Shown: positions 1 to 64,000 of the stretch, in pieces
How positions within the stretch are numbered: the stretch's first letter is position 1
How the letters are laid out: the number at the start of each line of letters is the position of its first letter
NCBI RefSeq assembly: GCF_900114325.1
Contig: NZ_FOSR01000012.1
Coordinates: 1 to 64,000 of the forward strand
Length of the DNA: 64,000 bases
Source of the DNA: Rhodanobacter glycinis
GTDB taxonomy: Bacteria; Pseudomonadota; Gammaproteobacteria; Xanthomonadales; Rhodanobacteraceae
Direction of reading: 5' to 3'
The notes under the pieces: model-generated
What the model saw: the letters and a program-made list of their open reading frames with translations, nothing else
Told to the model about the DNA's origin: nothing
Databases searched by the model: none
Position numbers and translations under genes: made by a program

Positions 1-216
1 CAGATGGTAGTGGTACTCGGTTTGTGCGTTGAACCCGACCTCCACCGTGCGCAGGCTATCGGCACCGGAAAGCTGTGCGTAGACCATCGCCAGCAACTGC
101 TGCCAGCGACCAAATCCCTTGCTGTACTTGTCGGCCTCGCACCGCTCGACGGCGCGATCAAACACGCCACGCGGGAGATGCTTCGTCAGTGCATGGAATC
201 GGCTTATGCTGAACAT
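1..216 (-). CDS. IS4-family transposase, N-terminal fragment (runs off left edge)
   Basis: The minus strand is open without a stop from an ATG at 214-216 to base 1 (72 codons). It reads MFSISRFHALTKHLPRGVFD and ends ..FNAQTEYHYHL. That is the N-terminal DUF4372-type helical region of IS4-family transposases, which normally continues for about 300 more residues with a DDE catalytic core. The core lies outside the window, so whether the element is intact cannot be judged. Just upstream of the start (218-280) are inverted repeats that could belong to the element end. The plus-strand frame over the same bases is a shadow. Confidence 0.8.
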   Translation of the reverse strand, partial: MFSISRFHALTKHLPRGVFDRAVERCEADKYSKGFGRWQQLLAMVYAQLSGADSLRTVEVGFNAQTEYHYHL

Positions 217-217
217 G

Positions 218-280
218 TTGCGGGCCCCGGTTTTTGAGTTGGCGCTCGGGGGTGTACACCCCCAACCGTTGGCCCGCAAC
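218..280. repeat. inverted repeats next to the transposase start (possible IS end)
   Basis: GTTGCGGGCC (218-227) is exactly complementary to GGCCCGCAAC (271-280). Between them is a perfect 16-bp palindrome, GGGGGTGTACACCCCC (248-263). The placement immediately 5' of the transposase suggests the promoter/terminal region of the IS. No target-site duplication can be checked because the other end is outside the window. Confidence 0.4.
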
Positions 281-305
281 GCTTCTCGCTCCCATGGCTG
301 GATTT

Positions 306-1411
<1,106 letters not shown>

Positions 1412-1416
1412 TGGGT

Positions 1417-2061
1417 TCAATCAGTCGCGGATAGTTGCTTGGTGCCGAAGATCTTGTCACCGGCATCGCCAAGGCCGGGCAGAATGTAGCCCTGCTCGTT
1501 GAGCCGTTCGTCGATCGAGGCGGTGTAGATCTCGATATCCGGGTGCGCCGCTTCGATGCGTTTGAGGCCTTCCGGTGCGGCGACCAGGAACAGGCCCTTG
1601 ATGCGTGTGCAGCCGGCGGCCTTGAGCATGTCGACGGTGGCGATCAGGGTGCCGGCGGTGGCCAGCATCGGATCGACGATCAGCGCGATGCGTTCGTCCA
1701 TGCGGCCGGTGAGTTTTTCGTAGTAGGCGACGGGTTGCAGCGTGTGTTCGTCGCGCTGCAGTCCGACCACGCCGACCTTGGCCGACGGGATCAACTCCAG
1801 CACGCCGGGCAGCATGCCGATGCCGGCGCGCAGGATCGGCACGATGGTGATCTTCTTGCCCTTGATGCGCTGCACGTCCACCGGGCCGGCCCAGCCTTCG
1901 ATGGTCTGCTCGACCAGCTCAAGATCCTGGGTGGCTTCGTAGGTCAGCAGCGAGGCCACTTCCGAAGCCAGCTCGCGGAATTCCTTGGTGCTGATGCCGG
2001 CGCGGCGCATCAGGCCGAGCTTGTGGCGGATCAGTGGGTGGCGGACTTCGACGATTTTCAT
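1417..2061 (-). CDS. upp: uracil phosphoribosyltransferase
   Basis: Converts uracil and PRPP to UMP in pyrimidine salvage. The 214-residue protein starts [19 protein letters not shown], typical of Upp (about 208 aa). It carries the PRPP-binding loop [10 protein letters not shown], where most homologues have DPMLATGGS, and the uracil-binding C-terminal region [17 protein letters not shown]. The start at 2061 was preferred over an upstream in-frame codon because the family begins at MKIVEV. It converges with pip, the stop codons being about 5 bp apart, so the two genes share a very short 3' region. Confidence 0.96.
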
Positions 2062-2154
2062 GGGCGGCTCGCATGCGTGGCTGCCCCAAAGCATAGCCGC
2101 AAAGAAAAGGGCGCCGCCAAGCTGGCGACGCCCTGGTGCTCATGACAGGCGGGC

Positions 2155-2514
2155 TCAGTGGCCCTTGAGGCAGCTGCTCATGAAGGTCTTGCGATCCGCA
2201 CCCTTGAGCGCCTTGGTCTTGGCTTCGGCGTTACAGGTCTTCATCTTTTCGCGCTGGGCCATCTTGGCGCTGGACGCGGCCGGCTTGGCGGCGGGTGCGG
2301 CCGCCGCGCTGGTCGAGGCCGTGCTCTTGCCCTTCAGGCAGGCACTCATGAACGCCTTGTGCTCGGCCCCCTTCTTGCCCTTGGACTGGTGGCTGCAATC
2401 GGCCATGCGTTGCTGCTGCGGGGTGAGTGTCTTGGTGGCCGGAGCGGCGTAGGCGGTAACAGTGGCGAGTGCCAGCACGGCACTGGCGGCAAACAGGCTG
2501 AGTCGCATGGTCAT
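2155..2514 (-). CDS. PsiF repeat family secreted protein
   Basis: A 119-residue small protein with an N-terminal signal peptide (MTMRLSLFAASAVLALATVT, cleavage likely after AYA). Two PsiF repeats follow (QRMADCSHQSKGKKGAEHKAF and KMKTCNAEAKTKALKGADRK), each with a Cys pair and the ending FMS(A/S)CLKG. They are separated by an Ala/Ser-rich linker. PsiF proteins were named for phosphate-starvation induction in E. coli; the molecular function is unknown. A strong AGGAGG ribosome site sits just upstream of the ATG. Periplasmic location is inferred from the signal peptide; no Pho box was recognised. Confidence 0.85.
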   Translation of the reverse strand: MTMRLSLFAASAVLALATVTAYAAPATKTLTPQQQRMADCSHQSKGKKGAEHKAFMSACLKGKSTASTSAAAAPAAKPAASSAKMAQREKMKTCNAEAKTKALKGADRKTFMSSCLKGH

Positions 2515-2638
2515 GGTGCTTCCTCCTGAAGATGGACCGGCGGGCGCCGGCCGTCGCAGTTTATGCCTGTGCGATGGGCCAGCGGAAGCGGTCTTGTACG
2601 GGATCTGCGACCCATGTTCAGGAAGCGGAAACGTCGAC

Positions 2639-2662
2639 GGCCCGGAGCATGGGCTCCGGGCC
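2639..2662 (-). terminator. hairpin downstream of the aminotransferase gene
   Basis: GGCCCGGAGC (2639-2648) pairs perfectly with GCTCCGGGCC (2653-2662) around a 4-nt loop. It lies 22 bp past the stop of the minus-strand aminotransferase. The following T-run on that strand is weak, so termination is probable but not certain. Confidence 0.55.
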
Positions 2663-2684
2663 GCCGGTGGTTTGCCCGAGGGTG

Positions 2685-4181
2685 TCAGGCAGCCTTGCTT
2701 TCGGCCTTGCGCGGACCTTCCAGCAGGGCGTGGCGCACGTGGGCGACGATCAGGTCGACCTCGGCACTGGTGACGTTGAAGTGCGGGGTGAAACGCAGCG
2801 AATTGGCGCCGCCGTGGATCACGCCCACGCCGTGCTCGCGCAGGTACTCCTCGGTGGAGCCGGCGCCGTAGCACTTGAACTGCGGGGCCAGCTCGCACGA
2901 GAACAGCAGGCCGGTGCCCTGCACCTTGGTGATCAGGCCGCCCAGTTCGTCCTTCAGCGTGTTGAGCTTGTCGACGAACTCCTTGCCACGGGCACGGATG
3001 TTGGCGCGCACTTCATCGGAAAGCTGGTCGAGCGTGGCCAGCGCCACGTCCAGCGCGCGCGGGTTGGCGGTCATCGTGTTGCCGTAGATGCCCTTGCGAT
3101 ACAGCTCGGCGGTGCGTGCGCTCACGGCCAGCACCGACAGCGGATACTGGCCGGCGTTGAGCGCCTTGGAGAAGGTCTCCATGTCCGGCGCGGGCAGCTT
3201 CTCGAAACCGGGGTAGTCGGTGATCGACAACACGCCGTGGGCGCGCAGGCCGGCCTGGATCGAATCCACCAGCAGCAGCGAGCCGTGCGCCTCGGTGAGT
3301 TTGCGCGCCGCTTCGTAGAACGCCGGCGTCACCGCGCGACCCGGATCGCCTTCGCCCATCACCGGCTCCAGGAACATCGCCTCGATGAACCAGCCGTGCT
3401 TGTCGGCATCGGCGAACACGGCCTCGAGCTGGGCCACGTTGTAGGGCTCGACGGTAAGCACGCTGTCTTCGTGGCGGTAGCTGGCCAGGTATTGCTGGTA
3501 AGCCTTGCGCGAGGAATCGGAGTACAGCGCCGGACGGTCGGTGCGGCCGTGGAAGGCGCCCTTCACCGCCACGCGCTTGATCGTGCGGCCGGCATAGCGG
3601 CCACCGGCATCGGTCATCGCCTTGGCATTGACGTCGGCGATGCGGCAGGCCAGCGTCACCGACTCCGAGCCGGAGTTCAGGCACAGCTGGCGCGCGTACG
3701 GGTTGCCGCCACGGGTGCGGCCCAGTTCGCGGTTCAGCGCCTTGGTGAAGCGCAGCTGCGCCACGCTCGGCGTCATCACGTTGGCCATCACCTGCGGACG
3801 CGCCAGCGCGGCGTCGATGGCCGGGTTGTTGTGGCCGAAGCCGAGCATGCCGTAGCCGCCGTTGTCGTGCAGCACCGCGCCCTTCAGGGTGACGATCCAC
3901 GGGCCGCGCGCGGCCGCCGGCAGGTACGGGTTGATCGCATCGTCCGGATAGAAATTGACGAAACCGGTCTGCGCCTGCGTCAACTGCTCGGCTTCATCCA
4001 GCTTCAGGAAGTCGGCCAGCTCGCTGCGCAATTCACGATGATGCGCCACGGCGGCACTCACGGCTTCGCCCAGCATGGGATCGACGGCAGCCATCCGCTC
4101 GATGGTGGCGTCGTCCAGGCCGGTGGTACGCGGCTTGCCGCCGAATTCGCGCAGCTCGCGCAACTGTTCGATCAAACCCAT
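2685..4181 (-). CDS. class-III PLP-dependent aminotransferase, substrate unknown
   Basis: A 498-residue fold-type I aminotransferase. The class-III layout is visible: GGYGMLGFGHNNPAID near the substrate site, CLNSGSESV (phosphate-binding, SGSE), AFHGRTDRPALYS, and METFSKALNAGQYPLS with the predicted Schiff-base lysine. The usual D-E-V-Q-x-G-x-G-R-T segment that contacts the PLP ring reads VDSIQAGLRAHG here: the Asp is kept but neighbouring positions are unusual. The ATG at 4181 follows a clear GAGGAG ribosome site; upstream in-frame codons look non-coding. The substrate (lysine, ornithine, GABA or other) cannot be assigned from sequence alone. It is monocistronic and divergent from the ABC/two-component operon. 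Confidence 0.75.
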   Translation of the reverse strand: MGLIEQLRELREFGGKPRTTGLDDATIERMAAVDPMLGEAVSAAVAHHRELRSELADFLKLDEAEQLTQAQTGFVNFYPDDAINPYLPAAARGPWIVTLKGAVLHDNGGYGMLGFGHNNPAIDAALARPQVMANVMTPSVAQLRFTKALNRELGRTRGGNPYARQLCLNSGSESVTLACRIADVNAKAMTDAGGRYAGRTIKRVAVKGAFHGRTDRPALYSDSSRKAYQQYLASYRHEDSVLTVEPYNVAQLEAVFADADKHGWFIEAMFLEPVMGEGDPGRAVTPAFYEAARKLTEAHGSLLLVDSIQAGLRAHGVLSITDYPGFEKLPAPDMETFSKALNAGQYPLSVLAVSARTAELYRKGIYGNTMTANPRALDVALATLDQLSDEVRANIRARGKEFVDKLNTLKDELGGLITKVQGTGLLFSCELAPQFKCYGAGSTEEYLREHGVGVIHGGANSLRFTPHFNVTSAEVDLIVAHVRHALLEGPRKAESKAA

Positions 4182-4400
4182 GGTTTCCTCCTCGAAATTC
4201 ACCGGCGCCTCGCACCCAGCGCAAAGCAGGCCGATGTGTATCTGTGTGAGTGGCGGAGACCTTGGGTTGCCCGGCGCGTTTTGCGCTCGTGGATGGGCGG
4301 TCGGCGCACTCATGAACGTTGAGCATAACGCGCCGGACGGGGTGGCCGGTACCCCCGGCATGACGGCTGTCATCCACGATGGCTGACGTCGGGGACTGGG

Positions 4401-4436
4401 TGCAAGGTCTTGATCTGCTTACCTTGCAGTGCAAGG
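4401..4436. promoter_or_regulatory. TGCAAGG half-site array upstream of the ABC/two-component operon
   Basis: Three copies of one heptamer: TGCAAGG (4401-4407), CCTTGCA (4422-4428) and TGCAAGG (4430-4436). The last two form a perfect 7-1-7 palindrome ending 11 bp before the ATG of the ATPase gene and overlapping its ribosome site. The outer pair is spaced 21 bp, two helical turns. A likely binder is the operon's own NarL/FixJ-type regulator (inference). Confidence 0.5.
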
Positions 4437-4447
4437 AGAGAACTGTC

Positions 4448-5359
4448 ATGAATGAAGCATTCCCGCCCGTCGCGCGCCTTGCCGGGGCTGTCAAACACTA
4501 CGATCGACTGGCCGCGCTGGACGGCGTCGACATCATGTTGCATCGCGGCGAATTGCTGGCGTTGCTGGGCCCGAATGGTGCCGGCAAGAGCACCAGTATC
4601 AGCCTGTTGCTCGGGTTGGTTCGCCCCGACGCGGGTTGCGCCGAACTGTTCGGCATGGACCCGCAGCGTATCGAGGCGCGTCGGCGTATCGGCGTGATGC
4701 TGCAGTCGGCGAACCTGCCGCCCACCTTGCGCGTGGGTGAAATGTTGCGGCTCACCGCCAGCTATTACCCGGATCCGCGACCACTGGCCGAAAGCGCCGA
4801 GCTGGCCGGCATCGGTGATCTGTTGAAGCGACCCTACGGCAAGCTTTCCGGCGGCCAGCAACGACGCGTGCAGTTCGCGCTGGCGCTGTGCGGGCGGCCC
4901 GAGCTGCTGTTCCTCGACGAGCCTACCGTGGGCATGGACATCGATGCCCGGCAGAAATTGTGGGCGGCGATGCGTGCGCTGATCGCCGAGGGCTGCTCGG
5001 TGGTGCTCACCACGCATTACCTGGAAGAGGCCGAGGCGCTGGCGCAACGCGTGGTGGTGCTGGGGCACGGGCGCGTGCTCAGCGAAGGCAGCGTGGACGA
5101 GCTGCGCGCGAAGGTGGCGTTGACCCGTATCCGCTGCGTCAGCGACCTCGATGCGGAAGCCGTGGCGCATTGGCCGCAGGTGGCGTCGGCGTCGTCCATC
5201 GACGGGCGGCTGCAGGTCGCCACCGCGGCGGCAGAGCACGTGGTGCGCCGCCTGCTCGATACCGATCCCGCCTTGCGTGAACTGGAGGTGCAACGCGCCG
5301 GCCTGGCCGAGGCATTCACCGAACTGACCCGTGCACCCACCCTGCAGGAGGCTGCGTGA
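4448..5359 (+). CDS. ABC transporter ATP-binding protein
   Basis: A 303-residue nucleotide-binding subunit of an ABC-2 type exporter. It has Walker A GPNGAGKS (about residues 40-47), signature LSGGQQRRV, Walker B LLFLDEPTVGMD and the H-loop in VVLTTHYLEEAEALA. The roughly 80-residue C-terminal extension is common in drug/lipid exporters of the CcmA/DrrA type. The ATG at 4448 is preceded by GGAGAG; the frame is open further upstream but covers the palindromic operator. It is coupled by a TGATG overlap to the permease gene, then to two kinases and a regulator, which suggests export of a compound sensed at the membrane. The substrate is unknown. Confidence 0.92.
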   Translation: MNEAFPPVARLAGAVKHYDRLAALDGVDIMLHRGELLALLGPNGAGKSTSISLLLGLVRPDAGCAELFGMDPQRIEARRRIGVMLQSANLPPTLRVGEMLRLTASYYPDPRPLAESAELAGIGDLLKRPYGKLSGGQQRRVQFALALCGRPELLFLDEPTVGMDIDARQKLWAAMRALIAEGCSVVLTTHYLEEAEALAQRVVVLGHGRVLSEGSVDELRAKVALTRIRCVSDLDAEAVAHWPQVASASSIDGRLQVATAAAEHVVRRLLDTDPALRELEVQRAGLAEAFTELTRAPTLQEAA

Positions 5360-6153
5360 TGAATGCCGTGACCGTTCCCGTGGCCGCTTCGACGAAAGCG
5401 CCCGGCATGTCGCCGCGCCGCGCGTTGGGCGCCTATGTCGAGGAAGCCCGCAGCGAATGCCTGCGCTACATGCGGGCTCCCGGCTTCATGCTGCCGATCC
5501 TGCTGTTTCCTGGCATGTTCTACCTGTTGTTCGGCGTGGTGATGGGCAAGTCGGAGGGGGCCGATGCGGCGCGTTACCTGCTGGCCAGCTATAGCGTGTT
5601 CGGCGTGATGAGCCCCGGCCTGTTCGGCTTCGGCGTGTCGCTGGCAATTGAACGCGATGGTGGCCTGCTCACGCTGAAACGCGCGCTGCCCATGCCGCCC
5701 GGGGCCTACCTGCTGGGCAAGATGCTGATGGCGATGACCGTCGCCGCGGTGGTGGTGGGGGTGTTGCTGGCGATGGCGGCGGGGCTGGCGCACGTGGCGC
5801 TGGCCCCGCGGCAGGTCGCATTGCTGCTGCTCACCGGCGTGCTCGGCGTGCTGCCGTTCTGCGCGCTGGGCATGTTCGTGGGCACGCTGTTCAAGGGCCA
5901 GGCCGCGCCGGCCATGCTGCAACTGATCTACCTGCCGATGTCGTTCCTGTCCGGCCTGTGGTTCCCGCTGTCGATGATGCCCCGGGTGCTGCAGCAGATC
6001 GCGCCGGTGTGGCCGAGCTACCACCTGGACCGCCTGGCGTTGGCCGCGGTGGGCATGGGCCAGGATGCGGCGTGGCCGCACGTGCTGGTGCTGGTCGGAT
6101 TCGCCGCGGTGTTCCTGCAGCTGGCGGCGCGGCGGCTGCGCCGGCACGGCTGA
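5359..6153 (+). CDS. ABC-2 type transporter permease
   Basis: A 264-residue membrane protein with six predicted transmembrane segments (first around GFMLPILLFPGMFYLLFGVV, last near the C-terminus HVLVLVGFAAVFLQLAA). It carries the conserved ABC-2 feature PMSFLSGLWFPLSMMP before the last helices. It forms the channel for the ATPase encoded directly upstream; its ATG overlaps the ATPase stop (TGATG), with CAGGAGG upstream. The arrangement matches small two-gene DrrAB-like exporters. Confidence 0.9.
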   Translation: MNAVTVPVAASTKAPGMSPRRALGAYVEEARSECLRYMRAPGFMLPILLFPGMFYLLFGVVMGKSEGADAARYLLASYSVFGVMSPGLFGFGVSLAIERDGGLLTLKRALPMPPGAYLLGKMLMAMTVAAVVVGVLLAMAAGLAHVALAPRQVALLLLTGVLGVLPFCALGMFVGTLFKGQAAPAMLQLIYLPMSFLSGLWFPLSMMPRVLQQIAPVWPSYHLDRLALAAVGMGQDAAWPHVLVLVGFAAVFLQLAARRLRRHG

Positions 6154-6185
6154 AGTGTTGCCTTGACTGGCGGTAGCATGCGGAC

Positions 6186-7403
6186 ATGAGCAACATGGAT
6201 CACCGTTCCGGCAACACGCGATGGCCCGCCTGGCTGCGCCCGGCGCCGGGTTCTTCGGCGGCGGCGATGCGCGCCGCGGGCCATTCGCCGTGGTCCTACG
6301 CATGGAACCTGCTGTGGTCGTTCTGGGTGTTCCTCGGCCCCTTTTTCCAGCCCGTGGAAGCGGGCTTCTGGTGGTCGCTGGCGCTGGGCTATCCGCTGTT
6401 CCTGCTGATCTTCCTGCTTTCTTGGGTGCGGCCGGTCGCCGAGGTGGGCGGCTACGTCGGCGCGCTGGTGGTCCTGACCGCGCTGTCGATGCCGTGGAAT
6501 CCCGCCGGGTGGACGTACGCGGTGTTCGCCTGCGCGATGGTGCCGTACCAGGGTTCGTGGCTGGCCAGCGCGACGAAGATGGCGGTCATCCAGGGCTTGC
6601 TGGTACTGGAGGGCATCTTCCTGCACTGGCCGTGGTACGCCTTCCTGATCCTGGTCGGCGTATGCACCAGTACCGGCGCTGGCGCGCTGGCGGGGCGCAT
6701 CAACTGGGACAAGAACACCCGGCTGCGCCTGTCGCACGAGCAGATCCGCCAGTTGGCCGCCACCGCCGAGCGCGAGCGCATCGGCCGCGACCTGCACGAC
6801 CTGCTCGGCCACACGTTGTCGCTGATCACGATGAAGCTGGAGCTGTCGCGCCGACTGCTTGATCGCGACCAGGCGGCGGCGCGGCGCGAACTGGCCGAAG
6901 CCGAGGAGGTGGCGCGCCATGCGTTGGCGGAAGTGCGCGCGGCGGTCACCGGCATCCGTGCCGCGGGCATCGCCGCCGAGCTGGCTTCGGCCGCGCTGTT
7001 GCTGCAGACCTCCGGCGTACAGCTCGACCAGCACCTGCAGGTCGCGAACCTTCCCGAATCGATCGAATGCACCTTGGCGCTGGTGTTGCGCGAGGCGTCC
7101 ACGAACATCGCGCGGCATGCGCGTGCGACGCTGGCGCGGGTGTCGCTCACCCGCACCGGCGACAGCGTGCGGTTGTGCATCGAGGACAACGGCCACGGCG
7201 GCATCCGCGCCGCCGGCAACGGCCTGAGCGGGATGCGCGAGCGCGTGCAGGCGCTGGGCGGCCGCCTGGAACTGGATTCGCCGCCGGGCGGTGGTACGCG
7301 GCTGGAGATCGACGTGCCGCTGGCGGCGCCCGCCATCGTGCGGGACGTCGACATGCCGCGCGCCGGTACGCTGGCATCCGCACGGGTGCGGCACGCCACA
7401 TGA
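6186..7403 (+). CDS. sensor histidine kinase (DesK/LiaS-like), first of a tandem pair
   Basis: A 405-residue HisKA_3-type kinase. An N-terminal membrane domain of five or six helices (residues about 35-165) is followed by a short linker, the phosphoacceptor helix ERERIGRDLHDLLGHTLSL with His204, and a HATPase_c domain with an N-box in LVLREASTNIARHA and a G1 box EDNGHGG. There is no periplasmic sensor domain, as in kinases that sense membrane state or the activity of a partner transporter. It overlaps the second kinase by 4 bp (ATGA). Coupling to the adjacent NarL/FixJ regulator is inferred from gene order. Confidence 0.92.
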   Translation: MSNMDHRSGNTRWPAWLRPAPGSSAAAMRAAGHSPWSYAWNLLWSFWVFLGPFFQPVEAGFWWSLALGYPLFLLIFLLSWVRPVAEVGGYVGALVVLTALSMPWNPAGWTYAVFACAMVPYQGSWLASATKMAVIQGLLVLEGIFLHWPWYAFLILVGVCTSTGAGALAGRINWDKNTRLRLSHEQIRQLAATAERERIGRDLHDLLGHTLSLITMKLELSRRLLDRDQAAARRELAEAEEVARHALAEVRAAVTGIRAAGIAAELASAALLLQTSGVQLDQHLQVANLPESIECTLALVLREASTNIARHARATLARVSLTRTGDSVRLCIEDNGHGGIRAAGNGLSGMRERVQALGGRLELDSPPGGGTRLEIDVPLAAPAIVRDVDMPRAGTLASARVRHAT

Positions 7404-8614
7404 TGCCCGCCTTCCTCGCCCGCTGGTTCACCCCGGCGCCGGATTCCGGCGTGGCCGACGACCTTCGCTGCGGCAAGTCGCCGTGGGCCGACAGCGTGCA
7501 CTTGCTGTGGTCGGTGTGGATCTTCGTCACGCCGTTGTTCGACCAGGGCACGGACGGCGGCTACACGCGGACCTGGTGGCTGCTCACACTGTCCAGCTAC
7601 CCGGTGTTCCTGCTGTTGTTCGCCAGAATCCAGCTGGCGTCGCGGCGTACGACGCATTTCTACGCCTGGGCCATGGCGGCACTGTGCTTCGCGTTGTTGC
7701 GCTGGTACCCGAGCAGCCTCAGCTATTTCGTCTATGCCTGCGTGATGTTGAGCCATTGCCGGATGCCTCTGCGCGTCCGGCTGGCTCAGTTGCTGGCGCT
7801 CAACGCGATGTTCGCGGTGCTGGCATGGCGGGTCGGTTATCCGGTGGCCCTGCTGGTGGTGATCCCCGCCTCGGCGATGGGTGTCAGCGCCATCGTCATG
7901 GTCGAGAGCGTCTACAAGGAAAAGGACGCGGCGTTGCGCCTGTCGCAGGACGAGATCCGCCGGCTGGCGGTGTTGGCCGAGCGCGAGCGCATCGGCCGTG
8001 ACCTGCACGACCTGCTCGGCCACACGCTATCGCTGGTCACGTTGAAATCCGAGCTGGCGCGCAAGCTGGCGCTGGTCGACCCGCCGCGCGCGCAGCGCGA
8101 GATGGAAGAAGTCGAGCGCGTCTCGCGCCACGCACTGACCGAGGTGCGCGCGGCGGTCACCGGCATGCGCCGCAGCGATCTCGCTGCCGAACTGGTCTCC
8201 GCACGGCTGATGCTGGAAGCCTCGAACATCGCGTTCGGTGCCGACGCGCCGGCGACGTGCGAGCTGCCGCCGGACGCCGAGGCCTCGCTGGCGCTGGTGC
8301 TGCGCGAGGCCGTCACCAACATCCATCGCCACGCGCGCGCCACGGCGGCGCGGGTGGATTTCTCCAGCAGCCCGGAAGGCTTCCACATGCGCATCAGCGA
8401 CAACGGACGCGGTGGTCTCGCCGCCCATGGCAACGGCATCAGCGGCATGCGCGAGCGCGTGCGCGCCCTGGGTGGCACACTCACCATCGATTCGCCCGCG
8501 CGGCGCGGCACTGCACTCGACGTGGCCATACCGCTGCAGCGTTCGCCGAAGTCCGTCGAGCGCGATGCGCCGGTCGCATCGATGGCGCTGTCGGGTCCGG
8601 GGGGCGTCGCATGA
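7400..8614 (+). CDS. sensor histidine kinase (DesK/LiaS-like), second of the tandem pair
   Basis: A 404-residue paralogue of the preceding kinase with the same layout: N-terminal transmembrane block starting WADSVHLLWSVWIFVTPLF, then ERERIGRDLHDLLGHTLSL with His203, then HATPase_c with LVLREAVTNIHRHA and SDNGRGG. The catalytic core is close to identical to its neighbour while the membrane half diverges. This indicates tandem duplication followed by change in the sensing part. Start and stop overlap the neighbours by ATGA junctions on both sides, so the three signalling genes are translationally coupled. Confidence 0.92.
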   Translation: MMPAFLARWFTPAPDSGVADDLRCGKSPWADSVHLLWSVWIFVTPLFDQGTDGGYTRTWWLLTLSSYPVFLLLFARIQLASRRTTHFYAWAMAALCFALLRWYPSSLSYFVYACVMLSHCRMPLRVRLAQLLALNAMFAVLAWRVGYPVALLVVIPASAMGVSAIVMVESVYKEKDAALRLSQDEIRRLAVLAERERIGRDLHDLLGHTLSLVTLKSELARKLALVDPPRAQREMEEVERVSRHALTEVRAAVTGMRRSDLAAELVSARLMLEASNIAFGADAPATCELPPDAEASLALVLREAVTNIHRHARATAARVDFSSSPEGFHMRISDNGRGGLAAHGNGISGMRERVRALGGTLTIDSPARRGTALDVAIPLQRSPKSVERDAPVASMALSGPGGVA

Positions 8615-9216
8615 TCCGCGTATTGCTGGCGGAGGACCAGGCGATGGTGCGCGGTGCGCTGTCCGCGCTGCTCAACCTGGAATCCGACATCGAGGTGCTC
8701 GGCTCCGCCGCGGACGGCGAGGAAGCCTGGCGCGAACTGCAAAGGCTGAAGCCCGACGTGCTGGTCACCGACATCGAGATGCCCGGCCTGACCGGGCTGG
8801 AGCTGGCGCAGCGCATCCAGCGCCACGACGAGTTGCCGGTGAAGGTCATCATCGTCACCACCTTCGCACGCCCCGGCTTCCTGCGTCGCGCGCTGGACGC
8901 GGGTGTATCCGGTTACCTGCTCAAGGACGCGCCGGCGGAGAACCTGGCTGAGGCCTTGCGTACCGTGCACCGCGGCGGCCGCGCGATCGATCCGCAGCTG
9001 GCGCTGGAAGCCTGGTCGGAAGCCGATCCGTTGAACGATCGTGAACGCCAGGTACTGCGTCTGGCCGGCGAAGGGCAGTCGGCCAACGATATCGCCACGC
9101 AGCTCAGCCTGTCCCACGGCACCGTGCGCAATTACCTGTCCGAGGCGATTGGCAAACTCGGGGCAGCCAACCGCATCGAGGCGTATCGATTGGCAAGGCA
9201 GAAAGGCTGGCTATAG
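8611..9216 (+). CDS. NarL/FixJ-family response regulator
   Basis: A 201-residue regulator. The receiver domain starts MIRVLLAEDQAMVRGAL, with acidic pocket E8/D9, phosphoacceptor Asp54 in VLVTDIEMPG, Thr in IIVTTFARPG and Lys in GYLLKDAP. A C-terminal LuxR-type helix-turn-helix follows (LNDRERQVLRLAGEGQSAND to NYLSEAIGKLGAANRIEA). It is the last gene of the operon and probably the phosphorylation target of both upstream kinases. Autoregulation through the TGCAAGG array at 4401-4436 is a reasonable guess. Confidence 0.93.
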   Translation: MIRVLLAEDQAMVRGALSALLNLESDIEVLGSAADGEEAWRELQRLKPDVLVTDIEMPGLTGLELAQRIQRHDELPVKVIIVTTFARPGFLRRALDAGVSGYLLKDAPAENLAEALRTVHRGGRAIDPQLALEAWSEADPLNDRERQVLRLAGEGQSANDIATQLSLSHGTVRNYLSEAIGKLGAANRIEAYRLARQKGWL

Positions 9217-9267
9217 GCGCTGTCCTGGTTCGCGCAACATGTGCGAGTGCCGGCGGCGGCCGTGTTT

Positions 9268-10638
9268 TCACGAAGCCGGTTCGCCGGCCTGGTGATCCGC
9301 TGCCGTCACCCATTCGCCACGTCGGGCGATTCGCTTGGCGGTCCACCCCATCGCTGCGGCACGCACCAGCATGAAACCGAGGAAAGCCAGCCACAGGCCG
9401 TGGTTGCCCCATGGGCGAAGGCCGGCTGCCAGCAGCGCGAAGGCGATGCCGGCGATCAGCATGCTGTCGCGCATTTCACGAGCGCGACTGGCGCCGACGA
9501 ACAGGCCATCGAGCAGATAACTGCCTACGGCCACCAGCGGCAATGCGGCAAGATAAGGCAGGTATGGGTAGGCGAGGCTGCGCACCTTGGCGATGTCGGT
9601 TTGCAGGTCGATGAAAACCTTTCCGAACAGCGCGAAGAACATTGCGAACAGCACGCCGCCAAGCAGCGACCAGCCACCCGCGACCACCAGCGCTCGGCGC
9701 AGTGCCACCGGGTCGCCACGCCCCAGCGCGTGACCGGTCAGTGCCTCGATGGCGTTGGCCAGGCCATCCAGCGCAAACGAAGCCACCAGCAAGCCGTTGA
9801 GCAGCAGCGCATTGGCGGCAACCATGCCGTCGCCCAGGCGCGCGCCCAGCACGGTCACCGCAAAGAACACGCCCTGCAGCACCAGGCTGCGGATCAGGAT
9901 GTCGCGGTTGACTGCCAGCAACGGCTGCCAGCTTTTCCACCGACCCATGACGGAGGCGTGCAGCCGGCCCGGATAACGACGCAGTTGCCCTGATACACCA
10001 AGCAGGCCGACCAGCGCGCCGGTCCATTCGCCGATGACCGAGGCCAGGGCAATGCCGCCCACCCCGCGGTGCAGGCCCAGCACCAGGATCAGGTTGAAGG
10101 CGATATTGACCGCGTTGGTGATCACCGTGACGCGCAGCGCCATACCGGCGTTCTGCATGCCCAGGTACCAGCCGACGAGTGCATAACCGAGCAGCGCCGC
10201 CGGCAGGCCGGCCAGGCGAACGTGCAGATAAGTGACGGTGAAACCATCCAGTCCGGCCGAAGGTTTCATCAGCTCCAGCACACTGGGCAGCAGTGGCAGT
10301 GCCAGCAGCAGGATGACGCTGGCCAAGGCGCCCGCAAGCAGCAGCGCCTGCAACAGCACGCGACGCAGCGTGTCGCCGTCGGTGCGACCTGCGGCCTGCG
10401 CGGCGAAGCCGATCGTGCCCATGCGCAGGAACCCGCAAATCAATACCGGCAAGCTGTACACCGCACTGCCGACGGCCACGGCGCCAAGCTGCTCGGCGTG
10501 CGGCAGATGGCCGGCCACGATGCTGTCGACCAGCGACACCAGCGGTACCGTCAGGTTGGAGGCGATCATCGGGCCGGCCAGCCGCCATACCTGACGGTGC
10601 GTGGGCCGGTGAAGCCAGTCGCGCTGCAGTGATTGCAT
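9268..10638 (-). CDS. MATE family efflux transporter (DinF-like)
   Basis: A 456-residue integral membrane protein with about 12 predicted helices in two similar halves. It begins LHRPTHRQVWRLAGPMIASN, a typical MATE opening, and contains PLVSLVDSIVAGHL early and NIAFNLILVLGLHRGVGGIA in the middle. The DinF subgroup is suggested by length and the GLANAIEALTGHALGRGD segment. It would exchange H+ or Na+ for a cationic drug or oxidised metabolite. The ATG at 10638 was chosen because the 19 upstream in-frame codons do not resemble the family. It converges with the response regulator gene and is divergent from queA. Confidence 0.9.
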   Translation of the reverse strand: MQSLQRDWLHRPTHRQVWRLAGPMIASNLTVPLVSLVDSIVAGHLPHAEQLGAVAVGSAVYSLPVLICGFLRMGTIGFAAQAAGRTDGDTLRRVLLQALLLAGALASVILLLALPLLPSVLELMKPSAGLDGFTVTYLHVRLAGLPAALLGYALVGWYLGMQNAGMALRVTVITNAVNIAFNLILVLGLHRGVGGIALASVIGEWTGALVGLLGVSGQLRRYPGRLHASVMGRWKSWQPLLAVNRDILIRSLVLQGVFFAVTVLGARLGDGMVAANALLLNGLLVASFALDGLANAIEALTGHALGRGDPVALRRALVVAGGWSLLGGVLFAMFFALFGKVFIDLQTDIAKVRSLAYPYLPYLAALPLVAVGSYLLDGLFVGASRAREMRDSMLIAGIAFALLAAGLRPWGNHGLWLAFLGFMLVRAAAMGWTAKRIARRGEWVTAADHQAGEPAS

Positions 10639-10784
10639 GGAAAAACCGTTGCCCGGGTCGCGGCATTCTCCCATCCGCCGTGCATCGCTGCCCATGCGGG
10701 CGAGTGCGCGGAGGGTGCCAGCGGTCGGTGGCTGCGGGATAATGCGCGCCTGCCCGTAGGTCGCGGGCGCCCCTTGAGCCGATC

Positions 10785-11816
10785 TTGAAGAAGTCCGATT
10801 TCAATTTTGATTTACCGCCCGAGCTGATCGCCCAGGCACCGTTGCCGGAACGCTCGGCCAGCCGCCTGCTGCTGCTGGATGCCGCCGCGGCGAAGCGGCA
10901 AGATCGCATGTTCCGCGAGCTGCCGGAGTTCCTGAATCCGGGCGATCTGCTGGTGTTCAACGACACGCGGGTATTGCCGGCGCGCCTGTACGGCCGCAAG
11001 GACACCGGCGGCGCGGTGGAAATCCTGATCGAGCGGGTTACCGGCGCCCACGAGGCGGTAGTGCAATTGGGCGTCAGCAAGAAGCCGAAGGAGGGCGGCC
11101 GGATCGAGCTGGCCGACGGCAGCCACGCCACCGTGCTGGGGCGCGACGAGGGCTTCTTCCGGCTGCGCTTCGAATCGCCGGAGTCGCTGGAACGGCTGCT
11201 GCTGAAGCTCGGCGAGATGCCGCTGCCGCCGTATATCGAGCGGGCCGCCGATGCCAGCGACATGGAGCGCTACCAGACCGTCTACGCGCGTGAGCCCGGC
11301 GCGGTGGCCGCGCCCACGGCGGGGCTGCATTTCGACGAAGCCCTGCTGGCCAAACTGCATGAACGCGGCGTGGATTTCGGCTATGTGACGTTGCATGTGG
11401 GCGCCGGCACCTTCCAGCCGGTGCGGGCGGACGACATCAGCGACCACCACATGCACAGCGAATGGCTGAACGTGGGGGCGGGCCTGATCGAGCAGATCCA
11501 CCGCACCCGCGCCGCGGGTGGCCGGGTGATCGCGGTGGGCACCACGGTGGTGCGCGCGCTGGAAAGTGCCACTGCCGAAGGGCAAATGCGCCCGTTTGCC
11601 GGCGAAACGCGGATCTTCATCTTCCCGGGTTACAAGATCACCAGCATCGACGGCCTGATCACCAATTTCCACCTGCCCCAATCGACCCTGCTGATGCTGG
11701 TCTCGGCGCTGGCCGGTCGCGATTACATGCTGGATGCGTACCGTCACGCGGTGGAGCAGCGCTATCGCTTCTTCTCGTATGGCGATGCGATGCTGATTTT
11801 GCCCCAAGGCGCCTGA
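10785..11816 (+). CDS. queA: S-adenosylmethionine:tRNA ribosyltransferase-isomerase
   Basis: Transfers and isomerises the ribosyl group of SAM onto preQ1 in tRNA to give epoxyqueuosine. The 343-residue protein begins [19 protein letters not shown], the family's canonical N-terminus. This places initiation at a TTG codon (10785), since no ATG fits. Other QueA motifs are [53 protein letters not shown] and [17 protein letters not shown]. It is first in the queA-tgt-yajC-secD-secF order common in gammaproteobacteria; a repeat element separates it from tgt. Confidence 0.97.
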
Positions 11817-13115
<1,299 letters not shown>

Positions 13116-13313
13116 GCATGGCAGCAGGGAACCCGCGGGGGCTGTCGGGGTTCCCACTTGTATCGGTGCCGGTGCGCCCCGATACCGGACGAACGTGACC
13201 GTGCATGTCGATTGGCGCAGTGCATGGCTTGGGGGGGCGTGGCATAATCCACGGTCTTTTACCGGCTGCCCGGCAGAAAATCCTGCCGGCTCCATAACTT
13301 GCGAGACAAGCTG

Positions 13314-13646
13314 ATGAGTCTTTCGTTGCCCTTCGTGATCGCCCAGGCCGCACCCGCCGGTGCCGCTGGCGGTGGTGTGTCCATGATCATCTTCATGGTG
13401 GTGATCTTCGGCGCCATGTATTTCATGATGATCCGCCCGCAAACCAAGCGGCAGAAGGAGCATCGCGCGATGGTCGCAGCCCTGGCCAAGGGCGACGAGG
13501 TGGTGACCAACGGCGGTATCGCCGGTCGCGTGGACGAGGTGGGCGAATCGTTCATCACCGTCGAGATCGCGGCGAACGTGAAGATCAAGGTGCAGAAGGG
13601 GGCGGTGTCGCAGGTACTCCCCAAGGGCACGCTGAAGTCGGCCTGA
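13314..13646 (+). CDS. yajC: preprotein translocase subunit YajC
   Basis: A 110-residue accessory subunit of the SecDF-YajC complex. It has one transmembrane helix (VSMIIFMVVIFGAMYFMMIR, about residues 25-44) followed by the conserved RPQTKRQKEH and a cytoplasmic domain with KGDEVVTNGGI. The ATG at 13314 gives the standard length. The 198-bp gap after tgt contains a 7-bp hairpin (CCGGCAG 13270-13276 / CTGCCGG 13283-13289) in the leader and a weak -10-like CATAAT at 13243-13248, so yajC-secD-secF may have its own promoter. Confidence 0.96.
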   Translation: MSLSLPFVIAQAAPAGAAGGGVSMIIFMVVIFGAMYFMMIRPQTKRQKEHRAMVAALAKGDEVVTNGGIAGRVDEVGESFITVEIAANVKIKVQKGAVSQVLPKGTLKSA

Positions 13647-13749
13647 GACAAAGGTTGCCCACGGATCGGGCTTTCATTGTGAAACGCGGCCAGGACGGCC
13701 GCCTCCTGACTTTAGCGGCCACGGACGGTTGCCCAGGGATTTCCCAGAC

Positions 13750-15645
13750 ATGAGTGATTTTCCACGCTGGAAGTACGCGCTGGTCGCCATTGCGATGGTG
13801 CTCGGCATTCTTTACGCGCTGCCCAATGCATTTGTGCCGTTGTCGGCCGTGCAGGTCGCTGCCACGCACAACGCCCCGGTCGACGCGGCGCTGGAGCAGA
13901 AGATTGTCGCCGAGTTGCAGAAAGACAAGATCGCCTACCAGAACATCACCCTTCGGCACGACAAGGCCAAGGGCGACAACATCCTGATCGGCTTTGCCAA
14001 CGGCGACCTGCAGAAGAGCGCGGCCGATGCGTTGAAGCCGGTGCTGGGTGATGACTACACCGCGGCGTTCAACCTCGAATCCACCGTGCCGCACTGGCTG
14101 CAGGCGATTGGCGCGCGTTCGATGCCGCTGGGCCTGGACCTGCAGGGCGGTGTGCACTTCCTGATGCGGGTCGATCAGAGCGACGTGGTCGACAAGCAGG
14201 AGGTGCGCTACACCGAGGACATCACCGCGCTGCTGCGGGAAAAGAAGATCCACTACACCTCGGTTACGCGCAACAGCGTGCATGGCAAGGGTGTGGTCGT
14301 GGTGCTGCCCACGGAGGCCGACCGCAAGGCCGCTTCCGACGAGATCGCCACCAGCTTCCCCGACCTCGATGTCACCAATGGCCCCAATACGGGCGACCGC
14401 TATGTGCTCAACGCGGTGGTGAAACCCGACAAGCTGCGCGAGCTGGCGCAGAACACCATCAAGGAAAACCTTGGCACGCTGCGTAACCGCATCAATCAGC
14501 TGGGCGTGTCCGAGCCGCTGATCCAGGCGCAGGGCGACAACCAGATCGTGGTCGAGCTGGCCGGTGTGCAGGATCCGACCGAAGCCAAGCGCGTGATCGG
14601 TGCCGTGGCCACGCTGGAATACGTCGCCGGCCTCGGTGGCCCCGGCGACCCGGCCACCCAGGATGCCGCGCGTACCGGCAACATCCCGCCGAACGCGCAC
14701 CTGTACTACGGCAGCCATGGCGAGCCGTACCTGGTCAGCAAGCGCATCATCGTCAGCGGCGATGAACTGGTGGATGCCTCGTCAGGCAGCGACCCGGACA
14801 ATGGCTCGCCCAGCGTCAACGTGTCGTTGAACTCGGTGGGCGCCAAGAAGATGCTCGACTTCACCCGCGACAACGTCGGCAAGCCGATGGCGGTGGTTTA
14901 CGTGGAGCGCGTCACCAACACCAAGATGGTCGACGGCAAGGAAGTCATCACGCCGAAGATCACCTACAAGGTGATCAACTACGCCACCATCCAGGGCGTG
15001 TTCGGCAGCAAGTTCCAGACCAACGGCCTGTCCAGTCCGAAGGAAGCTTCCGAGCTGGCGCTGCTGCTGAAGGGCGGCTCGCTTGCCGCGCCGATGGACA
15101 TCGTGGGGCAGAGCGTGATCGGTCCCAGCATGGGCAAGCAGAACATCAGCAAGGGTCTGGACGCGGTGCTGCTGGGTCTGGCGCTGGTGCTGATCAGTGC
15201 GGCGATCTACTACAAGCTGTTCGGCCTGGTGGCCGATATCGCGCTGTTCTTCAACCTGGTGATCCTGATCGCGGTGATGTCGATGATCGGCGTGACCCTG
15301 ACCATGCCGGGCATTGCCGGTATCGTGCTGACGCTGGGCATGGCGATCGACGCGAACGTGCTGATCTGCGAACGCGTGCGAGAGGAATTGCGCAACGGCT
15401 CCACGCCGCTGGCCTCGATCCGCGCCGGCTACGAGAAGGCGTGGTCGACCATTCTCGACGCCAACGTCACCCACCTGATCGCCGCGCTGGCACTGACCAC
15501 GATGGGCTCGGGCGCGATCCGCGGCTTCGGCGTGACCTTGCTGATCGGTATTCTTACCTCGCTGTTCACCTCGGTGACGATGACGCATGCGATCACCGCG
15601 CTGCTGCATGGCGGTCGCAAGAAGCTCAAGACACTTTCGGTATAA
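13750..15645 (+). CDS. secD: protein translocase subunit SecD
   Basis: A 631-residue inner-membrane subunit of SecDF that uses the proton motive force to help complete export through SecYEG. It starts MSDFPRWKYALVAIAMVLG (TM1). The large periplasmic P1 region opens with SMPLGLDLQGGVHFLMRVD and ends near FGSKFQTNGLSSPKEASELA LLLKGGSLAAP. Five more helices follow, with GMAIDANVLICERVREELRNG, the SecD signature containing the functionally important Asp. The secF start lies 17 bp after the secD stop. Confidence 0.97.
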   Translation: MSDFPRWKYALVAIAMVLGILYALPNAFVPLSAVQVAATHNAPVDAALEQKIVAELQKDKIAYQNITLRHDKAKGDNILIGFANGDLQKSAADALKPVLGDDYTAAFNLESTVPHWLQAIGARSMPLGLDLQGGVHFLMRVDQSDVVDKQEVRYTEDITALLREKKIHYTSVTRNSVHGKGVVVVLPTEADRKAASDEIATSFPDLDVTNGPNTGDRYVLNAVVKPDKLRELAQNTIKENLGTLRNRINQLGVSEPLIQAQGDNQIVVELAGVQDPTEAKRVIGAVATLEYVAGLGGPGDPATQDAARTGNIPPNAHLYYGSHGEPYLVSKRIIVSGDELVDASSGSDPDNGSPSVNVSLNSVGAKKMLDFTRDNVGKPMAVVYVERVTNTKMVDGKEVITPKITYKVINYATIQGVFGSKFQTNGLSSPKEASELALLLKGGSLAAPMDIVGQSVIGPSMGKQNISKGLDAVLLGLALVLISAAIYYKLFGLVADIALFFNLVILIAVMSMIGVTLTMPGIAGIVLTLGMAIDANVLICERVREELRNGSTPLASIRAGYEKAWSTILDANVTHLIAALALTTMGSGAIRGFGVTLLIGILTSLFTSVTMTHAITALLHGGRKKLKTLSV

Positions 15646-15661
15646 CGGGGAAGCGGACGCT

Positions 15662-16624
15662 ATGGAAATTTTCAATCACAACAGCAATATCCACTTCCTC
15701 GGCCTGCGCAAGTTCAGCGTCGGACTGGCTGTGTTGCTGGTCGTCGCATCGATCGCATTGCTCGTTACCAAAGGCCTCAACTACGGTCTGGACTTCACTG
15801 GTGGCGTATCGATCGAGGCGCATTACACGCAGGCGGTCGATACCAATGGCGTGCGCGACACGTTGATCAAGGGCGGTATCGAGGACCCGGTAGTGCAAAG
15901 CCTGGGCGGCACCCGCCAGGTACTGATCCGCTTCCAGCCCAAGGACGACACGCACAACCCGCCGAAAGACGGCAAGGTCAATCTCGACCTGGTCGCTGCC
16001 GATGTCAGCAAGGCCTTGCAGGCGGTGCGGCCGGACGCCAAGGTGGTCAGCCGCAGTTACGCCAGCCCGCAGGTCGGTGCCGAGTTGCGCAGCAGCGGCA
16101 TCGTGGCGGCGATCTTCGTGATCGTCGGCATTGGCCTGTACTTGTGGATCCGATTCGAACGCCGCTTCGCGGTCGCCGCACTGGTGACCGAAGTGCATGA
16201 CGTGCTGGTGACGCTGGGTGTGCTCGCGCTGTTCCAGCGCGAGTTCGACATGACTGCGTTGGCTGCGGTGCTGGCGGTGATCGGTTACTCGATCAACGAC
16301 AAGGTGGTGGTGTTCGACCGTATCCGCGAGCTGTTCCGGCTGGCGCGCAAGGCCGAGCCGGAGGAAATCCTCAACCGCTCGATCAACAGCACGCTGTCGC
16401 GAACCATCATCACCTCGTTGTTCACCGGTATCGCGATGGGGGCACTGTTCTTCTTCGGCGGTCCAAGCGTGCACGTCTTCGCGGTGACCATGTTGATCGG
16501 CATCGTGGTGGGTACGTTGTCGTCGATCTTCGTGGCCAGCCCGATCCTGTTGTGGCTGGGCGTGTCGAAGAAAGACCTGATGCCGGTGACCAAGGAAAAC
16601 CCGGAGCTTGCAAGAAGGCCTTGA
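15662..16624 (+). CDS. secF: protein translocase subunit SecF
   Basis: A 320-residue partner of SecD. It has TM1 (GLAVLLVVASIALLVT), the periplasmic start GLNYGLDFTGGVSIE, then five helices containing GYSINDKVVVFDRIREL and NRSINSTLSRTIITSL, the SecF signature. The C-terminus is short and charged. Last gene of the cluster, followed by a strong hairpin terminator at 16690-16725. Confidence 0.97.
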   Translation: MEIFNHNSNIHFLGLRKFSVGLAVLLVVASIALLVTKGLNYGLDFTGGVSIEAHYTQAVDTNGVRDTLIKGGIEDPVVQSLGGTRQVLIRFQPKDDTHNPPKDGKVNLDLVAADVSKALQAVRPDAKVVSRSYASPQVGAELRSSGIVAAIFVIVGIGLYLWIRFERRFAVAALVTEVHDVLVTLGVLALFQREFDMTALAAVLAVIGYSINDKVVVFDRIRELFRLARKAEPEEILNRSINSTLSRTIITSLFTGIAMGALFFFGGPSVHVFAVTMLIGIVVGTLSSIFVASPILLWLGVSKKDLMPVTKENPELARRP

Positions 16625-16689
16625 GCCAGCATCGCCCGCAAAACGGGCGATGATGCCCGATGGGTGGGTGAGGCAGCCCTCCGAAACGA

Positions 16690-16725
16690 AAAACGGCCCG
16701 GTCTCACACCGGGCCGTTTTCTTTT
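16690..16725. terminator. strong bidirectional terminator after secF
   Basis: AAAACGGCCCGGT (16690-16702) pairs perfectly with ACCGGGCCGTTTT (16708-16720) around a CTCAC loop, then CTTTT. The 13-bp stem with A-run before and T-run after fits intrinsic termination on either strand, here between convergent secF and murU. Confidence 0.9.
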
Positions 16726-16752
16726 GCTTGTCCGCCCACGACGCGCGCGTGC

Positions 16753-16817
16753 AGGAGGCCGCTGGCGGGCGATGCTCTCTGGCACGCTGCAAAAGCATCG
16801 CCCGCCAGCGGGCTCCT
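16753..16817. repeat. REP-like hairpin element (GCTGGCGGGC family)
   Basis: The arms at 16753-16776 and 16794-16817 are 24 nt each and complementary at 23 of 24 positions, with a 17-nt loop. The core GCCCGCTGGCGGGC-type sequence is shared with the palindrome at 20513-20550. The stop codon of the minus-strand murU gene (16816-16818) lies at the edge of the right arm. Confidence 0.75.
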
Positions 16818-17523
16818 ACGCGTGGGACAAGTCGGCTTCCAGCTCGGCCAGTCGCTGCGGCGTGCCTACATCGGTCCAGTCGCCGCGATAGTGGCTGCCG
16901 CCGAGTGCGTTCACCGCCATCGCCGCTTCCAGCAACGGTCGCAGTTTGAAGCGTGGCGGTTTCGCATCCGCACCTGCGGCATGGCCCACGGTTTCAAGCC
17001 AGCCGTCCAGCAGCTCGCGGCGAAATACGCCGATGCCGCTGTAGGTCAGTCGGGGGGCGCCGTCATCGTGCAATTGACCCTGCTCATCCAGCCGGAAATC
17101 ACCGTTCGGATGATGGGCCGGGTTGTCGACCATGACCAGGTGCGCCCGTCCCGTCGGCTCGGCGGGCAGGGTGGTCAGGTCCAGGTCGCACCAGATATCG
17201 CCATTGATGGCCAGGAACGGTTCGTGCCCCAGCAACGGCAGCGCGTTCAACATGCCACCACCGGTTTCCAGTGGAACCGGACCTTCGTAGGCATAGCGGA
17301 TGCGCAGGCCCCAGCGCGAGCCGTCACTCAGCGCTTCGGGAAACTGTTCGGCCAGGTGCGAGGTGTTGATCACCACGTAGTTCACGCCTGCCGCGGCGAG
17401 TCGTTCCAGATGCCACTCGATCAGCGGTTTGCCACCTGCCGACAGCAGCGGTTTGGGCGTGCGTTCAGTGAGCGGGCGCATGCGCTCGCCAAGGCCGGCG
17501 GCGAAGATCAGCGCGTGCCTCAT
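16816..17523 (-). CDS. murU: N-acetylmuramate alpha-1-phosphate uridylyltransferase
   Basis: A 235-residue nucleotidyltransferase that makes UDP-MurNAc from MurNAc-1-phosphate, bypassing de novo synthesis (the MurU recycling pathway first described in Pseudomonas putida). The N-terminus MRHALIFAAGLGERMRPLTE has the nucleotide-binding G-x-G-x-R-x-R-P-L-T motif, followed by KPLLSAGGKPLIEWHLERL, the metal-site region AINGDIWCD and GDWTDVGTPQRLAEL near the end. The start overlaps the amgK stop by 4 bp. This pairing with the sugar kinase is what supports the MurU assignment over a generic sugar-1-phosphate nucleotidyltransferase. Confidence 0.88.
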   Translation of the reverse strand: MRHALIFAAGLGERMRPLTERTPKPLLSAGGKPLIEWHLERLAAAGVNYVVINTSHLAEQFPEALSDGSRWGLRIRYAYEGPVPLETGGGMLNALPLLGHEPFLAINGDIWCDLDLTTLPAEPTGRAHLVMVDNPAHHPNGDFRLDEQGQLHDDGAPRLTYSGIGVFRRELLDGWLETVGHAAGADAKPPRFKLRPLLEAAMAVNALGGSHYRGDWTDVGTPQRLAELEADLSHA

Positions 17524-18533
17524 GCGCCGGCGGCCTGGGTCAGGTCGCGGCCTTTGGCGTGGCGTTCGAGCAACGCGACGAAGTCGGCCAGTTCCGGATA
17601 GCTGCGCGCCACCGACACCACGTAGTGGTAGACCGTGGGCACGTCGGCGAGATAACCGGGTTTGCCGTCGCGATACCACAGCCGATAGAACTGCCCCAGC
17701 ACGCGCACGTGGCGATGCAAGCCGGTGAGGTCGAACCAGCGCAGGAAACGCTTCGGGTCGACAGCGGTGCCGATCACGCCGGCGTCCAGCAGTCGCTGCC
17801 GATAGGTTTCAACCCAGCCTTCCACGCGTTCACGCGGCCAGACGATGTAGGCATCGCGCAGCAGCGAGGCGAGGTCGTAGGTGACGGGGCCGGCCAGCGC
17901 ACCCTGGAAATCCACGATGCCGGGCGTGTTGTGTTCGACGATCAGCAGGTTGCGGCTGTGGAAATCGCGGTGCACGAACACGCGTGGCTGTTCCAGCACG
18001 TTGCGGATGATCACGTCGAAGGCCGCCTCCAGCACGTCCCATTCGGCGCAATCGGGCGTGTGGCCCAGATGCCGTTGCAGGAACCATTCCGGCATCGTCT
18101 CCAGCCCGCGCACCAGCATGGCGTGATCGAAGGGTGGCAGCTCGTCGCAGGACACCTGCGTCTGCATGCGCAACAGCGCGTCCATCGCGTCGTCGTAAAG
18201 CCGGTCCGCGCTGGCGTCGTTCAATGCGGGAAGGTACAGCCGCGAACCGAGATCCTCGATCAGCAGGAAGCCCTGCACGAGATCGGTGGCTTGCACCGCC
18301 GGCACGTGCAGGCCGGCGGCGGCGAGTCGCTCGCCGATGGCCAGCCACGGGCGTGGATCTTCCTGCGCCGGCGGCGAATCCATCACGATCCAGCTTTTGC
18401 CGTCGTGCCGGGTACGCCAGTAGCTGCGGAAACTGGCGTCGGCCGAGGCGGGCTCCAGCACGAGCGAATCGTCGCCAAGGGTGGCGCGGGTCCAGGCGAG
18501 GCGGGCGGTGGTGCGATCGGGCAATGGGGGCAT
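17520..18533 (-). CDS. amgK: anomeric N-acetylmuramate/N-acetylglucosamine kinase
   Basis: A 337-residue aminoglycoside-phosphotransferase-fold kinase that phosphorylates MurNAc/GlcNAc at C1 in peptidoglycan recycling. Visible motifs are the kinase-like catalytic loop VFVHRDFHSRNLLI (Brenner HRD/HxD type) and GIVDFQGALAGPVTYDLASLLRD (metal-binding DFQ). The N-terminal part has DASFRSYWRT and WIVMDSPP, as in AmgK. It is first in a two-gene operon with murU (ATGA overlap), so the encoded enzymes act in sequence. Confidence 0.9.
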   Translation of the reverse strand: MPPLPDRTTARLAWTRATLGDDSLVLEPASADASFRSYWRTRHDGKSWIVMDSPPAQEDPRPWLAIGERLAAAGLHVPAVQATDLVQGFLLIEDLGSRLYLPALNDASADRLYDDAMDALLRMQTQVSCDELPPFDHAMLVRGLETMPEWFLQRHLGHTPDCAEWDVLEAAFDVIIRNVLEQPRVFVHRDFHSRNLLIVEHNTPGIVDFQGALAGPVTYDLASLLRDAYIVWPRERVEGWVETYRQRLLDAGVIGTAVDPKRFLRWFDLTGLHRHVRVLGQFYRLWYRDGKPGYLADVPTVYHYVVSVARSYPELADFVALLERHAKGRDLTQAAGA

Positions 18534-18629
18534 GGCTAAGCTGGCATCGAACGGCTTTGCCAGCTTAGCCGCACGTTGCTGGTCTGGCGAGCAGCCACCC
18601 GGCGGTGATCCGGGTGGCGCCGGGCGCAG

Positions 18630-19409
18630 TTACAGGAGCGTGCCGCCGGAGGCTTCGATGCGCTGGCCGGTGACCCAGCGATTCGCGTCGTCGAGCAGGC
18701 TGGCGATCATCGGACCGATGTCGTCCGGAACGCCGGCACGGCCCATGGCCGTCATCGAAGCGATGAAGCGGTTGAGCTCGGGGTTGTCGCGCACCGCACC
18801 GCCGCCGAAATCGGTTTCGATGGCACCGGGGGCCACGGCGTTGACGGCGATGCCGCGCGGCCCGAGTTCCTTCGCCAGGTAACGCGTAAGCACTTCGATG
18901 GCGCCCTTCATCGCCGCATAGGCCGCATAGCCGGGCAACGAGAAACGCGCCAGGCCGCTGGAGATGTTCACGATGCGGCCGCCGTCGCGGATCAGCGGCA
19001 GCAGGGTCTGGGTGAGGAAGTACACACCCTTGAAGTGCACGTTGCACATGTCGTCGAAGCCGGCTTCGGTGGTTTCCTCAAAGCTGGCGTAGTAACCGCT
19101 GCCGGCGTTGTTGACGAGATGATCGAAGCGCTCGCGGTTCCACTGCACGTGCAGCACGCGGCGGATTTCATCGGCGAAGCCGCCGAAGCTGGCCACGTTG
19201 CCGGCGTCCAGTTGCAAGGCAACGGCCTTGCGGCCAAGCGCCTGGATTTCCGCCACGGCGGCGTCGGCTTCGCTGCGGTTGGAATGATAGGTGAGGATCA
19301 CGTCCACGCCACGCCGGGCCAGCGCGATGGCGGCATTGCGGCCGAGGCCGCGACTGGCGCCGGTGATCAGGGCGATCTTCGACGCGTTGTTTGCGCTTTC
19401 CGTTGTCAT
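18630..19409 (-). CDS. short-chain dehydrogenase/reductase
   Basis: A 259-residue classical SDR. It shows the cofactor site GASRGLG (residues about 17-23), VNNAG near residue 100, and catalytic Ser in NISSG with YAAMK (Tyr-x3-Lys). The residue after the first beta strand region (TYHSNRSEAD) has basic character compatible with NADPH, but this is weak evidence. The substrate is unknown. It is divergent from an AraC-family gene of the kind that often controls a neighbouring oxidoreductase, so regulation by that protein is a fair guess. Confidence 0.88.
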   Translation of the reverse strand: MTTESANNASKIALITGASRGLGRNAAIALARRGVDVILTYHSNRSEADAAVAEIQALGRKAVALQLDAGNVASFGGFADEIRRVLHVQWNRERFDHLVNNAGSGYYASFEETTEAGFDDMCNVHFKGVYFLTQTLLPLIRDGGRIVNISSGLARFSLPGYAAYAAMKGAIEVLTRYLAKELGPRGIAVNAVAPGAIETDFGGGAVRDNPELNRFIASMTAMGRAGVPDDIGPMIASLLDDANRWVTGQRIEASGGTLL

Positions 19410-19586
19410 GGGTGTCTCCGGGAGTGGGGTGCGGGAAGGGAGTCACTCTAGGCTCGGGGTGGCACGGACTGAATGCCGGAACTGACGAGTTTCTTGCCTG
19501 ATCCTGCGGGGGCGGCGGATGGCGCCCGGTATCCGTTGCACAATGCGTTCTCGGCCGGTGTGGCCGGCAAGCGGAGTGTTCCAGCG

Positions 19587-20480
19587 ATGTCCTCGGCCCT
19601 GAAACTTGCCTTGAATCGCCAGATGGATCGGCTGGGCGGCGGCGATGGTCCCTTCGCCACCGCCGTCGATGGTCTGTACCTGATGCGCGCCACCGACGCG
19701 ACCTTGCCGGCACCGCGAATCTATCGCCCGGCGCTGTGCATCGTGGCGCAGGGCGCCAAGCAGGTGATGCTGGGCGAGTCGACGTTCAACTACCGCGAAG
19801 GGCAGGCGCTGGTGATCGGCCTGGAGCTGCCGGTGCTGGGGCGGGTGGTTCAGGCCAGCGCCGAACAGCCTTTCCTTGGCCTCAACCTGGACCTGGACGT
19901 GCAGGTCATGCGCGATGTGCTGGCCCAGCTCGATCCGCCACCGCGCCCGGGCCCGGACGCATCCGGCGTATTCGTCGGTCATCTTGGCGAAGCGTTGAGC
20001 GACTGCGTGCTGCGCTTGTTGCGCCTGCTGGATACACCCGAGGCCATCCCGGTGATCCAGCCGGGCATCATGCGCGAGATCTGCTACTGGCTGCTGACCG
20101 GGCCCAACGCGGGCGAGGTCTGCAAGATCGCGCTGCCCAACGGTCCGACCGAACGCATCGCCGGGGCGATCCATCAGCTGCGCGAAGACATCACGCGGGC
20201 GGTGCGCATCGACGCGCTGGCGGCCGCCGCGAACATGAGCCCTTCCACGTTCCACCAGCACTTCAAGACGCTGACGTCGATGACGCCGCTGCAGTACCAG
20301 AAGCAATTGCGCCTGCTCGAAGCGCGCCGGTTGATGCTGGCGGGCGAGGCCAACGCGTCAGGCGCGGCTTATCAGGTCGGTTACGAAAGCGCCTCGCAGT
20401 TCAGTCGCGAGTACGCACGCATGTTCGGCACGCCGCCGAAGCGCGACGTGGCCGTGGCGCGGCTGTCGCCCGCGATCTGA
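19587..20480 (+). CDS. AraC family transcriptional regulator
   Basis: A 297-residue regulator. An N-terminal AraC_N (cupin-like) domain spans about residues 20-170 (APRIYRPALCIVAQGAKQVML, FNYREGQALVIG) and two AraC-type helix-turn-helix motifs follow at about 195-290 (MSPSTFHQHFKTLTSMTPLQ YQKQLRLLEARRLML, and GYESASQFSREYARMFGTPP). An earlier in-frame ATG at 19473 exists, but the 38 extra residues do not look like the family; the chosen ATG has GGAG 10 nt upstream. Divergently placed to the SDR gene. The effector is unknown. Confidence 0.88.
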   Translation: MSSALKLALNRQMDRLGGGDGPFATAVDGLYLMRATDATLPAPRIYRPALCIVAQGAKQVMLGESTFNYREGQALVIGLELPVLGRVVQASAEQPFLGLNLDLDVQVMRDVLAQLDPPPRPGPDASGVFVGHLGEALSDCVLRLLRLLDTPEAIPVIQPGIMREICYWLLTGPNAGEVCKIALPNGPTERIAGAIHQLREDITRAVRIDALAAAANMSPSTFHQHFKTLTSMTPLQYQKQLRLLEARRLMLAGEANASGAAYQVGYESASQFSREYARMFGTPPKRDVAVARLSPAI

Positions 20481-20512
20481 GGATCTGCTCGAACGTTTTC
20501 GGCAACGAACAT

Positions 20513-20550
20513 GCGGATGGAGGAGCCCGCTGGCGGGCTCCTCCATCCGC
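20513..20550. terminator. 38-bp perfect palindrome between convergent genes (REP/terminator)
   Basis: GCGGATGGAGGAGCCCGC (20513-20530) is perfectly complementary to GCGGGCTCCTCCATCCGC (20533-20550) around TG. The core GAGCCCGCTGGCGGGCTC matches the REP element at 16753-16817. Position between the AraC gene and the convergent amtB suggests a two-way terminator, although no T-run follows. Confidence 0.65.
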
Positions 20551-20581
20551 TTCCGTCCTGCCTTGATGCTGGCCGGAGTTC

Positions 20582-24460
<3,879 letters not shown>

Positions 24461-24463
24461 TGC

Positions 24464-24581
24464 TTTTCCCTTCTCCCTCCGGGAGAAGGTGCCCGAAGGG
24501 CGGATGAGGGTACGGGCGGAGCGGGGCATCCTGTTCCAGCCGAACCCTCACCCCAACCCCTCTCCCGATGGGAGAGGGGCT
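24464..24581. repeat. CCCTCTCC-type intergenic element, copy 2 (inside suf operon)
   Basis: Left hairpin CCCTTCTCCC..GGGAGAAGG, right hairpin CCCCTCTCCC-GAT-GGGAGAGGGG, with TGAGGGT/ACCCTCA pairing inside. It occupies almost all of the 138-bp sufB-sufC gap, where the rest of the upstream operon has 4-bp overlaps. It could affect mRNA stability or relative expression. Confidence 0.75.
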
Positions 24582-24598
24582 CAAGATCAGGAACAACC

Positions 24599-25366
24599 AT
24601 GCTGAAAATCGAAAACCTGCACGCCCGCGTCGAGGGCAAGGAAATCCTCAAGGGCCTCTCGCTGACGGTGAACCCGGGCGAGGTGCACGCCATCATGGGG
24701 CCGAACGGCGCCGGCAAGTCCACGCTGGGCAACGTGTTGTCCGGCCGAGACGGCTACGAAGTGACCGCCGGCAGCGTCACCTACAACGGCGTCGACCTGC
24801 TGGCGCTGGAGCCGGAGGCGCGCGCCGCGGCCGGCGTGTTCCTGGCGTTCCAGTATCCGGTGGAAATCCCCGGCGTGAACAACACCTATTTCCTGCGCAC
24901 CGCGTTCAATGCGCAGCGCAAGGCGCGCGGCGAAACGGAGCTGGATTCCATGCAGTTCCTCAAGCTGGTGCGTGAGAAGCTCAAGGTGATGCAGATCTCC
25001 GACGAGTTGATGCATCGCGCGGTGAACGAAGGTTTCAGCGGCGGCGAGAAGAAGCGCAACGAAATCTTCCAGATGGCGGTGCTGGAACCGAAGCTGGCGA
25101 TCCTGGACGAGACCGATTCGGGCCTGGACATCGATGCGTTGAAGCAGGTGTCCGAGGGCGTCAACGCGCTGCGTTCGCCGGAGCGCAGCTTCCTGGTGGT
25201 CACGCATTACCAGCGCCTGCTCGACTACATCGTGCCCGACTTCGTGCATGTGCTGGCGGACGGACGCATCGTCGAGAGCGGCGACAAGACGCTGGCGCAC
25301 AAGCTGGAAGAACACGGTTATGCGTGGCTTGCCCAGCACGGCGAGCCGGCCGGTGCGCAGGCATGA
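24599..25366 (+). CDS. sufC: Fe-S cluster assembly ATPase SufC
   Basis: A 255-residue ABC-type ATPase that drives SufBC2D. Walker A MGPNGAGKSTL (about residues 36-46), Q-loop FLAFQYPVEIPGV (SufC-specific PVEIPGV), signature FSGGEKKRNEI, Walker B LAILDETDSGLD and H-loop VVTHYQRLLDYI. It overlaps sufD by 4 bp (ATGA). Confidence 0.97.
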   Translation: MLKIENLHARVEGKEILKGLSLTVNPGEVHAIMGPNGAGKSTLGNVLSGRDGYEVTAGSVTYNGVDLLALEPEARAAAGVFLAFQYPVEIPGVNNTYFLRTAFNAQRKARGETELDSMQFLKLVREKLKVMQISDELMHRAVNEGFSGGEKKRNEIFQMAVLEPKLAILDETDSGLDIDALKQVSEGVNALRSPERSFLVVTHYQRLLDYIVPDFVHVLADGRIVESGDKTLAHKLEEHGYAWLAQHGEPAGAQA

Positions 25367-26664
25367 GCGAGTCGGCCGTTCCCTTTGTGGCCTCCACGCT
25401 GGCGGTGCCGCCGCCGAGCAGCGGCATCGGCTGGCTGGACGAAGCCCGACGCGAGAACCTGGCCGCCTTCGGCGAAGCCGGGTTGCCCGACACGCGCGTG
25501 GAAGCGTGGAAATACACCGCGCTACGTGCGCTGTCGCAGCGCAGCTTCATCCATGGTGACGCGCAGGCGGCCACGCGCGACATCGATCCTGAAGCGTTTG
25601 CGTTGCCGGGGCTCGACGGACCGCGGCTGGTTTTCGTCAATGGCGTGTTCCGCGGCGACCTTTCCGATCTTTCTGCTCTGCCCGCCGGGCTCGCGCTGAG
25701 GCCGCTGTCGCAGGCTCTGGCACAAGACGCCGAGCCGCTGCGCTTTGCGCTGGCGCGTCGCTACAAGGAACGCGGCGACGCCTTCGCGCAACTCAATGCG
25801 GCGCAGGCCGTCGATGGTGTGGTGCTGCGGGTGGCGGCCGACGCGAAGATCGATGTGCCGGTACGACTGGTCTTCGTTGGTGTGGCGGCGGATGCCGAGC
25901 TGGCATGGCATCTGCGCAATGTGATCGAGCTGGGCGAAGGCGCCGAACTCACCCTGGTCGAGCAGCACGTGGGCAGCGGCAACGCACGCCAATTGGGCAC
26001 GCTGGTGGCCGACGTGGTACTGCGCGACGGCGCGCGCCTGCAGCACATCGTCGCGCAAGATGCATCGGCGGACGCCACGCTGGTGCATCGCCATGCGTTG
26101 CAACTGGGCGCGCGGGCGCAAGCCTTGCTGCACGTGCTGGAACTGGGCGGCGCACTGGTGCGCCACGATCTGCAGGCCGATCTGGTCGGCAACGGCGCCC
26201 GGCTGGATACGCGCGGCGTATTCGTGCCGCGCGGTCGTCAGCACATCGACACGCAGCTGGCGATTCGCCACCAGGCATTGAACACCACGTCCGACTCGAC
26301 CTGGCGCGGCGTGGCGGATGGCCGCGCGCGCGGCGTGTTCCGCGGCGCGATCCTGGTGGCGCCCGGTGCCGATGGCAGCGACGCCCGGCTCAACAACAAG
26401 AACCTGCTGCTGTCGGGCAGCGCCGAGATCGATACCAAACCGGAACTGGAAATCTATGCGGATGAAGTGCAGGCCGCGCATGGCGCCACGGTTGGCCAGC
26501 TCGACGAACGCGCACTGTTCTACCTGCGCTCGCGTGGCATTCCGTTGGCCGAGGCGCGCACCCTGCTGACCGCGGCGTTCTGCCGTGCCGTGCTCGATGA
26601 CCTGCCAAACGCGACGTTGCGCGAGCATCTTGCTTCGTTGTTGGCGATCAGGCTGCCAGTTTGA
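25363..26664 (+). CDS. sufD: Fe-S cluster assembly protein SufD
   Basis: A 433-residue paralogue of SufB in the SufBC2D complex. It contains RVEAWKYTALRALSQR near the N-terminus, a beta-helix repeat region, TSDSTWRGVADGRARGVFRG, DARLNNKNLLLSG and ATVGQLDERALFYLRSRGI with AEARTLLTAAFCRAVL, the conserved C-terminal SufB/SufD pattern. The start is fixed by the ATGA overlap with sufC. A REP element separates it from sufS. Confidence 0.95.
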   Translation: MSESAVPFVASTLAVPPPSSGIGWLDEARRENLAAFGEAGLPDTRVEAWKYTALRALSQRSFIHGDAQAATRDIDPEAFALPGLDGPRLVFVNGVFRGDLSDLSALPAGLALRPLSQALAQDAEPLRFALARRYKERGDAFAQLNAAQAVDGVVLRVAADAKIDVPVRLVFVGVAADAELAWHLRNVIELGEGAELTLVEQHVGSGNARQLGTLVADVVLRDGARLQHIVAQDASADATLVHRHALQLGARAQALLHVLELGGALVRHDLQADLVGNGARLDTRGVFVPRGRQHIDTQLAIRHQALNTTSDSTWRGVADGRARGVFRGAILVAPGADGSDARLNNKNLLLSGSAEIDTKPELEIYADEVQAAHGATVGQLDERALFYLRSRGIPLAEARTLLTAAFCRAVLDDLPNATLREHLASLLAIRLPV

Positions 26665-26686
26665 CGACACAGAGTTTGAAGATGCG

Positions 26687-26766
26687 GTAGGAGCGCACCC
26701 TGTGCGCGAATGCTCTCGGCTTCCAGCAACGCCAGAGCCATCGCACACCGGCCGCACTCCTGCACG
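26687..26766. repeat. REP-like element between sufD and sufS
   Basis: GTAGGAGCGCACCCTGTGCGCGAATGCT (26687-26714) contains the stem GCGCAC-CCT-GTGCGC. This is a REP sequence type common in pseudomonads and xanthomonads. A degraded inverse half ending CACTCCTGCACG follows to about 26766. It fills most of the 147-bp gap between sufD and sufS. Confidence 0.7.
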
Positions 26767-26811
26767 CGGCGTACTGCGGTAAAGAGTAATCACGGAACAT
26801 TGGAGACGAAC

Positions 26812-28047
26812 ATGCAAGCCAGCGCGCCAGCCTTCGACCTCGCTCGCATCCGTGCGGACTTCCCGCTGCTTGCGCGCAGCGTGCACGGCAAGCCGCTGGT
26901 GTATTTCGACAACGCCAATACCAGCCAGAAGCCGCACCAGGTGATCGAGGCGGTGGACCGTCATTACCGCGAGCACAACGCCAACGTGGCACGTGCGGTG
27001 CATCAACTTGGCGAGGAAGCCACCAGTGCCTACGAAGGTGCGCGTGATGCCTTGGCGCGTTTCATCAACGCGCCGTCGCGCAACGAAGTGGTGCTGACCT
27101 CGGGCACCACGCAGTCGATCAACCTGGTGGCCTACAGCTATGCCTTGCCGCGGCTGAAGCCCGGCGACGCGATCCTCACCACGGTGATGGAACATCACGC
27201 CAACATCGTGCCGTGGCAGCTGGTGGCTGCACGCAGCGGCGCCACGGTGAAGGCGGCGCCGATCAACGAGCGCGGCGAGCTGATCGTCGAGAAATTCATC
27301 GAGCTGCTCACGCCCGAAGTGAAGCTGGCCTGCATGGCCCACGTCTCCAACGTGCTGGGTACGGTGAATCCGGTGCGCGAGATCGCGAAGGAGTGCCGCA
27401 AGCGCGGGATTCCGCTGCTGGTGGACGGCTCGCAGGCCGTGCCGCATCGTCCGGTGGACGTGCAGGCGTTGGGCTGCGACTTCTATGCGGTCACCGGCCA
27501 CAAGATGCTGGCGCCCACCGGCACGGGTTTGCTGTGGGCGAAAAAGGAACACCTGGATGCGATGCCGCCATTCTTCGGTGGCGGCGAGATGATCCGCGAA
27601 GTGAAGTTTTCCGGCACCACGTTTGCCGAAGCGCCGCACAAGTTCGAGGCCGGTACGCCGAACATTGCCGGTTTCGCTGGCGTGGCGGCGGCGATCGACT
27701 ATTACCAGTCGATCGGCTTCGACGCGATCCTCGCACACGAGCGCGAGCTGCTCGACTACGCCAGCGCGCGCCTGCGCGAGATTCCCGGCCTGCGCATCTT
27801 CGGCGAAGCCGTGGACAAGGAACCGGTCATCTCGTTCCTGCTCGATGGCGCCCAGGCGACCGACCTGGCCACGCTGCTGGACCTGGAAGGCGTGGCGGTG
27901 CGTTCCGGCCATCATTGCGCGCATCCGCTGATGCAGTTCTACGGCGTGCCGGCCACGCTGCGTGCCTCGCTGGCGTTCTACAACACGCACGAGGAAGTGG
28001 ATGCCTTCGTGGCGGCCTTGCTGAAGGTACGCAAGCTGCTGATGTGA
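26812..28047 (+). CDS. sufS: cysteine desulfurase SufS
   Basis: A 411-residue PLP enzyme that takes sulfur from cysteine as a persulfide for SufBC2D. It shows PLVYFDNANTSQKPHQVIEA (usually LDNAATTQKP), the PLP lysine Lys231 in GHKMLAPTGTG and the catalytic Cys369 in RSGHHCAHPLM, which identifies type-II desulfurases. GGGEMI and FEAGTPNIA are also typical. The ATG follows GGAGA. No SufE or SufU sulfur acceptor gene was found in the window, so the partner must be elsewhere. Confidence 0.96.
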   Translation: MQASAPAFDLARIRADFPLLARSVHGKPLVYFDNANTSQKPHQVIEAVDRHYREHNANVARAVHQLGEEATSAYEGARDALARFINAPSRNEVVLTSGTTQSINLVAYSYALPRLKPGDAILTTVMEHHANIVPWQLVAARSGATVKAAPINERGELIVEKFIELLTPEVKLACMAHVSNVLGTVNPVREIAKECRKRGIPLLVDGSQAVPHRPVDVQALGCDFYAVTGHKMLAPTGTGLLWAKKEHLDAMPPFFGGGEMIREVKFSGTTFAEAPHKFEAGTPNIAGFAGVAAAIDYYQSIGFDAILAHERELLDYASARLREIPGLRIFGEAVDKEPVISFLLDGAQATDLATLLDLEGVAVRSGHHCAHPLMQFYGVPATLRASLAFYNTHEEVDAFVAALLKVRKLLM

Positions 28048-28165
28048 ATGCCGGGCCGGCGCCGGTGCGCCGACAGCGGCTCCGGTATTGGACGATGGTC
28101 GCGATGCGTGCTGCCACGCGGGCGACCGGTTACCCTTTGATTTCCCGCTCGCCCCAAGGTCTTCG

Positions 28166-29080
28166 ATGTTCGCCTCGTTGCCCCGCCTGATTCGCGTTCC
28201 GCTGGTCGTGCTGTTGCTGACGGTCAACGTCGTGGTGCATGTGTTGCTGCTGTTCGCGCTGACCCTGGTGAAGCTGGTGTTGCCATGGCGCGCCGCTCGC
28301 AGCGCATGCTCGCAGGGGCTGGTGGCCATCGCGGAAAGCTGGATCGGCTTCAACAATCTCCTGTTCGACCTGTTCACCCGCATCCGCTGGCAGGTGGAAG
28401 GCCTGGACGGATTGCGTCCGGACGGCAATTACCTGGTGCTGTGCAACCACCAGAGCTGGGTGGACATCCCGGTGCTGCAGAAGGTGTTCAACCGACGCAT
28501 TCCGTTCTTGCGCTTCTTCCTCAAGCAGCAGTTGATCTGGGTGCCGTTGCTCGGACCGGCCTGGTGGGCGCTGGATTTTCCCTTCATGAAGCGCTATTCG
28601 CGGGAGACGCTGGAGCGGCATCCGGAGCTGCGCGGCAAGGACATGGAAGCCACTCGCCGCGCCTGCGAAAAATTCCGCCGCATGCAGGTGTCGGTGATGA
28701 ACTTCGCCGAGGGCACGCGCTTCACCCCGGCCAAGCACGATGCGCAAGCTTCGCCGTACCGCCACCTACTGCGGCCGAAGGCCGGTGGACTGGCGTTCGT
28801 GCTCGATGCGATGGGCGATGCATTGCACGCGATTCTCGACGTCAGCATCGTCTACCCGGAAGGCCCCTGCAGCATGAAGGACCTGGTCGCCGGCCGGGTG
28901 CACGAAGTCCGCGTCCATGTGAGCGAGCGGCCGATCGAGGCATCGCTGCGCGGTGATTACGAAGCGGACCCGGTTTTCCGTGAGCATTTCCAGACATGGG
29001 TCAATGAACTGTGGCGGGCCAAGGATGCGTGCATCGAACGCATGTCCGGGCCGGTCAGCGAGACGGCAAGAGGAGACTGA
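28166..29080 (+). CDS. 1-acyl-sn-glycerol-3-phosphate acyltransferase family protein
   Basis: A 304-residue membrane-bound PlsC-type acyltransferase, resembling the YihG/LCLAT subgroup. The N-terminal hydrophobic segment VPLVVLLLTVNVVVHVLLLF anchors it. Motif I is NHQSWVD (H-x4-D catalytic pair) and motif III region is NFAEGTRFTP. It would acylate lysophosphatidate or a related lysophospholipid. The next gene starts 3 bp after its stop, so it probably shares a transcript with panE-like, GNAT and Rieske genes downstream of sufS. No link to Fe-S chemistry is evident from its sequence. Confidence 0.85.
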   Translation: MFASLPRLIRVPLVVLLLTVNVVVHVLLLFALTLVKLVLPWRAARSACSQGLVAIAESWIGFNNLLFDLFTRIRWQVEGLDGLRPDGNYLVLCNHQSWVDIPVLQKVFNRRIPFLRFFLKQQLIWVPLLGPAWWALDFPFMKRYSRETLERHPELRGKDMEATRRACEKFRRMQVSVMNFAEGTRFTPAKHDAQASPYRHLLRPKAGGLAFVLDAMGDALHAILDVSIVYPEGPCSMKDLVAGRVHEVRVHVSERPIEASLRGDYEADPVFREHFQTWVNELWRAKDACIERMSGPVSETARGD

Positions 29081-29083
29081 GCA

Positions 29084-30019
29084 ATGCGAATCCTGTTTGT
29101 AGGTGCGGGCGCCACCGGCGGTTATTTTGGCGGCCGTCTGCTGCAGCATGGACGCGATGTCACGTTTCTGGTGCGCGAGCGTCGCGCGGAACAATTGGCG
29201 CGTCATGGCCTGGTGATCCACAGCCGCACGGGTGACGTGACATTGCCGGCACCTCCCGCCGTATTGGCGCGCGAGCTGCACGAACCGTTCGACCTGATCG
29301 TGCTGAGTTGCAAGGCCTACGGGCTGGAGCAGGCGATGGAGGATTTTGCTCCCGCGGTCGGTTCGCATACCACGATCCTGCCGTTGCTCAACGGCATGCG
29401 CCACATGGATCGGCTCGATACGCGCTTCGGTGCGGACAAGGTGCTGGCCGGCCAGTGCTCGATTGCCGCCACGCTGGATGACGAAGGCGCGATCCGTCAT
29501 CTCAACACCATGCAGAACCTGGTTTTCGGCGAGCGCGACGGGCGCAAATCGGAACGCATGCAGGCGATCACCAAGGTCATGCTCGATGCCGGCTTCGACG
29601 CGCATGCCAGCGACGATGCATTGCAGGCTATGTGGAACAAGTGGGTGTTCCTGGCCTCGCTGGCCGGCATCACCTGCCTGATGCGCGCCTCGGTAGCCGA
29701 CATCATGGCCGCACCCGGCGGCGCCGAGGCCACGCTGGCCTTGCTGGAGGACTGCCGCGCCACCGCCGAGCGCGCCGGTCATGCGCCCAGCGACGCCGCG
29801 CTCGGACACGCCCGTGGCCTGCTTACCGATGCCCAGTCCTCGCTGACTGCCTCGATGCTGCGCGACTTGCAGCAGGGTCATCCGATCGAGGCCGACCACG
29901 TGATCGGCGACATGCTGGCACGCTCGGGGCACGCGCTTGGCGATGGTTCGATGCTGGCCGTGGCCTATGCCCATCTCAAGGCTTACGAGGCGGGCCGCGC
30001 CCGTCGCCAGACCAACTGA
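29084..30019 (+). CDS. 2-dehydropantoate 2-reductase family protein
   Basis: A 311-residue ketopantoate reductase-like enzyme. It starts MRILFVGAGATGGYFGGRL, the G-x-G-x-x-G dinucleotide site. CKAYGLEQA and the ApbA C-terminal domain follow, with KWVFLASLAGITCLM (the usual K-x3-N region is KWVFLA here) and SSLTASMLRDLQQGHPIEAD. PanE reduces ketopantoate to pantoate for coenzyme A synthesis, but this family has many paralogues and the true substrate is uncertain. Confidence 0.8.
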   Translation: MRILFVGAGATGGYFGGRLLQHGRDVTFLVRERRAEQLARHGLVIHSRTGDVTLPAPPAVLARELHEPFDLIVLSCKAYGLEQAMEDFAPAVGSHTTILPLLNGMRHMDRLDTRFGADKVLAGQCSIAATLDDEGAIRHLNTMQNLVFGERDGRKSERMQAITKVMLDAGFDAHASDDALQAMWNKWVFLASLAGITCLMRASVADIMAAPGGAEATLALLEDCRATAERAGHAPSDAALGHARGLLTDAQSSLTASMLRDLQQGHPIEADHVIGDMLARSGHALGDGSMLAVAYAHLKAYEAGRARRQTN

Positions 30020-30038
30020 CCTTTCCGGAATTTGCCGC

Positions 30039-30581
30039 ATGTCGACACAGCCGCTTCCCTTTGCTTTCCGCATCGCTACTGCCGCGGATATCCCCGCGTT
30101 GCTGGCGCTGGTCCAGTCGGCCTATCGCGGCGATTCCGGCCGGCGCGGCTGGACCACCGAATCGGATCTGCTCGATGGCCAGCGCACGGACGCCGCCGAC
30201 ATCGCCGAGGTGATGGCGCGTCCCGACAGCCTGATCGTGATGACCGAACGCGATGGCCGACTGCTTGCCAGCTGCCATGTCGAGCGGCAGGCGGACGGCG
30301 GCTACTTCGGCATGTTCGCGGTCGATCCGCTGCAGCAGGGTGGTGGCGTGGGCAAGGCGGTGCTGGCCGAGGCCGAGCGCATGGCGCGCGAACGCTGGCA
30401 ATGCCGCGCCATGCACATGACCGTGATCGAGCAGCGTGCGGAATTGATCGCCTGGTACGAACGTCGCGGCTACCGTCGCACCGGCCAGTACAAGCCGTTT
30501 CCGTACGGCGACGAGCGCTTCGGCATCCCGCTGCGCGACGATCTGCGTTTCGAGGTGTTGATCAAGGAGTTTCCCGCATGA
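30039..30581 (+). CDS. GNAT family N-acetyltransferase
   Basis: A 180-residue acetyltransferase. The acetyl-CoA binding loop is FAVDPLQQGGGVGKAVLAEAE (Q/R-x-x-G-x-G/A type) followed by WYERRGYRRTGQ near the C-terminus. The opening FRIATAADIPALLALVQSAY is typical of stand-alone GNATs. The substrate is unknown. Its stop overlaps the start of the Rieske ferredoxin gene by 4 bp, so the two are co-translated. Confidence 0.85.
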   Translation: MSTQPLPFAFRIATAADIPALLALVQSAYRGDSGRRGWTTESDLLDGQRTDAADIAEVMARPDSLIVMTERDGRLLASCHVERQADGGYFGMFAVDPLQQGGGVGKAVLAEAERMARERWQCRAMHMTVIEQRAELIAWYERRGYRRTGQYKPFPYGDERFGIPLRDDLRFEVLIKEFPA

Positions 30582-30907
30582 GCCTGGAATCCGAAGGTTG
30601 GGTGCGCGTAGGCACGCGTAGTGAAATGCTGCCGGGCGAGTTCCGCACCGTGTACGACGGCGATACGCCGATCGCGGTGTACAACATCGACGGCGACCTC
30701 TACGCGATCGAGGATGTCTGTACGCACGACGGCGGCGATCTCGCCGGCGGAGAGGTGCACGGGTTCGAGGTGGAATGCCCCCGCCACGGCGCCCGCTTCG
30801 ACGTGCGCACCGGTGCCGTCACTGCACCGCCGGCCTACGAACCGGTGGCCAGCTTCCCGGTGCGCGAGGAGGATGGCGCGATCTTTACCCGGGACGATCG
30901 CGACTGA
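30578..30907 (+). CDS. Rieske-type [2Fe-2S] ferredoxin
   Basis: A 109-residue small electron carrier of the non-heme oxygenase ferredoxin type. The cluster ligands are Cys48-x-His50 in CTHDGG and Cys67-x2-His70 in CPRHGARFD. It is last in the run downstream of sufS; similar ferredoxins are found with SUF operons in related bacteria (general knowledge). A role in cluster assembly or in feeding an oxygenase is possible; no oxygenase gene is nearby. The start is fixed by the ATGA overlap. Confidence 0.9.
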   Translation: MSLESEGWVRVGTRSEMLPGEFRTVYDGDTPIAVYNIDGDLYAIEDVCTHDGGDLAGGEVHGFEVECPRHGARFDVRTGAVTAPPAYEPVASFPVREEDGAIFTRDDRD

Positions 30908-30995
30908 CTTTATCCGCCCCTCCATGACCTCTGGCCTATGACGAAACGCCGCATGCGGCGCACGCTGGAGGAATCACTCGTGGGGGAGACGTGCG

Positions 30996-33224
30996 ATGGC
31001 AGGAATGACGGGCAGTCGCGGGCTGTGGCTCGCGGCCCTGGTGTGTGGCCTGGGCTGGCCGGTGCTGGGCTGGGCCCAGTCGGCGCCGGCGCCGGCAGCC
31101 AGTACGGCGGCACCGGCGGTGGCAAGCAGCGCACCGATTCCGTTCGCACCGGCACACCAGACCATCATCACCACGCCCAGCGCGCCGAATGCCTGGGGCG
31201 GCCAACGCACTGGCAGCGAGCCGACGCTGTCCGACCGGGTGGTCAGCTACACCATCGATGCCAGCCTGGATGCAGCGAAGCACCAGGTGACCGGCAAGGA
31301 ACACATGACCTGGCGCAACCGCAGCGATCGCCCGGTCAGCCACGTCTACTTCCACCTGTATCTCAACGCCTTCGCCAATGACGGCAGCACCTGGTTCACC
31401 GAGCGCAGGGTGCTTACCGCGCATGGCCGTTCGCGCGGCAACGCCCGGCTGAAGAAGGGCCAGTGGGGCTGGGTCCACCTGCAACAGGTCGAACAGGACG
31501 GCACGGCGCTGAAATGGAGCTTCGTGCACCCCGATGGTGGCCCCGCCACCGACGAGACGGTGGTGCGCTTCGACCTCGCCCAACCCGTGCCCGCCGGCGG
31601 CACGCTCGCGCTGGACATCAACTTCCTCAGCCAGTTGCCACGCGTGGTCGAGCGCACCGGTTGGTGGGGCGATTTCAACCTGGTCGGACAGTGGTTTCCG
31701 AAGATCGGCGTGCTGGAATTGCCGGGCGAACGCGGCGCCACGCAAGTGCGCTGGAACGTGCACGAGTTCCACTTCAACAGCGAGTTCTACGCCGATTTCG
31801 GCCTGTACGACGTACACCTGACCGTACCCAGCGATTACACCGTGGGTGCGGTGGGACAGGAGCAGGGCGCGCCGGTATCGAAGGATGGCCAGACCACCTA
31901 CCACTTCGTGCAGGGCGACGTGCACGACTTCGCCTGGGTAGCCGCCAAGGGCTACAAGACGCTGGACGGCAGTTGGACCGGCCCGGGCAGCCCCAAGGTG
32001 GACGTGCGGGTGATCTATCCGCCCGAATACGTGGGCAGCGCTGCGCCGACGCTGAAGTCCACCATCGCCGCGCTGGGTTACTTCTCGAAGACGCTGGGGC
32101 CTTACCCGTATCACACGGTGACCGCGGTGATCCCGCCGTACAACGCGCAGGAAGCCGGTGGCATGGAATACCCCACCTTCTTCACCTCGGAGGGCTACAA
32201 GAAGGTGGAGCCGGGCACGCTGAGCCAGTACGAGAGCGATTTCGTCAACATCCACGAATTCGGTCACGGCTACTTCTACGGCATCATCGCTTCGGACGAA
32301 TTCGAGGAGCCGATGCTCGACGAAGGCCTCAACGAGTACTGGGATGACCGCATGCTGCGCGACACGCATGAGGACATCACCGCTGCCTCGCCGCTGATGA
32401 AATGGCTGGGCATCACACCGACACTCACCGCCTTCCAGATGGAACGTCTGGGCGCCACCTTGAGGCAGCCGGCCGATCCGCTGGCGCAGAACAGCTGGGA
32501 TCGCCTGTCCAGCACCAGTTACGGCACGGTCTACACGCGCACCACCACGGCCATGCACGACCTGGAGCTGCGCATGGGCAAGGCGACCATGGCAAAGGCC
32601 ATGCGCCTGTACTACCAGCGCTGGCGTTTCCGCCATCCTTCGGTGGCCGATTTCCGCCAGGCGATGATCGACGGCTCGGGCGACGCCAAGGACGTCAACG
32701 AAATCTTCGACCAGTTCGTCTACGGCACCAAACACATCGACGATCGCGTGGCCTCCATCGATACCCGCCAGGTGCTGCCGCAGGCTGGCGTGACGTGGAA
32801 GGACGGCAAGCCAGTGGAAGCCGACGGCACCGCGCTGGACAAGCAGATCGCCAAGCAGGAGTCGGACTGGAAGAAGGCGCACCCCAAGGCGAAGCCGGGC
32901 AGCGGCGGGGCCTATCCCTGGCACAGCACGGTGACGGTGCTGCGCGACGGTGCCCAGGTGCCCGAATTGCTGCGCGTGACCTTTGCCGACGGCAGCCACG
33001 AAGACGTGCATTGGAACGATGATCGCCGCTGGGCGCGCTTCGACTTCGTCAAGCCGGGCAAGGTGGTGTCGGCCGAGCTCGATCCGCAGCAGCAGGTCTA
33101 CCTCGATGCGAACAAGCTCAACGACAGTTACGCAACCAAGCCGAACAGCGCCGCGTCGCGTCGCTGGAGCGCCGACGTGGCTGCCGTGCTGCAGGCTTTC
33201 TACTCGATGCTGGTGACCTTGTGA
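30996..33224 (+). CDS. M1-family (aminopeptidase N-like) metallopeptidase
   Basis: A 742-residue secreted or periplasmic protein with a signal peptide (RGLWLAALVCGLGWPVLGWA). The zinc site is complete: HEFGH (His420, Glu421, His424) followed by 18 residues and Glu443 in LDEGLNE, the M1 HExxH-x18-E pattern. The exopeptidase motif is GGMEYP rather than GAMEN, as in divergent M1 proteins. The first 190 residues form a beta-rich domain. The C-terminal 150 residues lack recognised motifs. Its stop overlaps the start of a membrane protein (TGATG), suggesting a joint function. True peptide substrate is unknown. Confidence 0.85.
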   Translation: MAGMTGSRGLWLAALVCGLGWPVLGWAQSAPAPAASTAAPAVASSAPIPFAPAHQTIITTPSAPNAWGGQRTGSEPTLSDRVVSYTIDASLDAAKHQVTGKEHMTWRNRSDRPVSHVYFHLYLNAFANDGSTWFTERRVLTAHGRSRGNARLKKGQWGWVHLQQVEQDGTALKWSFVHPDGGPATDETVVRFDLAQPVPAGGTLALDINFLSQLPRVVERTGWWGDFNLVGQWFPKIGVLELPGERGATQVRWNVHEFHFNSEFYADFGLYDVHLTVPSDYTVGAVGQEQGAPVSKDGQTTYHFVQGDVHDFAWVAAKGYKTLDGSWTGPGSPKVDVRVIYPPEYVGSAAPTLKSTIAALGYFSKTLGPYPYHTVTAVIPPYNAQEAGGMEYPTFFTSEGYKKVEPGTLSQYESDFVNIHEFGHGYFYGIIASDEFEEPMLDEGLNEYWDDRMLRDTHEDITAASPLMKWLGITPTLTAFQMERLGATLRQPADPLAQNSWDRLSSTSYGTVYTRTTTAMHDLELRMGKATMAKAMRLYYQRWRFRHPSVADFRQAMIDGSGDAKDVNEIFDQFVYGTKHIDDRVASIDTRQVLPQAGVTWKDGKPVEADGTALDKQIAKQESDWKKAHPKAKPGSGGAYPWHSTVTVLRDGAQVPELLRVTFADGSHEDVHWNDDRRWARFDFVKPGKVVSAELDPQQQVYLDANKLNDSYATKPNSAASRRWSADVAAVLQAFYSMLVTL

Positions 33225-34141
33225 TGATGGCCTACAACACTTCCCGTCGCGTGGGTCCCGGGGCCCTGTTCTCCGCCATGCTGGCGGCCATCCAGTGGCG
33301 CCTGCTGCTGTTGTGGCTGCTGTTCCTGCTGCTGCCGGTGGCAGTGGTGGCGTTGCCGTTGTGGCGCACGCTGGCCGGGCTGCTCGATCACTCCGTGCAC
33401 TCGGCCCAATGGGCGCAGCACTTCAATGCATCGATGTTCGGCGACACGATGATGGCCTTGAGCGGACACGCCGCGTGGTTTGGCGCCACGGCCCTGCTCG
33501 GAGTGGTGCTGACCCTGCTGCTGTCGCCGTTCCTCGACGGCATGATGGTCGGCAGCGGCCGTGCCGGGCGCACCCTGGGCTTCGGCGCGTTGCTGCAGAA
33601 CGGCTGGATCGAATACGGGCGGATGTTCCGCGTGATGCTGTGGGCGCTGGTGCCTTACGCGGTGGTGCTGGTGGTCGCTGGGGCGGGTTCGCACCTGGCC
33701 GACAAGCATGCCGCGGAAGCCGTGCTGCAATCGCAGGCGGATGCCTGGGCGCATGGTGCGAAGTGGGTATTGCTGGTGGTGTTCGTGCTGGCGCAGGCGA
33801 TCGTGGAGTCGATGCGCGCCGCGTTCATCGCCGACCCCGAACTGCGTTCGGCCACCCGCGCGTTCGGCCGCGGCCTCCTGCAACTGTTGCGCCGACCGCT
33901 GGGCACCTTGCTGTTCTATCTGGTGGTGAGCGTGATCGGCCTGCTGATCTTCGGCGCACTCGGCCTGGCACGCATCCACTCCACGGCAGTGGATGGCGGC
34001 TTCCTGCTGGCGTTGTTGCTGGGTCAGCTGATGGTGCTGGTGGTGGGCTGGATGCGCTTGGCGCGCCTGTTTGCGTTGGCCGCGGTGTCGCGTGCATGGC
34101 GAGCGGGGCGGCGCTCGTCGGGATTTGCATCGGCACGCTGA
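33224..34141 (+). CDS. multipass membrane protein, unknown function
   Basis: Not recognised as a named family. The 305-residue protein has about six predicted transmembrane segments: LLLLWLLFLLLPVAVVALPL, AAWFGATALLGVVLTLLLSPF, VMLWALVPYAVVLVVAGAG, WVLLVVFVLAQAIVESM, LLFYLVVSVIGLLIFGALG and FLLALLLGQLMVLVVGWM. The C-terminus is basic. It starts at the ATG overlapping the peptidase stop, so it is translated with the M1-type peptidase. It could be a partner or substrate-handling membrane component; no catalytic motif is visible. Confidence 0.75.
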   Translation: MMAYNTSRRVGPGALFSAMLAAIQWRLLLLWLLFLLLPVAVVALPLWRTLAGLLDHSVHSAQWAQHFNASMFGDTMMALSGHAAWFGATALLGVVLTLLLSPFLDGMMVGSGRAGRTLGFGALLQNGWIEYGRMFRVMLWALVPYAVVLVVAGAGSHLADKHAAEAVLQSQADAWAHGAKWVLLVVFVLAQAIVESMRAAFIADPELRSATRAFGRGLLQLLRRPLGTLLFYLVVSVIGLLIFGALGLARIHSTAVDGGFLLALLLGQLMVLVVGWMRLARLFALAAVSRAWRAGRRSSGFASAR

Positions 34142-34303
34142 TCGGAGGCGTTGCATATGGCCGGGAGGGAGCATGCTCCTCTTCTGGTCACGTTGTGAGC
34201 GTTTGCTGCCCGGAATGCTTTGGGGCGTTCCGCCCGGACTCAAATGCCTGGGTAACGTGCCGCCACGAGGGTGACGGGGTTTCGCCCACCTGCCGGTGGC
34301 CAA

Positions 34304-34337
34304 GTCACTTTCTCTCGCTTGCCCGAGAGAATGTAAC
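34304..34337. repeat. imperfect 14-bp-arm hairpin
   Basis: TCTCTCG (34311-34317) pairs with CGAGAGA (34324-34330) around CTTGCC. The stem extends outward through GTCACTT / ATGTAAC with two mismatches. It resembles a dispersed element whose intact form is a long A/T-flanked hairpin. Confidence 0.55.
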
Positions 34338-34491
34338 CCAAGAGAGGGGCACCCTGCGTTCGCGCCCACCGGCTCTGCGAGCCGGCGGGTCCGCGCCCGG
34401 CTACGGGGGTTCGCCGACAGCACATCGGGCAACTGCGTCCTGCGTTGCCTCAACTCCGGCATCCATGCCGTCGCCTGCCCTGACGTCGAAC

Positions 34492-34513
34492 TGACCGGCA
34501 TCCATGCCGGTCA
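34492..34513. repeat. 22-bp palindrome
   Basis: TGACCGGCAT (34492-34501) is perfectly complementary to ATGCCGGTCA (34504-34513), with two bases between. A related CCGGCATCCATGCCG block occurs about 35 bp upstream (from 34457). Confidence 0.6.
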
Positions 34514-34736
34514 CCCTGCGGGCCTGATCCTCCGCCGTGCGCCGCTTCTCGAAGGGGATGAAAAAGCCGCACACCGCAGCGCCAAGCTCGACCACACGCG
34601 TCCGCTCTTCCTACCCCTCAGTTGACGGTGACGGCGCGGTGTGGCCGCTGGTGTAACAGGAAGTGTCACGCAGGTTCCAAACCCCTCGACCGCCAAGGCT
34701 TGTAGGGTCGGCGGGTCCCATAGGCCATTTCTCTGG

Positions 34737-34838
34737 GTTACGTCTCTTGACTCCGGGCATCCTGCCCTTCGCCCTTCGGGCCAGCTTCGCTGTTCGCCAC
34801 TGCTCCTGCAGTGGCGTGGGCCAGCAAAGAGAGGTAAC
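34737..34838. repeat. long stem-loop with internal hairpin
   Basis: GTTACGTCTCTT (34737-34748) can pair imperfectly with AAAGAGAGGTAAC (34826-34838). Inside, GCCACTGC-TCCT-GCAGTGGC (34796-34815) is a perfect 8-bp hairpin. The whole block could fold as one branched structure. Confidence 0.5.
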
Positions 34839-34859
34839 TCGGGCGCCGGCAGGCGTCCG

Positions 34860-34929
34860 AAAGCCCGCCGCAGGCGAGCAATCTAGCGACCACGTCAGAA
34901 CGAGCAAAAGCCCGCCGCTGGCGAGCAAT
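34860..34929. repeat. direct repeat, 23-bp units 47 bp apart
   Basis: AAAGCCCGCCGCAGGCGAGC-AAT (34860-34882) recurs at 34907-34929 with one substitution. Each unit also contains the small dyad GCCCGCCG/CGGCG-like core. Confidence 0.6.
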
Positions 34930-34975
34930 TCCACGATAACGCCTGCAGCCCACCCGGAACGGGCCGCAGCCCCGC

Positions 34976-35515
34976 CTACGCGAAGGCGCGACGCGCCTCA
35001 GCCCGAGGCGGATAGTAGGCGAACACGTGGGTGTCGCTGCCGTAGAAATCCATGTCCTCGATGTGCTCGCCGCCCAGCCGTTCGGCCACGCGATCGGAAG
35101 CATCGTTGCCGATGCGCACCAGGCTGATCACGCGCGGCACGTGCAGGCGGCTCCAGGCGAAATCGAGCACGGCGTTGCCGGCTTCGGTGGCGTAGCCGTG
35201 GTGGCGGTGTTCCGGCTTGAGCATCCAGCCCAGTTCCACGTCCGGCCAGCCTTCGGGGTGGAACAGACCGGCGCGACCGATGAATTCGCCGCTTTCCTTC
35301 AACTCCAGCGCCCACATGCCGTAACCGCGCAGTTGCCAGTGGCCGATCAGCATGGCCAGCGAGCGCCAGGCATTGGTGCGGTCCAGCGGCTGGCCGTCGC
35401 CGACCCAGCGCGTGCTCTCCGGATCACCCAGCATCGCGGCGTAGTCGTCGAAGTGGCGTTCGGTGAGGGCGGTGAGGCGCAGGCGCGCGGTTTCGATTAC
35501 GGGGATATCAATCAT
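34976..35515 (-). CDS. GNAT family N-acetyltransferase (RimJ/RimL-like)
   Basis: A 179-residue acetyltransferase. It starts MIDIPVIETARLRLTALTER, the typical opening of the RimJ/RimL acetyltransf_3 group. It has FIGRAGLFHPEGWPDVELGW, LKPEHRHHGYATEAGNAVLDF (acetyl-CoA loop) and SLVRIGNDASDRVAERLG near the end. The substrate is unknown; ribosomal-protein acetylation is only one option in this group. It lies immediately downstream of the SET-domain gene (stop at 35522) on the same strand, so the two are likely co-transcribed. Confidence 0.88.
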   Translation of the reverse strand: MIDIPVIETARLRLTALTERHFDDYAAMLGDPESTRWVGDGQPLDRTNAWRSLAMLIGHWQLRGYGMWALELKESGEFIGRAGLFHPEGWPDVELGWMLKPEHRHHGYATEAGNAVLDFAWSRLHVPRVISLVRIGNDASDRVAERLGGEHIEDMDFYGSDTHVFAYYPPRAEARRAFA

Positions 35516-35521
35516 GTCAAA

Positions 35522-36001
35522 TCAGCAAGCAGGCACCGTGCCATCAAGCAGACTGGCCAGCGCGCGCGTAGTGGTTGCCAGGCTTTCAGCCCAGGGCAGA
35601 CCCACGATTGTCTCACCGGAAGCCGCATCCGCAAAATCCTCGACCTGGCCGGGTGGCAGCAGGTGGCGGTAGTCCACGGTGATCTCGGTGCCTGCGGGCA
35701 GGTCGCGCAAGGCGAACACGAAGCCCAGGTGCCACAGGCCGACCGGCTGGAAGCTGTGGTTGATATAGCACTCGTCCGGCCAGTCTGGCGACAGCGTGTA
35801 GCGGTCCTCGAACCAGCGGGCGGCGGCGTGCATCTGCGCGGAAAGGGCCGGATCGGCGACGATCTCGGCCAATCGCCAGGTGCGGTCGATGGCATCGGGG
35901 GCGGTGAGGATGCGCCCGGCGGCCACATTTTCGTCCAGGAACAGGCCTTTGCCAGCGCCACGGATGGTGGAGACGGCAATGCGATAGCGCGGAAGAATCA
36001 T
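35522..36001 (-). CDS. SET domain-containing protein
   Basis: A 159-residue protein that is almost entirely a SET domain, the fold of lysine methyltransferases. Recognised are RGAGKGLFLDENVAAGRIL (N-terminal SET), CYINHSFQPV (usually NHSC.PN) and GTEITVDYRHLLP (ITVDY, catalytic Tyr region). There are no pre- or post-SET cysteine clusters. Bacterial stand-alone SET proteins exist but their targets are mostly unknown. The ATG at 36001 was chosen because the sequence upstream does not fit the family. It probably shares a transcript with the GNAT gene that follows. Confidence 0.82.
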   Translation of the reverse strand: MILPRYRIAVSTIRGAGKGLFLDENVAAGRILTAPDAIDRTWRLAEIVADPALSAQMHAAARWFEDRYTLSPDWPDECYINHSFQPVGLWHLGFVFALRDLPAGTEITVDYRHLLPPGQVEDFADAASGETIVGLPWAESLATTTRALASLLDGTVPAC

Positions 36002-36348
36002 GGGGCGTGGCGGCGGCGGGAATGCCGCGCAGTGTAGCGCAGCCGGCGCGGCATTCCTTGCTGCACCGGCTGCTCCATCCTGGAAATCGTCCCTGTATGA
36101 ATGCAGCATCCCCCCGCATTCGACAATCCGTTGCACTGACATCCCTGAGGCAACATTCCGTGTTGGCCTGACCGATACTTTGCCGCAAGGCGTGATGGTT
36201 CGCCGCCAGCGCTTGCGTGCGGTGCGCGTGCGCTTTTGGCGCCATGATTTGTCAGGGAATCCCCACAGGCGGCAGTCCGGTGGGACAGGGTCGTCACGGG
36301 GCGCTGGTACAATGTGTGTTTTCGCCTGCCTGTATTGGAGCCCACGTG
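36002..36348 (+). promoter_or_regulatory. intergenic region with extended -10 promoter for the M20 peptidase
   Basis: The 347-bp gap separates divergent SET and M20 genes and contains no credible gene. TGGTACAAT (36305-36313) is an extended -10 element (TG-n-TACAAT) 36 bp before the peptidase ATG. No clear -35 is seen. Nothing else was recognised. Confidence 0.45.
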
Positions 36349-37773
36349 ATGGATACCGCCCGCCTTTCCCGTTTCGTCAGCGACCTGTGGGACGCCGAGA
36401 TCGTGCCGAAGCTGACCGATTACATTCGCATTCCCAACAAGTCGCCGATGTTCGACAAGGATTGGGTGGCGCATGGCCACATGGATGCGGCGGTGAAGCT
36501 GATGAGCGACTGGGCGAACAGCAAGCTGTCCAGCTTGCCGGGCGCCACGCTTGAAGTGGTGCGATTGGAAGGGCGTACGCCGCTGATCTACATCGAAGTG
36601 CCGGGCCAGGGCGACGACACCGTGGTGCTCTACGGCCATCTCGACAAGCAGCCGGAAATGACGGGTTGGTCCGAAGGCCTGGGTCCGTGGACGCCGGTGC
36701 TCAAGGGCGACAAGCTTTACGGCCGCGGTGGCGCCGACGACGGCTATGCCATTTTCGGCTCGCTGGCTGCGTTGCTGTCGCTGCATGAGCAGGGTATTCC
36801 GCATGCGCGCTGCGTGGTGATGATCGAGGCCTGCGAGGAATCGGGCAGCTACGACCTGCCGTTCTACGTCGATCACCTGGCCGAACGCATCGGCAGCCCG
36901 TCGCTGGTGGTGTGCCTGGATTCGGGCTGCGGCAACTACGATCAACTCTGGCTGACCACCAGCCTGCGCGGCATGACCGGCGGCGAGCTGAGCGTCGAAG
37001 TGCTGACCGAGGGCGTGCATTCGGGCGACGCCTCCGGCGTGGTGCCGTCCAGCTTCCGCATCCTGCGCCAATTGCTGGAGCGGCTGGAAGACGCCAACAC
37101 CGGGCGTATCAAGCCGCAGGAACTGTATGTGGAGGTTCCGGCCGAGCGCGTGGAGCAGGCGCGCAAGTCGGCCGAGGTGCTGGGGGCGGACATCTACGAC
37201 AAATTCCCGTTCGTCGAAGGCATGCAGCCGGTGACCGAGGACTTGGGCGAGCTGGTGCTCAACCGCACCTGGCGCCCGCAGCTGGCCGTGACCGGCGTGG
37301 ACGGCATGCCACCACTGGAAAGCGCCGGCAATGTGCTGCGTCCCAAGACGGCGGTGAAGCTGAGCTTGCGCGTGCCGCCGACCCTCAGCGGCGCCAAGGC
37401 CGGCCAGTTCGTCAAGGAACTGCTGGAAAAGGATCCGCCGTACGGCGCCAAGGTGAACTTCAAGCTGGAAAAGGACGGCAGCGGCTGGAATGCGCCGGCG
37501 CTGTCGCCGTGGCTGTCGCAGACCGTGTCCGAGGCTTCCGAGCATTACTTCGGCGCACCGGCGGCCTACATGGGCGAAGGTGGCAGCATTCCGTTCATGG
37601 GCATGCTGGGCGAGAAATTCCCGCAGGCGCAGTTCCTGATCACCGGCGTGCTGGGCCCGCACTCCAACGCGCACGGCCCCAACGAGTTCCTGCATATCCC
37701 CACCGGCAAGAAAGTGAGCATGGTGGTGGCCGAAGTGGTGGCCAGGCATTACGCGCAGGGCGCCAAGGGCTGA
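36349..37773 (+). CDS. M20 family metallopeptidase (dipeptidase-like)
   Basis: A 474-residue di-zinc peptidase of the ArgE/DapE/CNDP type. Metal-ligand and catalytic segments are VLYGHLDKQPE (His, Asp), GRGGADDGYA (bridging Asp), IEACEESGS (catalytic Glu and ligand Glu), CLDSGCGNYDQLW (ligand Asp) and LGPHSNAHGPNE (last His). The dimerisation domain lies between. It probably hydrolyses dipeptides or N-acyl amino acids in the cytoplasm; no signal peptide is present. The ATG at 36349 follows the promoter at 36305. Confidence 0.9.
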   Translation: MDTARLSRFVSDLWDAEIVPKLTDYIRIPNKSPMFDKDWVAHGHMDAAVKLMSDWANSKLSSLPGATLEVVRLEGRTPLIYIEVPGQGDDTVVLYGHLDKQPEMTGWSEGLGPWTPVLKGDKLYGRGGADDGYAIFGSLAALLSLHEQGIPHARCVVMIEACEESGSYDLPFYVDHLAERIGSPSLVVCLDSGCGNYDQLWLTTSLRGMTGGELSVEVLTEGVHSGDASGVVPSSFRILRQLLERLEDANTGRIKPQELYVEVPAERVEQARKSAEVLGADIYDKFPFVEGMQPVTEDLGELVLNRTWRPQLAVTGVDGMPPLESAGNVLRPKTAVKLSLRVPPTLSGAKAGQFVKELLEKDPPYGAKVNFKLEKDGSGWNAPALSPWLSQTVSEASEHYFGAPAAYMGEGGSIPFMGMLGEKFPQAQFLITGVLGPHSNAHGPNEFLHIPTGKKVSMVVAEVVARHYAQGAKG

Positions 37774-37779
37774 GGCGTC

Positions 37780-37977
37780 TTTCTCCCTCTCCCCTGCGGG
37801 GAGAGGGGCGGGGTGAGGGGCCAACCTCTCGGGGCGCTTGAAAGAAGCGAAGAGCGCTCGCTTGAATGTTTTCGCGAGCACCCGCCCCTCATCCCAGCCT
37901 TCTCCCCGGAGGGGAGAAGGGGCCAAGGCGGAGCACCCGCCCTTCACCTCAATCCTCTCCCTCAAAGGGGCGAGGAG
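37780..37977. repeat. CCCTCTCC-type intergenic element, copy 3 (enlarged)
   Basis: The left hairpin CCCTCTCCCCTGCGGGGAGAG starts near 37785 and an inner GAGGGGC..GCCCCTC pair follows. CTTCTCCCCGGAGGGGAGAAG is at about 37899-37919, and a third arm CCTCTCCCTCAAAGGGGCGAGG ends near 37976. GCGAGCACCCGCCCCTC here is the reverse complement of the centre of copies 1 and 4. It fills the gap between the M20 peptidase and the YggS gene. Confidence 0.75.
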
Positions 37978-37999
37978 GCGAACGCAAAGAGCCGTACTC

Positions 38000-38743
38000 A
38001 TGGATCACTCCCATCTCGCCCACAACTGGGCCGATATCCGCCATCGCGTGGCGGAAGCCTGCCGCGCCGCCGGGCGCGATCCGTCCGAGGTCAGCATCCT
38101 GCCGGTCAGCAAGACCTTCGGCGCTGACGTGGTGCGCGAGGCGGTGGCGCTGGGGCTGCATCGCTTCGGCGAGAACAAGGTGCAGGAGATCCGCGACAAG
38201 TCCGGTCCGCTGGCCGACTGCGGCATCGACTGGGTGATGATCGGCCACCTGCAGACCAACAAGGCCAAGGACGTGGCGCGACTGGCCAGCGAGGTGCAGT
38301 CGCTGGACCGCCCGGAACTGGCCGAGGCCTTGCACCGCCGCCTGACCCTGGAAGGCCGCAGCATCGACGTACTCGTGCAGGTGAAGACCTCGCGCGAGGA
38401 CAGCAAGTACGGCCTGCCGCCCGACCAGCTGCCGGCCTTCCTGGACAGCCTGCGCCAGTACGACACCTTGCGCGTGCGCGGCCTGATGACCCTGGCCATC
38501 CACACCGACGATCCGGCCGAGATACGCGCCTGCTTCCGTCAGTTGCGCGAGTTGCGCGATGCCGAAATGGCCCGCGGCCACGACATTCCGCGCCTGTCGA
38601 TGGGCATGAGCGGCGATTTCCCGCTGGCCATCGCCGAAGGTTCGACCGAAGTACGCATCGGCACCGCCATCTTCGGTCGCCGGCCGTATCCGGATTCGTA
38701 TTACTGGCCCGAAGGCAGCGGGCAGGGCGACATATCTGGCTGA
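38000..38743 (+). CDS. yggS: YggS family pyridoxal-phosphate homeostasis protein
   Basis: A 247-residue PLP-binding protein (PROSC/COG0325) that helps control free PLP. It has the fold-type III barrel pattern SILPVSKTFGADVV with PLP lysine Lys38, GENKVQEIRDK, DWVMIGHLQTNKAK, VLVQVKTSREDSKYGLPP and LSMGMSGDFPLAIAEGSTEVRIG (phosphate-binding). No enzymatic activity is expected. The ATG at 38000 was chosen; codons upstream belong to the repeat. Other YggS genes sit near pilT/proC; that context is absent here. Confidence 0.93.
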   Translation: MDHSHLAHNWADIRHRVAEACRAAGRDPSEVSILPVSKTFGADVVREAVALGLHRFGENKVQEIRDKSGPLADCGIDWVMIGHLQTNKAKDVARLASEVQSLDRPELAEALHRRLTLEGRSIDVLVQVKTSREDSKYGLPPDQLPAFLDSLRQYDTLRVRGLMTLAIHTDDPAEIRACFRQLRELRDAEMARGHDIPRLSMGMSGDFPLAIAEGSTEVRIGTAIFGRRPYPDSYYWPEGSGQGDISG

Positions 38744-38760
38744 ATATGAATGGCTGGAGT

Positions 38761-38799
38761 GTGAACCGGTTGTCGATTGTTCGTGAACGACAGGGTTCA
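38761..38799. promoter_or_regulatory. GTGAAC repeat array upstream of the NlpC/P60 gene
   Basis: GTGAAC occurs at 38761-38766 and 38783-38788 (22-bp period). The second copy forms the dyad TGAAC-N6-GTTCA (38784-38799). The array lies about 115-150 bp before the start codon. This may be an operator; no known regulator consensus was matched. Confidence 0.35.
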
Positions 38800-38912
38800 G
38801 TTAACTCCATCCGAACAAGTCATCCACTTCCCTTTGCTAAGTTCACTCCTTCATCACGGTCGTCGCACCATGCGGGCGATCGGAAGTCAGCGATTACACT
38901 GGGATTTCCCGC

Positions 38913-39572
38913 ATGCTCTTCAAGCGATTGACCGCTTCTGCCGTGCTGGTGTCGGCCTTGCTCGCCAGCGGCACGCTGTTTGCTGCGGGTACGGTCGGGG
39001 CCACGGCCGACATGGCCGCTGCCCGGGCGTCCGCCCCGCTGATGGATGCCTTGCCGATCTTCAACCCGGCCACGAAGCTGGCGCAGTCGATGATCCCCAG
39101 TGGCCCGGTGGCCTTGCCGGCGTCCGCTGCGGATGACCAGGCACTGGATCTGCGCAAGACCCTGATCAGCCTGGCCATGAAGCTGCGCAACAGCCCGTAC
39201 GTGCGCGGCGGCCACAGCCCGTCCACCGGGTTCGATTGCAGCGGTTTCGTGCGTTACGTGTTCGCCCATGCGCTGGGCCTGGAGCTGCCGACCAACTCCG
39301 CCTCACAGTTCCACGTGGGGCACAAGGTCAAGCGCGACCAGATGAAGCCGGGCGACCTGGTGTTTTTCCGCACCGCCGGCCGTCACGGCCACGGCCGCGT
39401 CTCCCATGTGGGCATTTACCTCAGCGGTGGGCGCTTCATCCATTCGCCCCGCCACGGCGAAACCGTGCGCGTGGACAGCCTGCAGGAGGCCTACTGGGCC
39501 AAGCGTTTCGCCGGCGCCAAGCGTCCGGACGCGATGGCCGAGATCGACTCGATGGCCGCTCGCCAGGGCTGA
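38913..39572 (+). CDS. NlpC/P60 family cell-wall hydrolase
   Basis: A 219-residue secreted protein. The signal peptide is MLFKRLTASAVLVSALLASG ending around LFAAG. A linker of about 55 residues precedes the C-terminal NlpC/P60 papain-like domain, with catalytic Cys109 in GFDCSGFVRYVF, His165 in RVSHVGIYL and a third polar residue His177 in FIHSPRHG. It should cleave peptide bonds in peptidoglycan stem peptides, as DL-endopeptidases do. It is a single gene with its own upstream region and a terminator at 39598-39617. Confidence 0.9.
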   Translation: MLFKRLTASAVLVSALLASGTLFAAGTVGATADMAAARASAPLMDALPIFNPATKLAQSMIPSGPVALPASAADDQALDLRKTLISLAMKLRNSPYVRGGHSPSTGFDCSGFVRYVFAHALGLELPTNSASQFHVGHKVKRDQMKPGDLVFFRTAGRHGHGRVSHVGIYLSGGRFIHSPRHGETVRVDSLQEAYWAKRFAGAKRPDAMAEIDSMAARQG

Positions 39573-39597
39573 TTCGCCTGTCTCGCATCGCTGGACG

Positions 39598-39617
39598 AGG
39601 CCGCCATCTGGCGGCCT
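39598..39617 (+). terminator. terminator after the NlpC/P60 gene
   Basis: AGGCCGCC (39598-39605) pairs with GGCGGCCT (39610-39617) around ATCT, and a T-rich tract TGTCGTTTCCTTTT follows. It lies 26 bp after the stop codon. Confidence 0.75.
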
Positions 39618-39756
39618 TGTCGTTTCCTTTTCCGGTTTTTGCGCCCCTTCGTGGCGTGGCGAATTGTCGCGGAGGGGTGCGTAGCCGTCCAGGCGACCGC
39701 ATGACGCATGAGGGTACACCCGGCTACCCTTGCTCCATCGCTCCCGGAAACCTTGC

Positions 39757-40422
39757 ATGCCCTTCAACCTGCCACCCGTTACCCGCAACCTGCTGATCGC
39801 CAATGTGCTGGTGTTCGTGCTGCAACTGTTGCTGCATGACCAGACCAGCCTGGCGCTGACCCAGCATTTCGCGTTGTGGCCGCTGGGGCCGGATGTCACC
39901 GGTGCCACGCCAGACGGGCATGTCATCACTGCCGGTTTCCGCATCTGGCAGGTGGTCACCTATGCCTTCATGCATGGCGGCTTCACCCACATCCTGTTCA
40001 ACATGTTCGCGCTGTACATGTTTGGCGGGGCGATCGAACAGACCTTCGGCGCGCGTCACTTCGTCATCTACTACTTCGTCTGCGCGATCGTGGCGGCGCT
40101 GGCGCAACTGCTGGTGGTGAAATACTTCACCCACGGCTTCTATCCCACCATCGGCGCTTCCGGTGCGATCTTCGGCCTGCTGTTGGCGTTCGGCATGCTG
40201 TATCCGCAGGAGAAGGTGATGCTGCTGTTCCTGCCGGTGCCGATGCCGGCGTGGCTGTTCGTGATCGGCTACGCGGCAGTGGAGTTGTTCATGGGCGTCA
40301 CCGGCACCGAGGCGGGCGTGGCGCATTTCGCGCACCTGGGCGGAATGGTCGGGGGCATCGTGCTGATCCAGTACTGGCGCGGCAAGTTTCCGATCAAGCC
40401 GAAACGGCGCCTGATGCGCTGA
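39757..40422 (+). CDS. rhomboid family intramembrane serine protease
   Basis: A 221-residue membrane protein with about six helices. The catalytic serine is in TIGASGAIFGLLLAFG (GxSG motif) and the paired histidine in GVAHFAHLGGMVGG. HGGFTHILFNMFALYMFGG contains the conserved His/Asn of helix 2. These establish an active rhomboid fold that cleaves transmembrane segments of unknown client proteins. The ATG at 39757 gives a normal N-terminus; an upstream TTG would add nine residues. Confidence 0.92.
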   Translation: MPFNLPPVTRNLLIANVLVFVLQLLLHDQTSLALTQHFALWPLGPDVTGATPDGHVITAGFRIWQVVTYAFMHGGFTHILFNMFALYMFGGAIEQTFGARHFVIYYFVCAIVAALAQLLVVKYFTHGFYPTIGASGAIFGLLLAFGMLYPQEKVMLLFLPVPMPAWLFVIGYAAVELFMGVTGTEAGVAHFAHLGGMVGGIVLIQYWRGKFPIKPKRRLMR

Positions 40423-40527
40423 CCGTGGCGGCTGCGGCGTGTCGCCGCGGGGCGGGCTGATCCATGTCATGGCGGGGCTGCGTGGCGGCGGCGCATGCTG
40501 CGCGGGTCATTCCCGCCACAGGTATCC

Positions 40528-40791
40528 ATGCCCATGTACACGTCTGCCACGCTGAGCCAGAACTCCACGCACATCTTCGATGCACGCGGCATCGCGCGGC
40601 GTTTCCGTCATTCGTCGATCTTCGCTGCGTTGGGCGTGTTGCAGCCGGGCGAAGCCATGCGCTTCATCAACGACCACGATCCGTTGCCGCTGATCGCCCA
40701 GTTGAACGAGCGCTACGGCGACGTGTTGTCGGTGAACTATGTGCAGCGCGATGCCGAGCTGGTGGTCATCGATTTCGGCGTGACTGGCTGA
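40528..40791 (+). CDS. DUF2249 (TusA-like fold) domain protein
   Basis: An 87-residue protein matching the DUF2249 pattern: FDARGIARRFRHSSIFAALG, GEAMRFINDHDPLPL and ELVVIDFGV. DUF2249 domains often occur with hemerythrin-like or nitrogen-oxide stress proteins (family knowledge), and the D-H-D-P-x-P-L motif here is intact. The biochemical role is unknown. The next gene, FmdE-like, starts 9 bp after its stop, so they form an operon. The initiating ATG has a poor ribosome site. Confidence 0.75.
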   Translation: MPMYTSATLSQNSTHIFDARGIARRFRHSSIFAALGVLQPGEAMRFINDHDPLPLIAQLNERYGDVLSVNYVQRDAELVVIDFGVTG

Positions 40792-40800
40792 GGCGCGATC

Positions 40801-41412
40801 ATGTCCATGCCCGGTTTTTTCGACCAGGCCCCGGTGGTGTGCGTGCGTGACCGGTTGGCCGACCTGCTCGGCGCGGCGGGCGACGGTGTGATGGAATACC
40901 ACTACGCCGACGCGGTGCGCCTGGCCGGGCATTCGTGCCCCACCGTGGCCGGTGCCTATCTGCTGGGGCGTACCGCGCTGATGACGCTCTATCCCGGCGA
41001 GATACCCGAGCGCGGCGGCGTGAGCGTACGCATGCCGGCACCCGTGGATGACGGCGTGACCGGCGTGACCGCACAGGTGCTCACACTGCTGACCGGTGCG
41101 GCCGCCGAAAACGGTTTCCATGGCCTCGGCGGTCAGTATGTGCGCAGCGGCCTGCTGGATTTTGCCGAGAGCGTCGAGGGTGGCCCTATCCTGTTCCGTC
41201 GCAACGATACCGGCGCCGCCGTGGCGTTGACCCTGGACCTGTCCAGCGTCCCGCCCGATCCCGCCCAGCGGGCCTTGCTGGGCCCGGTGCTGCAGGGCAA
41301 TGCCGATGCCGCGCAGCAGCGCGCATTCGGTGTCGCGTGGCAGGGACGGGTGCGACGGCTGTTGCTGGAACACGCCGATGATCCGGCGGTGATACGGGTT
41401 GAGCGTCGGTGA
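40801..41412 (+). CDS. FmdE-like protein, function unknown
   Basis: A 203-residue soluble protein that resembles the FmdE family (named after the formylmethanofuran dehydrogenase operon) in its LAGHSCPTVAGAYLLGR segment, where FmdE has G-H-x-C-P-G-x-x-x-G, a probable metal-binding His/Cys pair. Other notable parts are GGVSVRMPAPVDDGVTGVTA and TGAAAENGFHGLGGQYVR with a second His. It lies 9 bp after the DUF2249 gene. A metal- or cofactor-related job is plausible but not shown. It converges with rapA. Confidence 0.55.
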   Translation: MSMPGFFDQAPVVCVRDRLADLLGAAGDGVMEYHYADAVRLAGHSCPTVAGAYLLGRTALMTLYPGEIPERGGVSVRMPAPVDDGVTGVTAQVLTLLTGAAAENGFHGLGGQYVRSGLLDFAESVEGGPILFRRNDTGAAVALTLDLSSVPPDPAQRALLGPVLQGNADAAQQRAFGVAWQGRVRRLLLEHADDPAVIRVERR

Positions 41413-41574
41413 GGGTACGACAAAGGCGGGCGCCGGTGACTCGTTGGCGCCTCGACTTCGTGTCGCCTCGACCTTCGTCACAGCCGCGAAAGCGGAAATG
41501 ACGGTGAGGAGTGCGGTGCGATGAAAAGCGGGGGCGAGGCGCGCTGGCGCACCGCCCGCTTGGGTCAACAGTGC

Positions 41575-44415
41575 TCAGCGAAGCGCCAGGAAGTCCGCGC
41601 TGACCACGAAGCGCACCGCGTCCAGGCGTAGCCGCGATTGTGGCAGAGCCTCCAGCAGGGCGGTGCGCTCGTCGGCGACGGCGGTGATTTCCGCTTCGCT
41701 GATCGACGGGTTGACTGCGTGCAGGGCACGCAGGCGTGACAGTTCCGCATCCAGCATCTCGGTGGCGAGCACGGTGGCCTCGTCGATGACTGATTGCGAG
41801 CGCAAGGTGGCAATGGCTTCGCTGCGCTCCAGCATCGGCGGCACCAGCTTGGTCAGGAATTTGCGGTAGCGCGCCACTTCGATGTTGCGGTCGGCGGCCT
41901 TGCGCAACGCGACGTCGCTGGGACGGAAATCAGCACGCTCGGCAAGCCGGGTGTCCACGGTCACCGTGATCGGCTGGGTCGGCAGGAAGCGTTCGGCATC
42001 GAGCTGGCGGTGGGCCACGCATTCAAGCAGGTAGACCGCTTGCAGCAGGGCGGTGCGCGGTGGCAGCGCGTCGTCGACCATGAAGGCGGCGTTGCCCTGT
42101 TCGCCGGAAAGAGCCAGGTCCAGCGCACCGGCCACCAGCGGGTGGTCGAGCCGCAGCAAGGGCAGCTCCTCGCGCGCCAGCGCCACGTTACGCGCGAACG
42201 TCGCCGATTGCGGGCCCTCGGCGAAGCCGGGCAAAGCATCGGTGGACAGGTATTGCGGATCGAGCAGCAGCACCTGGCCACCGAGTTCCTCGGCGTGGAT
42301 GCCGAAGGCTTCCAGCAGGCGTTGCACGAAGGCATCGCGGGCCGGATCGATGTCTTCGCGGCGGAATGCCTGGCCCAGTTCCTCGGCATGCAGGTCGCGG
42401 TTGGCTGCCAGTTCCAGCAGGTGGTCGCGGCCGGCGCGAATCAGTTCGGCCAATTGTTCGTGGGCGGCGCGGGTCTCGGCCAGCAGCGCTTCCAGTTCCT
42501 GGTCGCGGCTGCCGGGGCCGCGGGCGTGCTCCTCGGCCAGTTGCGTCAGCGTGCTGCCAAAACGGCGCAGCAGTTCGCGGCCGTCGGCCGGGCTGGCGCG
42601 GAAGGCATCCACGCCTTCGTCGTACCAGCGGGCCAGCACGTGTTGTGCGCTGTCGGCCACGGCGAGAATGTGGATGGCGATGTCGTGGCTTTGGCCGATG
42701 CGGTCGAGTCGGCCGATGCGTTGTTCCAGCAGGTCGGGATCGAGCGGCAGGTCCCACAGCACCAGGCGGTGCGCGAACTGGAAGTTGCGTCCTTCCGAAC
42801 CGATTTCCGAGCACAGCAGCAGGCGCGCGCCATCGGGCTGGGCGAAGAAGGCCGCGTTGCGATCGCGCTGCATGATGCCCAGGCCTTCATGGAAGCGCGC
42901 GATGCCGGCGCCGGTGCGCGTGCGCAGCGCTTCTTCCAGCGCAAGTACCTTGGCCTGGCTGCGGCAGATCAGCAGGAACTTGTCTTGCGGGTATTCGTCG
43001 AGCAGGGCGACCAGGGTTTCGAGCCGCGGATCATCCGCGTAGTCCAGTTCCAGCACGGGTGCCGGTTGCTGGATGTCGGCGTGGAATTCGGCAAGCAGTG
43101 CTTGCCGGGCATCCTCGCTGACTTCGTCCGATTCGGTGATGTGCCATACCGGCTGGCGCTGCGGGAAGCCGCCGATACCGGCACGGCGGTTGCGGAACAT
43201 CGCGCGGCCGGTGCCGTGGCGATCGATCAACGCATCAAGAATCGTCCGCGCGTGGGCGGCCTTGGTGGTGTCGGCCAGGCAGGCGAGCAAGGCATCGTCG
43301 CCGGCGAACAAGGCGTGCAGATGGGAGAGCTGCTCGGCGTCCTGGGCTTCGCCGTCGAGCAGCCGATCGGCGATGCGCGACAACGGCTGGAAGCGATCGG
43401 CTTCGGCCAGGTAGGTGTCCAGGTCGTGGTAGCGCTGCGGATCGAGCAGGCGCAGGCGGGCGAAATGGCCGCTGCGGCCGAGTTGCTCGGGGGTGGCGGT
43501 GAGCAGGATCACGCCGGGCGTCTTCGCGGCCAGCTGTTCCACCAGCGTGTAGCGCGGACTGGCGGCTTCGGGCGTCCACTCCAGATGATGGGCCTCATCC
43601 ACCACCAGCAGGTCCCATGGGGCATCGAGCAGTTGCTGTGCGCGTTTCGCGCTGGCCTGCAGGAAGCCAAAGTCGGCGATCACCATCTGCTCGTCTTCAA
43701 ACGGGTTGCTGTCGTTGCCGGATTGCTCCAGCGCTTCGCAGCGCTCTTCGTCGTAGATCGCGAAGCTGAGGTTGAAACGGCGCAGCAATTCGACGAACCA
43801 CTGGTACACCAGCGTGTCGGGCAGCAGCACCAGCACGCGCGAGGCGCGACCGGCGGCGAGCTGGCGGGCGATGATCATGCCCGCCTCGATGGTCTTGCCC
43901 AGGCCCACCTCGTCGGCCAGCAACACCCGCGGCGGCCGCCGCGCGGCGGCGGCGCCGGCCACGCGCAACTGGTGCGGCACCAGCCCGATGCGCGCGGCGC
44001 CGAGTCCCCAGGTGGGCGAGCGGCGGGCGTCGGCACGGCGTTGCAAGCCTTCCAGGCGCAGCTCGAAGTGGCTCACCGGATCCGTGCGGCCACCGGTCAG
44101 GCGCTCGTCGGCCTGGCTTACGCTTTGTTCGTCGTCGAGCTGGCCTTCGTGCAGTTCGCGACCTTCACCGCGATAGATCAGCAGGTCGTCCTTCACTTCC
44201 ACCCGTTCGACCAGGAAGGCGACCCCCTTGCCGGCCACGCGTTGTCCCGCGCGGAATTCGGCCCGAACCAGTGGTGCCGAGTCGATCGCGTAGGGGCGCA
44301 GCACGCCAGCCTTGGCGAACAGCACCTGCACGCCGCGTCCTTCGACGCGCAGCACGGTACCGAGGCCGAGTTCCGGCTCGGCGGTGGAGATCCAGCGTTG
44401 ACCAGGTACGAACAT
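41575..44415 (-). CDS. rapA: RNA polymerase-associated ATPase RapA
   Basis: A 946-residue SWI2/SNF2-type ATPase that recycles RNA polymerase after transcription. The N-terminal Tudor-like part begins MFVPGQRWISTAEPELGLGT. The ATPase core has LLADEVGLGKTIEAGMI (Walker A), LVVDEAHHLEW (DEAH box), LLTATPEQLG and, in the second RecA domain, FLLICRSQAKVLALE, FQFAHRLVLWDLPLDPDLLEQRIGRLDRIGQ. Length and the RapA C-terminal region fit well. The ATG at 44415 was preferred; 50 upstream codons overlap the 3' end of the PKHD gene region and do not fit. The plus-strand frame across this gene is a shadow. Confidence 0.95.
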   Translation of the reverse strand: MFVPGQRWISTAEPELGLGTVLRVEGRGVQVLFAKAGVLRPYAIDSAPLVRAEFRAGQRVAGKGVAFLVERVEVKDDLLIYRGEGRELHEGQLDDEQSVSQADERLTGGRTDPVSHFELRLEGLQRRADARRSPTWGLGAARIGLVPHQLRVAGAAAARRPPRVLLADEVGLGKTIEAGMIIARQLAAGRASRVLVLLPDTLVYQWFVELLRRFNLSFAIYDEERCEALEQSGNDSNPFEDEQMVIADFGFLQASAKRAQQLLDAPWDLLVVDEAHHLEWTPEAASPRYTLVEQLAAKTPGVILLTATPEQLGRSGHFARLRLLDPQRYHDLDTYLAEADRFQPLSRIADRLLDGEAQDAEQLSHLHALFAGDDALLACLADTTKAAHARTILDALIDRHGTGRAMFRNRRAGIGGFPQRQPVWHITESDEVSEDARQALLAEFHADIQQPAPVLELDYADDPRLETLVALLDEYPQDKFLLICRSQAKVLALEEALRTRTGAGIARFHEGLGIMQRDRNAAFFAQPDGARLLLCSEIGSEGRNFQFAHRLVLWDLPLDPDLLEQRIGRLDRIGQSHDIAIHILAVADSAQHVLARWYDEGVDAFRASPADGRELLRRFGSTLTQLAEEHARGPGSRDQELEALLAETRAAHEQLAELIRAGRDHLLELAANRDLHAEELGQAFRREDIDPARDAFVQRLLEAFGIHAEELGGQVLLLDPQYLSTDALPGFAEGPQSATFARNVALAREELPLLRLDHPLVAGALDLALSGEQGNAAFMVDDALPPRTALLQAVYLLECVAHRQLDAERFLPTQPITVTVDTRLAERADFRPSDVALRKAADRNIEVARYRKFLTKLVPPMLERSEAIATLRSQSVIDEATVLATEMLDAELSRLRALHAVNPSISEAEITAVADERTALLEALPQSRLRLDAVRFVVSADFLALR

Positions 44416-44497
44416 TGCACAGCCGTGGAGTTTCAGGGGTCGCCGATTATCCGCTCCCGGTCGCGTGGTGGGAACCGTTGCGTGTCGCCGGCCCTCT

Positions 44498-45175
44498 TCA
44501 GGCTTCGGCCCATTGCCGCAGCAGGTTGTGGTAGGTGCCGGTGAGTTGCAGTACGGCGTCGGCATCGGCGCCGGTGGCGGTGAGGCGCTGGATCGAGGTA
44601 TCCAGTTCGAACAGCAGGCGGCGGCGACCGTCGTCGCGGATCAGGCTTTGCACCCAGAAGAACGAGGCCAGGCGCGCGCCGCGGGTGACCGGTTGCACGC
44701 GGTGCAGGCTGCTGGACGGATAGATGATGGCGTCGCCGGCGGGCAGCTTCACCTCGTGTTCGCCATAGGTATCGCTGACGATCAGCTCGCCGCCGTCGTA
44801 ATCGTCCGGTTCGCTGAGGAACAGCGTGCAGGAGATGTCGCTGCGCAACTGCTCGCCGCCCGGCAGCGACATCACCGAACCGTCGACATGCATGCCGTAT
44901 TGGCCACCGCCTTCGTAGCGGTTGAAGCGCGGCGGCAGCGTGCGCAGCGGCAAGGTGGCGGCATGGTAGAGCGGGTGGCGTGCGAGTGCGGCCAGCACGA
45001 TGTGGCCCAGCTCGGCGCGCAGTGGCGAAGCATCGGGCAGCTGCCGGTTGCGTTTCACCAGTGCGCCCTGCACGCCGACGGTTTCGCGGCCATCGGTCCA
45101 GTCGGCGGCATCCAGCGCCTGGCGCAGCTGCACGACCTGGTCGTGATCGAGGATGGCAGGGATGTGCAACAGCAT
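44498..45175 (-). CDS. PKHD-type Fe(II)/2-oxoglutarate hydroxylase (PiuC/YbiX-like)
   Basis: A 225-residue dioxygenase. It begins [21 protein letters not shown]. The iron site is HVDGS (His-x-Asp) and SLHRVQPV (distal His), with the 2-oxoglutarate arginine in [17 protein letters not shown]. PiuC/YbiX proteins are repeatedly encoded beside catecholate siderophore receptors (family knowledge), as here, where it lies directly downstream of the TonB receptor on the same strand. It probably modifies an iron-uptake substrate or component; the exact reaction is unknown. Confidence 0.9.
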
Positions 45176-45196
45176 GGCGAGGGTCCTCAACGCGGC

Positions 45197-45222
45197 AAGC
45201 CCTCCCCGCTTGGGAAGGGCTT
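45197..45222 (-). terminator. hairpin between the TonB receptor and PKHD genes
   Basis: AAGCCCTCCCC (45197-45207) and GGGAAGGGCTT (45212-45222) form a stem with one irregularity around GCTT. It lies in the 87-bp gap between the two iron genes. It may partially terminate receptor transcripts or stabilise their 3' end. Confidence 0.5.
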
Positions 45223-45262
45223 TCGAGTTTGCCTGAAACCGCAGGTGACAGCCTGACTCGGA

Positions 45263-47593
45263 TCAGAAGCGGATGTTGGCGGTCAGCATGCCCGAGCGTG
45301 GCGTGGCCGGGGTGTAGCGGTAGCCGCTTTTGTTGATCGCCGCCACGTACTTCCTGTTGAACAGGTTGTACAGGTTCAACTGCAGGTCGATGTGCTTGTT
45401 GAGCGGATAGCTGGCCATCGCGTCGAACACCCAGTAGGCACGGGTGAAGGCCGGTGTGCCGATGGCGCCGTCGGTACCGCGCTTCATCTCGCCGGAGTAG
45501 CGCGCGCCGCCGCCGATGGTCAGGTTGAACGGCAGGTGGTAGGTGGTCCAGGCGGTGAAGGCGCTCTTGGGCGTATAGGCCAGATCGCTCGAACCGTCCT
45601 CGGACACGTTCGGGCCATCGGTGACGGTGGCATTCATGAGGGTATAGCCAGCGCTGACCGCCCAGTTGCGACTGATCTGGCCGACTGCGTTCAGCTCGAT
45701 GCCTTGCACGCGCTTCTTGCCAACCTGGTAGTACAGCAGGTCGGTCGGATCCTGCACGACCTGGTTGGTGACCACGGTGCGGTACAGCGCACCGGTGAGC
45801 AGCAACTGGTCGTCGAGCAGGTTCCACTTGGTGCCGATTTCGGTGGTGCGGGCTTTTTCCGGGTCGAAGATCGGGTTGTCCGCGCTGTTGGCCGAGGAAC
45901 TGAGTGACAGGCCGTTGCCGCCCGGCGGCTCCTGCGAGACGGCGAAATTGGCGTAGATGCTGCTGATCGCGCTGGGCTTGTACAGCACGCCGAGTTTGTA
46001 GCCGAGCAGGTTGCCGTTCTTGCTGGCGTCGACGCCAGGCGCGGGGCTGCCGGCCGGTAGGCCACCGCAATCGGGGCCGCGACGGCCACCACACGCCACG
46101 ATGCTATCGAAGCGGGTGGTGTAGTGGTCCAGTCGCGCACCCGCGTTCACCTGCCAGTGCTCGCCGAATTTCAGCGTGTCGAACAGGTAGGCGGCGTAGG
46201 TGTCGGTCTTGCCGCGGCTGGAGGTGCCGGTGTTGCCGTAGACCAGACCGGTGGCATTCCAGCTGGGGTCGTACAGGTTGGCGGGTGACGCCGTGCTGCC
46301 GTCCAGCGTGCCGAGCCCGCCGGTGTTGAGCTTCTCCTGGCTCAGCTCGATGCCGGTGCTGATGTCGTGGATGACGCTGCCGGTGGTGAAGCTGGCGGTG
46401 AGGTTGGTCTGGTTGGTGACGATGCGGTTGGTCTGGTCCTTGTAGTTCGGAATGCTGCGGACCAGCGACCAGCTGGACGGATCGGCCGGGTTCGGCGTGA
46501 CCAGGTTGGCCGCGTTGCCCATGAACGAGGTCAGCAGGTAATCCTCATGCGTGCGGCCCCAGCGCAGCGTGTTGTGCAAGGCCATGTCCGGCGAGAAGTC
46601 GTGCTCGACGATCACGGTGAACATGTCCGCGGTGACGTGGTCGTGGTCGGCGTCGGTGCCGTAAAAATTGTGCGGATTGACCTGCGGGGCGTTGCCGATG
46701 AACGGCCGCGTCGGATCGGGGCTGGAATAGCCGGGCAGGCCGATGGTGGGGACGCCGCCGTCGGGCACGTTGGTCTGCTTTACGTGCAGGTAGTCCAGGT
46801 ACACGCGGGTGGGCGTGCCCAGGCCGAACGCCAGCGTGGGGGCGATGCCCCAGCGGTCGTTCTTCACGTGGTCGCGGCCGGCCACGCCGCTGTTCTGGCC
46901 CATCACGTTGAGGCGGAAGGCGGAGTGGTTGCCGGTGACCTGGTTCAAGTCGGCGGTGGCGCGCTTGTGGCTGCCGCTGCCGTAGGAGATCGAGGCGGAG
47001 ACGGCGTTGCCCAGCATCGGCTGCTTGCTGACCATGTTGACCGCGCCGGTGGGCGCGGTGCGGCCGTATTCGGTGCCATCCGGGCCCTTGGTCACTTCCA
47101 CCTGCTCGATGTTGAACACGTCGCGCGAAATCGAACCGAGGTCGCGTACGCCATCCACGAAGATGCTGCCGGAGGTGTCGAAGCCGCGCATGTAGATGGC
47201 GTCACCGGTGGAGGTGGTGCCGTTCTCGCCGACGTAGAAAGTGCCCACGCCGGGACTGTTGCGCAGCGCTTCGGTCAGCGTGGTGGCGCCTTGCTGCTGG
47301 ATGATTTCCTTGCTGATGATGCTGATCGTCTGCGGCGTGTCGAGTAGCGGCTCGGTGAACTTGGACGAGGAGAGTTGATCGATCTTGTACGCCGCCGCGG
47401 TGCCTTCCACGTTGACGGCCGGCAGGCGCTTGGCCGAAGCAAGCTGTTCGGGCGTGGGGAAGGTGGTATCGGTGGACGTTGCAGCGGCTGCGGGCAGCGC
47501 CAGCGCCAGGCCGGTCATCAGCGTGGCGGCGGTGAGTGTCGGTGCGCACGAACGGCGCGTGACGGGATGCTTGCGGCTCTTGATGAAGTCCAT
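45263..47593 (-). CDS. TonB-dependent siderophore receptor (catecholate type, Fiu/PiuA-like)
   Basis: A 776-residue outer-membrane receptor with a signal peptide (ending ALPAAAAT). A TonB-box-like segment LPAVNVEGTA is followed by the plug domain SSSKFTEPLLDTPQTISII, GATTLTEALRNSPGVGTFY, GDAIYMRGFDTSGSIFVDGVRD and VEVTKGPDGTEYGRTAPTGAVN. A 22-strand barrel follows, ending in RSGMLTANIRF with the C-terminal Phe. The Fiu/PiuA subgroup is supported by the adjacent PiuC-type dioxygenase. The ATG at 47593 has GGAG just upstream; a GTG 15 bp earlier is possible. Expression is probably iron-repressed (Fur-like box at 47797). Confidence 0.93.
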   Translation of the reverse strand: MDFIKSRKHPVTRRSCAPTLTAATLMTGLALALPAAAATSTDTTFPTPEQLASAKRLPAVNVEGTAAAYKIDQLSSSKFTEPLLDTPQTISIISKEIIQQQGATTLTEALRNSPGVGTFYVGENGTTSTGDAIYMRGFDTSGSIFVDGVRDLGSISRDVFNIEQVEVTKGPDGTEYGRTAPTGAVNMVSKQPMLGNAVSASISYGSGSHKRATADLNQVTGNHSAFRLNVMGQNSGVAGRDHVKNDRWGIAPTLAFGLGTPTRVYLDYLHVKQTNVPDGGVPTIGLPGYSSPDPTRPFIGNAPQVNPHNFYGTDADHDHVTADMFTVIVEHDFSPDMALHNTLRWGRTHEDYLLTSFMGNAANLVTPNPADPSSWSLVRSIPNYKDQTNRIVTNQTNLTASFTTGSVIHDISTGIELSQEKLNTGGLGTLDGSTASPANLYDPSWNATGLVYGNTGTSSRGKTDTYAAYLFDTLKFGEHWQVNAGARLDHYTTRFDSIVACGGRRGPDCGGLPAGSPAPGVDASKNGNLLGYKLGVLYKPSAISSIYANFAVSQEPPGGNGLSLSSSANSADNPIFDPEKARTTEIGTKWNLLDDQLLLTGALYRTVVTNQVVQDPTDLLYYQVGKKRVQGIELNAVGQISRNWAVSAGYTLMNATVTDGPNVSEDGSSDLAYTPKSAFTAWTTYHLPFNLTIGGGARYSGEMKRGTDGAIGTPAFTRAYWVFDAMASYPLNKHIDLQLNLYNLFNRKYVAAINKSGYRYTPATPRSGMLTANIRF

Positions 47594-47788
47594 CGGTAAA
47601 AACTCCACGGCGTTTCTGGAAAGGGGAAAGCAGGGGGCGCGAGGTTGCGACTTGGCGGCCGGATGGCTGGCGTGTCCACGGATCCCGGCAGCAGGATCCG
47701 CGAGCGCGCTGCACTGTCGTCATGGCGCAGGCCGTGTCGGTTCCCCGAGACACGGACGGCGCGACCGTCGCAACGAATCATTCAGTCA

Positions 47789-47817
47789 ATGTTATTTTTA
47801 ATGAGAATGATTTGCAA
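47789..47817 (-). promoter_or_regulatory. Fur-regulated promoter of the TonB receptor
   Basis: On the minus strand TTGCAA (47812-47817), 17 bp and TAACAT (47789-47794) form a -35/-10 pair (4/6 matches each). Between them lies a Fur-box-like sequence: 47797-47815 on the plus strand, TTTAATGAGAATGATTTGC, matching 13 of 19 positions of GATAATGATAATCATTATC. It is about 200 bp upstream of the receptor ATG; the leader between them shows no gene. Confidence 0.6.
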
Positions 47818-47875
47818 CACCTTTCGCGTCATCAACCCGTAATGCCTGCTTCCCCACATTCGTGGCGCCCACGAA

Positions 47876-47905
47876 AAAGGCCCCGCACTCGCGTGCGGGG
47901 CCTTT
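47876..47905 (-). terminator. strong terminator of the M13 peptidase gene
   Basis: AAAGGCCCCGCAC (47876-47888) pairs perfectly with GTGCGGGGCCTTT (47893-47905) around TCGC. Read on the minus strand it is followed by a T-run (CCTTTTTCGT). It lies 43 bp past the peptidase stop. Confidence 0.9.
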
Positions 47906-47947
47906 GGTCTGGTCAAGCCGCGACTGGCGTGGCTTAGCCGGAGCGAC

Positions 47948-50083
47948 CTACCAGATCTTCACCTGCTTGTCGCCAGAGCGAACCATCGGATCGGTGGTCT
48001 TGCACTGGAACGCCTTGGCGAATGCGCTCATGTCCGACGGGGCGGCAATGGCGCGGATCGATGCCGGCGAATGCGGGTCGACATTGAGGTACAGCTCGGC
48101 CTGCTTCTCGCGGATGTTGCCGCGCCACACGCGGGCCCAGCTGAGGAAGAAGCGCTGGTCCTCGGTGTAGCCGTCGATCTTGGTGGCCGCTTCCTGCGGG
48201 TGATTCTTCAGCGCGGTCTGCAGGGCGTCGTAGGCGATGTTCAGGCCGCCCAGGTCGGCGATGTTCTCGCCCAGGGTCAGCTTGCCGTTGACGTGCAGGT
48301 CCGGCTTGCCCTTGATCGGCGTGTAGCCGTCGAACTGCTCGACCAGCAGCTTGGTGCGCGCATCGAACTGCTTCTTGTCCTGAGGCGTCCACCAGTCTTC
48401 GCGGTTGCCGTGGCCGTCGAACTGGCTGCCCTGGTCGTCGAAGCCGTGGCTGGACTCGTGGCCGATCACCGCACCGATGCCGCCGTAGTTGATCGCGTCG
48501 TCGCCGTGCGCATAGAAGAACGGCGCCTGCAGGATCGCGGCCGGGAAGTTGATGGTGTTGGTGCTCGGATCATAGTAGGCGTTGACCGTCTGCGGGGTCA
48601 TGCCCCATTCCTTGCGGTCGGTGGCCTTGCCGATCTTGCTGATGTCGTAGTGGTAGTTGTACTTGCTGGCGGCTTCGAGGTTGGCGAACCAGTTGCCCTG
48701 CTCGATCTTCAGGCCGCTCCAGTCACGCCATTCGCCCTTGTCGGGGTAGCCGATCTTGGGCAGGAATTCGGCCCACTTGTCCAGCGCCTTCTTCTTGGTC
48801 GCTTCGCTCATCCAGTCCAGGTGCTCGATGCGATCCTTCAACGCGTTGCGCACGTTGGTCACCAGCTCTTCGGCGCGCTGCTTGGATTCCGGCGGGAAGT
48901 ACTTGGCCACGTACAGCTGGCCCAGGCCCATGCCCATGGCGCCATTCACCGAGCGCAGCACGCGCTTCCAGCGCGGCTTCTGTTCCGGCTGGCCGGACAG
49001 GGTCTTGCCGTAGAAGTCGAAGCGGTTGTCCTCGAACGGCTTGCTCAGCGCGGACGAGGCGCTGCTGATCAGGTGGAAGCGCAGGTAGGCCTGCCACTGC
49101 GACACCGGTGCGCGGGCCAGCAGCTTGTCGAACTCGGCGATGAATTTCGGCTGCGACAGCGAGAAGCCCTTGTCGATGGTCACGCCCTGGGCGGCGAAGA
49201 ACTTCTGCCAGTTGAAGTGCGGGCTGATCTTGTCCGCTTCCTTCAGGCTGACGAAGTGGTACTGGTTGTCGAGATTGCGCATCTCGGTGGGAGCCAGCGA
49301 GGCCTTGGCCAGCTCGGTTTCGAACTTCATCACTTCGCCGGCCTGCTTCTTGGCATCGGCGGCGGACACGCCGACCAGCTCCAGCGACTTGGCGATGTAG
49401 GCCTCGTACGCGGTGCGGATGTCCTTGTACTGTGGCTTGAAGTAGTAATCCTTGGTCGGCAGGCCCAGGCCATCCTGGTACACGTAGCCGATCTGCTTGG
49501 TCGCATCCTTGAAGTCGGCGCCGGAGCCGAAGCTGAAGATGTAGCTGTCACCGTTGTTGAAGCTGGTGTCGATGAAATTGGCGATGTCGGCGCTGTTCTT
49601 CAGGCCGTCGATCTGCGCCAGCTGCGGCTTGATCGGGTCGAAACCGGCCTTGTCGATGGCCGCTTCATCCATGCCGGCGGAGTACAGCCAGCCCAGTTTC
49701 TGTTCGGTCGAACCGTCCTTGGCGCTGGCAACGTTCTTTGCGGCGTTCTCGAGAATCTGGTGCTGCTCGTCCATGCTCTTGTCGGCCAACTGGTCGAACG
49801 CGCCCCAGCGGGTGCGGTCGGAGGGAATCGGGTTGGCCGCAACCCACTTCGCGTTGACGAAGGTATTGAAGTCCTGGCAGGCCTCGGTGGGCGCGCCCAG
49901 CTCGCTGACGTCGAACACGCTCTTGGGCGCGGCGGCGGCCGTGCTGGCTGCGGCAGCCGGCGCGGCGGCGGTCTTGGCCGGAGCCGGGGCGGGCGCGGCC
50001 GCCTGCTCGCTCTTGCCGCACGCGGCAAGCGCCAGGCTCAGGCTGGCGGCCAGCGCCAGCGGCTTCAGATACTGCTTGGTCAT
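47948..50083 (-). CDS. M13 family metallopeptidase (neprilysin/PepO-like lipoprotein)
   Basis: A 711-residue zinc peptidase. It has a lipoprotein signal with lipobox LALAAC and an Ala/Pro-rich linker, then the M13 N-domain (EACQDFNTFVNAKWVAANPIP) and catalytic domain with GHESSHGFDDQGSQFD (HExxH, His542/Glu543/His546), LGENIADLGG (third ligand Glu) and a C-terminus KTTDPMV..KIW, where the family usually ends CxxW. It is likely anchored at the outer side of a membrane and cleaves small peptides. The ATG at 50083 follows GGGTATCC; longer upstream frames are not family-like. Confidence 0.92.
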   Translation of the reverse strand: MTKQYLKPLALAASLSLALAACGKSEQAAAPAPAPAKTAAAPAAAASTAAAAPKSVFDVSELGAPTEACQDFNTFVNAKWVAANPIPSDRTRWGAFDQLADKSMDEQHQILENAAKNVASAKDGSTEQKLGWLYSAGMDEAAIDKAGFDPIKPQLAQIDGLKNSADIANFIDTSFNNGDSYIFSFGSGADFKDATKQIGYVYQDGLGLPTKDYYFKPQYKDIRTAYEAYIAKSLELVGVSAADAKKQAGEVMKFETELAKASLAPTEMRNLDNQYHFVSLKEADKISPHFNWQKFFAAQGVTIDKGFSLSQPKFIAEFDKLLARAPVSQWQAYLRFHLISSASSALSKPFEDNRFDFYGKTLSGQPEQKPRWKRVLRSVNGAMGMGLGQLYVAKYFPPESKQRAEELVTNVRNALKDRIEHLDWMSEATKKKALDKWAEFLPKIGYPDKGEWRDWSGLKIEQGNWFANLEAASKYNYHYDISKIGKATDRKEWGMTPQTVNAYYDPSTNTINFPAAILQAPFFYAHGDDAINYGGIGAVIGHESSHGFDDQGSQFDGHGNREDWWTPQDKKQFDARTKLLVEQFDGYTPIKGKPDLHVNGKLTLGENIADLGGLNIAYDALQTALKNHPQEAATKIDGYTEDQRFFLSWARVWRGNIREKQAELYLNVDPHSPASIRAIAAPSDMSAFAKAFQCKTTDPMVRSGDKQVKIW

Positions 50084-50215
50084 GGGTATCCCTCTGATAA
50101 ATAGCAATGTGATTTGCCCGTAGGCTTCCTGGTTCGCGCGGACCGTGCCGGTGGGCCTCCCCCGCCCGCGACCATGACCGCTCACGCTAGGTCAAAGGTC
50201 ATGGGGAGCCCAGTG

Positions 50216-51100
50216 TCAAAGGTCAGGGGTGGTTTCGGCAACCAGGGCCAGCCAGGCGCGGGCGGCTGGCGAAACCTCGGCGCCGCGACGCCAGGCCAGC
50301 ACCATCTGCCAGCGCAGGTCGCGGCCGGACAGCGGCACGGCGACCACGCCGCTGAGCGAACGCTCCTCCACGGTCAGCCGCGGCAGCAGGGCGATGCCGC
50401 CACCGGCGGCGACCAGCGCCAGGATGAAGTCCACTTGCGCGCTGTGCACGGTCTCGCGCGGCGCCACGCCGTGGCGGGCACAGGCGTCGCGGATCAGCCG
50501 GTTCAGCGCGAAGCCTTCCTCGAACAGGATCAACGGCGACTCGCCCAGCCACTCCATGCGGAAGCGGCGCGCCCGTGCGCGAGGATGCGATTGCGGCAGC
50601 AGGGCCAGCATGGGTTCGTCGCAGACTGGCTGGCAGTCCAGCCCTTCGCCGACCGGACGCAGCGTGGCGGCGATTTCCAGCTCCCCGGCCAGCACGGATT
50701 GCTCCAGGCGCCGACTGCCGTGTTCCAGCAGGTGGATGTCGATTTGCGGATGCTGTTCGCGGAAGCGTGCCAGCAGGGGCGCGAACAGCACGCTGCTGCC
50801 CAGCGGCGGCAGGCCCAGTCGCAGTTCACCGCGATGCAGGTTTTGCAATGCGTCCAGCTCGGCGCGCAGATGCTCGGTTCGCGCCAGCATGGCCAGCGCG
50901 TGGCGATGCACGATCTCGCCGGCCTGGGTCAGGCGCACGCCGCGGCGGTCGCGGTCGAGCAGGCGTGTGCCCAGTTCGTCTTCCAGTTGGGCGATGGCCT
51001 TGCTCAGCGTGGGCTGGCTGGCGTGGGCCGAGCCGGTCGCGCGGGCGAAGCCACCGCGACTGGCCACCTCGGTGAAATAACGCAGGCTGCGCAGGTCCAT
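50216..51100 (-). CDS. LysR family transcriptional regulator (probable CidR-like)
   Basis: A 294-residue LTTR. The winged helix is MDLRSLRYFTEVASRGGFAR, AHASQPTLSKAIAQLEDELGTRL; the effector domain follows (residues about 90-290). It is divergent from cidA/cidB (LrgA/LrgB) with 77 bp between start codons, the arrangement of CidR in other bacteria. The chosen ATG gives the family N-terminus; 22 upstream codons are the shared operator region. A perfect inverted repeat in that region is the probable binding site. Confidence 0.88.
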   Translation of the reverse strand: MDLRSLRYFTEVASRGGFARATGSAHASQPTLSKAIAQLEDELGTRLLDRDRRGVRLTQAGEIVHRHALAMLARTEHLRAELDALQNLHRGELRLGLPPLGSSVLFAPLLARFREQHPQIDIHLLEHGSRRLEQSVLAGELEIAATLRPVGEGLDCQPVCDEPMLALLPQSHPRARARRFRMEWLGESPLILFEEGFALNRLIRDACARHGVAPRETVHSAQVDFILALVAAGGGIALLPRLTVEERSLSGVVAVPLSGRDLRWQMVLAWRRGAEVSPAARAWLALVAETTPDL

Positions 51101-51116
51101 GATGTATTCCAAAAAC

Positions 51117-51151
51117 GAATTGAAATGATGGAAACAATTCATTTCCATCAT
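51117..51151. promoter_or_regulatory. operator between the LysR gene and cidA
   Basis: ATGATGGAAA (51125-51134) and TTTCCATCAT (51142-51151) form a perfect inverted repeat with a 7-bp centre. GAATTG (51117-51122) and CAATTC (51135-51140) form a second, interleaved repeat. The site lies 17 bp from the LysR start and 27 bp from the cidA start, so one protein could control both. Confidence 0.6.
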
Positions 51152-51177
51152 ATACGGGATGGCCATAGGCTGGCGCC

Positions 51178-51591
51178 ATGAAAACGCTCCATGCCCGCAT
51201 GCGCCTGCTTGATCGTCGCCATCCCCGGCTTGCCCTGCTTGTGCAGGTGTTGCTGCTGGTGGTGCTGTGCGCCGTTTGCGAATACGTGGTGCGTGCGTGG
51301 CGCCTGCCGGTGCCGGGCAGTGTGCTGGCGCTGGGCGTATTGCTGCTGATGCTGGCGTGCGGCGTGGTGCCGATGTCGAGCCTGCGTCGCGGCGCCGACT
51401 GGCTGCTGGCCGAGATGCTGCTGTTTTTCATTCCCGCCGTGATGGCGGTGTCGCAGCATGCGGCGCTGTTGCGTGCGGAGGGCGTGCGCATCGTGGCGGT
51501 GATCCTGATCGGCACCGTGCTGGTGATGACGGCCACGGCCTTCCTGGTCGATCTGGTCTGGCGCTGGAGGCAAAAACACCATGCGCAGTGA
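51178..51591 (+). CDS. cidA: CidA/LrgA family holin-like membrane protein
   Basis: A 137-residue protein with four predicted helices. The LrgA/CidA signature covers VYVRAWRLPVPGSVLALGVLLLM (LPVPGSVLG type), GADWLLAEMLLFFIPAVM and IRIVAVILIGTVLVMTATAF. CidA/LrgA proteins have been linked to murein hydrolase export, programmed lysis and pyruvate handling. It overlaps cidB by 11 bp. Confidence 0.9.
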   Translation: MKTLHARMRLLDRRHPRLALLVQVLLLVVLCAVCEYVVRAWRLPVPGSVLALGVLLLMLACGVVPMSSLRRGADWLLAEMLLFFIPAVMAVSQHAALLRAEGVRIVAVILIGTVLVMTATAFLVDLVWRWRQKHHAQ

Positions 51592-52270
51592 ACTCGCCTC
51601 GCTGGCGTGGCTGGCGGTCACGCTGGGCGGTTACTACCTGCTCAAGCCGCTGTACCGGAAACGACCGCGCTGGTGGACCTCGCCACTGTTCACCGTGCCG
51701 GTACTGCTGATCGCGTTGGGCCTGCTGTTCGGCATGAATTACCCGGTGTATATCCGCGACACGCACTGGCTGGTGCTGATGCTGGGGCCGGCGACGGTGG
51801 CGTTCGCGCTGCCAATCTGGCGTTATCGCCGGTTGATCCGCCAGCACTGGGCTGCGTTGCTGGCCGGTGTGCTGGGTGGCAGCACGGTGGCGATGAGCAG
51901 CGCGTGGGGACTGGCCACATTGTTTGGTTTGAGTGGAAGCCTGCGCCTGAGCCTGGTGCCGCGTTCGATCACCACGCCGCTGGCGATGCTGGTGTCGGCC
52001 GATATCGGCGGCGTGCCGGATCTGACCGCGCTATTCGTGGTGATCACCGGCGTGGCCGGCATCGCGTTGGGTGAGTTGTTGCTGAAATACCTTCCGCTGC
52101 GTTCGGCGCTGGCACGCGGCGCGTTGTTCGGTGTCGGCGCACATGGCGCCGGTACCGCCAAGGCCTGGGACGTGGGAGCCGAGGAGGGCACCATCGCCAG
52201 CCTCGCGATGGTGCTGGCCGGCCTGCTCAATGTGCTGGCTGCACCCGGGGTCGCCTGGCTGCTGCGCTGA
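51581..52270 (+). CDS. cidB: CidB/LrgB family membrane protein
   Basis: A 229-residue membrane protein with about six helices. LrgB features are LGPATVAFALPIWRYRRLI, AGVLGGSTVAMSSAWGLATL, SLVPRSITTPLAMLVSADIGG (KSVTTPIA type) and GVGAHGAGTAKAWDVGAEEG (GTA motif). It works with CidA; both are probably under the divergent LysR gene. It is followed by a repeat element and the convergent M14 peptidase. Confidence 0.92.
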   Translation: MRSELASLAWLAVTLGGYYLLKPLYRKRPRWWTSPLFTVPVLLIALGLLFGMNYPVYIRDTHWLVLMLGPATVAFALPIWRYRRLIRQHWAALLAGVLGGSTVAMSSAWGLATLFGLSGSLRLSLVPRSITTPLAMLVSADIGGVPDLTALFVVITGVAGIALGELLLKYLPLRSALARGALFGVGAHGAGTAKAWDVGAEEGTIASLAMVLAGLLNVLAAPGVAWLLR

Positions 52271-52283
52271 ACGGTGCTCTTAC

Positions 52284-52407
52284 TTCCTCTCCCCCACGGG
52301 GAGAGGATTGAGGTGAGGGGCGGGTGCTCGCGGGAGCGCTTCGCAAGTGAGATTGCCGCAAGAGCGGCCCCTCACCCCGGCCCCCTCCCTGACGAGGGGA
52401 GGGAGAC
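52284..52407. repeat. CCCTCTCC-type intergenic element, copy 4
   Basis: Left hairpin CCTCTCCCCCACGGGGAGAGG, internal TGAGGGG/CCCCTCA pair, right hairpin CCCTCCCTGACGAGGGGAGGG. The centre GGGCGGGTGCTCGCGG is the same as in copy 1. The 3' end of the minus-strand M14 gene (from 52372) reaches into it, so the repeat encodes that protein's last dozen residues. Confidence 0.75.
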
Positions 52408-54195
52408 AGGCAGTTGGCGCAGCTCTGCCGCGTTGAGTCGCAACACCGGGTACGCGCCAACACGCTGCACCGTGTACCACGGCGAGCGCTTGTAGAAGAA
52501 TTCCAGACGTGCGCGGCTGCTGGCGGCGAAGGCCGGATCGTCGTGCAACTTCTTTTCGAATTCGGCTTTGAGCGCCGGGTTCTTCGCGATCATCTCGCGC
52601 GCCAGCTTCTCCAGCACGCGCGGTTCGCCGTATTCCTTCGCCTCGAAGATCGCATTCAGATAGCCCCAGTGCAGCAACGAGTCGGGTGCCTGCGGTTCGA
52701 GCAATTCGATCGCCACGTTGGCCGCGCGCTGATCCATCGGCACGATCACCGAGCCGGGCGCCAGGGTGACGGTGCGTGGTGCCGTCGCCAGCGTGAAATC
52801 GCGCAGCATCAGGTGGCCTTCGAATGACCGGGTCGCCCAGCGCGGATCGTCGAGCTGGTAGCCCTGCGCGGTCATCGTCAGCGGGTGGTCGATGCGCCGG
52901 TAGGCAATGCCGTGTGCTTTCAGCCGGTCGATGATGACCGTCCACTGTGCCGGCACGACATAGGCCGCCGGCGGGGTGATCGAGAGATCCGGCAACAGAC
53001 GGTTCCAGTTCTGGATGGTGTAGTTGCGCGGCGTGTGCGGGTCGTACCGGATCCAAATGTCGTTGGAGATGTCGCTGTGGGTCTGGCTGAAGGCGTAGCC
53101 CTTCAGCGTGTACGACGTGGGCACGGGATCGAGCTTGAAGGTGAGCGGTACGCGTGCCGCAGGATTGTCGGCGCGGGCGATCACGTCGGCATCGGCCTTG
53201 TGCGTGGCGGCGAGCAGGGCGGCCGGGTCCCGGTTGATGTCGGCCAGCATCAATTCGACCAGATCGTAGACGGCCTTCACGCGCACGCCGTAGGGCTTGA
53301 GCATGTGCGTTTCGATCAGCAGCGCGGGCCGGTTCTGCAGCGCCGCGTAGCCGGTGGAGAAGCGCGGGCCGGAGCCGAAATTCGCGATGCCCTTGCGCGG
53401 GTCGCGACCATCCTTGAACTCCAGATAGATCGAAGCGAGATGGCCGCGCTTGTCGTAGGCCGGCATCACCGTGTCGGTGAGCTGCTGCTGCCAGGACGCC
53501 ACGGCGGGATCGAGCTTGTGCGGGTCTTCGGTGTACCAGGTCAGGTCGTACTGGTAGTCGGCGCCGTCGGTGGCATGCACGTCGACCAGGAAATTCGGCT
53601 GCCACGTCTGCCACAACTTCAGCCACGCGCGCATTTCCGGTGCGTCGGCCTTGATGTAATCGCGATTGAGGTTGAGGTACTGCGATTGCCCGCGAAAGCC
53701 CATGCTGGCCGGGCCATTCTGGTTGATGCGGTTGTAGGGCGAGGAATTCGCGTGGCCATCCACGCTGAACACCGGGATGTAGACCAGCACCACATGATCA
53801 AGCAGGTGCGGATACTTGCCGGTGATGGCGAAATCGCGTAACAGCATCAGGCCGGCATCCTTGCCCGCGATCTCGCCCGGATGGATGCCGGCCTGCACCA
53901 GCACGACAGCCTTGTGCGCGGCGCGGGCCGCTTGCGGAGTGAACGTGCCATCGCCGCTGGCGATCACCACCGTCATCGGCCGGCCTTCCGGCGTGGTGCC
54001 GAAGGTTTCCAGATGGATCTTGCCGGGCGCGGCCTTTTGCAATCGTTGCAGGTAGGTCAGCGTATCGGCATAACTCGGCGTGGTACGGAAGTGTGCCGCC
54101 TCGGCCGGGGTGATCCAGTTCGTGGACGCGAACGTGGTGGCAGGCACGCATGCCGTGGCAAGCATGAGCAATGCGGTAAGCGGCCATTTCGGCAT
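52372..54195 (-). CDS. M14 family zinc carboxypeptidase-like protein
   Basis: A 607-residue secreted protein (signal peptide PLTALLMLATACVPATTFAS). Zinc ligands are in QAGIHPGEIAGKD (His-x2-Glu), and a later His is in LLIETHMLKPYGVRV or VDVHATDGAD, typical of the atypical M14-like group; the catalytic Glu region is less clear. The ATG at 54195 has GGGGA upstream; an earlier ATG (54231) would add 12 residues. The last dozen residues (..PVSLPSSGRGPG) are encoded by the intergenic repeat, suggesting the original stop was lost to the insertion. The long plus-strand frame opposite is a shadow. Confidence 0.85.
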   Translation of the reverse strand: MPKWPLTALLMLATACVPATTFASTNWITPAEAAHFRTTPSYADTLTYLQRLQKAAPGKIHLETFGTTPEGRPMTVVIASGDGTFTPQAARAAHKAVVLVQAGIHPGEIAGKDAGLMLLRDFAITGKYPHLLDHVVLVYIPVFSVDGHANSSPYNRINQNGPASMGFRGQSQYLNLNRDYIKADAPEMRAWLKLWQTWQPNFLVDVHATDGADYQYDLTWYTEDPHKLDPAVASWQQQLTDTVMPAYDKRGHLASIYLEFKDGRDPRKGIANFGSGPRFSTGYAALQNRPALLIETHMLKPYGVRVKAVYDLVELMLADINRDPAALLAATHKADADVIARADNPAARVPLTFKLDPVPTSYTLKGYAFSQTHSDISNDIWIRYDPHTPRNYTIQNWNRLLPDLSITPPAAYVVPAQWTVIIDRLKAHGIAYRRIDHPLTMTAQGYQLDDPRWATRSFEGHLMLRDFTLATAPRTVTLAPGSVIVPMDQRAANVAIELLEPQAPDSLLHWGYLNAIFEAKEYGEPRVLEKLAREMIAKNPALKAEFEKKLHDDPAFAASSRARLEFFYKRSPWYTVQRVGAYPVLRLNAAELRQLPVSLPSSGRGPG

Positions 54196-54235
54196 GAGGT
54201 TCCCCGGCACTGGCGTGAAAGACGCAGGCATTGTG

Positions 54236-54303
54236 GTGGGAGCGCTCCCTGTGCGCGCATGCCTTTCGTCGTGGTGACGCTCGCGCGCAGCGCGCCGGCT
54301 ACA
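54236..54303. repeat. REP-like element between the M14 and DUF502 genes
   Basis: GTGGGAGCGCTCCCTGTGCGCGCATGCC starts the element and CGCTCGCGCGCAGCGCGCCGGCTACA ends it. It belongs to the GTAGGAGCGC-type REP family also seen at 26687. The stop codon of the minus-strand DUF502 gene (54299-54301) lies inside it. Confidence 0.7.
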
Positions 54304-54961
54304 GCAGGTGATCGGGGTGGCGGGCAGGCGCGGGCAGGGTGTCCGGCGCCACGGCACCACCGGAAATGATGAAGGCCATCGCCTGGTCCATCGTCCAGTC
54401 GGTCGGCGTCAACTCGTCCACCGGCACCAGTTCGAGATAGCCGCCGGTGGGGTTGGGCGTGGTGGGGATGTATACCGCCGCCATCTCGCGGCCGGTGCCT
54501 TCCTCGACCATGGTGCGGGTAACGAAACCAACCACCTTCATGCCGCGCCGGGGGAAATCGATCAGCACCACGCGCTGCATGCCGCCGGGCTTGTTCTGCA
54601 GCACCGTCATCAGCTTCTTGGTGCCGCCGTAAATCGTCTGCACCAGCGGGATGCGGTGCAACAGTCCGTCGAAAGCATCGAGCACGCGCCGACCGATCAC
54701 CCGGTGCGCCAGCCAGCCGAGCGTATACAGCGCGGCCAGCGTCAGCAGCAGGGCGAGGATGAAGATCAGCCAGTCCTGGTTCAGCGCATCGGCTGCGCGC
54801 GGCGCCACCAGCGCCAACGCCTTGACGAAGCCCGCCACCACCGGCGCGCCGATCCCGGCCAGCAGACCCAGCACGAACTTGAACACCAGCCAGGTCACCC
54901 ACAACGGGATGAAGGTGAGCAGTCCGGTCAGCAGATAGCGTTTGAGGCGCAGCGGTTGCAT
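54299..54961 (-). CDS. DUF502 family membrane protein
   Basis: A 220-residue protein. Two or three N-terminal helices (LLTGLLTFIPLWVTWLVFKF; WLIFILALLLTLAALYTLGW) are followed by the DUF502 soluble part: LLHRIPLVQTIYGGTKKLM, VVLIDFPRRGMKVVGFVTRT and VYIPTTPNPTGGYLELVPVDEL. The family is widespread in bacteria and of unknown function. The gene is a singleton, and its stop codon lies in a REP element. Confidence 0.9.
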   Translation of the reverse strand: MQPLRLKRYLLTGLLTFIPLWVTWLVFKFVLGLLAGIGAPVVAGFVKALALVAPRAADALNQDWLIFILALLLTLAALYTLGWLAHRVIGRRVLDAFDGLLHRIPLVQTIYGGTKKLMTVLQNKPGGMQRVVLIDFPRRGMKVVGFVTRTMVEEGTGREMAAVYIPTTPNPTGGYLELVPVDELTPTDWTMDQAMAFIISGGAVAPDTLPAPARHPDHLL

Positions 54962-55162
54962 GGGGTGGGCACGTCAGGGGGATGGTTCGGCCATTGTAGG
55001 CGACGACTGTGGTGCCCTGGGAAAGCCGTTTGGCGGGTGTTTTTGCAAGGAGAGGCTTCAGTCGTGATGTTCTTGCTTGTTCCTGACCCACCGTCGTGTG
55101 GATCTTTGGCTGCCGCCGTTTCCAGCGAATTGCTGGAGGCACCGATTGCTTCGAGGGTACAG

Positions 55163-56047
55163 CTACCGCTTGAAGCAATTTTCCCTGTGCCAGGCCAGAT
55201 AGGTTGCGTGCGGTCGCAGGTCGGGATTGGCAGGGATACGCAGCTTTCTATCCGGCAGAATCAGCTTGTCCAGATCATCGGGTACGCCATGGGGTGAGAG
55301 CAGGATGCTGTAGTCATCGGCGAAGGTCAGCAGGCCTCTATCAAATAGCCAGTGAGCCGTGCCGGTGAGGGCAATGCCATTGCGGACGGTATCGGGGCCA
55401 TCGGCTTCTACCGAACGGATATGGGCAGCCTGAACTTCAGGGCGACCACCGCCATTGATCAGGCGAAGACCTGTGACCGCACAAGTGTTTGCGTAGGCGT
55501 TGCGGACATGGCGCCTGAATGCGGCATCACGAAATTTTCGTTGGCTGACCTGTTCCACGATGGGGTGCACGACATACTCAGGCACAGGTTCTGCCACCCG
55601 GTCAGCCAGCTCCCATGGTTGGGGCTGGGCGTACAGGCCGGCTTGTGCGATTCGATCGAATTCCTCTCTGGGAATCAGGCGAACAGATCGACCGAAGGCG
55701 CCTTTGTTGGTTGAACCATCCGCTTTTTGCAGAATTGATTCCCGGTACTCTGCACCTTCACGAAACGCGATGGCTTGATCGAACTCCAGGAAGCCGCGCA
55801 TCTGTGCGTAATGATGATCCGGTCGCGCGGGGTCCTGCGTGATGCCCGCGACTTGAGCGATGGCAAAGTAGGCTTGTCGGCCACCAGCGCGGTTCGGACC
55901 AGTGGACCGACGTGGTTCGTAGTAGATGATCCAGTCACCAATAGCCTCTTCGACCTGTCGAAGATAGGTGCGAGGGAAGTGGTAACGGCACTCGATCTGG
56001 TCGTCGTAAGCGGAGCTTTCTGAAGCGGTGAATATCGCGTTGGTCAT
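55163..56047 (-). CDS. HNH endonuclease (possible modification-dependent restriction enzyme)
   Basis: A 294-residue protein in two parts. The C-terminal half is an HNH_2-type nuclease: CAVTGLRLINGG, EVQAAHIRSVEADGPDTVRN GIAL (first catalytic His) and HWLFDRGLLTFADDYSI (distal His/Asp-like). The N-terminal half (about residues 15-140; YHFPRTYLRQVEEAIGDWII YYEPRR, YFAIAQVAGI) looks like a small PUA/EVE-type domain of the kind that reads modified bases; this is a guess from pattern. The gene is isolated, and its base composition is visibly lower in GC than its neighbours (one line near 55700 is about 47%), which suggests acquisition. No methyltransferase or partner is adjacent. Confidence 0.75.
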   Translation of the reverse strand: MTNAIFTASESSAYDDQIECRYHFPRTYLRQVEEAIGDWIIYYEPRRSTGPNRAGGRQAYFAIAQVAGITQDPARPDHHYAQMRGFLEFDQAIAFREGAEYRESILQKADGSTNKGAFGRSVRLIPREEFDRIAQAGLYAQPQPWELADRVAEPVPEYVVHPIVEQVSQRKFRDAAFRRHVRNAYANTCAVTGLRLINGGGRPEVQAAHIRSVEADGPDTVRNGIALTGTAHWLFDRGLLTFADDYSILLSPHGVPDDLDKLILPDRKLRIPANPDLRPHATYLAWHRENCFKR

Positions 56048-56234
56048 CCTGCCTCCCCGTGTTGCCCAGGTTACCAGGGATAACGCGCTATGGGATTTCA
56101 CGCGTGGCACGGCATGCCGGACTTGCAAAAGCGGAAGTATCGTGGAGTCCTTCAGGGGCGTTCAGCGAGCTGATGGCGAAGCGGTGCAAGGGATCAAAGT
56201 GCACACCACGCTGTGCCCACAGCGCATGTCAGCG

Positions 56235-57287
56235 CTACACGTGCGGCGCGTGCCGAAACTGGCTCCGGTACAACCGGCGCAATCCGATCAGTGCGACCAG
56301 CAGCCAGGCCAGCAGGCTGACGTAGACGCCCACGGCAGGAATCGTCCGCAGAAAATCCAGATGCAGTGCCTGTGCCAGTTCGAACGTGCCCACGGTATAC
56401 ATGCCGATGGGAAACACGATGTCCCAGTCGTCGGTTTCGTAACGCACCGGCACGTGGCGCCAGATGTGGCGCCACAGTTCCAGGATCACCAGCAGCGGAA
56501 TCCACCAGCTGGCAGTGGCCCAGAAGAACAGGGTGAATCCTTTCACGAACGGCAGCAGGGGCAACAGCGGGCTGGCGGCTGGCGTGTTGATGACCACCAG
56601 GCTGCCGGCCAGCGTGGTTACCGCCAGTGCACCCATGTCGATCCAGTACGGTGGCGTGAACTCGCGTGCGCGCATCGGGAAAAACACCATGCGATAGACC
56701 ACCAGCGTGATGATCAGCAGGTACAGCGCCGCGCCCAGCAGGTACAGGCACAGCGCCACGAACAGCCAGCCGCCGCGCGGCGTGGGTGCGTGGCCGGCGA
56801 TTAGTGCAACCAGTGCCGCCAATGCCTGCGTGGAGACCACCGCCACCAGCCAGCCGCCGTTGATGCTGCGGGTGAAGCCGGGCTTGAAGCGGGCGGTGAT
56901 GGTGGCGGCGAAGAACAGGTAGATCAGTGCCAGCCAGAGGACGGCGCCGGCGATCGCCAAGCCCAGGGCCAGCCGCGGACACGACACCACCAGCAGGCAT
57001 TGGCTGCCGAGCACGCTGGTCGCCGCTGCCAGTGTCAGGAAGCCGGCGCCGCGCGAGGGATCGACGAAATCCGCCACCATGCTGTGGCGAAAACGCGCCA
57101 GCCGCAGCGCGGTCAGCACCAGCAGCCAGGCGTAGGCGATCAGGTTGAAGGCGAACAAGGCCAGCGCCAGCCACGGCATGCCGTGTTGGCTGGCGTCGAC
57201 GGAGACGATGCCGGTGGCCATCACCAGCGCGAAGCAGCCGGGGTCGAGCCGACGTACTCGCCGCAATAGCGCATCCACCACAGCCAT
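56235..57287 (-). CDS. TehA/SLAC1 family transporter
   Basis: A 350-residue membrane protein with ten predicted helices. It opens DPGCFALVMATGIVSVDASQ, the usual TDT/SLAC1 N-terminus, and includes GGWLVAVVSTQALAALVALI, VYRMVFFPMRAREFTPPYWI DMGALAVTTLAGS and FPIGMYTVGTFELAQAL (VFPLGMYT.. signature). TDT proteins include tellurite-resistance TehA and C4-dicarboxylate or anion channels; the substrate here is not known. The ATG at 57287 follows GGAGGG, better than two earlier in-frame starts. Monocistronic. Confidence 0.88.
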   Translation of the reverse strand: MAVVDALLRRVRRLDPGCFALVMATGIVSVDASQHGMPWLALALFAFNLIAYAWLLVLTALRLARFRHSMVADFVDPSRGAGFLTLAAATSVLGSQCLLVVSCPRLALGLAIAGAVLWLALIYLFFAATITARFKPGFTRSINGGWLVAVVSTQALAALVALIAGHAPTPRGGWLFVALCLYLLGAALYLLIITLVVYRMVFFPMRAREFTPPYWIDMGALAVTTLAGSLVVINTPAASPLLPLLPFVKGFTLFFWATASWWIPLLVILELWRHIWRHVPVRYETDDWDIVFPIGMYTVGTFELAQALHLDFLRTIPAVGVYVSLLAWLLVALIGLRRLYRSQFRHAPHV

Positions 57288-57595
57288 CGCACCCTCCATC
57301 GCCGGCAACCTCGGTCATTATGCGACCGTGGGCCGGCGCGCCGGTGTGAAGGCGCAGCAGCGACGCGACCCCGGACCCCGCCGTTCGCACTGAGCGTAGC
57401 CTGCGCAGCTGGCGGAGTCGAAGTGGGGCCCGCATGGCCAGCGCTTCGCCGTGGGTGTCCTGCGACTTTGGCCTGAGCTCGAAGCCTGCCCCGGACGCGA
57501 TCCGGGGCGAGCGGTAACAAATGGTCTTCGGACGAGGTGTGATTTTTTTTCGCGCCGTGCGAATCATGGGGTGTATCACGGGGAATACGGATGAC
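57288..57595. other. intergenic region before the ECF sigma gene
   Basis: The 308-bp gap between divergent genes has no credible gene. GCCCCGGA (57488-57495) and TCCGGGGC (57501-57508) form a perfect 8-bp hairpin. GGTAACA (from 57511) and a run of eight T's (57543-57550) lie before the sigma gene; an ECF-type promoter may start at GTAACA, but this is weak. Confidence 0.4.
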
Positions 57596-58123
57596 ATGAC
57601 CAGCCGCAGCCACCAGCGACAGTTCGAGATACTGCTGCACGAGCATCGCGGCATCGTGTTCAAGGTGGCTTCGGTGTATGCCGTCAGCGCTGCCGATCGC
57701 GATGATCTGGCGCAGGAAATCTGCGTGCAGTTGTGGCGATCGTTCGGCCACTACGACGAGCGCCGGGCGAAGTTTTCCACCTGGATGTACCGCATTGCGT
57801 TGAACGTGGCGATCTCGCAATTGCGTCGCCGCAAGACGTCGCTGGACAGCCGTGTCGAACCGCTGGATGAACATCATCTGGACAGCATCGGTGGTGGCCA
57901 GGTCATTGCCGAAACCGATGAGCGGCTGGCTGCGATGTACGCCTGCATCGGCCAGCTCGATCCGCTCCATCGCGCGCTGATCCTGTTGTACCTGGAAGAC
58001 CGCAGCTACGCCGAGATCGCCGACGTGCTCGGCATTAGCGAAACCAACGTGGCCACCAAGATCAATCGCATCAAGCAGAAGCTGCGCGGCCAGATGACCG
58101 CGCCGGCACCTACCGGAGCATGA
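57596..58123 (+). CDS. ECF-family RNA polymerase sigma factor
   Basis: A 175-residue sigma factor with region 2 (FKVASVYAVSAADRDDLAQE ICVQLWRSF, and MYRIALNVAISQLRRRK) and region 4 (LHRALILLYLEDRSYAEIAD VLGISETNVATKINRIKQKL). The ATG at 57596 follows GGGGAA; an upstream ATG at 57591 is out of frame. Its stop overlaps the next gene (ATGA), as expected for a sigma/anti-sigma pair. Target promoters are unknown. Confidence 0.93.
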   Translation: MTSRSHQRQFEILLHEHRGIVFKVASVYAVSAADRDDLAQEICVQLWRSFGHYDERRAKFSTWMYRIALNVAISQLRRRKTSLDSRVEPLDEHHLDSIGGGQVIAETDERLAAMYACIGQLDPLHRALILLYLEDRSYAEIADVLGISETNVATKINRIKQKLRGQMTAPAPTGA

Positions 58124-58791
58124 CGATGGAACTCGACGAGATGAAGCTGGCCTGGCAGACCATGGGACAGCAACTGGAGCGGCAGAATGCGTTGCAATTG
58201 GAGCTGTTGCGACAGGGGCGCGCCGACCGCCTGCATCGGCACTTGCGACCGCTGGCATGGGGACAGTCGCTGCTTATCGTGCTTGGCGTCGCCATCATGC
58301 TGTGGGGCATCAGCTTCTGGTCGACGCACCTGGGCATCTGGCAGGCGGTGGCTTGCGGTGCCTTCATGCAACTGTTCGGTACCCTGGCGTTTGCCTTCCC
58401 GATCCGCTTGCTGGTGATGCAACAAGGCATCGATTACACCGCGCCGGTGCTGGACATCCAGCGCCGCCTTGCCCGGATGCGCGTCTGGCGGGTCAAGGTG
58501 GAAGCGCCGGTGTTCGCGGTGCTGGGTGGCGTGGTGTGGATACCGGCCTTGCTGATGCTGGCGCAGTACGAGGCGGACCCCTTCGGACTGAATCCCTGGC
58601 AGCACCTGCGCCCTAGCCTCATGCCCTGGCTGCTGTCGAGCGTGGCCGTGGCCATTGGCCTGGTATTCCTGGCCCGTTTCGCGGTGCGACGACTGGGGCA
58701 CGGTCGCTGGCTGGAGAACGGCCTGGCCGGCAGCGCCATCGTCAGGGCTGAAGCGGCGCTGGAGGAGATGGCGCGCTTCGAGCGGGACTGA
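58120..58791 (+). CDS. membrane protein coupled to the ECF sigma factor, probable regulator
   Basis: A 223-residue protein. An N-terminal cytoplasmic helix (MELDEMKLAWQTMGQQLERQ, residues 1-45) precedes four predicted transmembrane segments (SLLIVLGVAIMLWGISFW; WQAVACGAFMQLFGTLAFAF; APVFAVLGGVVWIPALLML; PWLLSSVAVAIGLVFLARF). No zinc-binding anti-sigma motif (HxxxCxxC) is present. Coupling to the sigma gene by ATGA suggests it controls the sigma factor, but it may also be an unrelated membrane protein of this operon type. Not matched to a known family. Confidence 0.7.
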   Translation: MTMELDEMKLAWQTMGQQLERQNALQLELLRQGRADRLHRHLRPLAWGQSLLIVLGVAIMLWGISFWSTHLGIWQAVACGAFMQLFGTLAFAFPIRLLVMQQGIDYTAPVLDIQRRLARMRVWRVKVEAPVFAVLGGVVWIPALLMLAQYEADPFGLNPWQHLRPSLMPWLLSSVAVAIGLVFLARFAVRRLGHGRWLENGLAGSAIVRAEAALEEMARFERD

Positions 58792-58852
58792 AGCCGCCCG
58801 TCATTCCGACCTGTGCCAGCTGCTGTCCGAGATATTTCCGGCTGTTGAATGA

Positions 58853-58957
58853 GCCCCTCCCCCTGCGAGCAGGGGGAGGTTGGGAGGGGGTAACGCTTTG
58901 GCTCTCCAAGGCAAAAGCACCCCTCCCCAACCCTCCCCTGCGCGCAGGGGAGGGAGT
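58853..58957. repeat. CCCTCCCC-type intergenic element, copy 5
   Basis: Left hairpin CCCCTCCCCCTGCGAGCAGGGGGAGG, right hairpin CCCTCCCCTGCGCGCAGGGGAGGG, with TTGGGAGGGG and CCCCTCCCCAA able to pair across 58880-58930. It belongs to the same family as copies 1-4 but lacks their GGGCGGGTGCTCG centre. The rest of the gap 58792-59095 holds the 36-bp repeat below and no gene. Confidence 0.75.
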
Positions 58958-59047
58958 TTTCAGTCCGTCCATCGAGGCGCACGGACAGTCTTCGCTGAGC
59001 TCGGCTCTCGGATTTTTGATACAACCTTTTGATCGAGCTCGACAAGT

Positions 59048-59083
59048 ATTCCGGACAGCAGTGAGCCTGCGCCGGAATGACGA
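59048..59083. repeat. dispersed 36-bp repeat, copy 2
   Basis: ATTCCGGACAGCAGTGAGCC plus 16 bp, with 33 of 36 positions shared with 306-341. This copy contains GCGCCGGAATGACGA, the less degraded form. Confidence 0.5.
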
Positions 59084-59095
59084 CTGGGCAAGCCC

Positions 59096-59548
59096 TCAGC
59101 GCGCCTTTGGCTTCAAACGCACATAGATCTGCTTGCGCACCCGGGCGATTACTTTGCCGGAGGCGGTGACGACGTCGGTCTCGAACCAGCGCAACACCTT
59201 CTCGCCGCCGGCGGCTGCCGTGCGCAGTTCGTCGATCACGCCGGGTTCCAGCTTGAAGTGGGCGTAGACGTCTTCATAGCCAGGTGCGACGAAGTCGATC
59301 GTGCCGGCCTTGTCCCACACGAAGTAGTCCTTGCCCAGTTGCTGCATCACCAGCAGCATCCAGAACGGGTCGGTCATCGCGAACAGGTTGCCGCCGAACT
59401 GGCTCTTGACGTAGTTGCGGTTCCACGGGCGCAGGCGCAACACCACCCTTGCTTCGGTGTAGTCGTCGCTGACCGATTGCAGGCGGATGCTGTTGAACAG
59501 GAACGGCGGCCACAGATTCAACAGCCGGCGGAAAGTGGATGCGCGCAT
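59096..59548 (-). CDS. DUF4442 (hotdog-fold) protein
   Basis: A 150-residue protein matching DUF4442: LWPPFLFNSIRLQSVSDDYTEARVVL, NRNYVKSQFGGNLFAMTDPF and AGTIDFVAPGYEDVYAHF. The family has a hotdog fold related to acyl-CoA thioesterases, often with unknown substrate. It starts at the ATG giving MRASTFRRLLN; longer in-frame extensions are not family-like. It lies 70 bp downstream of the thioredoxin-like gene on the same strand. Confidence 0.85.
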   Translation of the reverse strand: MRASTFRRLLNLWPPFLFNSIRLQSVSDDYTEARVVLRLRPWNRNYVKSQFGGNLFAMTDPFWMLLVMQQLGKDYFVWDKAGTIDFVAPGYEDVYAHFKLEPGVIDELRTAAAGGEKVLRWFETDVVTASGKVIARVRKQIYVRLKPKAR

Positions 59549-59618
59549 GGGGCGGGAAGCGTGTCGAAGTCGCCGGAACGATACCATACCTTTGCGTATG
59601 GTGTGCCACTCGCACCGC

Positions 59619-60491
59619 TTAGAACAACAGCGAAGCCATCCGGCGCCGGTAGCGTCCCACCAGTTCCGCATCATCGAGCGTATTGAACGCCGCCAGCAGG
59701 CGCTTTTTCGCGGCACCGTCGTTCCAGTCGCGGGCTTTTTCGAGGATGACGAGGAACTGGTCGAGGCCGGTGGCCGGCTCGTCGCCGAGCAGCAGGCGCA
59801 CGCCGAGCAGGTCGCGGGCCTCCCAGTCCGTGGCATCGGTTTGCACGCGCTGTTGCAGTTCGGCCAGCGTGGGCGCGTTTTTCAGCGTGCTCGCCAGTTC
59901 GAGCTGGCTGCGCAGGCGGACGGCGCGGGCATCGGTGGCGAGGTTGGCGGGCAGGGCGTTCAGTTCGGTTTCGGCGGCGTCGCTTTGACCGGCCTGCATC
60001 AGTGCCAGGGCGAGGTCGAGCTTGAGCTCGGCACGGTCCGGCTCGGTGGCGATGGCCTGCTGCAGGCGGTTGATGGCCTGTTCGGGCGTTTCGGCCGGGG
60101 CTTCGACGGCGTCGGCGGCATCTTCATCGCCGGCTCCGTCCAGTGGCTGCAGATGGCGCGACAGGAATTCGCGCAACTGGCCCTCGGGCAAGGCACCGGA
60201 GAAACCGTCGGCGATCTCGCCATTCTTCACCAGCATCACGGTGGGAATGGAGCGGATGCCGAACATGCCGGCCAGCTCCTGGTTCTTGTCCACGTCGACC
60301 TTGGCCAGCCGGAACGCGCCGTTGTATTCGGCGGCAAGCTTTTCCAGCATCGGGCCGAGGGTCTTGCACGGGCCGCACCAGGTGGCCCAGAAATCCACCA
60401 GCACCGGGGTGGCCTGCGAGGCCTGCAGGACATCGGTCTCGAAGTTGGTCGGGTCCACGTCGAAGACGTGAGTGGTGGCGGTATCGGTCAC
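59619..60491 (-). CDS. cnoX: CnoX-like thioredoxin/TPR chaperone (YbbN family)
   Basis: A 290-residue protein: an N-terminal thioredoxin domain (residues about 10-115) with active-site Cys39-Gly-Pro-Cys42 in FWATWCGPCKT and cis-proline in RSIPTVML, followed by a helical TPR-like C-terminal half (about 130-290; ETPEQAINRLQQAIATEPDR). E. coli CnoX lacks the redox pair (SxxC); here both cysteines are present, so a redox function beside the holdase role is possible. It protects proteins under oxidative stress and works with GroEL in E. coli (family knowledge). Divergent from the pqi operon. Confidence 0.9.
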   Translation of the reverse strand: MTDTATTHVFDVDPTNFETDVLQASQATPVLVDFWATWCGPCKTLGPMLEKLAAEYNGAFRLAKVDVDKNQELAGMFGIRSIPTVMLVKNGEIADGFSGALPEGQLREFLSRHLQPLDGAGDEDAADAVEAPAETPEQAINRLQQAIATEPDRAELKLDLALALMQAGQSDAAETELNALPANLATDARAVRLRSQLELASTLKNAPTLAELQQRVQTDATDWEARDLLGVRLLLGDEPATGLDQFLVILEKARDWNDGAAKKRLLAAFNTLDDAELVGRYRRRMASLLF

Positions 60492-60590
60492 GATGGGCTC
60501 CGGTAGGCGGGATGCCCGCTGAAGGTCGGGGCGGGCACGAGCATATCAAGGGCTTCGACACATGCGCGCCGTTGACGCGGATTTGCGAGA

Positions 60591-61262
60591 ATGGCCGGCA
60601 TGAGCGTCCCGTCTCCCGCCATTGAGCAGGCCCCGGCCCCCGTGCCGGCGCCGCTGCTGATCTGCGAGCACTGCGACACGGTGTATCGCCGCCGCCCGCT
60701 GGCGTGCGGCGAAACGGCGCGTTGTGCGCGCTGCGATGCGGTGCTGGAGCGCCATCAGCGGCTGGGTACCAACGCCATGCTGGCGCTGATATTGACGGCC
60801 ATGCTGGTGTTCGTGGAAGCGAACGTCTGGCCGATCGTCACCCTTGGGCTGAACGGCGAGAAGGTGGCCACCACGCTCTGGGGCATGATCCTGGCGATGT
60901 GGCACGAAGATGCCAAGGTGGTGTCGGTGCTGGCGGCGGCTACGCTGTTCTTCTTTCCGCTGGCGAAGATGATCGGCATGGGCTGGCTGTTGTTGTTCGC
61001 GCGCAAGGGGCAGCGGGCGCCGGGCTTCCGGTCGCTGATGGTGGGGCTGCATTACTTGCATCCGTGGACGATGAGCGAGGTGTTCGTGCTGGGCGTGCTG
61101 GTATCCATCGTCAAGGCGCACCTCTATTTCGAGATCAGCCCGGACCCGGGCATCTTCGCGTATGCGGCGCTGGCCGTCCTGATCACGATCTTCGCCGGGG
61201 TGGATTTGCGGCAATTGTGGGAAACCCTGCCGGAGCACGCGACCACGGAGCCGACTGAATGA
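60591..61262 (+). CDS. pqiA: paraquat-inducible protein A, first half
   Basis: A 223-residue membrane protein. A cytoplasmic zinc ribbon (ICEHCDTVYRR with CxxC, and ARCARCDAV with CxxC) precedes four helices (MLALILTAMLVFVEANVWPI onward). GFRSLMVGLHYLHPWTMSEVFVLGVLVSIVK is the PqiA signature. PqiA proteins of enterobacteria hold two such modules in one chain; here they are two genes. It works with PqiB in lipid transport between membranes. An alternative ATG lies 9 bp downstream. Stop overlaps the next start (ATGA). Confidence 0.9.
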   Translation: MAGMSVPSPAIEQAPAPVPAPLLICEHCDTVYRRRPLACGETARCARCDAVLERHQRLGTNAMLALILTAMLVFVEANVWPIVTLGLNGEKVATTLWGMILAMWHEDAKVVSVLAAATLFFFPLAKMIGMGWLLLFARKGQRAPGFRSLMVGLHYLHPWTMSEVFVLGVLVSIVKAHLYFEISPDPGIFAYAALAVLITIFAGVDLRQLWETLPEHATTEPTE

Positions 61263-61882
61263 GCGCGTTGCCGCGGGCACACGAGCTGGGGCTGATCGGC
61301 TGCCATGTCTGCGGACTGGTTTGCCGCGACACGCCGATGGACGACGCGGCCTGCCCGCGCTGCGGCTCGGCGCTGCATCGGCGCAAGACGGCCAGCTACG
61401 CGCGCACCTGGGCGCTGCTGATTGCCGGCTTCCTGCTGTACATCCCGGCCAACGTGCTGCCGATCATGCGCACGGCGAGCCTGGGCGACGTGGACGACAA
61501 CACCATCATCAGCGGCGTGATGGAGCTGTGGAACAAGGGATCGCCGGATCTGGCGGTGATCGTGTTCACTGCCAGCATCCTGGTGCCGATGACGAAATTC
61601 TTCGTGCTGACGACCCTGCTTGTCAGTGCTCGTCGGGGCAGCAACTGGGCACGTCCGCAGCGTGCGAAACTGTACCGGCTGGTGGAATTCATCGGCTACT
61701 GGTCGATGCTGGACGTGTTCGTGGTGGCGTTGCTGACGGCGCTGGTGCAGTTCGGCATCTTCAGCCTGGTGGCGCCGTTGCCCGGCGTGATTTTCTTCGG
61801 CCTGACCGTGGTGCTGACCATGCTGGCCTCGATGAGTTTCGACCCCCGTTTGATCTGGGATGGCAGGACCGACGATGACTGA
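61259..61882 (+). CDS. pqiA: paraquat-inducible protein A, second half
   Basis: A 207-residue paralogue of the preceding gene: zinc ribbon CHVCGLVC..CPRCGSAL, then four helices, with ANVLPIMRTASLGDVDDNTI and LYRLVEFIGYWSMLDVFVVA LLTALVQFG. It corresponds to the C-terminal half of single-chain PqiA. It overlaps the first gene by 4 bp and pqiB by 8 bp, so all are translated together. Confidence 0.9.
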   Translation: MSALPRAHELGLIGCHVCGLVCRDTPMDDAACPRCGSALHRRKTASYARTWALLIAGFLLYIPANVLPIMRTASLGDVDDNTIISGVMELWNKGSPDLAVIVFTASILVPMTKFFVLTTLLVSARRGSNWARPQRAKLYRLVEFIGYWSMLDVFVVALLTALVQFGIFSLVAPLPGVIFFGLTVVLTMLASMSFDPRLIWDGRTDDD

Positions 61883-63572
61883 TGAATCCAGGGCGACTCC
61901 CCCCGACGACTTGCCGCAACCGGTGGTACGAAGCCGACGCGTCGGCATATCGCTGATCTGGCTGGTGCCGGTCATCGCCGCACTGGTGGGGTTGTCGCTG
62001 GTGGTCCATGCCTGGTTGCAGGCCGGGCCCACGATCAACATCAGCTTCCAGACCGCCGAAGGCCTGACGCCGGGCAAGACGCCGGTGAAGTACAAGAGCG
62101 TGACGATCGGCAAGGTCGAAAAGGTCCGCCTCAGCAGCGATCGCGACCACGTCATCGTGAAGGTGGCGCTGGAGAAGAGCGCCGAAAGTTTCGCCACGGC
62201 CGACACGCGCTTCTGGGTGGTGCGTCCGCGCATCGGGCTGGGTGGCGTGTCGGGCGTAAGTACGCTGTTGTCGGGTGCTTATATCGGCGCCGATATCGGT
62301 AATTCGAAAGAGGAAAAGTACCGGTTCAAGGGGCTGGAGCTGCCGCCGGCGATCACCCACGGTTCGCCCGGGCGCAGCTTCGTGCTGCATGCGCAGGACC
62401 TGGGTTCGCTGGATGTGGGGTCGCCGATCTATTACCGGCGCATCCAGGTCGGCCAGGTGGCGTCCTACCAACTGGACAAGGATGGCAGCGGCGTGACCAT
62501 CCGGATTTTCGTGGGCAGTCCGAACGATCGCTTCATTACGGACTCCACGCGGTTCTGGAATGCCAGTGGCGTGGACGTCTCGCTGGGCGCGAACGGGTTG
62601 AAGCTCAATACCCAGTCGCTGGCCGCGGTACTGGCCGGTGGCGTGGCGTTCCAGAATCCGCCCGGGCCGCACGACAGCACGCCGGCCAAGGAAGACGCCA
62701 GTTTCCGCCTGTTCGGCGACGAGACCACCGCCATGGCTCCGCCGGATGGCCCGGCGCACTACATCCGCATGCGCTTCAAGCAGTCGCTGCGCGGGCTGGC
62801 GGTGGGCGCGCCGGTGGAATTCCTTGGCGTGAACTTCGGCAAGGTGGTGTCGATCAAGATGGATTACGACGAGAAGTCGCAGAGCTTCCCGATCATCGTC
62901 GGTGCCGTGATCTATCCGCAGCGGCTTGGACAGGCCAACGACAAGCTGGTGGCGCTGGCCAAGGCGCAAGGCGACGACGCGGATCTTTCGCACATAGTCG
63001 GCCGGCTGGTGGCGCATGGCCTGCGGGCGCAGGCGCGCACCGGCAACCTGCTCACCGGCCAGCTCTACATCGCGCTGGACTTCCTGCCGAATGCGGCCAA
63101 GGTGAAGTACGACCCGAATGCGCGGCCGCTGGAAATTCCCACCGCGCCGGGCAGCTTCGACAAGCTGCAGGAGCAGTTGGCCGAAATCGTCGACAAGATC
63201 CACAAGATCCCGTTCGACAGCATCGGCAAGCACCTGGACGACTCGCTGGCCAATCTGGACAGCACGCTGAAACAGGTCAACGGCCAGGTCTTGCCGCAGG
63301 TCAGCGAAACCCTGAAGGGCGCGCAGAGCACGCTCGGTTCGGCCAACCACATGCTGGCCGGCGATTCACCGCTGCAGCAGAACCTGGGCACCACCTTGCA
63401 GGAGCTGCGACGCATGGCGCGTTCGCTGCGCGTGCTGACCGATTACCTCGGCGTGCATCCGGAAGCGCTGATTCGTGGGCGCCACGCCGATCCGGCCGTG
63501 CGTGAGCCCGCCGCGGAGCCGACAACGCCCGCCACGTCGAACGGCGCGGCATCGAAAGGGAGCAAGCCATGA
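61875..63572 (+). CDS. pqiB: intermembrane transport protein PqiB (MCE domain)
   Basis: A 565-residue protein anchored by one N-terminal helix (VGISLIWLVPVIAALVGLSL VVHAWL) with three MCE domains (beginning TINISFQTAEGLTPGKTPVK, about residue 160 FVLHAQDLGSLDVGSPIYYR, and about 295 YIRMRFKQSLRGLAVGAPVE). A coiled C-terminal tail (about 435-565) is rich in helix (DDSLANLDSTLKQVNGQVLP). PqiB hexamers form a periplasmic tube that moves lipids between membranes with PqiA and PqiC. ATG at 61875 overlaps the preceding gene. Confidence 0.93.
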   Translation: MTDESRATPPDDLPQPVVRSRRVGISLIWLVPVIAALVGLSLVVHAWLQAGPTINISFQTAEGLTPGKTPVKYKSVTIGKVEKVRLSSDRDHVIVKVALEKSAESFATADTRFWVVRPRIGLGGVSGVSTLLSGAYIGADIGNSKEEKYRFKGLELPPAITHGSPGRSFVLHAQDLGSLDVGSPIYYRRIQVGQVASYQLDKDGSGVTIRIFVGSPNDRFITDSTRFWNASGVDVSLGANGLKLNTQSLAAVLAGGVAFQNPPGPHDSTPAKEDASFRLFGDETTAMAPPDGPAHYIRMRFKQSLRGLAVGAPVEFLGVNFGKVVSIKMDYDEKSQSFPIIVGAVIYPQRLGQANDKLVALAKAQGDDADLSHIVGRLVAHGLRAQARTGNLLTGQLYIALDFLPNAAKVKYDPNARPLEIPTAPGSFDKLQEQLAEIVDKIHKIPFDSIGKHLDDSLANLDSTLKQVNGQVLPQVSETLKGAQSTLGSANHMLAGDSPLQQNLGTTLQELRRMARSLRVLTDYLGVHPEALIRGRHADPAVREPAAEPTTPATSNGAASKGSKP

Positions 63573-64000
63573 TTCGCCTGCGTTCTCCACTGGTTGGCCT
63601 GCTGGCTGTGGCGCTGGCCGCCTGCGCCTCCGCGCCGATGCATTACTACACCTTGATCGCGCCGGCTCCGACCGAAGCATCGCCAGTCGCCGCGCCGGCC
63701 TCGTTCCGTTTCGCGCTTTTGCCGGTGGGCATTCCGGCCCAGGCCGACCAGCCGCAAATGGTGGTGCGCGAAGGCGGGCAGGGCGTGGCCATGCTGGATG
63801 GCCGGCGCTGGATCGCCCCGTTGGCCGATGAAGTGCGCGGCGCGCTGTCGGCCGATCTTGCGCGCGACACCGGGGCGCAGGATGTCAGCGGGTTGCCCGC
63901 CGGCGACAAGCCGGTGCTGCGCATCAAGGTCGACCTGCGCCGCTTCGACTCCGTGCCTGGCCAGTACGCCCTGATCGACGCCGCCTGGAGCGTGCATGCG
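63569..64000 (+). CDS. pqiC: PqiC-like (ABC-transport auxiliary) outer-membrane lipoprotein, 3' truncated
   Basis: Starts at the ATG overlapping the pqiB stop and is open to the window end (144 codons; the C-terminus is outside). The N-terminus is a lipoprotein signal MIRLRSPLVGLLAVALAAC with lipobox LAAC. Then comes APMHYYTLIAPAP, typical of ABC-type transport auxiliary lipoproteins, and RRWIAPLADEVRGALSADLA. It fits the PqiC position and role: the outer-membrane partner of PqiB. Confidence 0.85.
   Translation, partial: MIRLRSPLVGLLAVALAACASAPMHYYTLIAPAPTEASPVAAPASFRFALLPVGIPAQADQPQMVVREGGQGVAMLDGRRWIAPLADEVRGALSADLARDTGAQDVSGLPAGDKPVLRIKVDLRRFDSVPGQYALIDAAWSVHA

Follow-up and report, generated by a model that had tools for sequence, protein, structure and literature searches.

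The 834-bp stretch at positions 34142-34975 of the window, as the whole 64,000-nucleotide segment of Rhodanobacter glycinis DNA that was analysed is called here, is one copy of a family of large, hairpin-packed dispersed repeats. With a probability of about 0.7, it is best explained as a non-coding, non-autonomous and recombining REPIN/MITE-like element that has inserted where two genes converge and depends on a putative mobiliser. New copies would be made when a transposase or another enzyme supplied in trans acts on the ends with their hairpins, while recombination and conversion between copies would reshuffle the modules and turn the core round. In addition, template switching during replication would rewrite one palindrome arm from the sequence of its partner, both arms thus changing in one step. 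Excerpts of the published work on such switching between inverted repeats describe that it homogenises the arms and inverts the spacers (PMC8604942).

Genomic setting and architecture of the window copy

The codon-usage caller placed no gene between 34141 and 34976, and of the five ORFs inside or overlapping 34142-34975 four had no Pfam match and one had a sub-threshold match. On the left the stretch is bordered by an ORF without Pfam match (33224-34141, from the same caller) and on the right by a gene for a GNAT acetyltransferase (34976-35515), these neighbours being convergent and facing the 834 bp with their two 3' ends. The caller left a larger gap at 54962-56234, but this is occupied by an ORF with an HNH-endonuclease domain, so that no stretch lacking a likely gene is longer than 34142-34975; its description in the initial annotation as 834 gene-free base pairs and the longest non-coding stretch of the window was thus upheld. 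The ORF in the larger gap (55163-56128, minus strand, 321 aa; PF13391, E 2.3e-9) was missed by the codon-usage caller, and it may therefore have an atypical composition and have been acquired.

Hairpins such as those annotated are present, as is the 22-bp palindrome, and the region folds strongly: 34281-34862 surpassed 100 of 100 shuffles in all three settings, with z values of -6.0 for RNA of the plus strand, -7.0 for RNA of the minus strand and -4.9 for DNA of the plus strand. The two 23-bp direct repeats were located at 34860-34882 and 34907-34929, identical at 22 of 23 positions and 47 bp apart from start to start, and the GTAACCC/AGAGAG blocks, reported in both orientations, do recur inverted at the two ends of a core. 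The following features were delimited:

34205-34279, plus strand: left outer domain, found in part of the family only and much diverged; begins at about 34205 and includes the hairpin-like CCGCCACGAGGGTGACGG
34280-34862, plus strand: core of 583 bp, TTTCG...CGAAA, with terminal inverted repeats aligned and limits checked
34303-34338, plus strand: hairpin 1, belonging to the left terminal repeat, with two main alleles in the copies of the source genome
34310-34331: hairpin TTCTCTCG(CTTGCC)CGAGAGAA
34369-34385: hairpin CCGGCTC(TGC)GAGCCGG
34428-34475, plus strand: optional 48-bp module containing the CCGGCATCCATGCCG palindrome
34492-34513, plus strand: 22-bp perfect palindrome with loop TCCA
34561-34615, plus strand: A/B module junction zone, where left module A meets right module B
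34616-34862, plus strand: right module B, the sole part matched by many congener copies
34735-34748, plus strand: left arm of hairpin 2
34749-34816, plus strand: 68-bp insert within the hairpin 2 loop, with TCC-loop hairpins of its own
34795-34816: hairpin CGCCACTGC(TCCT)GCAGTGGCG
34817-34838, plus strand: remainder of the loop and right arm of hairpin 2
34860-34929, plus strand: right tail, built on a 47-bp tandem unit of which 23 bp are conserved, AAAGCCCGCCGCNGGCGAGCAAT

The two core ends form an imperfect inverted repeat, with one hairpin in each end; a repeat search with seed 9 and minimum length 12 listed no inverted pairs. The same limits bound a core of opposite orientation in the orthologous copies L248 and L259, where the shared ends are longer than the imperfect terminal inverted repeats of the window, and a 437-bp core that is identical between copies of the source genome falls inside them. 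The left outer domain is 0.21-0.69 identical to the window copy over 34205-34256 in the source-genome rows aligned there.

The modular build of the element is apparent from the copies of the source genome, four of which match module A alone (L031, L032, L035, L036) and one module B alone (L033). The 48-bp module is 98-100% identical to the window in L020, L022, L023, L031 and L032 and is gapped in the remaining 11 aligned rows. Hairpin 2, with arms at 34735-34748 and about 34823-34838, is imperfect, and the 68-bp insert in its loop is present in 5 and absent from 8 of the 13 source-genome copies readable by a motif test, the insert itself being 90-100% identical to the window in the carriers. 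Among 30 copies of the congener G014, the insert was present in 10 and absent from 14, with 6 unread. A lone 48-bp piece resembling this insert (84%) lies near tRNA genes elsewhere in the source genome (C29:68613-68660). The number of tail units also varies among copies, with extra units in L022.

Distribution, turnover and rearrangement of the family

The source genome holds 36 matches to the element, corresponding to 20 places once neighbours within 500 bp are joined. Four of these places are contig ends with one common core: the draft assembly stops there inside the identical 437-bp core, which must occupy at least two places, with outer parts that differ and belong to the same family. The family is therefore relevant to genome assembly as well. 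Matches were found in 37 of 61 genomes, the source genome included, and reached 113 in G014. Accordingly, the proposal of "degenerate mobile repeats" stands as far as the dispersed copies are concerned, but degeneration applies only in part, given the identical core at two or more places.

In an order-wide sample, scored with two candidates per genome, 57 of the 76 genomes of the host family matched (tallied by eye). Outside that family 81 of 223 genomes were hit, mostly by short pieces among the matches listed. These outside hits were rejected as family members, most of those listed looking short and some falling on a common hairpin embedded in G014 copies. A CACCCCAACCCTC-type hairpin repeat of 40-45 bp is embedded in G014 copies (L132, about 2036-2080), and it also stands alone at many sites in G006, G007 and G013, with 90-100% identity. 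The fetched copies of the element sit between called genes, some of them touching a gene (L037, L145). Plasmid and phage records, among which those nearest the window may be missing, gave no DNA match to the element, and an 18-base word from module B had no match in viral contigs. No account of the family was found in the titles and abstracts of the literature on Rhodanobacteraceae and Xanthomonadaceae repeats, Stenotrophomonas palindromes, RsmA of Xanthomonas, and Dyella and Luteibacter, a level at which an existing account could escape notice.

The same two neighbouring genes are readable in six congeners, where they are separated by 52, 30, 135, 67, 154 and 158 bp, as against 834 bp in the window. 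In one of these short-spacer congeners a tail-like relic lies beside the GNAT gene (L050), and in two others (L043, L044) element sequence adjoins that gene; in all three the orientation matches that of the window copy. Such remnants indicate that the site was occupied more than once or that the element was lost repeatedly; in other species the place beside the GNAT gene would thus be either an insertion hot spot or the seat of an old presence followed by repeated loss.

Further differences emerged from the close pair G007 and G010, which are 97% alike at the GNAT gene and for which 24 and 25 loci were compared. Two sites where a G010 copy faces a short G007 spacer were searched, and they showed unaligned stretches of 797 and 766 bp in G010 versus 53 and 196 bp in G007; here as at the short congener spacers, the flanks of the empty sites are too diverged for a target duplication to be read. 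The 68-bp loop insert occurs in L234 and is missing from its orthologue L261, and a 125-bp piece of module A found in L249 is lacking in L272. Between L248 and L259 the core orientation is opposite, and the cores are 87% alike versus 93-97% for the flanks, which suggests that one core may have been replaced by another copy rather than turned in place. In L241 (1766-2779, G010), half of the element runs into about 1 kb that is absent at the aligned place of G007.

Copies in which module A is followed by an inverted A were found in G002, G006, G007, G010 and G013. These A+A quasi-palindromes measure about 595-750 bp at 69-76%, L220 reaching 750 bp at 76%. The dispersed copies, the short orthologous sites and the inverted modules and ends lend support to the earlier suggestion of a composite element whose mobile repeats are inversely arranged.

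Covariation of the hairpin arms

In G014 each hairpin has a few alleles, most of which are still complementary. Covariation was followed in an alignment of 23 G014 copies. Of 30 fetched, 27 had a block that could be located, and L139, L141, L144 and L145 were left out on account of differing block lengths. Of the 1150 pair cells of this alignment, 160 carried two-sided differences, 2 one-sided differences and 46 were unpaired; these cells count copies and not events, and because the copies are related the differences are not independent. Two-sided differences affected 20 of the 50 pairs, and 96% of the cells in the five hairpins were paired, the unpaired ones falling in hairpins c (26), d (16) and e (4). 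Pairing dropped to 40-50% when partners were shifted by 1-3 columns. There were 24 pair types, fewer than the mean of 30.9 after shuffling. The combination of alleles over the five hairpins was distinct in 22 of 23 copies, and in 8 of 10 hairpin pairs the two commonest alleles occurred in all four combinations. The arm copying proposed above would account for the two-sided differences as well as for the opposite orientation of the core.

A rival reading takes the copies for a family of structured regulatory RNAs, such as a CsrA/RsmA sponge. GGA is the motif bound by CsrA, and on the minus strand the loops of module A read GGA. An RsmA-sequestering RNA, RsmU, is described for Xanthomonas in excerpts of PMC7694677. 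Strong folding on both strands and the high proportion of paired cells agree with this possibility, and so does the conservation of the loops: on the plus strand, module A has a TCC loop in 89 of its 113 distinct hairpins, and module B in 20 of 55. GGA loops numbered none in module A and 3 in module B.

The kind of mismatch points in another direction. A functional RNA should show an excess of G-T over A-C mismatches. Hairpins with at most one mismatch were collected from 129 A and 80 B segments and oriented by module. The resulting 168 distinct hairpins contained 19 G-T, 15 A-C and 42 other single mismatches. By comparison, the acceptor and T stems of the tRNAs of the source genome (33 of 35 distinct sequences) had 21 G-T, 1 A-C and 4 others among 396 pairs. 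The ratio of 19:15 differs from 21:1 with a Fisher p of 0.0018, and this near equality favours, at the level of sequence comparison, hairpins being kept up as DNA rather than as a conserved RNA.

Other observations also weigh against an RNA. One-sided differences were found in 2 cells as opposed to 160 two-sided ones, Rfam covariance models gave no match up to E 1 for the window region and one G014 copy, and the flanking genes mostly turn their 3' ends to the element, so that neither strand is favoured. Moreover, the inverted A+A copies would place TCC and GGA loops on one strand; on this ground and on the wobble test the CsrA sponge was dropped as a candidate. A structured regulatory RNA is thus an improbable reading of these sequences, and the structured RNA put forward in the initial annotation finds no support in the pattern of base differences or in the Rfam result. 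As to the covariation check, the two-sided differences did appear, but the wobble excess typical of RNA did not.

Returning to an element maintained as DNA, the conserved loops are not accounted for by drift with arm copying alone, and something may therefore read them.

Position relative to genes, candidate mobilisers and known repeat systems

Of 78 readable flanks, 57 show the 3' end of a gene, any gene called within the element being disregarded. The setting was convergent at 17 of 31 element sites, whereas 6 of the window's 36 gaps were convergent (p 0.0017); it was divergent at one of the 31 sites, which comprise 14 copies of the source genome, 16 G014 copies with both flanks readable and the window copy, all tallied by eye. 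Ten more congener copies outside this test (L076-L085) included 5 convergent settings and 1 divergent. A preference for the space downstream of genes is also reported for REPs in the portions of PMC3733652 drawn upon here. In the present family, it most likely reflects tolerance at such places, with perhaps a minor part in ending transcription.

Another rival reading would see the copies as bidirectional transcription terminators, or as sites that structure the chromosome, which selection maintains and recombination alone has spread. The excess of convergent gene pairs and a tail hairpin that is followed by a T run on the minus strand would fit this view. It was judged very improbable, since terminator-like sites numbered 2 against 0.9 (sd 1.0) in shuffles, the same gene pair has short and element-free spacers in relatives, and the size and variety of the modules would seem to go beyond what termination needs.

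For a mobile element, the obvious question concerns its mobiliser, and a REP/REPIN or TIR repeat moved by a Y1 transposase (RAYT/TIRYT) was considered. The element shares with REPs the inverted doublet, the hairpins and the preference for sites downstream of genes (according to the sections used of PMC3733652 and PMC3116915), and the source genome has two Y1_Tnp matches. On the other hand, PF01797 had no match in the element carriers G002, G003, G004, G005, G010 and G012, some of which are drafts, and in 13 stretches with Y1_Tnp, a part of the matches (L289-L301), the gene is not bounded by ends of the element. Short hits to the element near Y1 genes occurred in L290 (a common hairpin; 25 bp outside the core of L248), L297 (22 bp) and L294 (a 79% match over 62 bp that lies some 1.4 kb from the gene and overlaps the end by 8 bp). 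Furthermore, the Y1 gene of the source genome in L290 lies between inverted GTAGGAGCGCACC repeats, a REP of the GTAG type that is unlike the element, at whose hairpins 1 and 2 neither a GTAG nor a CGTC tag was seen. Mobilisation by such a Y1 enzyme therefore appears quite unlikely, and no mobilising enzyme emerged from the analysis.

The gene in L290 (2017-2684; contig C8, about 105.3-106.0 kb) is Y1 transposase-like and represents a REP-transposase unit separate from the element; its inverted repeats are 80 bp long, 90% alike, each self-complementary and built of GTAGGAGCGCACC units.

When compared with known systems, as portrayed in the consulted parts of the respective reports, the element belongs to a known type of non-coding bacterial repeat, of which it is an uncommon form. 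Like REPINs, it is a dispersed, non-coding and extragenic pair of inverted hairpin units, occurring as singlets and doublets (PMC3116915). It departs from REPINs and their RAYTs in showing no GTAG tag, no linked RAYT in the examined stretches and several additional allelic hairpins. REP/REPIN palindromes are 20-40 bp long with GTAG or CGTC, as against a core of 583 bp and untagged hairpins 1 and 2, while the inverted pair is shared; no RAYT gene bounded by the element repeats was found in the stretches examined.

BIMEs likewise cluster palindromic units between genes (PMC3733652), in blocks of alternating orientation (PMC2817692). The element is a mosaic too, but REP units were not seen in its core. 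The TIR repeats or TIRtrons, such as those of Stenotrophomonas maltophilia, resemble it in their partly self-complementary terminal repeats and moderately abundant families (PMC3733652). They bound tyrosine transposase genes, whereas the element bounds none in the 13 stretches. With bacterial MITEs the element has in common terminal inverted repeats, imperfect in the window copy, as well as the lack of coding capacity and the position next to genes, but MITEs measure 70-300 bp (PMC3733652) and the element is longer. Neither a parent transposon nor a target duplication came to light; the matched places of the source genome lie too far apart in the draft to show an autonomous transposon.

A bolder reading, to be entertained only tentatively and with a rather low probability, would make the family a new class of bacterial repeat. 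Each copy would be a series of DNA hairpins whose TCC-type loops are fixed and whose stems are freely replaceable, both arms being renewed in one step. The modules would reassort, invert and dock into hairpin loops, and a hitherto undescribed enzyme would mobilise them by recognising the loops when the DNA is single-stranded.

Compensatory base changes are commonly read as evidence for functional RNA, and this family covaries strongly without a wobble bias. Covariation of this sort makes the DNA route, in which palindrome arms are copied, testable, and it warns against calling such repeats RNA.
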